Below, in pieces: positions 1 to 39,633 of a DNA stretch of 39,633 bases; positions within the stretch are counted from its first letter, which is position 1; every line of letters begins with the position of its first letter. The notes under the pieces are model-generated. The model was not told the origin of the DNA and did no database searches. It saw nothing but the letters and a program-made list of their open reading frames with translations. The DNA is from Saprospiraceae bacterium (lineage in GTDB: Bacteria; Bacteroidota; Bacteroidia; Chitinophagales; Saprospiraceae): contig JASBTH010000287.1 of NCBI GenBank assembly GCA_030148525.1, positions 1 through 39,633 of the forward strand, read 5' to 3'. The position numbers and the translations under genes were made by a program.

Positions 1-10
1 GAATCCTAAT

Positions 11-361
11 TTGAAAACAGTAAGCTTTAGGATGGGCGATCCAGACTTACAGAAAATACTAACTGACGGGTTCGAGAAATATTTCCGCGATTTAGCAAAA
101 TTAGGATATGGGAAGATATCTTCCGGCCAAAGAATGGCTTATTTCGTTGAATTATCAGAAAAGACAGGTGGCTATTTTCCAAGTCCTAAAGAGAGTGCCG
201 CTAAAAAATATCCAAACGATCCAATTAGATCAAAATATGGAATCTATGTTCCAATAAAAAATGGAGAAACAATCACATTCGGGCCCGCCATAATATCTGA
301 CGACGAAATAGTCTGGTCGGTCCAAGTATACTGGTTATTGGAAAAACTATCGAATGATTGA
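11..361 (+). CDS. Hypothetical protein, possibly 5'-truncated by the window edge
   Basis: The frame is open from the window edge. The first usable start inside the window is TTG at 11, giving 116 residues; a true start further upstream is possible. I do not recognise the family. The product looks soluble and globular, with no signal peptide or membrane segment. It has a Lys/Gly-rich middle and an aromatic C-terminal stretch (VWSVQVYWLLEKL). Base composition is clearly more AT-rich than most of the window, like the next three genes, which suggests it belongs to the same accessory island. Function unknown. Confidence 0.5.
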   Translation: MKTVSFRMGDPDLQKILTDGFEKYFRDLAKLGYGKISSGQRMAYFVELSEKTGGYFPSPKESAAKKYPNDPIRSKYGIYVPIKNGETITFGPAIISDDEIVWSVQVYWLLEKLSND

Positions 362-594
362 AGAAGCACACGTAAAATCGAATGGTGTCCACCACAGAAC
401 GGAAACCTGCCCACTCTCGAGGCTTGAGTTTGAGCTCCAGCGCGAGGCGTGGAATGAGGTGGAATCAAATATCTACAAATTGGTTGTATTTTTCTTTTTT
501 TCGAATCTTAAGTAGATTATTATTCTAAATACGCAAGGGTTTTGCTGAATCAAATATTTAGGCTAGTTTTGAAATCTTAACCCTAAGCTTCCAT
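362..594. other. Intergenic stretch, GC-richer block inside an AT-rich island
   Basis: No gene is supported here. Bases about 380-470 are visibly GC-richer than the flanks and contain short complementary words (for example GGTG/CACC). Bases 470-594 are AT-rich and carry the promoter of the following operon. The GC-rich block could be a scar of an earlier insertion, but nothing specific was recognised. Confidence 0.3.
541..571 (+). promoter_or_regulatory. Bacteroidota-type promoter of the HEPN/X/SecB-like operon
   Basis: TTTG at 541-544 and TAGTTTTG at 564-571 match the Bacteroidota -33 (TTTG/TTG) and -7 (TAnnTTTG) boxes with 19 bases between them. Transcription would start near 577, leaving a leader of about 18 bases before the ATG at 595. 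Confidence 0.55.
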
Positions 595-1029
595 ATGTCA
601 CTTCTCATAAAATCCCAAGAGAACAAGAAAGCTTTTTTACTGTTGAAGGAACATCAGCAAGCAGATAATCGTTATGAAGAAGTAGATGGTCAGAACAATG
701 TTTGTTTTAGGGCTCCTGCAATTCATTGTTGCTATTACTCATGCTTCCAAAGATTGCTATTCATACTAAAGGAATATTTCACTGAACATTTCGAGGAAGA
801 TCCAAAAATTGGACATGGAACTCAGATTAAAACATTCCTTAACTGCATAGGAGGATTAGTTCAAAGAACAAGCTATTTCGAGCTGGATACAGCATTGAAA
901 GAGTTAAAAAATCTGAGAAACACTGTTGATTATAAGGATGACCTGCCGACAAGCTCCCAATTATCCAAGGCAGAGGATTACATGATTAGATTTCATTCAA
1001 TCCTTAAAAGAGAATTACCTCATGAATAA
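595..1029 (+). CDS. HEPN-like (UPF0332-type) domain protein
   Basis: A 144-residue, all-helical-looking protein. Its pattern fits the HEPN fold of small UPF0332-like proteins: a first helix pair with APAIHCCYYSCFQ, where those proteins have an HxAYYAxF-like segment; a helix with LKNLRNTVDY, where they have RxxADY; and a final long helix (AEDYMIRFHSIL). The catalytic Rx4-6H motif of ribonuclease HEPN toxins is not evident; the polar signature here is RNTVDY. HEPN proteins often act as toxins or as partners of nucleotidyltransferase antitoxins. It is first in an operon: its end overlaps the next gene by 8 bases, and a promoter lies just upstream. The fold call is by eye. Confidence 0.6.
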   Translation: MSLLIKSQENKKAFLLLKEHQQADNRYEEVDGQNNVCFRAPAIHCCYYSCFQRLLFILKEYFTEHFEEDPKIGHGTQIKTFLNCIGGLVQRTSYFELDTALKELKNLRNTVDYKDDLPTSSQLSKAEDYMIRFHSILKRELPHE

Positions 1030-1504
1030 CGCTCCTCTAATAAAAGAATTCGCAAATAAGATTTCCGCAAATTTTCCCTCAACTTTCACATGGTATGAGT
1101 ACAATGCTCTTTCATGCACTCATTTCCTTTTAGTTGAACCTGTAGAAATATATGACAGTAAAGTTTTCAAAGAATTTGGAGCTGATCTGTATTTTGATTG
1201 GCTAAAAAATGGAATTGAAGATGAAGATTTTTGCTTGATTTCTTCTGATTCATTAACTCAATTAGACCAACCTGAGTTGTTATGTGCACCTAAGAATGAG
1301 TTTACGCTTCATATAGATGGACAAGAATTTCAGGATGTACGAGACTTTGGAGTTCTGACAGATGCAACTATACCATGCGAAGGTTTCGTTGACTTTATCT
1401 ATCTAATAGAATTTGACTCTTTCAAAAGAGAAACATTAGAAGTACCTACTCAAGAAATTACCTATTTTCCAGGATATGACACGGGTTATAGCCTAGCCGC
1501 ATAG
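1022..1504 (+). CDS. Hypothetical acidic protein, middle gene of the HEPN/SecB-like operon
   Basis: A 160-residue acidic protein with no signal peptide or membrane helix and no family I recognise. It starts inside the end of the HEPN-like gene (8-base overlap), so the two are probably translationally coupled. It is followed after 16 or 31 bases (depending on the start used) by the SecB-like gene. It is rich in Asp, Glu and Phe and looks like a compact alpha/beta protein. Its position between a HEPN protein and a SecB-like chaperone makes it a candidate antitoxin or client of the chaperone, but that is inferred only from context. Confidence 0.55.
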   Translation: MNNAPLIKEFANKISANFPSTFTWYEYNALSCTHFLLVEPVEIYDSKVFKEFGADLYFDWLKNGIEDEDFCLISSDSLTQLDQPELLCAPKNEFTLHIDGQEFQDVRDFGVLTDATIPCEGFVDFIYLIEFDSFKRETLEVPTQEITYFPGYDTGYSLAA

Positions 1505-1535
1505 TCCTCACTATGGAAACTTGAATACACAAGAA

Positions 1536-1937
1536 ATGTCCTCATACGCCCTGAATAAAATCGGATTAAAAAGTACAGTTTTTAACCTCCCCGAAATTGG
1601 GTATTCCCCTAGCGAAAAGTTTGATATTGGTATCAATCGAAATTACTCAGAGCCTAACGAAAAGGGAGAATTTGAAGTATTTGTAACAGTACATGTAAAA
1701 CCATCCAATCTGAACTCTGAAATTTTATCTGTAACGTATTTTGGAGTTTTTAAACATTCGAATCCAGAGGATGAGCAGCTAAAGTTTAAAGATTTCGCCA
1801 AGAATAATGCTCCAGCAATAATTTATCCATATATCAGACAGTTTGTTAGGACCTTAACTCTTGAAGCAGGCTTCAATCCGATTATACTTCCAATTGTTAA
1901 CTTTTTGAAGTTAAAAGATGATCCTGCTAAGAAATAA
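1536..1937 (+). CDS. SecB-like chaperone
   Basis: About 133 residues from ATG 1536 (138 if TTG 1521 is used). The start ALNKIGLKS resembles the first SecB strand (xxIxKIYLKDxSFE). The C-terminal half has NAPAIIYPYIRQFVRTLT followed by GFNPIILPIVNF, matching the SecB pattern in which PNIL-FPYARExI-xL-xxGxFPxLNLxPVNF precedes the C-terminal helix. SecB proteins are tetrameric holdases that keep proteins unfolded for export. Solitary SecB-like copies in accessory regions include chaperones of toxin-antitoxin-chaperone (TAC) systems, in which the chaperone protects a labile antitoxin. Here it is the last gene of a three-gene operon, which fits that role, although no standard antitoxin is recognisable. 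Confidence 0.65.
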   Translation: MSSYALNKIGLKSTVFNLPEIGYSPSEKFDIGINRNYSEPNEKGEFEVFVTVHVKPSNLNSEILSVTYFGVFKHSNPEDEQLKFKDFAKNNAPAIIYPYIRQFVRTLTLEAGFNPIILPIVNFLKLKDDPAKK

Positions 1938-1938
1938 C

Positions 1939-1958
1939 ATTAAGTACCGGTTCTTAAT
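1939..1958. repeat. Imperfect 20-base palindrome after the SecB-like gene
   Basis: ATTAAG-T-ACCGGT-T-CTTAAT is symmetrical except for one T/T pair. It begins two bases after the stop codon. There is no T-tract behind it, so it is either an operator-like dyad or an mRNA 3' hairpin. Confidence 0.4.
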
Positions 1959-1994
1959 GCATATAAATTTGTTTAATATATTATTCGGTGGAGG

Positions 1995-2090
1995 GGAGGA
2001 AATCCCTCGCCTTTAGGCGAAGGCTTCAGTTCACCCCGTCCTCGTCAGAGATGCTGCCAGTACGCGGCAATTCGCGGGAGGCAGCTTTTA
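1995..2090. mobile_element. Hairpins resembling an IS200/IS605-type end (remnant)
   Basis: Bases 2003-2023 contain a CGCCT-TT-AGGCG hairpin (2008-2019) preceded by AATCCCT. This resembles the palindromic ends of IS200/IS605 elements, which are often written CCCTCGCCTTTAGGCGAGGG. A second structure follows: GCTGCC (2053-2058) pairs with GGCAGC (2080-2085) around an inner CGCG/CGCG stem (2063-2066 and 2073-2076). No tnpA or tnpB is present, so this would be a solo end or a non-autonomous relic. The resemblance is from memory and by eye. Confidence 0.3.
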
Positions 2091-2108
2091 GCGTGCTTTA
2101 GCCCGTAT

Positions 2109-2145
2109 TAAATCTACCGGCTGCAAGCCGGTAGATTTATTTTTT
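2109..2145. terminator. Rho-independent terminator
   Basis: A perfect 13-bp stem (2109-2121 with 2127-2139) has a TGCAA loop and is followed by six T residues (2140-2145). It insulates the AT-rich island from the kinase operon. Confidence 0.75.
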
Positions 2146-2526
2146 GTTCCTTCAAAACAAAGTAATGGCCCGTATTCCGGGCCATGATCCTTTTAGGGTG
2201 GTTGTTTCATTGGTTACCTCAAGTATTGATCTTGAGAAAACACGACTTTTTGCCACTGGTTTGCCCCCCTATTAATCGGACTTACGAACATTTCGGTTTG
2301 AACAATAGATTTTCATTATACTATGTTTCCCGACAGGGTTAGGGACAAAAGTGCGGCCTTTTTCGCATTATAGGTCGAAGTATAAAACATTCTTTTTTGG
2401 GGAAATCATTTCTGTAAAAATGACAACCACCTGCCCCCGGGTTTTGTATTTTAGATGGTCCTCCCACGATGCAGAGCAGCCACCTCATCGGATGAGCGAT
2501 CACCAAGCTCACTCAACCGAATACCT
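2146..2526. other. Leader/intergenic region before the histidine kinase
   Basis: No gene is supported. An 8-bp hairpin (ATGGCCCG 2165-2172 with CGGGCCAT 2178-2185) is the main structure. TATTTTAG, close to the -7 consensus, ends at about 2453 and follows GGTTTTG. That places a likely transcription start downstream of ATG 2455 and favours ATG 2527 as the start of the kinase. Confidence 0.35.
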
Positions 2527-3945
2527 ATGACCTCCCTGGAAAAAAGTCCTGAATTACTGGCCGACCTGCGTGCTTTAGAGGTGTTCGAGGGCCTGCCCGA
2601 CGAGGATTTGCAATGGTTGATTGATCACTCCGAATACAACCTGTACAAGGCAGGGACCAACTTATTCAATCCCGGTGATGCGGTCGATTATATGCAGGTA
2701 CTTCTGCGGGGGCGCTTCGTCATTTACTTTCAGCAAGACGGGAATATCCGGGAATTGAGTACCATGGAGGCAGGTGATGTGGCTGGTGTATTACCATTCT
2801 CAAGGATGGTGGAAACACAAGCTACCGGACGCATCCAGGAAGATCTCTATACACTGGAATTACATAAAGATTGTTTTGTGGATATGGTCAATCAAAGCTA
2901 TGAGTTGACCCAGCGGCTGGTAGCCCTCATGTCGAACCGTATCAGGGAATTCTCCCAAATGCGCTTTCAAAATGAAAAGCTTATGGCGCTGGGGCGCCTG
3001 TCGGCCGGCCTTGCCCACGAGCTGAATAATCCGGCTTCGGCAATGGTGCGTTCGGCCGAAGAATTGTACCGCAAGATCCACAAGACACCCGAGCAATTTA
3101 AGCGGATTATTGAGATCGATATAACGCCTGAACGAACCGATCAGGTCAATGCCATCTTATTTCGCCGCATTCAGGCTGGCGTTCAGGACTATTCTCTGAT
3201 GGAGAGCCAGGAACGCCTCGACGATCTGGTCGATTGGTTGGAAGATCACGAGATCGAAGATGCCGACGACCTGGCCGATACATTCGTTGAATTCGGAATG
3301 ACTCCCGATGATCTGGATCAGGTCGAAGCATTAGTGGAACCCAAGGATCTGTCGGCTATTCTATGGTGGCTCGAAAGTACCCTCAGCCTGGAAAAGCAGG
3401 TAGAAGAAATCCGGCAATCGGCCGATCGCATATCCGAATTAGTAAGTTCCGTTAAGAGTTATTCCCATATGGATCGTGGGCCGGGTATGGAACCCACCAA
3501 CCTGAAGGAGGGTATTATCAGCACCCTGGTAATGTTGAAGCACCGCCTTAAGGACTGTCAGGTGAAGCTGATAAAGGATTTTCCCGAAGACATCCCACTG
3601 ATTAAAGGTTATCCCGGAGAACTCAATCAAATATGGACCAACCTCATCGTTAATGCCCTCGACGCGATGGAAAAGGGAGGCACTTTGCGCATTGCGGTAG
3701 AACCGGTGGATAATTTTGTGCGGGTACGGATCATTGATTCCGGACACGGCATTCCGGAAGAGATCCGGTCGCAGATATTTGAACCCTTTTTCACCACCAA
3801 AAAAATAGGCTCAGGAAGTGGGATGGGCCTCGACATTGTTAAGCGGATCATGGACCGTCACCAGGCTAGTGTGCGCTTAGATTCTGATGAAACTGGTACC
3901 ACCTTTACCCTGTCGTTCCCCGTCATAGCAGAGAATGGCCAATAA
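2527..3945 (+). CDS. Cyclic-nucleotide-binding-domain histidine kinase
   Basis: 472 residues from ATG 2527. An in-frame ATG at 2455 would add 24 low-complexity residues that do not look like protein. Residues about 15-135 form a CRP-like cyclic nucleotide-binding (cNMP) domain (FNPGDAVDYMQVLLRGRFVIY). A coiled linker leads to the HisKA box with phospho-acceptor His164 (GLAHELNNP). After an acidic helical insert (about 200-300) comes the HATPase domain with N box (NQIWTNLIVNALDAM), G1 (DSGHGIP), F box (FEPFFTTKK) and G2 (GSGMGLDIV). There is no membrane segment, so it is a cytosolic sensor, probably responding to a nucleotide or similar ligand. The response regulator starts 10 bases after its stop, so they form one operon. 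Confidence 0.9.
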   Translation: MTSLEKSPELLADLRALEVFEGLPDEDLQWLIDHSEYNLYKAGTNLFNPGDAVDYMQVLLRGRFVIYFQQDGNIRELSTMEAGDVAGVLPFSRMVETQATGRIQEDLYTLELHKDCFVDMVNQSYELTQRLVALMSNRIREFSQMRFQNEKLMALGRLSAGLAHELNNPASAMVRSAEELYRKIHKTPEQFKRIIEIDITPERTDQVNAILFRRIQAGVQDYSLMESQERLDDLVDWLEDHEIEDADDLADTFVEFGMTPDDLDQVEALVEPKDLSAILWWLESTLSLEKQVEEIRQSADRISELVSSVKSYSHMDRGPGMEPTNLKEGIISTLVMLKHRLKDCQVKLIKDFPEDIPLIKGYPGELNQIWTNLIVNALDAMEKGGTLRIAVEPVDNFVRVRIIDSGHGIPEEIRSQIFEPFFTTKKIGSGSGMGLDIVKRIMDRHQASVRLDSDETGTTFTLSFPVIAENGQ

Positions 3946-3955
3946 ACACACCTTC

Positions 3956-5626
3956 ATGGCAACCGAAAAAAAACCTATTCTTTTCTCTATCGATGACGAT
4001 GCCCAGGTATTGCGGGCTATCCGTAGTGACTTGCGCAGTAAATACCGCAAAGATTTTCGAATTATCAGTGCAGAGTCAGCTAACGAAGTGCTCGATTCAC
4101 TACCCGAGCTCAAAAAAAGGGGAGAGGACGTTGCACTATTCCTGTCCGACCAACGCATGCCCGAAATGCTGGGTGTTGATTTTTTGGAGAAAGCCAAAGA
4201 AATCTTTCCCCTGGCCAAACGGGTCCTCCTTACGGCCTATTCGGATATCGATGCGGCCATTCGCGCTATTAACGATATACAACTCGATTACTACCTGGTA
4301 AAGCCCTGGAATCCGCCCGAAGAAAAACTGTACCCGGTGCTGGATGACCTGTTAGATCAGTGGTGGGCTCACCACCGCCCACCATTTCGCGGCATCCGTA
4401 TGGTTGGCTACCAGTATTCGCCTAAGTCACACGCGTTGAAGGACTTTTTAAGCGGTAATTTGCGTCCCTACCAATGGCTGGACGTCGAAACGCAGACTGA
4501 GGCCGGGGAGTTAATGCGATTGCATCAACTGGATCGCACAGATCTGCCGGCTGTCTTTTTTGAAGACGGATCAGTCCTGAAAGATCCGAATGTCCAGACC
4601 CTCGCCGCTCAGGTTGGGCTCAATCCTCAGGCCCAATCCGATGTATACGATGTGGCTATCATCGGCGCTGGTCCCGCCGGCCTGGCAGCTGCCGTTTATG
4701 GTGGGTCGGAGGGCTTAAAAACGATCCTCATCGAAAAAAGAGCCCCGGGCGGGCAGGCGGGGACCAGCTCACGCATTGAGAATTACCTGGGCTTTCCGAA
4801 GGGCCTCAGCGGGCAGGAACTTACCCGGCGGGCGCTAACACAGGCTACCCGCTTCGGTATTGAATTTTTGTCGCCGCAGGAGGTTACTTCTATAACCACC
4901 CGGGGTGAATACAAACACCTGACATTAGCCGATGGCACTGAATTGAACAGCCGGGCCGTCGTCGTAACTACGGGGGTCGATTATCGCAAACTACCCGCCG
5001 AAGGCGTGGATCAGTTCACCGGAGCCGGGGTGTATTACGGGGCGGCGACGACCGAGGCGGTAAGTTGTAAGAATCAGCACGTCTTTGTGATCGGCGGGGG
5101 TAATTCGGCCGGGCAGGGTGCCGTGTATCTGGCCCAATTTGCGGCCAAGGTGACCATCCTTATCCGGAAACCAGATCTGACCTCCTCCATGTCTTCCTAC
5201 CTGATCGATCAGATTGATGCCATTGATAATATTGAGGTACTGGGGCGCCGACAGGTGGTGCGTGCCCTGGGAAAAGACCGACTGGATTGTATTACCATCG
5301 AGAATCTGGATGATGAAAGCCGGGAGGACGTACCGGCAGGAGCTCTTTTTATTTTTATCGGAGCCCGGCCGTATACCGATTGGTTGGGCGAAGAACTGCT
5401 TCGCAATGAAAAGGGATTTCTGCATACAGGACGCGATCTGGTAAATCAGAAAAGCTTTCTAAAACACTGGAAGCGTGAGCGTGAGCCCTATCTCTTAGAA
5501 ACTAGTGAACCCGGTATTTTCGCTGCCGGCGACGTACGTGCCGGCGCCATGAATCGAGTGGCTTCCGCAGTCGGAGAGGGAGCCATGGCCATCAAATTTG
5601 TACACGAATACTTAGCAGAAACCTGA
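3956..5626 (+). CDS. Response regulator fused to glutaredoxin-like and thioredoxin-reductase-like domains
   Basis: 556 residues from ATG 3956; an ATG at 3935 would overlap the kinase gene. Numbering is from 3956. The receiver domain (1-125) has acidic residues in FSIDDD, phospho-acceptor Asp65 (LSDQRMP), Thr93 and Lys116. Residues about 145-222 look like a glutaredoxin fold, but the CPxC site reads SPKS (Ser155, Ser158). Residues 233-556 are a thioredoxin-reductase-like FAD/NAD(P) module with GAGPAG, a second nucleotide-binding GGGNSAG, and the C-terminal FAD motif FAAGDVR. The redox CxxC expected near 359-368 is replaced by VYYGAATTEA. It is probably phosphorylated by the preceding kinase. 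Its output is presumably flavin chemistry or NAD(P)H sensing rather than dithiol reduction. Confidence 0.9.
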   Translation: MATEKKPILFSIDDDAQVLRAIRSDLRSKYRKDFRIISAESANEVLDSLPELKKRGEDVALFLSDQRMPEMLGVDFLEKAKEIFPLAKRVLLTAYSDIDAAIRAINDIQLDYYLVKPWNPPEEKLYPVLDDLLDQWWAHHRPPFRGIRMVGYQYSPKSHALKDFLSGNLRPYQWLDVETQTEAGELMRLHQLDRTDLPAVFFEDGSVLKDPNVQTLAAQVGLNPQAQSDVYDVAIIGAGPAGLAAAVYGGSEGLKTILIEKRAPGGQAGTSSRIENYLGFPKGLSGQELTRRALTQATRFGIEFLSPQEVTSITTRGEYKHLTLADGTELNSRAVVVTTGVDYRKLPAEGVDQFTGAGVYYGAATTEAVSCKNQHVFVIGGGNSAGQGAVYLAQFAAKVTILIRKPDLTSSMSSYLIDQIDAIDNIEVLGRRQVVRALGKDRLDCITIENLDDESREDVPAGALFIFIGARPYTDWLGEELLRNEKGFLHTGRDLVNQKSFLKHWKREREPYLLETSEPGIFAAGDVRAGAMNRVASAVGEGAMAIKFVHEYLAET

Positions 5627-5632
5627 TCCGGA

Positions 5633-6196
5633 TCACTCACAGGTACCTGCGCGCCAGGCCGTTACCCCGGCGATGCGTGCAAAGCATGGATTGCTGTATG
5701 TCTTGCCGTTACAGCCACACACCGGATCGTATTCTTCGGTGCACATAGCATCGGGGTCGATCAGGGATTCGTCGATGCAGTCATCGGGAATCTGTAGGTC
5801 GCTATTCTCATTGCACGGCCCCACGGTCCAGGAAGTAACTCCATTATTACTGGCCTGACAGGCATTGCCGTAGGTTTTGCCGTCACAACCGCAAACTGGT
5901 GCGTACTCCATTGTGCAGGGAGCTTCCGGGTTGATCTTGCTTTCGTCGATGCAGTTGGCATCGGAAACCCCACAGGCCCCCACGGTCCAACTGGTCACTC
6001 CGGAAGTCCTGGCCTGACAGGCGTTGCTGTAGGTCTTACCGTCACAACCACAAACGGGGGCGTATTCCATGGTACAGATGGCATCGGGATCAATTTTACT
6101 TTCATCGATGCAATCAGGGGGGATCTTGCTGTATTTGTTGTTGCAGGCGAACAGCAGGAATAGGGCCGGAAAATATAAGATGGCACGCCAGGTCAT
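5633..6196 (-). CDS. Lipoprotein with three Kazal-type inhibitor domains
   Basis: 187 residues. A short hydrophobic signal ends in LLFAC, with Cys18 as the lipidation site, so this is a predicted lipoprotein. Three repeats of about 50-55 residues follow, each with CIDESxIxPxAxCTxEYxPVCGC(D/N)GKTYxNxCxAxxxGVTxWxxGxC. The PVCGCDGKTYxNxC core is the Kazal serine-protease-inhibitor signature. The copies differ mainly in the reactive loop before the core. Such proteins may protect the cell surface from its own or foreign proteases. It is convergent with the response-regulator fusion (6 bases apart) and divergent from padR. Confidence 0.85.
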   Translation of the reverse strand: MTWRAILYFPALFLLFACNNKYSKIPPDCIDESKIDPDAICTMEYAPVCGCDGKTYSNACQARTSGVTSWTVGACGVSDANCIDESKINPEAPCTMEYAPVCGCDGKTYGNACQASNNGVTSWTVGPCNENSDLQIPDDCIDESLIDPDAMCTEEYDPVCGCNGKTYSNPCFARIAGVTAWRAGTCE

Positions 6197-6277
6197 ACCG
6201 TATGTATTTTCAGTAGTTTAATTTGAGGTCGAACACAGACCAATTCATAAAGTGATGGTAGTTACCTCCCAGTACGG

Positions 6278-6396
6278 GGTAGTAGATATAGGGGGTTAAG
6301 CAAGTCCTACTACCTATTACCCCTCTACCACATACAAGGTGAGGTTGCGACATTCATCCTTTTTGCAACTAACTCACCCCAATCTCACCTTTTTTT
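6278..6396. promoter_or_regulatory. Structured region with competing hairpins and a T-tract
   Basis: GGTAGTAG (6278-6285) pairs with CTACTACC (6307-6314). Next, GGTGAGGTTGC (6338-6348) can pair with GCAAC (6365-6369) plus CTCACC (6373-6378) across a three-base bulge. Alternatively, AAGGTGAG (6336-6343) can pair with CTCACCTT (6384-6391), which is followed by T residues to 6396. The second pairing is terminator-like on the + strand. The two are mutually exclusive, as in attenuators. No known riboswitch class was recognised. Confidence 0.4.
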
Positions 6397-6441
6397 ACTT
6401 GGACAAAGTAGCGTTTTTTGGCGAAAGCCAGATAAAGAAAT

Positions 6442-6474
6442 TTTGACAATGTCTAAGTAATTTAGGTATATTTG
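6442..6474 (+). promoter_or_regulatory. Promoter of padR, probably giving a leaderless transcript
   Basis: TTTG (6442-6445) and TATATTTG (6467-6474) match the Bacteroidota promoter with a 21-base gap. The ATG at 6479 lies only five bases after the -7 box, so transcription would start at or within a base or two of the start codon. GACAATGTC (6445-6453), a 9-base dyad, lies in the spacer and is a candidate PadR autoregulatory site. Confidence 0.55.
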
Positions 6475-6478
6475 GGAC

Positions 6479-6808
6479 ATGGCAAAAAAGTTATACCGCG
6501 GCGCGTTGACCACCATCATTTTAGCCCTTTTGAAAGAACGGGGAGAGTTGTATGGTTACGAGATCGTACAGGAGGTCAAAAAACGTACTGAAGGCGAGTG
6601 GGCGATCACCGAAGGGGCCCTTTATCCGGCTTTACATAAATTGGAAGGAGTCGGACACGTTACGGTCACCTATCGCGAGTATAAAAACCGCACCCGCAAA
6701 TACTATCGTCTGACGGAGCAGGGGCGGGCCGAAGAGGCCAACTTACAGGCCGAAATGGAATCTTTTCTCCAATCCATGCATGCTTTATTGAATCCAAAAT
6801 GGACGTAA
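6479..6808 (+). CDS. PadR-family transcriptional regulator
   Basis: 109 residues, the length of short (subfamily 2) PadR regulators. The winged-helix DNA-binding domain fills most of the protein: LTTIILALLKERGELYGYEI, then ITEGALYPALHKLE (recognition helix) and the wing RKYYRLTEQGR. PadR proteins are dimeric repressors, often of the membrane protein encoded beside them. The membrane protein gene begins one base after the stop codon, so the two form an operon. The promoter suggests leaderless translation. Confidence 0.93.
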   Translation: MAKKLYRGALTTIILALLKERGELYGYEIVQEVKKRTEGEWAITEGALYPALHKLEGVGHVTVTYREYKNRTRKYYRLTEQGRAEEANLQAEMESFLQSMHALLNPKWT

Positions 6809-6809
6809 G

Positions 6810-7505
6810 ATGACCAGGCAACGCAACCTAACCGAAGATCAGATTACCGGGCTGTTTGATTTTGTACGTCGCAAGCGCGTGCGCTTTTACGATCTCCAGG
6901 TGGAATTAGTCGATCACCTGGCAACGGGTATTGAGCAAATCTGGGAAGAAGAGCCACAGGCTTCCTTTGAGAATGCCAGAGACCGGGTGTACCGGGAATT
7001 TGGCATCACCGGTTTTGCCCACGTGGTTGATGCGCGCATGAATGCTATTGGTAAGCAGGTTTGGCGGGAAGCTGGCTCTTTCCTGCTGTCCCGGTTGTAC
7101 TTTCCGGAAATTCTTCGGACTCTGGTGATCTGTCTGGTGCTGACCAATGTGTTGACTTTCATGGAAGATCCGACCATTCTATCCGTTGCACTTCTTGTCT
7201 TGATGGTGTTTTGCTTTTTTGGTTATCAGGCCCGCCGTCCGGTGTGGCATAAACAGAAAGTTCGGTTCATCCGGTCGGAAGGAGTTAAGGGGGCGGCTTC
7301 CGTCGTGATTGCCAGTGCACAGTTCTTTTGCTATTATCTGCCCATCATGCTTCAGGAATTGGTTACCTGGGGAGTCTTCTTTTCTGCTATTGCCAGTGTG
7401 GTCATTTACGCATTGGTCTGTCTGCTTTACGCCCTCACCTTTTACGCTGACCGTCGGGCAAAAGAGGATTTGGCGGAGCAATTCCCTCATCTCGTTCCCG
7501 CATAA
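6810..7505 (+). CDS. PadR-associated multi-spanning membrane protein
   Basis: 231 residues. The N-terminal ~90 residues are soluble and helical (a HAAS-like region: VELVDHLATGIEQIW, then REFGITGFAHVVDARM). They are followed by four or so hydrophobic helices (roughly 93-110, 116-133, 155-178 and 185-207) and a charged tail. Proteins of this shape commonly follow padR in Bacteroidota and Firmicutes and are the usual PadR-controlled partner. The transported or sensed substrate cannot be told. The next gene, a GIN-domain protein, lies 171 bases further on in the same direction and probably belongs to the same group. Confidence 0.75.
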   Translation: MTRQRNLTEDQITGLFDFVRRKRVRFYDLQVELVDHLATGIEQIWEEEPQASFENARDRVYREFGITGFAHVVDARMNAIGKQVWREAGSFLLSRLYFPEILRTLVICLVLTNVLTFMEDPTILSVALLVLMVFCFFGYQARRPVWHKQKVRFIRSEGVKGAASVVIASAQFFCYYLPIMLQELVTWGVFFSAIASVVIYALVCLLYALTFYADRRAKEDLAEQFPHLVPA

Positions 7506-7570
7506 AAGTGCTGTGGGGGGTAAGATTATGCAACCCTGTGCCTTTTCACCTGTCTTTGGGGGTACCTGAT

Positions 7571-7610
7571 CGGAACGAAGTATACTGGCTTCCAGTACAC
7601 TCCGTGTTCG
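7571..7610. repeat. Imperfect long inverted repeat between cistrons
   Basis: TACTGG (7581-7588 region) and CCAGTA (7592-7597) form the core. The arms extend outwards imperfectly, the left starting CGGAAC at 7571 and the right ending GTTCG at 7610. It may be an mRNA-stabilising or processing hairpin between the membrane-protein and GIN-domain genes. Confidence 0.35.
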
Positions 7611-7676
7611 ATTACATTTTGTAACCCTCCGGCAACGGTTCGACTGATGGTTCCGCCCGGCAAACCCACTTCTATT

Positions 7677-8345
7677 ATGAAACAGGCTAAGACCTTGTTA
7701 CTTGCTTTGATCACCATCTCCCTTTTTTCCTGCCAGCTCGATGCGCAACGCTGGTCCGGTTCCATTAAAGGAGAGGGAGAGCTGGTAAAAAAGAGCTATT
7801 CCGTTGATGATTTCACCGGATTGGGAATCGGGATTAGTGGTAAGGTGTACGTGAAGAAGGGCAGCAGCAACGAGATTACCATTGAAGCCCAGCAGAACAT
7901 CCACGATAATATCGAGATGGAAGTAAAGAATGGATCACTCTCGCTGGAATTCAAGAAAAATGCCAACAACTACAAATCGGTGACGATCTGGGTCGAAATG
8001 GATAATATCGACAAGCTGGCGATTGGTGGTTCAGCCGACATTGAGGTGGAAGATCGTTTCGATAACATGAGCGATTTGAAGCTGGCCATCGGTGGATCCG
8101 GTTCTATTAAACTGGCCGGCAGAGCCAATCAGGCCAAAGTCAGCCTGGCCGGTAGTGGCGACATTGATTGCCCCGACCTCGAGGCCAACGACGTGAAGGT
8201 GAGTATCGCCGGTAGTGGAGACGTATGGATCGGTGCCGAAGATAACCTGGAAGTAAGTATTGCTGGTAGCGGAGATGTGCGCTACAAAGGTAACCCGCGG
8301 GTCAAGACGAGCATTGCGGGCAGTGGTAATGTGCGCACTATGTAA
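7677..8345 (+). CDS. GIN-domain (DUF2807) putative secreted adhesin/sensor
   Basis: 222 residues from ATG 7677. The in-frame start at 7647 would place extra residues before the signal peptide. The signal is followed by LFSC, a possible lipobox, and by DAQ, a possible signal peptidase I site. The rest is a right-handed beta-helix-like head domain (DUF2807). Its turns carry repeated SIAGSGD-like motifs: GGSADI, GGSGSI, AGSGDI, AGSGDV, AGSGDV, AGSGNV. Such proteins are common in Bacteroidota next to PadR/membrane-protein pairs; their molecular role is not established. It ends at a strong bidirectional terminator. Confidence 0.85.
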   Translation: MKQAKTLLLALITISLFSCQLDAQRWSGSIKGEGELVKKSYSVDDFTGLGIGISGKVYVKKGSSNEITIEAQQNIHDNIEMEVKNGSLSLEFKKNANNYKSVTIWVEMDNIDKLAIGGSADIEVEDRFDNMSDLKLAIGGSGSIKLAGRANQAKVSLAGSGDIDCPDLEANDVKVSIAGSGDVWIGAEDNLEVSIAGSGDVRYKGNPRVKTSIAGSGNVRTM

Positions 8346-8349
8346 TAGC

Positions 8350-8399
8350 TTTTGCCTTACGGCAAAAAAGCCGGACTGCGTTAGACAGTCCGGCTTTTT
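8350..8399. terminator. Bidirectional terminator with an overlapping alternative hairpin
   Basis: A perfect 14-bp stem (8365-8378 with 8386-8399) starts with five A and ends with five T residues, so it terminates both convergent genes. An upstream hairpin, TTTTGCC (8350-8356) with GGCAAAA (8361-8367), overlaps its A-run. Confidence 0.85.
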
Positions 8400-8401
8400 G
8401 A

Positions 8402-10571
8402 TTACTGAATGATCATTTGCCGGGTCGCTACTGCTTGACCTCCGACCAAAAGGGAATACTGATAGGTACCTTTCGCCAAGCTACCATGCCGGAGTTGAGT
8501 TGTTCCCTGACCGGTACCGTTCAATTGGATCTTACGAACCATTTTACCATCCGCTGCGGTGATGATTAATGTCGCATCCCTGCTGCCTTCCGGCAAAAAA
8601 TAGTTGATGCGGGTTGTCTCCGAGAAGGGGTTAGGTTCGTTTTGCTCTAATCTGGGAGCCTGATCGAGGATAATGGGACTATCCTCTTCCGCCTGTTGTC
8701 CCAGGAGCTGTTGGACCAGGTTTTCGAGTTCGGCCAACCGGTTTTGCAGCGCCTGATTTTCCGATTCCAGATTTCTGACCTCTGACCTCAAATTTCTGAT
8801 CTCTCTTTGTTGTTCCTGTGTGGCTTTCACTAGCGGCACCGTAAATTCGGCGTAGCGCAGGCTGAAGTACCCTTCCTCACTGGCAGGAGGCACTAATCCG
8901 CTGAAGGTGTATCCGCTTTTGGCGACAGCCGCTTCCACTTCCTGGGCGATAAATCCGTTGTACACCATTTCGGTGTCACCAGTGGTTCGTTGGTAGGTGA
9001 CGGGACGCAGATCGAGGATAAAGTCGAGGCCAAGGTGATCGTCGCGGATCCGTCGTTTTAGACGGCGATCGGAGGATGCCGAAAAGTTTACGTTTCCTTC
9101 GATCACGGTAACGTTACCGTCGCCCAGGCGCATTTTGTTGTTGGCATCGACCAGGGCGTTGTGGCCAATGGCGGTGGCATTCAGTAATGTGCCGCTGTTG
9201 ACATCGGCATTATTACCGATGGTGGTATTATTAGTACCAGTGGTGTTGGTACGGCCGGCACCATTGCCGATGAACGTGTTGAGGCCGCCCCCGGTACTAA
9301 GGAATCCCGCCTGGAAGCCTACGAAGGTGTTTTCAGTGGATGATCCCAGGTTATAGCCCGATTGGTAACCGATGAATACGTTGCGGTCATTGGTGTTACT
9401 GGCCCCCGTCTCAAAGCCCATATAGACGTTGAACGATCCGGCGATATTACTGGTACCGCTCCGGCTGCCCACGGCTACGTTGGCGGCTCCGGTATTATTG
9501 GCGTTCCCTGCCTGGTAACCCAGGTAGGTGTTCCCGGAGGCCGTTGAATTGTTCAGGCCGGCATGACGGCCCAGGAAGGTGTTCTGTACCCCGGTGGAAT
9601 TGGCGAAGCCCGCTCCCTGGCCAATGAAGGTATTCTCCGCGCCATCAGTATTGGTTTCTCCGCTGCGAGCGCCCAGGAAGGTGTTGAAATTTGCTTCGCT
9701 GTTTAGTCCGGAGTGCCAGCCGATGAAGGTGTTTTCACGGGCTTCGGTATTGGCGAGCCCGGCCGCCTGTCCCATGAAGGTGTTCCAGGTGCCAGTGGTA
9801 TTAGCCTCGCCTGCCCTTGCACCCACGAAGGTGTTGTAATTGGCCTGATTACTCATACCTGACTGAAAGCCGAGGAAGGTAGATTCCACGCTGTTATTGT
9901 TTTCGCCCGCCAAAGCACCTACGAAGGTATTACTGTTGCCACTGCTGGAATATCCGGATTGCCATCCGAGAAAAACATTATTGGTGCCCCCACTCAGGGC
10001 GCCGGCTTCGTGCCCGACTATCAGGCTTTGAGAAAGCGTGTACCCCTCTTCCCCGGTTGAACTGCCGATCAGAATATTCTCCGACCCCGACTGTACACTT
10101 AGTCCCGCACGATCACCGATGAAGATATTATCCGCCCCATCGACATTGTCTACCCCGGAGTTGGCCCCGATAAAAATATTGGCCGATCCGGTAGTGTTGT
10201 TGATCCCGGCGGAACCACCCAGGAAAATATTATTGTTACCGGCCGTATTACTGTAGCCCGCTTCCGAGCCGAGAAAAGTATTTACGGCACCGGTGGTGTT
10301 TAGTCGCCCGGCATTCCGCCCGACAAATACATTGCTGTAGCCGGTGGTAGTACCTCCACCGGCAGTGTTTCCGATGAAAAACATTTGCCAGGCCGGTCGT
10401 TAACGGACTTCCCGCGTTGTTGCCCAGATAGACCGAGAGCGGGTCGTGGGCGGGAGCCAGGAAAAAGCGACCGGTGACGCGGGCGTCACCAGCCACATCA
10501 AGTCGAAATTGGGCACTCGCCCATATTGGTAAACTGCAAAGAATGAAAAAAAGAAGGTTTTTGGGTTTCAT
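8402..10571 (-). CDS. Repeat-rich surface fibre with S74 chaperone and T9SS sorting domain (frameshifted near its start)
   Basis: Reading from ATG 10571, the protein begins with a signal peptide (MKPKNLLFFILCSLPIWASAQ). It then runs to GLANVF, where the frame is lost in a run of five A on the + strand (10377-10381). Removing one base gives GLANVFIGNTAGG and joins the 660-residue frame starting at 10384. The body is about two dozen 17-residue repeats of the form NTFIGxxAGxxNTTGxx, as in trimeric beta-helical fibres. Then comes a peptidase S74 intramolecular chaperone (SSDRRLKRRIR, then NGFIAQEVEAA), a coiled coil (RNLRSEVRNLESENQALQ), and a T9SS type A sorting domain (EPNPFSETTRINYFLP). The frameshift is a homopolymer error, a phase-variable tract or a real lesion. 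Confidence 0.8.
9190..10345 (-). repeat. Tandem 51-bp repeats coding for a 17-residue beta-helix motif
   Basis: Roughly 22-24 divergent copies of a 51-base unit (some 48) encode N(T/V/I)F(L/I/V)GxxAGxxNxxGxx. The copies are similar enough at DNA level (for example the complement of AACACCTTC repeated many times) to allow recombination and copy-number change. Confidence 0.8.
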
Positions 10572-10723
10572 GACATTATGTTTAGAAGCTGATTGAATCT
10601 GATTGCTTTCAGTCTGCATAAATGTCCTGATTGCCCGAAATTTTTTCTTCATAGCAAACACCCATCCAGAAAAATGGGGGTTTTCCACTATATGGAAAGG
10701 AGGGGATTTGCGTATTTTTCCTC

Positions 10724-12100
10724 ATGCCAATTTTTCGATTCTGTTTATTCCTGGGATTCCTGATGCTTTTTTTGCCAAAAGGCATAAGCCAGGAACTGGA
10801 TTCTGCCAGTCGGCTTATGCGCAGTGACCCCGATCGTGCCCTGGAACATATTGATCAAAGTCTGGCTTTCGCCAAAAAACAAAACCTGGATTCCCTGGAA
10901 CTGCAAGCGCTCGTACTGCGGGGCGAACTATTTATGCGCACTGGCCGGTACGATGAGAGCCGGAAAGACCTGGAACATGCCAGAGTATTGGCGATGAACA
11001 GCAACGACTCCTCCATGCTGGGAGCTATTCACGGCCATTTTGGCGGACTGGCCTTTTTTCAGAGTCAGTTCGACCGGGCTACGGAAGAACTGCTGACGGC
11101 CATCTCCTACAGTACCGACGAAGCTTTCCGGGCTCGTACCTTTAATAACCTGGGTTCTATTTTCGAGCGGATCGGAGATGATCAAAAGGCGCTGACCTAT
11201 TTCAATAAGGCCTTGAAATTGCACCGTGCTGCCGGCCGGGAGCAACTGGCAGCTAGTACTTTGGGAAATATTGGAGTGATCCTCCACAAGCAAGAACTAT
11301 TTGAAGAAGCTATCCGGCATTTTCGCGAAAGTGCAGCCATGGCCGCGAGTATGCAGGATACCTTCGCCTTGTCGATTCGTTGGCAAAATCTGGGTAATTC
11401 CTTTTTAGAGACCACTCGCTTTGATTCCGCCAGGGTCTACTTTGACCGGGCGCTGGCAGCTAGCAGGACCATCCGCGACACCTTTGGGATGGCCAGTATC
11501 TATAATTCGCGGGCCAGCTTGTACGAGCGTATTCAGCTCCCTGATTCTATTATTAGTAACCGTCAGCAGGCCTATCAGCTGGCGATGAGCATTGGGGATA
11601 CGACCGATATGATCCAGGCACAGCTGGCCTTGTCGCGGGCGTATGCCGATCAGGGCGATTTCCAACGCGCCTACCGGGCCCAGCAATTATACCACAACCT
11701 GGATTCGGATGTATCGGAACGGGAGCAAAATGACCGCCTGTACGAGTTGGAGGCGCGTTACCAGAATGTAGCCAAGGAAAAGCAATTACAGGAACTGGCC
11801 ACCGCTATTCGCAAAGTGTACGGAGGAGAGCAGTATCTATCGAAGGAGGTCCAGAAGCGGCTGATCGCCAAAGCTACCCGCCAAAAGACGGAAAGCCAGG
11901 CGTTTATTCCCAAACTCACCCGTCGCGAGAAGGAGGTGCTGGACCTGATCGTGGCCGAGCACACCAATCAGGAGATTGCGGCCAAGCTTTTTATCACCGT
12001 CAGTACGGTCGAAACCCACCGCATGAACCTCTGCACCAAGTTGAATGCGCGCAATACAGCAGGCCTGGTTCGCAATGCCATTAAGTTCGATCTGATTTAG
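10724..12100 (+). CDS. TPR protein fused to a NarL/LuxR-type HTH, with an N-terminal signal-like segment
   Basis: 458 residues. Residues 1-23 look like a signal peptide (a hydrophobic run ending ISQ). About 25-330 form TPR repeats (for example ARTFNNLGSIFERIGDDQKALTYF, split here as six or more units). Residues 330-356 are coiled coil (YELEARYQNVAKEKQ). Residues 357-397 (ELATAIRKVYGGEQYLS) closely resemble the end of a NarL-type receiver domain and its linker. Residues 398-458 are a LuxR-type HTH (LTRREKEVLDLI, then STVETHRMNLCTKLN). Bacteroidota TPR-LuxR proteins normally have a membrane helix before the coiled coil or HTH; none is visible here. It looks like a fusion of a TPR kinase front half with a response-regulator back half. 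Its stop overlaps that of recG. Confidence 0.85.
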   Translation: MPIFRFCLFLGFLMLFLPKGISQELDSASRLMRSDPDRALEHIDQSLAFAKKQNLDSLELQALVLRGELFMRTGRYDESRKDLEHARVLAMNSNDSSMLGAIHGHFGGLAFFQSQFDRATEELLTAISYSTDEAFRARTFNNLGSIFERIGDDQKALTYFNKALKLHRAAGREQLAASTLGNIGVILHKQELFEEAIRHFRESAAMAASMQDTFALSIRWQNLGNSFLETTRFDSARVYFDRALAASRTIRDTFGMASIYNSRASLYERIQLPDSIISNRQQAYQLAMSIGDTTDMIQAQLALSRAYADQGDFQRAYRAQQLYHNLDSDVSEREQNDRLYELEARYQNVAKEKQLQELATAIRKVYGGEQYLSKEVQKRLIAKATRQKTESQAFIPKLTRREKEVLDLIVAEHTNQEIAAKLFITVSTVETHRMNLCTKLNARNTAGLVRNAIKFDLI

Positions 12101-14205
12101 CTAATATAACTCCAGCCCTTTCGTTTCTTGCTGTATTTATCGTAATACCAGCGGATAGGATGGTGGTGAGGTCGTTCGAGGGAAGGATCGTCTTCCAGGA
12201 CGCGCATGGCCAGTTCCCGGGCGGTTTGCAGAATGCGTCCGTCTTTGGCGAGGTCGGCAATACGGAATTGCAGCATACCGCTTTGTTCGGTTCCCTGGAG
12301 GTTACCCGGGCCGCGTAGTTTCAGATCGGCCTCCGAAATGTCGAAGCCATTGTTGGTGCGCACCATGGTCTGTATGCGCTCCTTGCTTTCATTACTGAGT
12401 TTGAAACTCGACATGAGGATGCAGTACGATTGGTCCCCGCCCCGGCCCACGCGCCCCCGAAGCTGGTGTAACTGGGATAGTCCGAACCGCTCGGTATTCT
12501 CAATGACCATCATGGTGGCATTAGGTACATTGACCCCCACTTCGATTACGGTAGTAGCGACCATGATCTGGGTTTCGTTGCGCAGGAATCGCTGCATCTC
12601 GAAGTCCTTGTCGTCGGGCTTCATGCGTCCGTGCACGATGCTGATCTGATATTCCGGTGGGGGAAACTCCCGGCTCAGTGCTTCGTATCCTTCCTGCAGG
12701 TTTTTCAGATCCAGCTTTTCGGATTCCTCGATGAGCGGATAAACAACGTATACCTGGCGCCCCTTGGCGATTTCCTGTTTCATAAAACCCATCACCTTCA
12801 GGCGGTGGTGTTCGGTTTGGTGGATGGTTTTTATCTCTTTGCGCCCGGGCGGTAGTTCGTCGATGACCGAAACGTCGAGGTCTCCGTACAGGGTCATAGC
12901 CAGAGTACGGGGAATGGGCGTTGCGGTCATGACCAGGACGTGGGGCGGGTAAGGACTACTCTTTTTCCAGAGTTTGGCCCGTTGTTTTACACCAAAACGG
13001 TGCTGCTCGTCGGTAATGGCCAGCCCCAGGTTTTGGAAGACTACCGGTTCCTCGATCAGCGCATGGGTACCAATGAGAATGTGGATCCGGCCTTCGGCCA
13101 GGTCCTCCAATAATTCGCGGCGGGCACGTCCTTTGACGGAGCCCGAGAGGAAGGCGACTTGCAGGTCGAGTCCCTCCACGTAATCGCTTATAGACTGATA
13201 GTGTTGTTGGGCCAGAATCTCGGTGGGAGCCATCAGGCAGGCCTGGAAGCCATTGTCGATAGCAATCAGCATGGACATAAGCCCCACAATGGTTTTTCCA
13301 CTGCCGACGTCCCCCTGCAGCAAGCGATTCATTTGTACGCCGCGGCCCAGGTCGCGGCGGATTTCTTTGAGGACCCGCTTCTGGGCTCCGGTCAGTTCAA
13401 AGGGAAGTTTGTCTTCGTAAAATTGGTGGAAATAAGCTCCCACCTGCTCAAAGGTAAAGCCTTTAATGGCTTTTTGCCGTTTGTTTTTGAGTTGGAGTAA
13501 ATGGAGTTGCAGGAAAAACAATTCCTCGAATTTCAGGCGGTTACGGGCGGCCTTCAACTCCTCCTGATTCCGCGGGAAGTGGACCCGCAACAGGGCCTCG
13601 TAGCGCTGGGGGAGTTTCAGCTTTTCCAGAAAATAGGCGGGCAGGTTTTCGGGAACATCGCCGGGCTGCATCTTTTCGAAGAGGCTCTTCATCATCCGGC
13701 GGCGGGCCTTGCTGTCGAGTCCTTTGGCATTCAGTTTCTCCGTACTGGGGTAAACGGGGTCGAATACGCCCCTGCGCTGCTGGTTTTGCGCGTTGACCGC
13801 TTCCATTTCCGGGTGGGGAATGCTCAGTATGTTTTTGAAAGCGTTTACCCGCCCGTATACCACGTATTCTTTGCCGACCTCCAGTTTCTTTTCCAACCAC
13901 TGGACACCGGTAAACCAAACCAGATCCAGTGCGCCGGAGTCGTCCCGTAATTTTCCGACCAGACGCCGCTTTCGGCCCGTTCCGGCTACGGTGAGTCGAC
14001 GCAGTACCCCTTTAATTTGCACGGAACCGATATCCGGGTGCAAATCCACAATGCGGTGAAATTGGGTCTTGTCAATGTACCGGGTAGGATATTGAAAGAG
14101 CAGGTCGCCAAAAGTGAAAATACCGAGCTCCTTTTGCAGCATTTCGGCACGTTTGGGACCAACGCCTTTGAGATATTCGATCGGATTTTTCAGCGTATGC
14201 TGCAT
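12097..14205 (-). CDS. recG: ATP-dependent DNA helicase RecG
   Basis: 702 residues, close to the usual ~690. The N-terminal wedge/OB domain includes YLKGVGPKRAEML (10-23) and FGDLLFQYPTRYID. The helicase core has Walker A GDVGSGKT (298-305), DEQH box (399-402, DEQHRFG), the motif MTATPIPRTLAMT, and later motifs including ATTVIEVGVNVPNA and QLRGRVGRG. RecG remodels stalled replication forks and Holliday junctions. It is convergent with the TPR-LuxR gene and their stop codons overlap (TTAG at 12097-12100) with no terminator between them. It is divergent from rbfA across a structured repeat. Confidence 0.97.
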   Translation of the reverse strand: MQHTLKNPIEYLKGVGPKRAEMLQKELGIFTFGDLLFQYPTRYIDKTQFHRIVDLHPDIGSVQIKGVLRRLTVAGTGRKRRLVGKLRDDSGALDLVWFTGVQWLEKKLEVGKEYVVYGRVNAFKNILSIPHPEMEAVNAQNQQRRGVFDPVYPSTEKLNAKGLDSKARRRMMKSLFEKMQPGDVPENLPAYFLEKLKLPQRYEALLRVHFPRNQEELKAARNRLKFEELFFLQLHLLQLKNKRQKAIKGFTFEQVGAYFHQFYEDKLPFELTGAQKRVLKEIRRDLGRGVQMNRLLQGDVGSGKTIVGLMSMLIAIDNGFQACLMAPTEILAQQHYQSISDYVEGLDLQVAFLSGSVKGRARRELLEDLAEGRIHILIGTHALIEEPVVFQNLGLAITDEQHRFGVKQRAKLWKKSSPYPPHVLVMTATPIPRTLAMTLYGDLDVSVIDELPPGRKEIKTIHQTEHHRLKVMGFMKQEIAKGRQVYVVYPLIEESEKLDLKNLQEGYEALSREFPPPEYQISIVHGRMKPDDKDFEMQRFLRNETQIMVATTVIEVGVNVPNATMMVIENTERFGLSQLHQLRGRVGRGGDQSYCILMSSFKLSNESKERIQTMVRTNNGFDISEADLKLRGPGNLQGTEQSGMLQFRIADLAKDGRILQTARELAMRVLEDDPSLERPHHHPIRWYYDKYSKKRKGWSYIS

Positions 14206-14305
14206 GTTCCGGACAAGATAATTTTAGTCAATTCAGAAGAATCCAAAAGATACGACTTTCCGTATAAACGATGGTTTTTACGTGCCCCTCCATCATCGGT
14301 TATAC

Positions 14306-14417
14306 CGCTTCCGAAAGGTTTGGGGCAACCTTTTCAGGAGAGTACATACTCGACTCGAAGTGGTTTGGAGCCTCAGTGCTAAGTATTGCTTAGCAAAAGC
14401 ACTTTGTTGTCGGTATA
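14306..14417 (+). repeat. Dispersed intergenic repeat, copy A
   Basis: It aligns with copy B at 18111-18229. Shared blocks in order are CGCTTCC, AAAGGTTTGGG, GAGAGTA-(CA/TG)-TACTCGACTCGA, TGGTTTGG, CTCAG, TAGCAAAA, CACTT, TTGTCG and TATA. GAGTA/TACTC is an inverted repeat kept in both copies while its two central bases differ (CA here, TG in copy B). Both copies have the same orientation and lie between divergent genes. Confidence 0.75.
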
Positions 14418-14447
14418 AAACCAATTATTGCGGTTTGGTTTTATACC
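14412..14447. repeat. Perfect 11-bp inverted repeat at the end of repeat copy A
   Basis: GGTATAAAACC (14412-14422) is the exact reverse complement of GGTTTTATACC (14437-14447), with a 14-base spacer. GGTTATACC at about 14298-14306 on the other side of copy A is similar, so these could be the ends of a small mobile element. Confidence 0.5.
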
Positions 14448-14540
14448 AAAGATTTAGTGTATTATTGATAGTAAGCGGCAGACCATTGACTGGTATCCAG
14501 ATCATGGTTACCTTTGTCGGCCTTTAAAAAAGTGTACAAT

Positions 14541-14918
14541 ATGCCATCGGTAAGACAACAGCAGGTGGAGGAGCTCATCAAGCGCAACTTCGGAATGGTC
14601 CTGCAAAGTGAAGGAACATACGTTTTTGGTGCCAAACCGTTGGTAACGGTAACGAAGGTAAAGATCAGTCCCGATTTTGGTCTGGCCAGGATCTACCTTA
14701 GTATTTTCAATACCGACCACAAACAGGAAGTCATTCTGGAAATGGATGACAACAAATCCCGTCTCAAACAATCACTGGGGATGCGGATTCGCAAGCATTT
14801 GCGCCGGATACCAGACATTGATTTTTACCTGGATGATACCCTGGATGAGATGTACCGCCTCAACCAGCTTTTCGATCGCCTGCACGAGAATGATCAAATG
14901 GGGGACGAGGAGGAATAG
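14541..14918 (+). CDS. rbfA: Ribosome-binding factor A
   Basis: 125 residues from ATG 14541; the frame is open from TTG 14514 but homologues start close to RQQQVEELIKR. Features of the RbfA KH-like fold are the opening helix (VRQQQVEELIKRNFGMVL), VTVTKVKISPDFGLARIYLSIF for the beta hairpin, then LGMRIRKHLRRIPDIDFYLDDTLD, which holds the R-x-P-x-(L/I)-x-F-x-D-D signature of the family. RbfA binds the 30S subunit and helps maturation of 16S rRNA and cold adaptation. The short acidic tail (DQMGDEEE) is ordinary. Confidence 0.93.
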   Translation: MPSVRQQQVEELIKRNFGMVLQSEGTYVFGAKPLVTVTKVKISPDFGLARIYLSIFNTDHKQEVILEMDDNKSRLKQSLGMRIRKHLRRIPDIDFYLDDTLDEMYRLNQLFDRLHENDQMGDEEE

Positions 14919-14964
14919 GGGGCGTTACACTTTCTGGCACTTGTTTTTTGCCGTAAGGCTATCC

Positions 14965-15555
14965 TTATAACCGGTATAAACCCCGGACACCCACCGCTCG
15001 AGCTATATAGGTCCCGGCACCGGAATCGGCCTGTAAATTATTGATCTGTCGGGACCAACGTACATTCAGGCCAAAGCGATCCGTAAAGTTAAAGGTTACG
15101 CCTACCGCAACCTGGAACAGGTTTTCATTATATGCTTGCAGATCGGAGACATCATCGCCAAAAACATCTTCGACAGTGAAGTTTATTAACCGACCGTAGC
15201 TCAGGCCTGCGCCAACCTGGAACTTCCAATCCGTAAAATGGATCATCACGGGGGCTTCCACCATATTGAGCTGGATGCGGTCCAGGGCTGCCGATGGACT
15301 GTCGTTTACATTGCGGCTACTTCCTTGCTGACTGTATAGCAAACCCAGGCTGAACGACCAGCGTTCGTCAAGCAGGGAATACACCTTGATGCCGGCCTGA
15401 GCGCCTAGCTTATTGTACCCGCTTAATTGGTCTCCATCGATCTGGGCCAGATTGACTCCGCCGATCAGTCGGCCCGTAAATCGGCGGTCCTGTGCCTGCA
15501 GGTGGCTTCCGCCAAAAAGAAGGAGCAAAAGGAATACAAGGGGGAAGTGTCGCAT
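14965..15555 (-). CDS. Outer-membrane beta-barrel (porin-family) protein
   Basis: 196 residues. The signal peptide is 22 residues ending in LQAQ. The rest alternates polar and hydrophobic residues, as in the small eight-stranded barrels of Bacteroidota (PF13568-like): RLIGGVNLAQIDGD, AQAGIKVYSLLDERWSFSLGLLYSQQG, FQVAVGVTFNFTDRFGLNVRWS. It ends with an aromatic-containing strand (VGVRGLYRL). The substrate is unknown. It is convergent with rbfA and divergent from the next gene across a perfect 14-base palindrome. Confidence 0.85.
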   Translation of the reverse strand: MRHFPLVFLLLLLFGGSHLQAQDRRFTGRLIGGVNLAQIDGDQLSGYNKLGAQAGIKVYSLLDERWSFSLGLLYSQQGSSRNVNDSPSAALDRIQLNMVEAPVMIHFTDWKFQVGAGLSYGRLINFTVEDVFGDDVSDLQAYNENLFQVAVGVTFNFTDRFGLNVRWSRQINNLQADSGAGTYIARAVGVRGLYRL

Positions 15556-15578
15556 AGATCATTCATTTTGACAATTAA

Positions 15579-15592
15579 CCCTAAATTTAGGG
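15579..15592. promoter_or_regulatory. Perfect 14-base palindrome, candidate operator
   Basis: CCCTAAATTTAGGG lies centrally in the 67-base gap between two divergent genes, a place where a dimeric regulator could control both. Its core TAAATTTA also approaches the TAnnTTTG box in both directions. Confidence 0.45.
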
Positions 15593-15622
15593 CCTGTTAT
15601 TGACGGAAGAAAGCACAAAGGT

Positions 15623-15928
15623 ATGGGATTCAAGTTTACACGACATTTTCTCAAAAAACTCGAGGAGCTACTTGGGGAAATGTCTTACACCGTTCGTTAT
15701 GAAAAGGGAAGTTTTCAGTCGGGCTACTGCATCGTTGAGCAACGCCGGATAGCTATTGTAAACAAGTTCTACGATACCGAGGGGCGGATAAACGTGTTAT
15801 TGGACATTTTATCATCGATCGACGTGGATACCGAATCCCTTACGGAAAAATCTCAGCAGTTGTACCAGGAACTGCGTAAGAACTATTTCGCCACCGAAGA
15901 ACCGGACGCTCCATCGAACGATCAATAA
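15623..15928 (+). CDS. Conserved small hypothetical protein upstream of the MBL hydrolase
   Basis: 101 residues with no signal or membrane segment. The protein appears alpha/beta: helix 1-20 (FTRHFLKKLEELLGEM), a strand pair (YTVRYEKGSFQSGYCIVEQRRIAIVNKF), then helices (RINVLLDILSSID, EKSQQLYQELRKNYF). I do not recognise a named family. Its stop codon TAA overlaps the first bases of the MBL hydrolase reading frame, so the two are almost certainly co-transcribed and probably translationally coupled. Function unknown. Confidence 0.7.
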   Translation: MGFKFTRHFLKKLEELLGEMSYTVRYEKGSFQSGYCIVEQRRIAIVNKFYDTEGRINVLLDILSSIDVDTESLTEKSQQLYQELRKNYFATEEPDAPSNDQ

Positions 15929-16686
15929 CACTACTGGGAACCGGAACCTCCCAGGGGGTGCCCGTGATTGGATGCACCTGTGAGGTCTGCACGTCTCCCG
16001 ACCCCAAAGACCAGCGGCTTAGAACAGCTGCTCTCCTAAAGTGGGATGGCTTTCATGTGGCCATCGATACGGGCCCCGATTTTCGCCAGCAGATGTTGCG
16101 GGCGGGTATCGAACACCTGAACGGCATACTGCTAACCCACGAACACAATGACCACATCATCGGCCTGGATGACGTGCGGCCTTTCAATTTCCGGCAGTGG
16201 ATTGATATGCCGGTCTATGCACACCCACGGGTACAACGGGAATTACAACACCGCTTCGCCTATATTTTTGCTACCGAAAATCGCTACCCCGGAGCCCCCA
16301 TGGTCGATCTGAAGCACCTCGATAAAGACAGTGTTTTTGACTGGGGAGCACTGACGGTACGAGCCATTGAGGTGATGCACGGGCAGCTGCCTGTCCTTGG
16401 CTTCCGAATGAACGATGTGGCATACCTGACCGATATGCGGACCATTTCCGATCTTCAGCGCGAAAAACTAAAAGGTGTGAAGCGACTCATTGTAAGTGCG
16501 CTGCACCATAAGGAACACCATTCCCACATGAATCTTAAGCAAGCCTTGTCGTTCATCGAAGAGATCGGCCCGGAGGAGGCTTTCCTGATTCATATATCGC
16601 ATAAAATGGGGCGCTATACCGAAGTTCAGCCTGCCCTGCCCCCCGGCGTACAATTAGCTTTTGATGGACTGGAAATACCCCTATAA
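15925..16686 (+). CDS. PhnP-like metallo-beta-lactamase-fold hydrolase without a canonical start
   Basis: The conserved protein begins TLLGTGTSQGVPVIGCTCEVC, the first strand and zinc-binding start of PhnP-like phosphodiesterases, then LLTHEHNDHIIGLDDVR (HxHxDH motif), GFRMNDVAYLTD and SALHHKEHHSHM. The first ATG/GTG/TTG in frame is GTG 15958, which would cut off LGTGTSQG. An in-frame stop lies at 15877-15879, so the true start is between 15880 and 15957. ATA at 15925 overlaps the upstream stop as ATAA, exactly where ATGA would be expected. The enzyme is probably a metal-dependent phosphodiesterase acting on cyclic or nucleotide-like phosphates. 253 residues if ATA is used. Confidence 0.8.
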   Translation: MTLLGTGTSQGVPVIGCTCEVCTSPDPKDQRLRTAALLKWDGFHVAIDTGPDFRQQMLRAGIEHLNGILLTHEHNDHIIGLDDVRPFNFRQWIDMPVYAHPRVQRELQHRFAYIFATENRYPGAPMVDLKHLDKDSVFDWGALTVRAIEVMHGQLPVLGFRMNDVAYLTDMRTISDLQREKLKGVKRLIVSALHHKEHHSHMNLKQALSFIEEIGPEEAFLIHISHKMGRYTEVQPALPPGVQLAFDGLEIPL

Positions 16687-16687
16687 A

Positions 16688-16717
16688 AAAAGGCCATTCC
16701 ACGCGGAATGACCTTTT
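16688..16717. terminator. Terminator between the MBL hydrolase and ankyrin genes
   Basis: AAAAGG-C-CATTCC (16688-16700) pairs with GGAATG-A-CCTTTT (16705-16717) with one mismatch and an ACGC loop. The A and T runs at the two ends let it work for both convergent genes. Confidence 0.7.
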
Positions 16718-16810
16718 CGGAAAATTGGCACACAAGTATTGCTCCATTTGGTTTTTCGGTTTTGCAAAGGGTCCCGGGTTTAGGTGTAATCGGTTGGGAG
16801 GGTATGTTTC

Positions 16811-17911
16811 TTATCGCTTATCGTAGGAAGCGGCAAAGGAAGATGCTGTTCCTTTTTCGGTCATGGAAAAGATGTCGAGCAGATCCTTATGTCCTTTGGA
16901 TTCAGCCATCTCGCGAGCCGTTTCACCCAGCATATTAGTCGATGCGGGATCGGCACCATGCTCCAGTAGCAGGGAGGCAATGCGCTTATAACCGAGATCA
17001 GCAGCCAGGTGCAAAGGGGTGTTATCCATGTGGTTGGCATAGTTAGTCTGAGCACCGTGGACCAGCAGCAGACGGACCATCTCGTAGTCGTTATTTTCCA
17101 CTGCCTGAACCAGGAGAGGTTCGCCGATAGCATTTTTCCAATTGGCATCTTCAAAAGGTTGCATGCTGCGATTCAACAGAATTTTGGCCATGTTGATCTT
17201 TTGTTGGGTAACCGCGACCTGTAAGGGAATGAACCCCTCTTCATTGGCCAGGCTTGGGTTAGCGCCATTCTTGATCAGTAAGGCCAGCATGTTCAGTTGG
17301 CCGGTACGTACCGCCTGAAAAACAGCTGTTTCCCCCCTGGATTTATGATTAATGCGGGCTCCTTTTTCGATCAGTTTCTGGGCGATAAATAAATCGCCGT
17401 GGTCAATAGCGAGCCAGAGGGGCGTTTCGTCCATATCGTTCTTCAGGGCGGCCTTGGCGCGGTGCATAACGAGTGCAATAATTTCAGTATCCCCCTGTTT
17501 GATAGCCAGGGTGAGTGGCGTCTCCCCCTTTTGATTCTTGAGGTTGATCACGGCGCGCTTGCTCAGCATGCGAACCATGTCGACGTCGTTGTTGACAATG
17601 GCCTGGGTAAGGGCTGTTTCCCCTTCCTCATTGTGACGGTAGTACACGCCGGAATTGGCCAGGGTATCGGCCATATCGATATCACCACTTTCAATAGCAT
17701 CGAAAATGAGTTGGGTGCGTTCCGAGAAGGACAAGTCCTTGCCGGGAATAGCTGGTTCCTCCTCCTCGGTAAGGGAAGGAGCTTCACTAGTATTCGCAGA
17801 TTCAGTAGAGGAGTTGGTTACGGGGGGCTTGGTTTCACCACTTTGTGCGGGCAGCAGCTGGTAACTCAGCAGCCCCAGGCTGATGAACAGCAATTTTGTG
17901 AATCGGTGCAT
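16811..17911 (-). CDS. Exported ankyrin-repeat protein
   Basis: 366 residues. The signal peptide (about 1-23) ends LLPAQ. A Ser/Thr/Glu-rich low-complexity linker (24-60) follows. Then come about eight ankyrin repeats (66-350) with the typical (G)xTxLxxAxxxxxxxxVxxLLxxGAxxN pattern. The clearest are NTPLHLAADLGYKRIASLL and GETPLTLAIKQGDTEIIAL. Ankyrin repeats bind proteins; here the partner would be periplasmic or extracellular. There is no T9SS sorting domain or lipobox. It is divergent from the SPOR gene across 402 bases that hold repeat copy B. Confidence 0.88.
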   Translation of the reverse strand: MHRFTKLLFISLGLLSYQLLPAQSGETKPPVTNSSTESANTSEAPSLTEEEEPAIPGKDLSFSERTQLIFDAIESGDIDMADTLANSGVYYRHNEEGETALTQAIVNNDVDMVRMLSKRAVINLKNQKGETPLTLAIKQGDTEIIALVMHRAKAALKNDMDETPLWLAIDHGDLFIAQKLIEKGARINHKSRGETAVFQAVRTGQLNMLALLIKNGANPSLANEEGFIPLQVAVTQQKINMAKILLNRSMQPFEDANWKNAIGEPLLVQAVENNDYEMVRLLLVHGAQTNYANHMDNTPLHLAADLGYKRIASLLLEHGADPASTNMLGETAREMAESKGHKDLLDIFSMTEKGTASSFAASYDKR

Positions 17912-18313
17912 GTGAACTTCTCAGTTTGATGAAGTACAGCTGCTGCATAGGTTGGTTTTGGTTCTTTGAGTGTTCTTGGATGTGTAATCTGCATATATAA
18001 ATGCGGGATGAGGGTAGATTATTGTCCGCTGATTTGATAAAAGGGCCGATTTCTTCCGATCGGTACCTGGCAGGAGAGCCTCAAAGGTGCTGCCAGGCTT
18101 GCGGTTTTAACGCTTCCAAAAAGGTTTGGGCTCTGCTCAATCTTTTTACGAGAGTATGTACTCGACTCGAGTTGGTTTGGTCTCTCAGCACGAAGTACTG
18201 CGTAGCAAAACCACTTCTTTGTCGATATAGCAACTTATCAGATGGGGCGTTAAATCACCCCTTTAAGGCTTAAAAATTATGTACCTTTCTCGGTAAATCC
18301 ACGCACAAAGGAT
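17912..18313. other. Divergent intergenic region ankyrin/SPOR holding repeat copy B
   Basis: No gene is supported; open frames here look spurious. Besides repeat copy B, it has a 7-bp hairpin (CCTGGCA 18066-18072 with TGCCAGG 18091-18097) just ahead of the copy. Confidence 0.5.
18111..18229 (+). repeat. Dispersed intergenic repeat, copy B
   Basis: Homologous to copy A at 14306-14417, in the same orientation. It carries GAGTA-TG-TACTC where copy A has GAGTA-CA-TACTC, so the arms are kept while the centre changes. Roughly 75-80 percent of positions appear to match by eye, with small length differences after GGTTTGGG. Confidence 0.75.
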
Positions 18314-18880
18314 ATGTCTAAACTAGATTATCTGACTATTGGCATTGTGGCCATTTGCCTGGCTGCAGTAATTTTCATCATGATCAAGGTGTATGATTTG
18401 GGGCGTACCGACAACCCCATTGACGTGCCACCGACCGAACCTGAAACGGAGATCGAAGAGCCTGACACTGCGTCCGAATCAGCGGGCGATCCGGCTCCGC
18501 CTCCGACCAGCAGTCAAACCCCTCCGGATGCAAATCAGGAAGCGGATGATCTGGATGATGAGGAGCTTACCGATCCCATTGAGGAGAATATCCCCTCCGA
18601 TCAATACCAGGATGAGGGAGTGCTCGGGGATGAAGGAGGAAACTTCCTGGTTCTTGCCGGTTCTTTCCGTTTGCGTTCCGGCGCTGAAGCCGAGGTGCAA
18701 CGTCTGAAAAAACTTGGATACAAAAATGCGGAGGTCACCCTGTTCAATGCCGGTACCTTTGCTGCGGTCCTCGTGGACAGGTTCGATAATGTCGCCCGGG
18801 CAGAAGCCCTGGCCAGTGAACTACAGGCCAAGCATAAGGTCGAGGCCTATGTTCACGAAAAGAGGCAGGGAGAGCAGTAA
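18314..18880 (+). CDS. SPOR-domain membrane protein
   Basis: 188 residues: a short cytoplasmic start, one membrane helix (about 6-25, YLTIGIVAICLAAVIFIMI), an acidic Pro/Glu/Asp-rich linker (31-105), and a SPOR domain (109-182: NFLVLAGSFRLRSGAEAEVQRL, with later NAEVTLFNAGTFAAVLVDRF). SPOR domains bind peptidoglycan strands stripped of stem peptides and often mark the division septum. The topology is N-in with the SPOR domain in the periplasm. It directly abuts the rhodanese gene, with stop codons back to back (TAATTA at 18878-18883), and faces the Ddl-PASTA operon. Confidence 0.88.
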   Translation: MSKLDYLTIGIVAICLAAVIFIMIKVYDLGRTDNPIDVPPTEPETEIEEPDTASESAGDPAPPPTSSQTPPDANQEADDLDDEELTDPIEENIPSDQYQDEGVLGDEGGNFLVLAGSFRLRSGAEAEVQRLKKLGYKNAEVTLFNAGTFAAVLVDRFDNVARAEALASELQAKHKVEAYVHEKRQGEQ

Positions 18881-19189
18881 TTACGTTGTTCCGTAGGCAT
18901 CGATCCAGGCCAAGACGCCACCCTCCAGGTTGCGTACATTCTTGAATCCAGCTTGCTCCATCAGGCTTTGGGCAACCCCACTACGTTTGCCGCTGCGGCA
19001 ATAAACTACGATCTCGTCATCCTGGTGTTCTTCCAGATCATCGAGTTCATGTGGAACGGAGCCCAGGGGAATGAGTTGTCCACCTACGTTGAATTCCTCG
19101 TGTTCGTGGGGTTCCCGAACGTCAATGAGGATAAAGGAATCATCACTTTTGTCGAGGCGTTCTTTCAGTTCTTGTACGTTGATGTCCAT
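18881..19189 (-). CDS. Rhodanese-like sulfurtransferase
   Basis: 102 residues, a single rhodanese domain. The active-site loop is CRSGKRS with nucleophile Cys64. Other family marks are FILIDVREPHEHEEF (the D-x-R-x-x-x-E start) and GGVLAWIDAYG at the end. Such single-domain enzymes move sulfane sulfur to acceptors such as cyanide, glutathione or thioredoxin. It starts 27 bases after the Ddl-PASTA gene on the same strand and is probably co-transcribed; a functional link to cell wall synthesis is not evident. Confidence 0.93.
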   Translation of the reverse strand: MDINVQELKERLDKSDDSFILIDVREPHEHEEFNVGGQLIPLGSVPHELDDLEEHQDDEIVVYCRSGKRSGVAQSLMEQAGFKNVRNLEGGVLAWIDAYGTT

Positions 19190-19216
19190 ATCGTTTGCGT
19201 TTTGAAAGGTGGGTGA

Positions 19217-22200
19217 TTACTGGCAACCTTCGGGTTTGGCAGCTTGCAGATATATATTCACTGGTTGTCCGATACTGAGCATGGCGCCTGCTTCGGGCTC
19301 CTGCTTCCAGACGAAATAATCATCGGGATTACTGCTGGCCCCTTCCACCCGACCAACAACCAATTGGCGGCTCGAAATGTTGAAGGAAGCCTCGGAAAAT
19401 CGCTGGCACACCAGATTAGGCACCTGTGCCTGGCCGGTATTTCGCACACTGATAATGGCTCCGACGGTACTTCCTTTGGGTACTTTTACGCCCGACTCTA
19501 GCTCTTGCGGCGTAATGCGCTCCCCGTCGTAATAGAGGAAGAGAATGGTGTTTTCTTCCAGCTTGCGGTCGTATTGTTTATCCCGGACAACCAGGTCAAT
19601 ATTCAGGCGTTCCAGCTTGCGGCGATACTGTTCGAACTCGTCCGACCCAATGAGCGAAGGCAGGGGCACTTCCGGCGGCACACTGCGGGTGATAGTCAGA
19701 TAGATGTTACGGTTTTCCTTTACCTGTGAAAAGGGGCGCGGTGTCTGATCGATCACTTCGTTCGGAGAACGGTTTAACAGGAAAACGGAATCGAGGACCA
19801 CCACACTGAACGATCGCTGGCGCGCCTTTTGTTTGGCCTCATTAAGAGTCATTCCCCGGTAATCGTGCACTTCCAGAGACTTACCGTGGTTGGTGTACAG
19901 GTTGAGACAACCTTTCAGTAAAAAGAAAAAGAGTACGACGAAACCAGTCATTACCGCCAGATTCCTCAAAAAAATGGGAGCGGATAAAAAGCCCCAGATG
20001 TTTTTCCCAATCCGTTTGATGACATTATCCTCCGGGGAGGATTGTTCTTGTGTTTCGTTCATTCCTTGAGGTTGTTCCGGTGAGGCTCCGAGAATGGTTT
20101 CCTCAGCGGTAGATTCGGCCATCTGGCTTTGTGTTTGTTCTTCGATGATGGCCCGTTCGATCCGATCTTTGCGGTCTGCAAATTGCAGGATCTCCCCGAT
20201 GAAGGCAGCCGGTTGGTATCCGTTGAGTGCTGCCTGGTGGAAAATCGCAGTAGCAGGTGTCATTCCCGGCAAGGAGTTTACTTCTACGATGATCGTCTCT
20301 ACGCTGTGGTCCGAAAAGACTCGTACAAAAGCATCGATCCGTGCATAGCCTTGTACATCGAGAATGCGAGCTGCCTTCTCCAGGTCGGCTTTTACCTGCC
20401 TGGCGATAATCTCGTACTGCTCGGGATCTTCCGCAAATCGGGCAGGCGTGATATTTTGGCCCTCGCCGGCCAGGAATTTTTCTTCGACCGATAAAACCTC
20501 GCCACTAGACAGGGCTTCGGAGGGTTCGAACACTTCGTATTCAATAGTGCCGTCAGGTGCAATATGAGTCACCAATCCTCCCGTGATTTCTAAAAAACGA
20601 GTAGCGCCTTCGGCGGTAATCAGGGTCTCAAACAGCACTTGATCTTTGATCGGAAATTCTTCCTTCATGCCTAAACGCAGGGTACGGCGTGCTTCTTCCC
20701 CGGTACTACCCTGCGGCCGGAATAATAAACGGGCGTAGGCCTGTAACTCCTCCCGTTTATTGATCACGATCACCGCTGAGCTACAGCCATCATCGACGGG
20801 TTTGGCAACGAGGGGGTAAGCGAATTGTTGTTCGATCCGTTCCACGAATTTTGTGGGATCAGCCTGGTAATCCGATCGGTCTAGTAGCAGTTGCTGCGTT
20901 ACTGAGAAGCCATTTTTCTTCAGGGTTTGCAGTGTCCGGTATTTATCGATGGTGATACCGGAGGATCGCGGTCCGGACCCGTTATAGGATAACCCCCGTT
21001 TATCCAAAGCTGCTTGCAGGGTACCGTCTTCGCCCGGTCGTCCGTGCAGAGCAATGAATACCTGGTCCACCTCGGCGGGTAATTGATCCAGGGTAACGGG
21101 ACGGGGTGCTAGTAAAGCTCCCGAACCGGCGTATTTTTCAGTTATGGCCCGACACTGGTCGACAATATCTACCAGGACCGGATGCGGATTGTAATCGCGC
21201 ACCTTATCCCGAATATCATCGGCATTGTCTTTCAGCAACAGGCTGATGGGCAATTGATACAATTCAAAGGTTTGCGATGTATCCCAGTCGGCCAGGAAAT
21301 AGGGGATGGGATGAAATTGCTCAGAACTCGACAGTTTTTCGTAGACGTTGCGACCACTCTCCACGGAAATATGCCGTTCGAAGGAGGTTCCTCCCAGTAC
21401 GACCCCAATGCGCTTGCGTTCGCTCTGGGAGTCCCTGGCCTCCTGGATTTGCTCATCGACTACGGAGAGTACGGCTTTGTAACCGGCTTGCTCTGGATGC
21501 TCAGCCAGCCTTTCCTGAATAGAGGTGCGAATGATATAGGTCAGGAATTGGGAGGGGTTCAATCCGATCTCGGCCGCCTGGTGAAAAAAGAAGGAAGAGG
21601 GCAGCATGCCCGAAGTCGTGTTGGGGTCATTCAGGAACACCTGATCATCCTTGGTGATGAATCCGTCGATACGGGCGTAGGTGTGAAACCCAAGTGCTTC
21701 GAAGAGGCGTTCGCATTCCTGGCGGATGGTATTGATCTGTTCGGTGGGCAGCTTAATGGGGGTTTCTTTCCGCGACCGGCCGGGCATGTATTTCGAGCGA
21801 TAATCGAATACTTCCCCTCCCTTGACGATTTCGGTAGGAGGGAGGGCTACACATCCGCCGTCCTCCTTCCGGATAACAATACAGCTGAATTCTTTTCCGG
21901 TGATAAAGCCCTCCAGAATAACCTTCTCTTCGCCGAGATGAGCGGTCAGTAAAAAGACTTCATCTGATTCGGGATTGGCCTCCGTTTGTCGGTTCAGGTA
22001 TTGTAGTAACTCCTCCGGGTGGTGGATGGTAGTGGTATCGCCCCGGAATGTGATATCGAGTGGAAAACCAAGTCCGTCGCGAATGTCGGTCAGGTATCGA
22101 ACGTGATCAACCCGGTCGTAGGTACTGCGGTCCCGCCAACTGGCAATTGGTATGGTTTCTCGAAAAAACGCCCGGTCGATGGCTTCGCGAAAACCTTCGA

Positions 22201-22849
22201 GCCCTGCTTTTTCGTCTACAATGCTCACCCCGATAGATGAGCCCTGGTTGGCTGGCCGGATAACAATGGGAAAACCAATAGTCTCCGCGGCCTGGTCGTA
22301 CAGGGATTGTACATCCTCTGTCCCGAGCCAATCGTGCCGCTTGACCACCTGAACGGGCGGTGTGGCAAAACCACGCTCCGACATCATCTCTTTTTGCAGG
22401 CCTTTGTCCATGCCTATCTCGCAGGCCCGAACGCCACTGCCGGTGTAGGGGATGCGCAGTGTCTCCAATTCGCGTTGGATCTGCCCGTCTTCGCCGTATA
22501 CGCCGTGCAGGGCCAGGAAGGCTACGTTGATGAGTTGAGGTAACTCTTCGGCGGGAATGACCTTGCCGACTTGCTCGTAGGCTTCGTTGGTTGTTACACT
22601 TTCCTGGTAAACCTGAAAGTGATTGGGACTGCCCGGCAGGGCGGTAACCGGAGGATAGAAATCGCGGATTGACCCTTTGTATAAATAGGGCCAGTCGAGC
22701 TGTATAAAGTTTCGGTGGCTATCGACGAAGATGGGAATGGGTTCGAAAACGGACTTGTCCAGATTGTCGTAAACGGTGCGTCCCCCGGCAAAAGATATCT
22801 CCCGTTCGCGGGAGGGGCCACCGAAAAAGATACCTACCTTGATCTTCAT
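19217..22849 (-). CDS. Tandem D-alanine-D-alanine ligase fused to a membrane helix and three PASTA domains
   Basis: 1210 residues, about four times a normal Ddl. Module 1 (1-~450) has GGPSRER with Glu15, the loop GSSIGV (Ser204), SKY with Tyr354, RID (393-395) and DPNT (408-411). Its usual KP is RP (Arg198) and its EVN is DPN. Module 2 (~479-895) has GGTSFER (Glu491), KP (683-684), loop GCSSAV (Cys689 where Ser is usual), EKF with Phe792 where Tyr is usual, RID (837-839) and EVNSLPGMT (856-864). A Gln/Glu linker leads to a membrane helix (~961-980) and three PASTA domains (~990-1057, 1060-1138, 1141-1204). Topology predicts cytoplasmic ligases and periplasmic PASTA. Ddl makes D-Ala-D-Ala for peptidoglycan; PASTA binds peptidoglycan. 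It is divergent from a MATE gene. Confidence 0.92.
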   Translation of the reverse strand: MKIKVGIFFGGPSREREISFAGGRTVYDNLDKSVFEPIPIFVDSHRNFIQLDWPYLYKGSIRDFYPPVTALPGSPNHFQVYQESVTTNEAYEQVGKVIPAEELPQLINVAFLALHGVYGEDGQIQRELETLRIPYTGSGVRACEIGMDKGLQKEMMSERGFATPPVQVVKRHDWLGTEDVQSLYDQAAETIGFPIVIRPANQGSSIGVSIVDEKAGLEGFREAIDRAFFRETIPIASWRDRSTYDRVDHVRYLTDIRDGLGFPLDITFRGDTTTIHHPEELLQYLNRQTEANPESDEVFLLTAHLGEEKVILEGFITGKEFSCIVIRKEDGGCVALPPTEIVKGGEVFDYRSKYMPGRSRKETPIKLPTEQINTIRQECERLFEALGFHTYARIDGFITKDDQVFLNDPNTTSGMLPSSFFFHQAAEIGLNPSQFLTYIIRTSIQERLAEHPEQAGYKAVLSVVDEQIQEARDSQSERKRIGVVLGGTSFERHISVESGRNVYEKLSSSEQFHPIPYFLADWDTSQTFELYQLPISLLLKDNADDIRDKVRDYNPHPVLVDIVDQCRAITEKYAGSGALLAPRPVTLDQLPAEVDQVFIALHGRPGEDGTLQAALDKRGLSYNGSGPRSSGITIDKYRTLQTLKKNGFSVTQQLLLDRSDYQADPTKFVERIEQQFAYPLVAKPVDDGCSSAVIVINKREELQAYARLLFRPQGSTGEEARRTLRLGMKEEFPIKDQVLFETLITAEGATRFLEITGGLVTHIAPDGTIEYEVFEPSEALSSGEVLSVEEKFLAGEGQNITPARFAEDPEQYEIIARQVKADLEKAARILDVQGYARIDAFVRVFSDHSVETIIVEVNSLPGMTPATAIFHQAALNGYQPAAFIGEILQFADRKDRIERAIIEEQTQSQMAESTAEETILGASPEQPQGMNETQEQSSPEDNVIKRIGKNIWGFLSAPIFLRNLAVMTGFVVLFFFLLKGCLNLYTNHGKSLEVHDYRGMTLNEAKQKARQRSFSVVVLDSVFLLNRSPNEVIDQTPRPFSQVKENRNIYLTITRSVPPEVPLPSLIGSDEFEQYRRKLERLNIDLVVRDKQYDRKLEENTILFLYYDGERITPQELESGVKVPKGSTVGAIISVRNTGQAQVPNLVCQRFSEASFNISSRQLVVGRVEGASSNPDDYFVWKQEPEAGAMLSIGQPVNIYLQAAKPEGCQ

Positions 22850-22889
22850 AAGCGTTGGAACGATTCTATATTTGCGCCCAATTTAGGTA

Positions 22890-22897
22890 TAATTTTG
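22890..22897 (+). promoter_or_regulatory. Candidate -7 box of the MATE gene
   Basis: TAATTTTG matches TAnnTTTG and lies 36 bases before ATG 22934. A second box, TATATTTG, is at 22867-22874. No well-spaced TTTG was found for either, so support is moderate. Confidence 0.35.
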
Positions 22898-22933
22898 GAC
22901 CAGTCTTAACCGGATCGGACCTTTAAGTAACTG

Positions 22934-24229
22934 ATGATGAATAAAGAGATCCTTCGCCTGGCGATTCCGAATATTATCAGCAACATTTCCGTTCCATTGC
23001 TCAGTACGGTAGATACGGCATTAATGGGCCGTTTATCCGAAGTTCATATCGGCGCAGTTGGGGTCGGTGCAATGATCTTTAACTTTATTTACTGGAACTT
23101 TGGTTTTCTTCGTATGGGTACGACGGGAATGACGGCCCAGGCCTTTGGTCGCGGTACCCAGGCGGGTATCATCAATACCATGGGTCGGGCTTTGCTGGTG
23201 GTCGGGGTCCTGGCGACTATTCTTCTGATAACGCAGGGACCGCTGGGCCGGATCAGTTTTTACCTGATGAATATTAATGCGGAGCAGGAGTTGCTGGTGC
23301 GGGAATACTTCTACATACGTATATGGGCCGCACCGGCAACCCTGGGGCTTTACGCTTTTATGGGATGGTTCTTCGGTATGCAAAATGCGATATACCCGCT
23401 TGTACTTACCGTTGCCATCAATGTGGTCAATATCATACTCAGTTTTTACTTCGTGCGCATCCTGGGCATGGATGTCGGTGGTGTAGCCTGGGGTACCCTC
23501 ATTGCCCAGTACTTCGGGCTGTTCCTGGCCATCGGATTATTTGCCTACCGGTATCGATCGTATCTGGAGCATTTGCGAATGGCAGCCCTGACAAAATGGG
23601 AAGAACTGCAATCCTTTTTGTCGGTCAATCTCGATATTTTTATTCGGACTATTTGCCTCACCTTTGCTTTTGGCTTTTTCTACAGCCAGTCAGCATCGGA
23701 AGGAGAACTAGTACTGGCCGCCAATGTGATCCTGCTTCAGTTCCTGAACTGGATGTCGTACGGTGTAGATGGATTTGCCTTTGCCTCGGAAAGTCTGGTG
23801 GGCAAATACGCTGGTCGGGAGGATCCCGTCAAGACCAATATCGCCATTCGCCTATCGTTCATTTGGGGAATGGGCATTGCCCTATTCTTCAGCGCATTAT
23901 ACGGATTCGGAGGCAACGCCCTGCTGAGGGTGTATACCAATCAGGCCGATGTGATTAATGCCACTCAGCCCTTTCTGTTCTGGATGGTCCTTTTCCCCTT
24001 ACTCAGCACTCCTTCCTACCTCTGGGATGGGGTTTTCATTGGCCTGACGGCTTCCAAAGCCATGCGCAATACAATGCTGCTGGCCATCAGTGTATATCTG
24101 CTCACCTTTTTGCTGATTGGACAAAGCTGGGGTAACCACGGGCTCTGGTTGACCATGTTGCTCTTCATGGTAGCAAGGGGAGTCTTCCAACAGTGGTATT
24201 ACGTACGAAAGGGATTGGCGCTTACCTGA
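22934..24229 (+). CDS. MATE-family efflux transporter
   Basis: 431 residues with about 12 hydrophobic helices, slightly short for the family (~450). The start EILRLAIPNIISNISVPLLSTVDTALMGRLSEV is the typical MATE first helix with P-x-x-x-x-x-x-x-P and DTxxxGR. The repeated half starts near residue 230 (FLSVNLDIFIRTICLTFAFGFF). The pattern is closest to the DinF-like branch (VDGFAFASESLVGKYAGR). MATE proteins export drugs or metabolites in exchange for Na+ or H+. The substrate is unknown. MMNKEIL allows a start at 22934 or 22937. Confidence 0.93.
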   Translation: MMNKEILRLAIPNIISNISVPLLSTVDTALMGRLSEVHIGAVGVGAMIFNFIYWNFGFLRMGTTGMTAQAFGRGTQAGIINTMGRALLVVGVLATILLITQGPLGRISFYLMNINAEQELLVREYFYIRIWAAPATLGLYAFMGWFFGMQNAIYPLVLTVAINVVNIILSFYFVRILGMDVGGVAWGTLIAQYFGLFLAIGLFAYRYRSYLEHLRMAALTKWEELQSFLSVNLDIFIRTICLTFAFGFFYSQSASEGELVLAANVILLQFLNWMSYGVDGFAFASESLVGKYAGREDPVKTNIAIRLSFIWGMGIALFFSALYGFGGNALLRVYTNQADVINATQPFLFWMVLFPLLSTPSYLWDGVFIGLTASKAMRNTMLLAISVYLLTFLLIGQSWGNHGLWLTMLLFMVARGVFQQWYYVRKGLALT

Positions 24230-24303
24230 CAGTTTTTTTGCGAAAGCATAATACTGATCAGCCTTTCGGCAAAAGAATCCCTCCCGGAAGGGCGGGCAAA
24301 AAA

Positions 24304-24337
24304 CCGGCAGGACCAATGGGGATCCTGCCGGCTTTTT
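24304..24337. terminator. Bidirectional terminator between the MATE and metallopeptidase genes
   Basis: CCGGCAGGA (24304-24312) pairs with TCCTGCCGG (24323-24331), flanked by an A-run on the left and five T residues at 24333-24337. Confidence 0.8.
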
Positions 24338-24342
24338 GCAGC

Positions 24343-27300
24343 CTATCGCTGGACGGAAAAGGACCTTGAACGCACACCCCGACTGTCGAGCAGGCGAAGT
24401 ACATACAGCCCCGAGGGCCACTGGTTCGTTGGGATTGTCAACTGTGTTTCTCCCCGGTCCAGGCTTTGCCGGAATAAGGGGCGACCCTGAAGATCGAAGA
24501 CTTCCAGGTCAGTAGCTTCAGTCAAGGGGCCGGACCATTGTACCTGCAGGGCATCGTGGGCTGGTACCGGAAACAGTACCACCTCACCGGAGACGGGCAG
24601 CGGCTCGTCCGTATCAACTACGGCTCCTTCCCGTATCCGAATGGGAACGGCTGCCGTGGCAAAAAAACCACCGGTACCATCCTCGATGACAAAGGTGACG
24701 AGATCCGATTCGGTTTCGGAACCATCGTGCTGGTATTTCAGATCGAAGGTCTCGATTGCCCGTTGGGTGAATTGGTCCCCTACGGCCAGGGGAACGTTAT
24801 AGGCATTCAGGATGCCGTGATCGGGGGCTTTAAGGACGGTGTAGGTCAATTCAAAGGAGGTATTGTCGGGATCTTCGGCCAGAAGCTCATTTGGCGAGAT
24901 GGGGTTAGTCAGCCCGGGAGGAACAAAGAGGGTGTCATTGCTTACCAGTACCGGAGACTGAGGTTGTTGTTCGGAGCAAAACTCCAGGCGCCATTCCTCC
25001 AGGCCACCCGAAGCCCCGAAGCCAAGATCAACTACGGCCACCCGCAGTGTCCAGGTGCCGGCAGTCGGCTCCCCGATAAAGGCTGAGAGGGAATCGATGG
25101 GTTTGAAAACGATGCCGTCATCCGGTGGACAGGTAATCTCACTCGGTGCTTCATCGTCGAAACCGATCGACATATTTACGGTATTTCCGCAGGTTTGATC
25201 GTACAGTACCACCTCGGTGCCCATAGGGCTTATCAGGCTAATTTTCAGGCTTTTAACTGGTTGGTAGTTCGCCTTCAGAAAAGGAATATTTATATCGCTG
25301 ATGGTCCCGGATTCGGTAACTTCAATGGTGCTTTCGATGGTGGGGAGTCCTGTACCTGAAATATTGATCGGCAGATCATTGGCCTCATTCCCGTCGCAAA
25401 TCGTGTTGGCGGTATGGAAGGTTTGAATGGGCGATGGTGGGCCGGCTCCACATTCATTAAAGGGGCTAACTCGCCAGAAATACAGGGTTGAGGGATCTAA
25501 AATGGGTCCTGGCGTATAAAAGGTATCGGTCAGATCAAATTTCCGCTCGATGATAGTGCTATTATCAAAGGTTGGGCTGGTGGCCAGAATAACGTCATAC
25601 TCGTTTGCATCCGCTGCGTCGGTCCATCGCAGAACAGTGGATAACAGGATACCCGACGTTCCGTTGGCTGGAAAGGTGGGCGTGAAGTCAGCGTATTCAT
25701 TGGACTGGGTCACGATGGTGAGTTCCCGGAAAAAGGTATCGGCCGGGCTGGAAGCACGTACCGTGAGGTCGTAGGTCTGTCGTCCGGCTTCATCGGTGAA
25801 TAGCCGTAATAAAGAGGATTGGCCGGGGTCGACCACGGGTGGCTCAAAATCGGCGTTCAGGCCAGGCGGGAGGTCTGCTATATCCAACTGAATAGGTTGA
25901 TCGTATCCTAAAAAAGCATCGGTTTCGACCTGAATCCCGATCATCTCCGGCTGACAACTCAGCGGAACGCCGGCGGGCGCCAGTTTTACTCCGTAAGTAG
26001 TGTCCTCAGCCCGATTCAGAATAAAATCCTCATCAGATGTATCGAAGAATACATTGTCCACCGCTTCCACAAAGATGCGGCCGCGATTGGAGGAGGTATC
26101 CGGAAAGGTAACAAAGACGGCCCCGTCATTAGGGGTGTTTTTAGCCAGTGTATCCAGGATGGTAACACCCCGGTCGATCGACAAAAGGACATTGACGAAC
26201 TGGCAGTTGACGGGAGCCTGATCGGTATTTGCTACCTCCCATCGCACCTCGTATTCTCTGCCTCCGGTGTATTCCAGTCTGCGATTCGGAGCAATGACGG
26301 TAAAGGGACCTGCCTGATCGGTCACTCTGAGGTCCACTTCCCCCCAGGTGACACCACCTGCTTCCAGGTCGTTATCCCGGACGGTGCACCGGAAGGTAAG
26401 GTCCCGGGCATAATCCGGTAATACCTCAACCAGGGATTCATTACCCACAATAACATCGAACAACCGGGGGAAATAGCGATAAGGCTCTACGGTTGGTTCG
26501 TACGACCGGAAAGATGGGTCATTACCCTGCGGATTGCCCAGGGAGGACTGGGCCGGATCCAGGTTGTACTGTTCCCAACAGTAGGTGACCGTTTCGGCAT
26601 CGATATCCGAAACATTCGCCGATAGCTTAAAGGGCGTGGAGATGGGAATCACCGTGCCGTCGGCAATGGGGATACTGATCTCGGGTACGGTGTTCTGGAC
26701 GGTTTGTATTTCCGGGCAGGTGCTTCCGGTACTACTCCTGCTGAAGTTGTACATCTGCTGCAGGCTGTGCACGTGAAAATAGGGGTCGGCACTACTCTGA
26801 AAACTCTGGGTACCACAGGCATCAGCATAGGACATGATGGTACTGCCACCCCCCGGCTCATAAGCGGAAATAGGGGAGAGCTGCCCTTCGTTGGGCGGGC
26901 AGTTATTGAAGGTATGGGAGGCATTAAATTGGTGGCCAATTTCGTGGGCCACCACATTGATATAAAACCGATCATTAGCACCCACCTGGCAGGAAGCGGC
27001 CCGTGCTTTGCGTTGGGTATTACAAGTGGCTCCCAGGGCCGCCTGACCAACTGTGCCGCCGCCGCAAGGGCCGGCAAAAACGTGACCTAAGTCGTATTTG
27101 TCCGGGCCCAGCACATTGGCCAGGTTCGTGGTGTTCTGGCTCAAAAGGGCCGAAATATTGTCGTCGTCGTACGGGTCTTCCTCCGGGTCCAGGTAGATGA
27201 CCTCTTCATTCTCCGCAATGAGCCGGAACCGGATGGCCATGTCCCGCACGAACACGAAGTTTACCCGGGTCAGTGCTACATTGATGGCTTCCAGTACACT

Positions 27301-27984
27301 GGCTTTAGTACCACCGTTCGCCTGACTGTATTCACCAGTGGTGGCAATGGCAATATCGTAGATTTGCAGATTGACCTGGTCGTTTGCCGAACGGAGTGGA
27401 CTTTGTGTAGTGGCCAGTGGTGATTCGAGTAAATCGGAGGCAGATAAGTCGGTTGAACCGCAATGAAGATTGCCTGCCAATGCTTCGGGTAAGTGGTGAT
27501 CCCTGGTAAAATAGACCATGTGGCGTTCGTTGGAACTTTGCTGAAAGGGGTCCAGGTATACCTCTCCCCGCGACGAATGATAGACAGCATGAACACCTCT
27601 TTGACCAACACTGAGTGCGATCCGGTGTTGGGGGTGTTCCGGATCAAAACCCATATAACTGCGGATGTGCGGATATTTTTTGGCTAAAGCCGGATGAAAT
27701 TGATCGACAGGCTGGAGGGTAAAGGTTTTTTGCCTGCCATCGGGCAGGGGAAGGGTCGTCCTGAACGTACCGGTTGATCGCAATAAAACGTTGGTTCGGT
27801 CGGCTGCCGAAATGTGTATTGGCCGGTATTTTTCGGGTTTGATCGGGCGATCTTCACTGCGAACTACGGTCCAGTCACTATCGGAAGCATCGGACCAAAA
27901 GGATTGAGAAAAAGATGGGAAACAAAGCAATAGTCCCGAGAGGATCAGGAGTAATCTCATGATTATTATTGATTTTTTTGGCAT
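24343..27984 (-). CDS. Secreted reprolysin-like metallopeptidase with FN3, P-domain, cadherin-like and T9SS domains
   Basis: 1213 residues; Met9 (27960) is an alternative start. Signal peptide ends SFSQ. A propeptide-like region (30-200) precedes the catalytic domain (~205-430) with zinc site HEIGHQFNASH (His347, Glu348, His351, His357) and Met-turn STIMSYAD (Met384), typical of M12B/adamalysin-type enzymes. Beta domains follow, including a fibronectin type III-like one (TVLRWTDAADANEYDVILATS), a P-domain as in proprotein convertases (DINIPFLKANYQPVKSLKISLISPMG, read in short pieces), a cadherin/CSPG-like domain (LTYTVLKAPDHGILNAYN), and a T9SS type A sorting domain (VLFPVPAHDALQVQWSG to the end). 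It is an exported protease of the cell surface or medium. Confidence 0.92.
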   Translation of the reverse strand: MPKKSIIIMRLLLILSGLLLCFPSFSQSFWSDASDSDWTVVRSEDRPIKPEKYRPIHISAADRTNVLLRSTGTFRTTLPLPDGRQKTFTLQPVDQFHPALAKKYPHIRSYMGFDPEHPQHRIALSVGQRGVHAVYHSSRGEVYLDPFQQSSNERHMVYFTRDHHLPEALAGNLHCGSTDLSASDLLESPLATTQSPLRSANDQVNLQIYDIAIATTGEYSQANGGTKASVLEAINVALTRVNFVFVRDMAIRFRLIAENEEVIYLDPEEDPYDDDNISALLSQNTTNLANVLGPDKYDLGHVFAGPCGGGTVGQAALGATCNTQRKARAASCQVGANDRFYINVVAHEIGHQFNASHTFNNCPPNEGQLSPISAYEPGGGSTIMSYADACGTQSFQSSADPYFHVHSLQQMYNFSRSSTGSTCPEIQTVQNTVPEISIPIADGTVIPISTPFKLSANVSDIDAETVTYCWEQYNLDPAQSSLGNPQGNDPSFRSYEPTVEPYRYFPRLFDVIVGNESLVEVLPDYARDLTFRCTVRDNDLEAGGVTWGEVDLRVTDQAGPFTVIAPNRRLEYTGGREYEVRWEVANTDQAPVNCQFVNVLLSIDRGVTILDTLAKNTPNDGAVFVTFPDTSSNRGRIFVEAVDNVFFDTSDEDFILNRAEDTTYGVKLAPAGVPLSCQPEMIGIQVETDAFLGYDQPIQLDIADLPPGLNADFEPPVVDPGQSSLLRLFTDEAGRQTYDLTVRASSPADTFFRELTIVTQSNEYADFTPTFPANGTSGILLSTVLRWTDAADANEYDVILATSPTFDNSTIIERKFDLTDTFYTPGPILDPSTLYFWRVSPFNECGAGPPSPIQTFHTANTICDGNEANDLPINISGTGLPTIESTIEVTESGTISDINIPFLKANYQPVKSLKISLISPMGTEVVLYDQTCGNTVNMSIGFDDEAPSEITCPPDDGIVFKPIDSLSAFIGEPTAGTWTLRVAVVDLGFGASGGLEEWRLEFCSEQQPQSPVLVSNDTLFVPPGLTNPISPNELLAEDPDNTSFELTYTVLKAPDHGILNAYNVPLAVGDQFTQRAIETFDLKYQHDGSETESDLVTFVIEDGTGGFFATAAVPIRIREGAVVDTDEPLPVSGEVVLFPVPAHDALQVQWSGPLTEATDLEVFDLQGRPLFRQSLDRGETQLTIPTNQWPSGLYVLRLLDSRGVRSRSFSVQR

Positions 27985-28071
27985 GCGTTCATGATGGTTC
28001 TGCTAAATTAGGTAAAATTCCAATGTGTGAATTGGCTATCCACGGTTTTGTCGGGGGTGCCACAAAGCCTG

Positions 28072-31000
28072 CTAGAAGACGGCGGCAACCTGAGCCCGAC
28101 CCACGTGGACCGTTCTGGCGGATCCAGTTTGCCGGCCCTCGTAGGATAGACTCAGGCGCAAATTTTTTCCCAATTGCTGATCCAATTGCAGGTTCCATAG
28201 GACATTTCGGCCGGGCTGGAGCCCGTTTAAAATGGCGAATCCTACTGGCGAAGAGGGATTCCCGGAGTACTCAATACCCACCAGAGAGACCTGACCTCTT
28301 AAGGTCGTTTTTACCGAACGGTTATAGGTTACTTCGGTGCGAATTTCGCGGGAAATGGCTTCGTCTCCATTTTCTCGTAATTGGTCCTGATCAACCTGAT
28401 AGCGACCGCTAAAAGACCAACGGAATTGCTTGGAAGGAGTCCAGGTAACGGATGGTTCGAAAGACCAAAACTGGAGGGCGAAGTTCTTGGTGTCGAACAA
28501 CTCACTATCGCTTATTCGTTTGCCCCGACTGATCTCGTTCTGCAGGTTCCAGACCTGGTCCAGATTCAGGCGGCTTCTCAGGAAATATTCGGTGCGCTGC
28601 CGGCTTTCAAAACCGGTAGTCTGGGCGATTCGGGAACGATTATCAATGAGCCCCACCTGGGATTCAAAGACGGGCTTTCCCCGATTGAAGAAGAGGGTGT
28701 GCTGCATACCGCTGCTCAGGGCTACCAGGTTACTATCCACGACATTGAGCTGGAAGGGATTGAAGAGCGTACCACCATTCCCACCACTGGTCTTTCGCTG
28801 AATTCGCAGGGAAGACTGGGTGGAAAACCTTGCCAGGAGGGCCTTTAGGTTATCCTTTTCGGAAAACCATAAAATGCGGGGGATGACTGATACACTTTGG
28901 TTGAGCATGACATTGCGGGTTCGGATGAAGTCATTCGTTACCCGCGAAACCCGCACGTAATTTGCCTGATCGGGAAAAGGGGCGATCTCCATTTCGTTGG
29001 GTTGAATGAGGCCGTCATTATTGTACAGAGAATCCAGCCAAATGTATTGCCCCTCTCCGGTGGCAACGCGAATGTAGGTGAAGTCGATTCGCGGCTCCTG
29101 TCCGGTTCCCAGTTCGTAAACTGTTGACAGACGGATAATTCCATTGCCCGGGGAGAGGTTTTGCTGTAAGCGCCCTAAAAAGGTATTACCACCGGTTTCT
29201 TCGGTCAAGTCCCTATCGTTCACCTCCAGGGACCGGTATTGCAAGCGTCCTTTGAGCTGCCAGTTTTTAGCAGCTGCATACCGGGTGTTTACTATCCAAC
29301 TGCTGGCCTGGAGCGCACTTGCCAGGGTGTTTTGTTGAGGCAGTTGATCGGTGCGTCGTTCATATTCCAATTGCCAATTGAAAGCGGTTGAGTCACCTCC
29401 TTCCAGGCCTGCCCACCACTCCCGGAAAGCATAACTCGACGCCTGCAGGGAGTCGGTGGCTATTGTTTCCCGACGGTTGGATTCACCCCGGTATCCGGCG
29501 GTGATGGTCCACTTGCGCTGAAAGGGTAGTTGCCGTCGTAGCTGGATATCTGGTTGCCAAAAGGAGCGATTATCCTCAGCCGTTTGGGCGTTCAATAGAC
29601 TGGTCTGGATAAGGAGCTGACTTTTTTCAGTTTGCAGGTTAGTCTCCAATCCATGTCGCAGGCCGGAGTAGCCGCTGCCGCGCGAAAAATAATCGAGACC
29701 ATAGCGGGCATAGCCGAATTCCGGGTGATTGAATCCGATGCGATTGCGAATAAGGTGTTCATCGGCCGGGTTTACCGTGCCGAGACCCTGGAAGTCGGTA
29801 AGGCTCCAGGTGCGAAGAAATTCCTGTGGCCGGTAGGGGTTGATAAACTGAAAAGAAGCCTCTTTGAATTCGTACTGGATATCTGTAGTCAGGTTCCATC
29901 CTTCCGCCCGGGATGAAAGTGGAATATCTTGTTGAAACTGGGTATACAATGCGGCGGCCCCGTCATCGGAATCATCCCGGGGAGAAAAACGGTTCAAATC
30001 CAGGCTACTGGTTGCCCATTCGGCCCGAAAACGGGATCGTTCGGAGATATTGACTTCTGCACCTGCCACCAATAACTGTTGCTGTTGGGGGGTGGGCAAT
30101 TGGATGACCGGAGCGTAGTCGCCCCGTGGTTCGCAGGTGAGGGGGTCGGGAGGAATCCATTCGTATACCGGTTCATTGGCGAGGCTGCCATCGGATTGGC
30201 GGTAGTTCCCCTTCCCATTACCTACAAAGCTGAACCGGGCCGTGTACAGGGGAATATCGGTACGAGTAGTGAATACCAACACGGAATCCGCAACAGGGCA
30301 GGCGTTGGAAAGGGTATCAGTCAGTCGGTAGGTAGCCCGGGTGGGGTTGGCATTGTCGAGAGGTTGAACACCTGAAACAACGGCCTTTTCGGGGTCATCT
30401 CCGGCACGGAATAGCACATCCCGGTCTTCCTCGCTAAGCTGGAGCGTCAGGGTACTGTTTCGGCTATCTTGCTGGCGATACCATTGGGCGTACACGGTGG
30501 CTTTTTGGGATTCGTAGCGGGAATCCAACAGGGATAGGCTGCGCAGGTAGTTCTGGTCGGCGTACTCGAATTCGACGATAACCCGGCTTTCCCGTTTGAT
30601 GAAGACCTGAGCAGTGAAGGTTATTTCCCCCAGGTTGTAATCGATGACGTAGTCCTGTTCTATACCCCGGGTCAAACGGCGCCCATTCAGGTACACGCGT
30701 TCGGTTCCCGCGAGCACGATAATGAAGCGCTCTCCCTGATTGCCCTGTAACCGGTAGGGGCCCTGGTTACCTTCGGTCAACGGAAGGTTTTGCCGGGCAA
30801 ACTGTCCGCGGGTGATGGCAATGCCGGCGCGGTTGGTCAAGCGGCCATTTCCGATATCTACTTCGTTTGAAACGGTTGCCCCCTGCAGGTTCTTAAAGAA
30901 GCGCATAAAATAGCTGGGTGAGGGGCTAAGTTCATAGTCGCCGGCTGTTAGCTGCGTAGCTCCGCGGTTAATCTGAACATACACCCGGTCAAAGTCTCGG

Positions 31001-31590
31001 AGTTGTTGCGTATTTCCTTCGGGTTGCAGGGGAATGTTTTCGTCGGTAATAGCGGCCAGAATGGAAAAATCATCACCCAGGTCACCTGCCAGCTGCAGAT
31101 TAAAGGCGGAGTTCAGTACGAGGTTTTGCCGATTGCCGAAGGAAAGCCCCCTGGCGAAGCTACCGGAATAATCGAGGTTTTGATTGCCAAACAAGGTGTT
31201 TCCGGCGGTTGATTCCCCGACAGGTCGCGGTGCGGAAGGGGCATCAGCAGGATTTATCCAGCGACTGGAATCAAGCCATGAAAAGGTCGTTTGACGCGGG
31301 AAAGGCAGCACCCGGTAATTGATCGTAATTGGATGTTCGGGGGGCTCTGATCGCCAAAACAAGGTGTTTTGACGGTAAGTCCACCGACTGGAATCGAGCA
31401 CTTGGTTGGTTTCCGCGTGGGTGACTTGTATAGTAGCCGGCAAAACGAGCAGGGTATCCAATGTCAGGCTGTCGGGTATTGGCTGGTCAAGGGATAGGTT
31501 GCGAAGGGTACTGGATACAGGGTTCTGGGCGGTGCAGATACCACTCAGGCCAATAATCAGCATAAGAATCCATAAACATCCCCGGATCAT
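28072..31590 (-). CDS. Large outer-membrane beta-barrel candidate of unknown function
   Basis: 1172 residues from Met at 31590; the frame is open to ATG 31611, but the signal peptide fits best from 31590 (MIRGCLWILMLIIGLSGICTAQ). A beta-rich N-terminal region (~30-330) contains RVYLNGRRLTRGIEQDYVID, resembling short Ig-like repeats. The long C-terminal part (~350 to the end) alternates strands such as KWTITAGYRGESNRRET and LRLSLSYEGRQTG and ends in Phe (AQVAAVF), as outer-membrane barrels do. It has no T9SS sorting domain, which fits an integral barrel rather than a T9SS cargo. I do not recognise a named family. It sits between two T9SS cargo genes. Confidence 0.65.
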   Translation of the reverse strand: MIRGCLWILMLIIGLSGICTAQNPVSSTLRNLSLDQPIPDSLTLDTLLVLPATIQVTHAETNQVLDSSRWTYRQNTLFWRSEPPEHPITINYRVLPFPRQTTFSWLDSSRWINPADAPSAPRPVGESTAGNTLFGNQNLDYSGSFARGLSFGNRQNLVLNSAFNLQLAGDLGDDFSILAAITDENIPLQPEGNTQQLRDFDRVYVQINRGATQLTAGDYELSPSPSYFMRFFKNLQGATVSNEVDIGNGRLTNRAGIAITRGQFARQNLPLTEGNQGPYRLQGNQGERFIIVLAGTERVYLNGRRLTRGIEQDYVIDYNLGEITFTAQVFIKRESRVIVEFEYADQNYLRSLSLLDSRYESQKATVYAQWYRQQDSRNSTLTLQLSEEDRDVLFRAGDDPEKAVVSGVQPLDNANPTRATYRLTDTLSNACPVADSVLVFTTRTDIPLYTARFSFVGNGKGNYRQSDGSLANEPVYEWIPPDPLTCEPRGDYAPVIQLPTPQQQQLLVAGAEVNISERSRFRAEWATSSLDLNRFSPRDDSDDGAAALYTQFQQDIPLSSRAEGWNLTTDIQYEFKEASFQFINPYRPQEFLRTWSLTDFQGLGTVNPADEHLIRNRIGFNHPEFGYARYGLDYFSRGSGYSGLRHGLETNLQTEKSQLLIQTSLLNAQTAEDNRSFWQPDIQLRRQLPFQRKWTITAGYRGESNRRETIATDSLQASSYAFREWWAGLEGGDSTAFNWQLEYERRTDQLPQQNTLASALQASSWIVNTRYAAAKNWQLKGRLQYRSLEVNDRDLTEETGGNTFLGRLQQNLSPGNGIIRLSTVYELGTGQEPRIDFTYIRVATGEGQYIWLDSLYNNDGLIQPNEMEIAPFPDQANYVRVSRVTNDFIRTRNVMLNQSVSVIPRILWFSEKDNLKALLARFSTQSSLRIQRKTSGGNGGTLFNPFQLNVVDSNLVALSSGMQHTLFFNRGKPVFESQVGLIDNRSRIAQTTGFESRQRTEYFLRSRLNLDQVWNLQNEISRGKRISDSELFDTKNFALQFWSFEPSVTWTPSKQFRWSFSGRYQVDQDQLRENGDEAISREIRTEVTYNRSVKTTLRGQVSLVGIEYSGNPSSPVGFAILNGLQPGRNVLWNLQLDQQLGKNLRLSLSYEGRQTGSARTVHVGRAQVAAVF

Positions 31591-31674
31591 AATCGACGTA
31601 ATACAGAACAACCGCTGCGAATGAAACGTATGTCTCCCTGAATAGTATACGGAAGCGGTTTCTTGACAGTTGGC

Positions 31675-31706
31675 AAAAAAAAGAGGAGGACATTTTAGTC
31701 CCCCTC
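31675..31706 (-). terminator. Orphan minus-strand terminator hairpin
   Basis: On the minus strand, GAGG-G-GGAC (31706-31698) pairs with GTCC-T-CCTC (31691-31683), followed by eight T residues (31682-31675). No gene is known on this strand upstream, so it may end a small RNA. Confidence 0.45.
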
Positions 31707-31916
31707 AAAAATCACCCGACTGTATTCGGTCCGGAATCGCGCCTGGATAGGCGCGCAGACATAGAACCGAAAACGTTCTTTTTACTGAACTGATTTATAA
31801 GCTGTTTAGGTGGGTTAAAGCCCTAGTTTAACTGAAAATTAAGGAGTTGGCACCTAAGAAAATTACAAAAGCCATGCTAAGATAAAGAACAATTTACTGT
31901 TGTATTAGGTCACTAT

Positions 31917-31945
31917 TACGTCCAAAAAATGTATTTTTGGACGTA
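31917..31945. promoter_or_regulatory. 29-base inverted repeat, candidate operator
   Basis: TACGTCCAAAAA (31917-31928) is the exact reverse complement of TTTTTGGACGTA (31934-31945), with an ATGTA centre. The 12-bp arms are long for chance and lie about 160 bases before the peroxidase gene. Confidence 0.5.
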
Positions 31946-32107
31946 GTTTACCCCCTTAAAATCAGTGTTTCCGAAGAATTGTTCCGCGATCAAGGGGTTA
32001 CAATTTGATCAGTGGATAGATTATCGGTTGAATTGCTGCTACTTCTACTATATACAAAATTTTGCGGACGAACCGCGAATGAAAACCCATGAGCAAAATA
32101 AAAAAAT

Positions 32108-35038
32108 ATGAGACGACCTTTACAATTTGGCCTCGTGCTTGGTTTGACCTGGTTGCTTGGAACTACTGTAATAGCACAGGATCTCGATCGAAACTTGTAC
32201 CGGACCATCGACGGTACCTATAACAATTTGCAGAATCCCGAATGGGGTAGTGCCTTTGAAAACCTGTTGTTGATAACCGGTCAAATGGGGTATTCAGATG
32301 GTATTTCTGCGCCCGGAGGCATTAACCGACCCAACCCGCGGGATATTTCCAATGAGATTTTCGCCCAGGATTTTATGATCCACGATCCGCTGCAACTCAG
32401 TGACTTCACCTGGGTATTCGGGCAGTTCATTGACCACGATATCGGACTGACTCCGGATGGACAAGAGGATGCGTCTATTGCCGTACCTACCGGAGACTCC
32501 TATTTCGATCCGCGCGAGACTGGTTCCGCAACTATTGCCATGCACCGCAACGTATTTGACCAGTCCACCGGAACCAGCACGGACAATCCGCGGCGCCACC
32601 CTAATGTAATAACCGCCTATATCGACGGGTCGGGAATCTACGGCTCCGATAATGAGCGGGCGGCCTGGTTGCGTTCATTCGTTGACGGTAAGCTAAAAGT
32701 GTCCAGCGAAAATATGCTTCCGTTCAATACCGTAACGGGTGAATTTCAGGATGAAGTCGACCGGGAGGCACCAGAAATGGACAATCCGGTAGGTCTGATC
32801 CGTAAGCAATTTGTAGCCGGCGATGTCCGTGCAAATGAAAATCCTCTACTGCTCAGCTTTCACACGTTGTTTGTTCGCGAACACAATCTGGTGTGCGATG
32901 AATTAAAAGAAAAACATCCGGATTGGGGTGATGAAGAGCTTTATCTGCATGCGCGTAAAATCGTTATTGGAAAGCTCCAATCGATTGTCTACAATGAGTG
33001 GCTGCCCGCAATGGGGGTTGATTTGCCCCCTTATTCCGGGTATGACCCCAGGGCGCACGCTCAGTTATTCAATGCGTTCACGGCTGCTGCTTTCCGGGTT
33101 GGACACACCCTGCTAAATGCCAATCTCCAGCGCGTTATGAACGACGGCTCGGTCCATCCGGAGGGACCTCTTCCTCTGCGACGGGCCTTCTTTAATCCGC
33201 TGGCGGTAATGGAAGATGGTGGTATTGATCCATTCATAAAGGGGATGGCCGTGCAGGTTCAGCAATCTTTTGATCAGCGGGTAGTGAATGACGTCCGGAA
33301 TTTCCTCTTTGGACCTCCGGGAAGCCCGGGCCTGGACCTTGCTTCCATCAATATTAACCGTGGTCGTGAGCGTGGATTACCCGGTTTCAATTCTATACGG
33401 GTAGCGCTTGGTCTCGAGCCGTATCAGTTGTTTCGGGAGATCAATTCGGATCAGCGCGTTTCCGGTCGGTTGTTGGGGTTATACCGCGATGTTGAAGAGG
33501 TTGATCCATGGGTAGGTATGCTCGCTGAAGATAAAGCCTCAGATGGAGATTTATTCGGGGAAACTATCAAACAGTTTATGATAGTGCAATTTGGGTTGTT
33601 GCGCGATGGTGACCGGTTTTTCTACGAGAATGACCCGGTTTTATCCCAATCGGAAAAAGACCTTATCCGCAATACAACTATGCACGATATTATCATGCGA
33701 AATACGGATATCAAACTCATGCAGTCCAATGTGTTTGAGGCCATGCCGCACAATGAAATCTGTGACAATATGGTAGTTGACCTTTCTGGTCGTATCTGGA
33801 CCGAGGAAGGCAATCCTGTTTCGGATGTGGTGATCGACCTGTTATTATCAAATGGGACTATGCAAAGTGTAACCTCCGAAGAGGGTAACTTTGAATTATC
33901 CAGCATTCCGGGGTGTTTTGCCAAAAAAATGACTGCGACCAAGAGCAAAAAGGATTATCAGAATGGGGTAACTACGTTTGACATGGTCTTAGTGCAGAAA
34001 CACATCTTGGGACGCAGTCCGCTTACCTCACCTTATAAGATTTTGGCCGCTGATGTGGACCTCTCGGGGAGCATTACTACGCTGGATTTAATAAAAATGC
34101 GCCGGGTTATTTTATCGGTGGCAACTGATTTTGGCGGAGCCCCGGCCTGGCGCTTTATTCCGGCTGATCACGTCTTTTCTGATCCTACTGATCCATTTGC
34201 CGACAATGTTACCAGTGAGTTAGAGTTCGATCTGCTATCCAAGGATAGCGAACGGAATTATATCGCGATTAAATTGGGCGATTTGAACGGAAGTGCTCTG
34301 ACCACCCCTGCTGCTCAGCAGGCGGAAACTCGTTCTTTTGCAGGTGGATTGACGCTGCTGGCAGATGATCAATCCTTTACCCAAGGCAATGAAATTGCTG
34401 TCACGCTCACACCCGAGCAGGCAGCAGTGTGGACCGGCTGGCAGTTTGGCCTGACCTACAATCCGCAGGTACTGGAATACCTGCGGGCTGAGAGCAGTCA
34501 GTTAAAAGACTGGAGTGATTCAAATGTGGGCGTTGTGGCTGACGAAGGGCGGTTGTTATTCTCCTGGCATGACCCTTCTACACGTGGTGTTACCATGGCT
34601 ACGGAAGAACCCGTGGTTACGCTGTTTTTTAAGGCTCGCCAGTCAGGCAGCCTGAGCGCCTATATGAATTTCCAGGCGGCAAATTTGCAACCGGAGTCGT
34701 ATCGTCCGGATGACGAACCGAAACCTTTGCAGGTATTGTTCTCTGGCGAGCAGGCCCCGATGGCCGGTACGTTTCGGGTGGAACAAAATGAGCCGAATCC
34801 TTTTACACAAAACACTACCATCCGGTATTTTATTCCTGAAGCGGGACAGGTGACCCTGACGGTTTCTGATGCCCAGGGGCGGATTGTTTTGCAACAGCAA
34901 CAAACGGTGAGCCCGGGCGAGCACCAATTCCAGCTGGAGCCGGGAACAACTATGGAAGCCGCCGGCATTTATCAATACCAGGTGCAAATGGGTGAGCAAT
35001 CTGTTACCCGGCAAATGATACGGGTGACCAAAGAATAG
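32108..35038 (+). CDS. Secreted animal-type haem peroxidase with dockerin-like, cohesin-like and T9SS domains
   Basis: 976 residues. Signal peptide ends VIAQ. Residues ~30-560 are an animal haem peroxidase: distal Asp109-His110 (GQFIDHDI), calcium-site-like SYFDPRE (131-137), catalytic Arg241 and Glu244 (VAGDVRANE), and proximal His333 (FRVGHTLL). Next is a short carboxypeptidase-regulatory-like beta domain (SGRIWTEEGNPVSDVVIDL), then a dockerin type I-like pair (TTFDMVLVQKHILG and DVDLSGSITTLDLIKMRRVI), a cohesin-like domain (VWTGWQFGLTYNPQVLEYL), and a T9SS type A sorting domain (EPNPFTQNTTIRYF). It probably produces hypohalous acids or oxidises surface substrates outside the cell. Confidence 0.93.
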   Translation: MRRPLQFGLVLGLTWLLGTTVIAQDLDRNLYRTIDGTYNNLQNPEWGSAFENLLLITGQMGYSDGISAPGGINRPNPRDISNEIFAQDFMIHDPLQLSDFTWVFGQFIDHDIGLTPDGQEDASIAVPTGDSYFDPRETGSATIAMHRNVFDQSTGTSTDNPRRHPNVITAYIDGSGIYGSDNERAAWLRSFVDGKLKVSSENMLPFNTVTGEFQDEVDREAPEMDNPVGLIRKQFVAGDVRANENPLLLSFHTLFVREHNLVCDELKEKHPDWGDEELYLHARKIVIGKLQSIVYNEWLPAMGVDLPPYSGYDPRAHAQLFNAFTAAAFRVGHTLLNANLQRVMNDGSVHPEGPLPLRRAFFNPLAVMEDGGIDPFIKGMAVQVQQSFDQRVVNDVRNFLFGPPGSPGLDLASININRGRERGLPGFNSIRVALGLEPYQLFREINSDQRVSGRLLGLYRDVEEVDPWVGMLAEDKASDGDLFGETIKQFMIVQFGLLRDGDRFFYENDPVLSQSEKDLIRNTTMHDIIMRNTDIKLMQSNVFEAMPHNEICDNMVVDLSGRIWTEEGNPVSDVVIDLLLSNGTMQSVTSEEGNFELSSIPGCFAKKMTATKSKKDYQNGVTTFDMVLVQKHILGRSPLTSPYKILAADVDLSGSITTLDLIKMRRVILSVATDFGGAPAWRFIPADHVFSDPTDPFADNVTSELEFDLLSKDSERNYIAIKLGDLNGSALTTPAAQQAETRSFAGGLTLLADDQSFTQGNEIAVTLTPEQAAVWTGWQFGLTYNPQVLEYLRAESSQLKDWSDSNVGVVADEGRLLFSWHDPSTRGVTMATEEPVVTLFFKARQSGSLSAYMNFQAANLQPESYRPDDEPKPLQVLFSGEQAPMAGTFRVEQNEPNPFTQNTTIRYFIPEAGQVTLTVSDAQGRIVLQQQQTVSPGEHQFQLEPGTTMEAAGIYQYQVQMGEQSVTRQMIRVTKE

Positions 35039-35055
35039 CACGTAAGTGCAAATGA

Positions 35056-37209
<2,154 letters not shown>

Positions 37210-37602
37210 GGAGCAAGTCGAAAAAGCTGAATAACGCCCTGCCTTTCTTCCTTTTGGCGTTTTTGCCCAATTGGAACAGCCTGGAAATAGTAAATCGTTA
37301 AGGGAACCAGGTTAATTGTAATTAGTGGATAATTTTAGTAGCTTACCCACCTAATCTACCCCGCGCTACCCTTATTATTCTTTGAGGACCAGGCTTACTT
37401 TCCTCAAATCGCTTAAAGAGTAAATCATTCAGTTGCTTGTTCCCTTGGCAGGCAAATAGTGAAATGAATGTCCTGTCGTATGGTCAGGTGCACTTCTAAT
37501 TACCATGACTGAATACCTGATGACGTGTAAATAACGTTCATTTGGTGCTGGCAGGAACATACACACGATAATCTCATAGAACACAATTCCAAAAACTGAC
37601 TT
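37210..37602. other. Intergenic region before the orphan response regulator
   Basis: No gene is supported. A weak terminator for fadH (AACGCC 37233-37238 with GGCGTT 37256-37261, then T residues) lies at the left. The rest is AT-rich without a clear promoter box. Confidence 0.4.
37233..37264 (+). terminator. Weak terminator after fadH
   Basis: A 6-bp stem (AACGCC/GGCGTT) with a 17-base loop is followed by T residues at 37260-37264. Stem strength is modest. Confidence 0.45.
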
Positions 37603-38274
37603 ATGAAAGTTATTAAGACGGTCATTGCAGACGATCAGCCTCTGTTTATTGAAGGTCTGCGATCGATCTTTACTGAAAAGGCCTCCGAGATAGATATCCT
37701 GGCTTGTCATTCCGATGGTAAAGATCTACTAAAGGATCAGTCTCTGAACCATGCGGACTTATTAATTCTCGATCTAAACCTGTCGGGTAGTGACGGCCTG
37801 AGTGTTATTAAGGCGCTGGGCGCCCGACCAGCCCGTCCGGCTATATTAGTATTCAGCCGGTACAACGATGCTAATATTGTAAAAACAGCTTTTCGCAACG
37901 GGACCGATGGGTATTTGCTGAAAAAGGAACGTCCGGATGCCCTGTTTGGGGCCATCAAATCGGTGCTGAGTGGGAAGACCTACGTCGGGGCCGGGGTACA
38001 CATTAAATCTCACCAGGCTCTTAAAAGTCAACCCAAGACTGCTGACGACCAACCCTCCTTTGAAGAACGGTTTATTCGCAAGTACTATTTAACTAAGCGT
38101 GAACTGGAGGTTCTAAACCTGATCACCGAAGCCCTGAGCAATAAGGAAATTGCACAAGAGTTGTTCATAAGTGACCAGACGGTAAGTGTTCACCGCAAAA
38201 ACATCATGCGGAAGTTGGGCGTCAGTAATACGGCCGGCCTGATAAAAATAGCTTACGATAATATCCTTGTTTAA
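37603..38274 (+). CDS. NarL/FixJ-family response regulator (orphan)
   Basis: 223 residues. The receiver domain (1-120) has Asp10/Asp11, phospho-acceptor Asp57 (LLILDLNLSG), Ser85 in the Thr/Ser position and a Lys near 105 (YLLKKERPD). After a linker, the LuxR-type HTH (~158-220) has LTKRELEVLNLI and QTVSVHRKNIMRKLGVSN. It would bind DNA as a dimer when phosphorylated. No kinase is adjacent. The next downstream gene is a large secreted protein, which it might control, but that is only positional. Confidence 0.93.
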   Translation: MKVIKTVIADDQPLFIEGLRSIFTEKASEIDILACHSDGKDLLKDQSLNHADLLILDLNLSGSDGLSVIKALGARPARPAILVFSRYNDANIVKTAFRNGTDGYLLKKERPDALFGAIKSVLSGKTYVGAGVHIKSHQALKSQPKTADDQPSFEERFIRKYYLTKRELEVLNLITEALSNKEIAQELFISDQTVSVHRKNIMRKLGVSNTAGLIKIAYDNILV

Positions 38275-38278
38275 CTAA

Positions 38279-38298
38279 AATACCTTCATTAAGGTATT
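38279..38298. repeat. 8-bp hairpin just after the response regulator
   Basis: AATACCTT (38279-38286) pairs with AAGGTATT (38291-38298) over CATT, five bases after the stop codon. No T-tract follows, so it is a weak terminator or a 3'-end stabiliser. Confidence 0.5.
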
Positions 38299-38318
38299 CC
38301 ACGAGTGAAAATCTTTCG

Positions 38319-38326
38319 TATATTTG
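38319..38326 (+). promoter_or_regulatory. Candidate -7 box upstream of the small ORF and surface-protein gene
   Basis: TATATTTG matches TAnnTTTG exactly. No TTTG was found at the right distance upstream. A palindrome, GAGGA-A-TCCTC, lies at 38346-38356, between the box and the next ATG. Confidence 0.4.
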
Positions 38327-38379
38327 TAACATGAACATAGTTGAGGAGGAATCCTCGACGACTATAACAAATCGATCCC

Positions 38380-38541
38380 ATGACTAAAGAAATTTACCTC
38401 TCCAGGGCATCTTGTGCCCAGTGCTTACCTGTCCCATCTCCGGGATTTCAAAAAGCATCCCTTTTCAGTTGTTATTTTTTTGGCGTTATTTCGATTTGTT
38501 TGGGGTTTTTTCACTCTAATTCCTTGATAATCAGAAAATAA
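38380..38541 (+). CDS. Possible small hydrophobic protein
   Basis: A 53-residue frame beginning MTKEIYLSRASCAQC, with four Cys in all (two as CAQC) and a hydrophobic stretch (ASLFSCYFFGVISICLGFF). A -7 box lies about 55 bases upstream. There is no homologue I recognise and no clear ribosome site, so it may equally be an untranslated leader of the next gene. Confidence 0.2.
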   Translation: MTKEIYLSRASCAQCLPVPSPGFQKASLFSCYFFGVISICLGFFHSNSLIIRK

Positions 38542-38689
38542 TAGGGGTCTATTCTTTTGTTATTAGTAACGGGTGATTAAATTCGCCTATTAATAAGACG
38601 ACAAACGGAAGAAAAGACTAGCAATAGACGACGGCTAATTTTAATCTTTCATATTTTTCTTTAACCTAATTTTTACAAATCTTAATCTT

Positions 38690-39633
38690 ATGGGAAAAAC
38701 GAACTTTACCTTTGTTCGTCCAATGAGCTGGGTTGCAAGCCTGCTCGTTATGGCGTTCATGTTCGTGGCCCAGGCAACCTACGCTCAAACGGGCGATTGT
38801 GGTTGTCAGGACCAAGTGAATGTGACCCTTGGCGCAGAGTGCACCTTCACTCTGACGCTCGCCCAGGTTGGCGCAGGAGACTGCGAAGGCCAGGGCTACC
38901 GCGTTGTGGTTAATGACCGCAACCCTGGAAATGGCGCTATTGTTGATTGCGCTGGACTTTACACTTACGGCATCTTTGATGACAACGATGATCTGGTTTG
39001 CTGGGGCGAGGTACTCGCTGAAGACAAGACAGCTCCCGTTGTAGAAGACCACTATGAAAAACCAGACGACATCGAATGTGTCTACATTGATGATCTGGTA
39101 AACAATCCCAACTCAACAGATGACACTCACCCTCTTTACATAGGGCATGTATCTTTTGCCGATAATTGTGGTGGTTGTGGTTGTGAGGTGGAACCTAAAT
39201 TCTTTGACCGCGTCGAATACCTCGACTGCCCCGAATCTGCTTCCTTCGGTGATGAGTATGACTACGCTATCATGTACCGTAAATGGACAGCTACTGATTG
39301 CGAAGGCAACACGTTCGATACGACTCAGACCTTTACCTTCTACCGTCCTTCACTGGACAGTCTGGTATGGCCAGATAGTGAAGAAACGCAAACCTGCGAT
39401 ATCGAAGGCAAAGATCGCGATTGCCCTATGCCTTACTGGGTAGGTTGCTTCGATGAAGACGGACAGAATGGCAATGACCGCCTGTACCTCGACGAGCTGG
39501 AGTGCAACTACTCCGTAACGGTTTCTTCTACTGAGTTCCCCATCTGTGGTGGCGAAGGTGTGAAGATCGAATGCACCTACCAGGTATTTGACTGGTGCGC
39601 TGAGGAATCTCAGGACCTGGCTGAATACTTGAG
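38690..39633 (+). CDS. Large secreted cysteine-rich surface protein (3' end outside window)
   Basis: The frame runs from ATG 38690 to the window end without a stop (about 314 residues seen). The signal peptide has a long n-region and ends ATYAQ. The mature part repeats motifs such as FADNCGGCGC, MYRKWTATDCEGNTF and CTYQVFDWCAEES, with many paired Cys and Asp/Glu-rich turns. This resembles the HYR/Ig-like multidomain surface proteins of Saprospiria, which can be thousands of residues long and end in a T9SS sorting domain. That end is not in the window. The N-terminal charged region before the hydrophobic core is unusual but within signal-peptide range. Confidence 0.8.
   Translation, partial: MGKTNFTFVRPMSWVASLLVMAFMFVAQATYAQTGDCGCQDQVNVTLGAECTFTLTLAQVGAGDCEGQGYRVVVNDRNPGNGAIVDCAGLYTYGIFDDNDDLVCWGEVLAEDKTAPVVEDHYEKPDDIECVYIDDLVNNPNSTDDTHPLYIGHVSFADNCGGCGCEVEPKFFDRVEYLDCPESASFGDEYDYAIMYRKWTATDCEGNTFDTTQTFTFYRPSLDSLVWPDSEETQTCDIEGKDRDCPMPYWVGCFDEDGQNGNDRLYLDELECNYSVTVSSTEFPICGGEGVKIECTYQVFDWCAEESQDLAEYL

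Follow-up and report, generated by a model that had tools for sequence, protein, structure and literature searches.

A membrane-tethered tandem D-Ala-D-Ala ligase with PASTA domains is predicted to replace the ordinary ligase in Saprospiraceae

A gene from a Saprospiraceae bacterium encodes two D-Ala-D-Ala ligase (Ddl) modules, a predicted membrane helix, and three PASTA domains in a single chain. Judged by gene content, this tandem protein appears to replace the ordinary Ddl as the D-Ala-D-Ala ligase of the cell. Across the genomes compared, alignments show its catalytic residues to be lost only in genomes that also carry a separate Ddl, and the dead proteins keep a conserved PASTA tail.

D-Ala-D-Ala is usually viewed as the product of a soluble enzyme acting on its own; in this protein, its synthesis would be covalently joined to a wall-binding tail. 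The gene lies on the reverse strand of the window, the 39,633-nucleotide stretch of DNA that was analysed, and its ATG start is followed by an uninterrupted frame, for 1210 codons in all. The Pfam matches comprise two of Dala_Dala_lig_N (E 2e-43), four stretches of Dala_Dala_lig_C (E 1e-54), and three of PASTA (E 7e-19; 68 bits vs a cut-off of 23.2). The top NCBIfam matches are D-alanine--D-alanine ligase families. By hydropathy, residues 960–982 (LAVMTGFVVLFFFLLKGCL) are the sole clear hydrophobic stretch; they separate the C-terminal ligase module from PASTA domain 1. The two Ddl modules, membrane helix, and three PASTA domains of the original prediction are confirmed by Pfam, hydropathy, and orthologues. 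Its PASTA calls were upheld by HMM search, and the 68-bit score rules out chance matches. The features are:

19217..22849, minus strand, whole gene: tandem Ddl, membrane helix, and three PASTA domains, 1210 aa (Pfam; full-length orthologues)
21485..22849, minus strand, N-terminal Ddl module, aa 1–455 (Pfam; alignment of catalytic residues)
20075..21418, minus strand, C-terminal Ddl module, aa 478–925 (Pfam; alignment of catalytic residues)
19994..20074, minus strand, fast-evolving linker from the C module to the membrane helix (lower identity than any other region in most of the pairs compared)
19904..19972, minus strand, predicted membrane helix, aa 960–982 (hydropathy)
19691..19873, minus strand, PASTA domain 1 (Pfam)
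19430..19690, minus strand, putative PASTA domain 2, with approximate limits (third Pfam stretch)
19247..19426, minus strand, PASTA domain 3 (PASTA match)

In the numbering of the 1210-aa protein, the active-site residues are E15, S204, K353/Y354, R393, D395, D408-x-N410, and S419 in the N module and E491, K683, C689, K791/F792, R837, D839, E856-x-N858, and T867 in the C module. The AlphaFold model of residues 1–925 (67 homologues) has a mean pLDDT of 87 and a pTM of 0.88, which suggests that both modules are held in a fixed mutual arrangement. The least certain loops, 346–352 and 792–797, correspond to the active-site loop with K215/Y216 of DdlB. Solved Ddl structures match one module with a TM of about 0.8–0.89 (by target length). 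The predicted topology places the Ddl modules in the cytoplasm and the PASTA tail in the periplasm.

Elsewhere in the window, a cNMP-binding histidine kinase (2455-3945) directly precedes a response-regulator receiver domain fused to a pyridine-nucleotide disulphide oxidoreductase (3935-5626, plus strand). An animal-type haem peroxidase (PF03098, E 3e-140) with a weak Por secretion tail is encoded at 32108-35038 (plus strand). An 1179-aa ORF at 28072-31611 (minus strand) has no Pfam match at 1e-4.

Many Saprospiraceae MAGs share the fusion over its full length, as do isolates of Lewinella (L. cohaerens DSM 23179) and Neolewinella (N. xylanilytica, N. persica, N. lacunae, N. aurantiaca, and N. 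marina). Its recurrence in these cultured genera excludes a sequencing or assembly artefact, and full-length orthologues in many independently assembled genomes, isolates included, rule out a chimera. Non-fused relatives encode a tandem Ddl of ~900 aa followed by a separate PASTA gene, and occur in other Saprospirales and in Cytophagales (Hymenobacter, Pontibacter, Adhaeribacter, Rufibacter). The locus set holds 34 fused loci and 67 non-fused loci where a PASTA gene was found; in all 67, it adjoins the tandem gene on the same strand. The gene in the window is the fused form of this wider family. Among 346 sampled Bacteroidota, the tandem occurs in just a few genomes, all of them in the window's class.

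Adjacency of a PASTA gene and a single ddl, as stated in the original prediction, was found in seven single-Ddl genomes (G048, G082, G094, G098, G104, G124, and G168). The prediction had suggested, as a possible origin of the gene, the fusion of such a pair plus a ligase duplication. The neighbour pair, also present at the 67 tandem loci, and the duplication both stand, but duplication and fusion were distinct steps: two orders share the tandem, which is old, and the PASTA fusion alone is restricted. The likely order of events, read from these gene arrangements, is ddl-PASTA neighbours, ligase duplication, then fusion. The N and C modules are sisters in the Ddl tree; this relation carries a long-branch warning, so a single duplication is likely, short of proof. 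In L158 (G018) and similar genomes, the PASTA gene closest to the fused tail accompanies an ordinary single Ddl located on a different contig. Such genomes possibly lost the tandem and kept the PASTA part.

Separate Ddls were called with TIGR01205 at its curated cut-off, a single HMM threshold applied to mostly draft genomes. None was found in 46 of 46 tested genomes whose tandem has intact catalytic residues, the window's genome included, and 12 further tandem genomes from other families likewise have none. The search of the window's genome for another ddl, as the original prediction proposed, found none at the TIGR01205 cut-off in an assembly that is 84% complete. Its other ATP-grasp matches are weak or partial, and all fall below that cut-off. 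The ~645-aa ORFs at G058:C3:146072-146968 and G246:C41:12394-13197 have a diverged Ddl-like part (115–120 bits to TIGR01205) and differ from ordinary Ddl.

Thirteen genomes carry both a fused tandem and a separate Ddl (G165, G183, G187, G197, G240, G241, G257, G258, G260, and G406-G409). Eighteen catalytic and ligand positions were compared in both modules of 60 proteins, including G295, a 47th intact member outside the separate-Ddl test. Every covered position of the intact set fits the family signature; in five proteins, the locus ends within the C module. Catalytic positions are lost in both modules of all 13 coexisting tandems; the mildest loss is 3 of 18 positions, in the C module of G257 and G258, and the most severe affects nearly all.

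These replacements appear to have occurred more than once. For INDEPENDENCE, four changes are required on the RecG species tree, and three of these lie on well-supported (starred) branches. A single-clade constraint on all 13 dead tandems is rejected (AU test, p 1.2e-6, RecG tree), and the Ddl tree puts the acquired Ddls in three distinct positions. The RecG and Ddl trees conflict on G260 and G187, which implies transfers and makes three to five independent events likely. A paired sign test on the losses, with only 3–4 independent pairs, falls short of significance.

The two modules are unequal. Active sites were compared across about 107 complete intact tandems in DdlB numbering. The N module has E15, S150, K215, Y216, R255, D257, N272, and S281, and K144 is often Arg. 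Its D-Ala pocket (E15-S150-Y216 triad, K215, R255, and S281) is invariant in complete intact members. Its metal set D257/E270/N272 is incomplete through a conservative change, Asp at E270 in 109 of 110, and the resulting D-x-N motif in place of E-x-N persists in the sole ligase of f30. In the C module, the nucleotide and metal set (K144, D257, E270, and N272) is complete in intact tandems, and the pocket is altered in all of them (S150C, Y216F, and S281T). The proposed ligase duplication is supported, but the copies are not equivalent, each having its own invariant active-site signature. Family f30 has one-module proteins (G624 and G684):

L263:3466-5148 and L264:3481-5223, plus strand, one-module relatives of f30 (intact N-type Ddl and C stub)

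The stub of ~100 aa still resembles the start of the C module. The N module alone probably suffices for D-Ala-D-Ala supply, since these genomes keep only it and the stub and have no other Ddl.

Frames of the dead proteins are open over 1041–1341 residues, and ~900 module codons carry no stop or frameshift. Identity of the PASTA tail to the window is 38–47% in the 13 dead proteins vs 35–49% in intact ones. Module identity falls from 60–70% in intact to 30–58% in dead proteins for N and from 54–64% to 19–53% for C. Pairwise dN/dS by a counting method, with dS saturated in some pairs, is 0.03 for the dead modules of G240/G241, 0.11–0.14 for G408/G409, and 0.15–0.17 for G257/G258, and 0.03–0.16 in intact pairs. 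By these ratios, the dead tandems are under purifying selection in close pairs. Older dead pairs in genus g175 have omega 0.39–0.56 and module identity of 24–32%, which is compatible with mere retention of dead modules as the leader of a PASTA protein. The set still matches Ddl families, and domain-based annotation therefore misleads for these pseudo-ligases.

We consider it fairly probable that the cell has no D-Ala-D-Ala ligase other than this gene product, whose two covalently joined Ddl modules lie in the cytoplasm and are anchored by one membrane helix to a periplasmic tail of three PASTA domains. The N module, with its D-x-N metal motif, would carry the D-Ala-D-Ala activity. The C module, with an intact ATP/Mg site and an altered D-Ala pocket, would be a specialised partner, either with a regulatory or structural task or with a specificity that has changed. 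The PASTA tail may tie the protein to nascent peptidoglycan or to a lipid-linked precursor, and would have a role of its own. Once an ordinary single Ddl is acquired, tandem catalysis would decay and the membrane-spanning protein would stay.

Retention of the protein after loss of its catalytic residues suggests a second, non-catalytic job. Four g17 genomes retain 7 of 7 nucleotide and metal residues in the dead C module but only 2 of 9 D-Ala-pocket residues; G257 and G258 likewise retain 7 of 7, and G260 retains 6 of 7. This pattern is indirect evidence of a non-catalytic function, which may be ATP binding. It is possible, if doubtful, that the protein is a transmembrane wall monitor on a ligase scaffold. 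The C module would be an ATP-binding regulatory half and the PASTA tail would read a periplasmic precursor; in several lineages, the protein would be a true pseudoenzyme with signalling or scaffolding functions only.

A feedback sensor, in which PASTA binding to wall fragments or lipid II alters ligase activity via the C module, is somewhat unlikely. The conserved ddl-PASTA neighbourhood and fusion and the retention of the protein after catalysis is lost agree with it, but the linker from ligase to membrane is the fastest-evolving part, and the PASTA part is a separate chain in many species. Its precedent is Staphylococcus aureus Stk, whose PASTA domains bind pentaglycine-lipid II and trigger the kinase (PMC6135852). 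By this analogy, the wall-to-ligase signalling suggested in the original prediction is plausible. The analogy to PASTA kinases is architectural only because the S. aureus kinase showed no interaction with Ddl in a two-hybrid test (PMC6135852).

An anchored simple ligase, with redundant Ddl halves forming a covalent dimer, PASTA domains serving only localisation, and dead modules persisting passively in frame before an essential PASTA part, is unlikely. Ddl enzymes are homodimers, which would suit such a unit. The adjoining PASTA genes at 67 of 67 located loci, the restriction of dead cases to fused proteins (13 of 13), and the fast divergence of the g175 dead modules also agree with it. Passive persistence fits poorly with dN/dS of 0.03–0.17 in dead modules of three genera, with ~900 codons free of stops and frameshifts, and with six dead C modules that retain all nucleotide and metal residues. 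The N and C modules do not appear to be redundant copies because their active sites are invariant and different.

Two specificities, with the N module making D-Ala-D-Ala and the C module another dipeptide or depsipeptide such as D-Ala-D-Lac, are improbable. Both modules decay once an ordinary dipeptide ligase arrives, as if D-Ala-D-Ala supply sufficed. Phe occupies the Tyr216 position of the C module in every intact member (F792 in the window), a single residue that is not proof of D-Lac activity. Cys150 and Thr281 are further changes in the C module, with no precedent known to us in D-Lac ligases. M15 (VanX-like) dipeptidases are uninformative as depsipeptide support, being present in 28 of 29 genomes and in all classes. 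Phe vs Tyr at this site sets depsipeptide vs dipeptide activity in lactic acid bacteria (PMC5996685), so the specificity of the C module may have changed.

Under the preferred reading of a membrane-tethered sole ligase, the same replacement has been repeated several times in evolution, as in an experiment: an ordinary ligase comes in, catalysis goes, and the membrane-spanning body is kept. The dead tandems would be natural separation-of-function variants. They open to test the idea that Bacteroidota match precursor supply to the state of the wall through Ddl proteins and their PASTA partners.

Ddl and PASTA are known families, and the tandem-PASTA architecture is probably visible in domain databases. 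No description of a tandem Ddl, a Ddl-PASTA fusion, a Hymenobacter Ddl, or repeated pseudo-ligase conversion was found in the literature covered, a scope with few subscription papers. DdlA and DdlB (TIGR01205, PF01820+PF07478) share the fold, catalytic residues, and role in peptidoglycan precursor supply, whereas the tandem protein has two unequal modules in one chain, a membrane tether, and a PASTA tail, with E270D in N and S150C, Y216F, and S281T in C. PASTA Ser/Thr kinases (PknB/PrkC/Stk) likewise join a cytoplasmic enzyme through a single membrane helix to periplasmic or extracellular PASTA repeats, but the enzyme part here is an ATP-grasp ligase and no kinase. The chlamydial MurC-Ddl fusion (NF011171) also has Ddl fused within the precursor pathway; unlike the tandem, it has one Ddl module, is soluble, and lacks PASTA. 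The F-type Ddls of Leuconostoc and Lactobacillus, which are D-Ala-D-Lac ligases, have Phe at the Tyr216 position as the C module does, but are single-module enzymes, and the C module additionally has Cys150 and Thr281.
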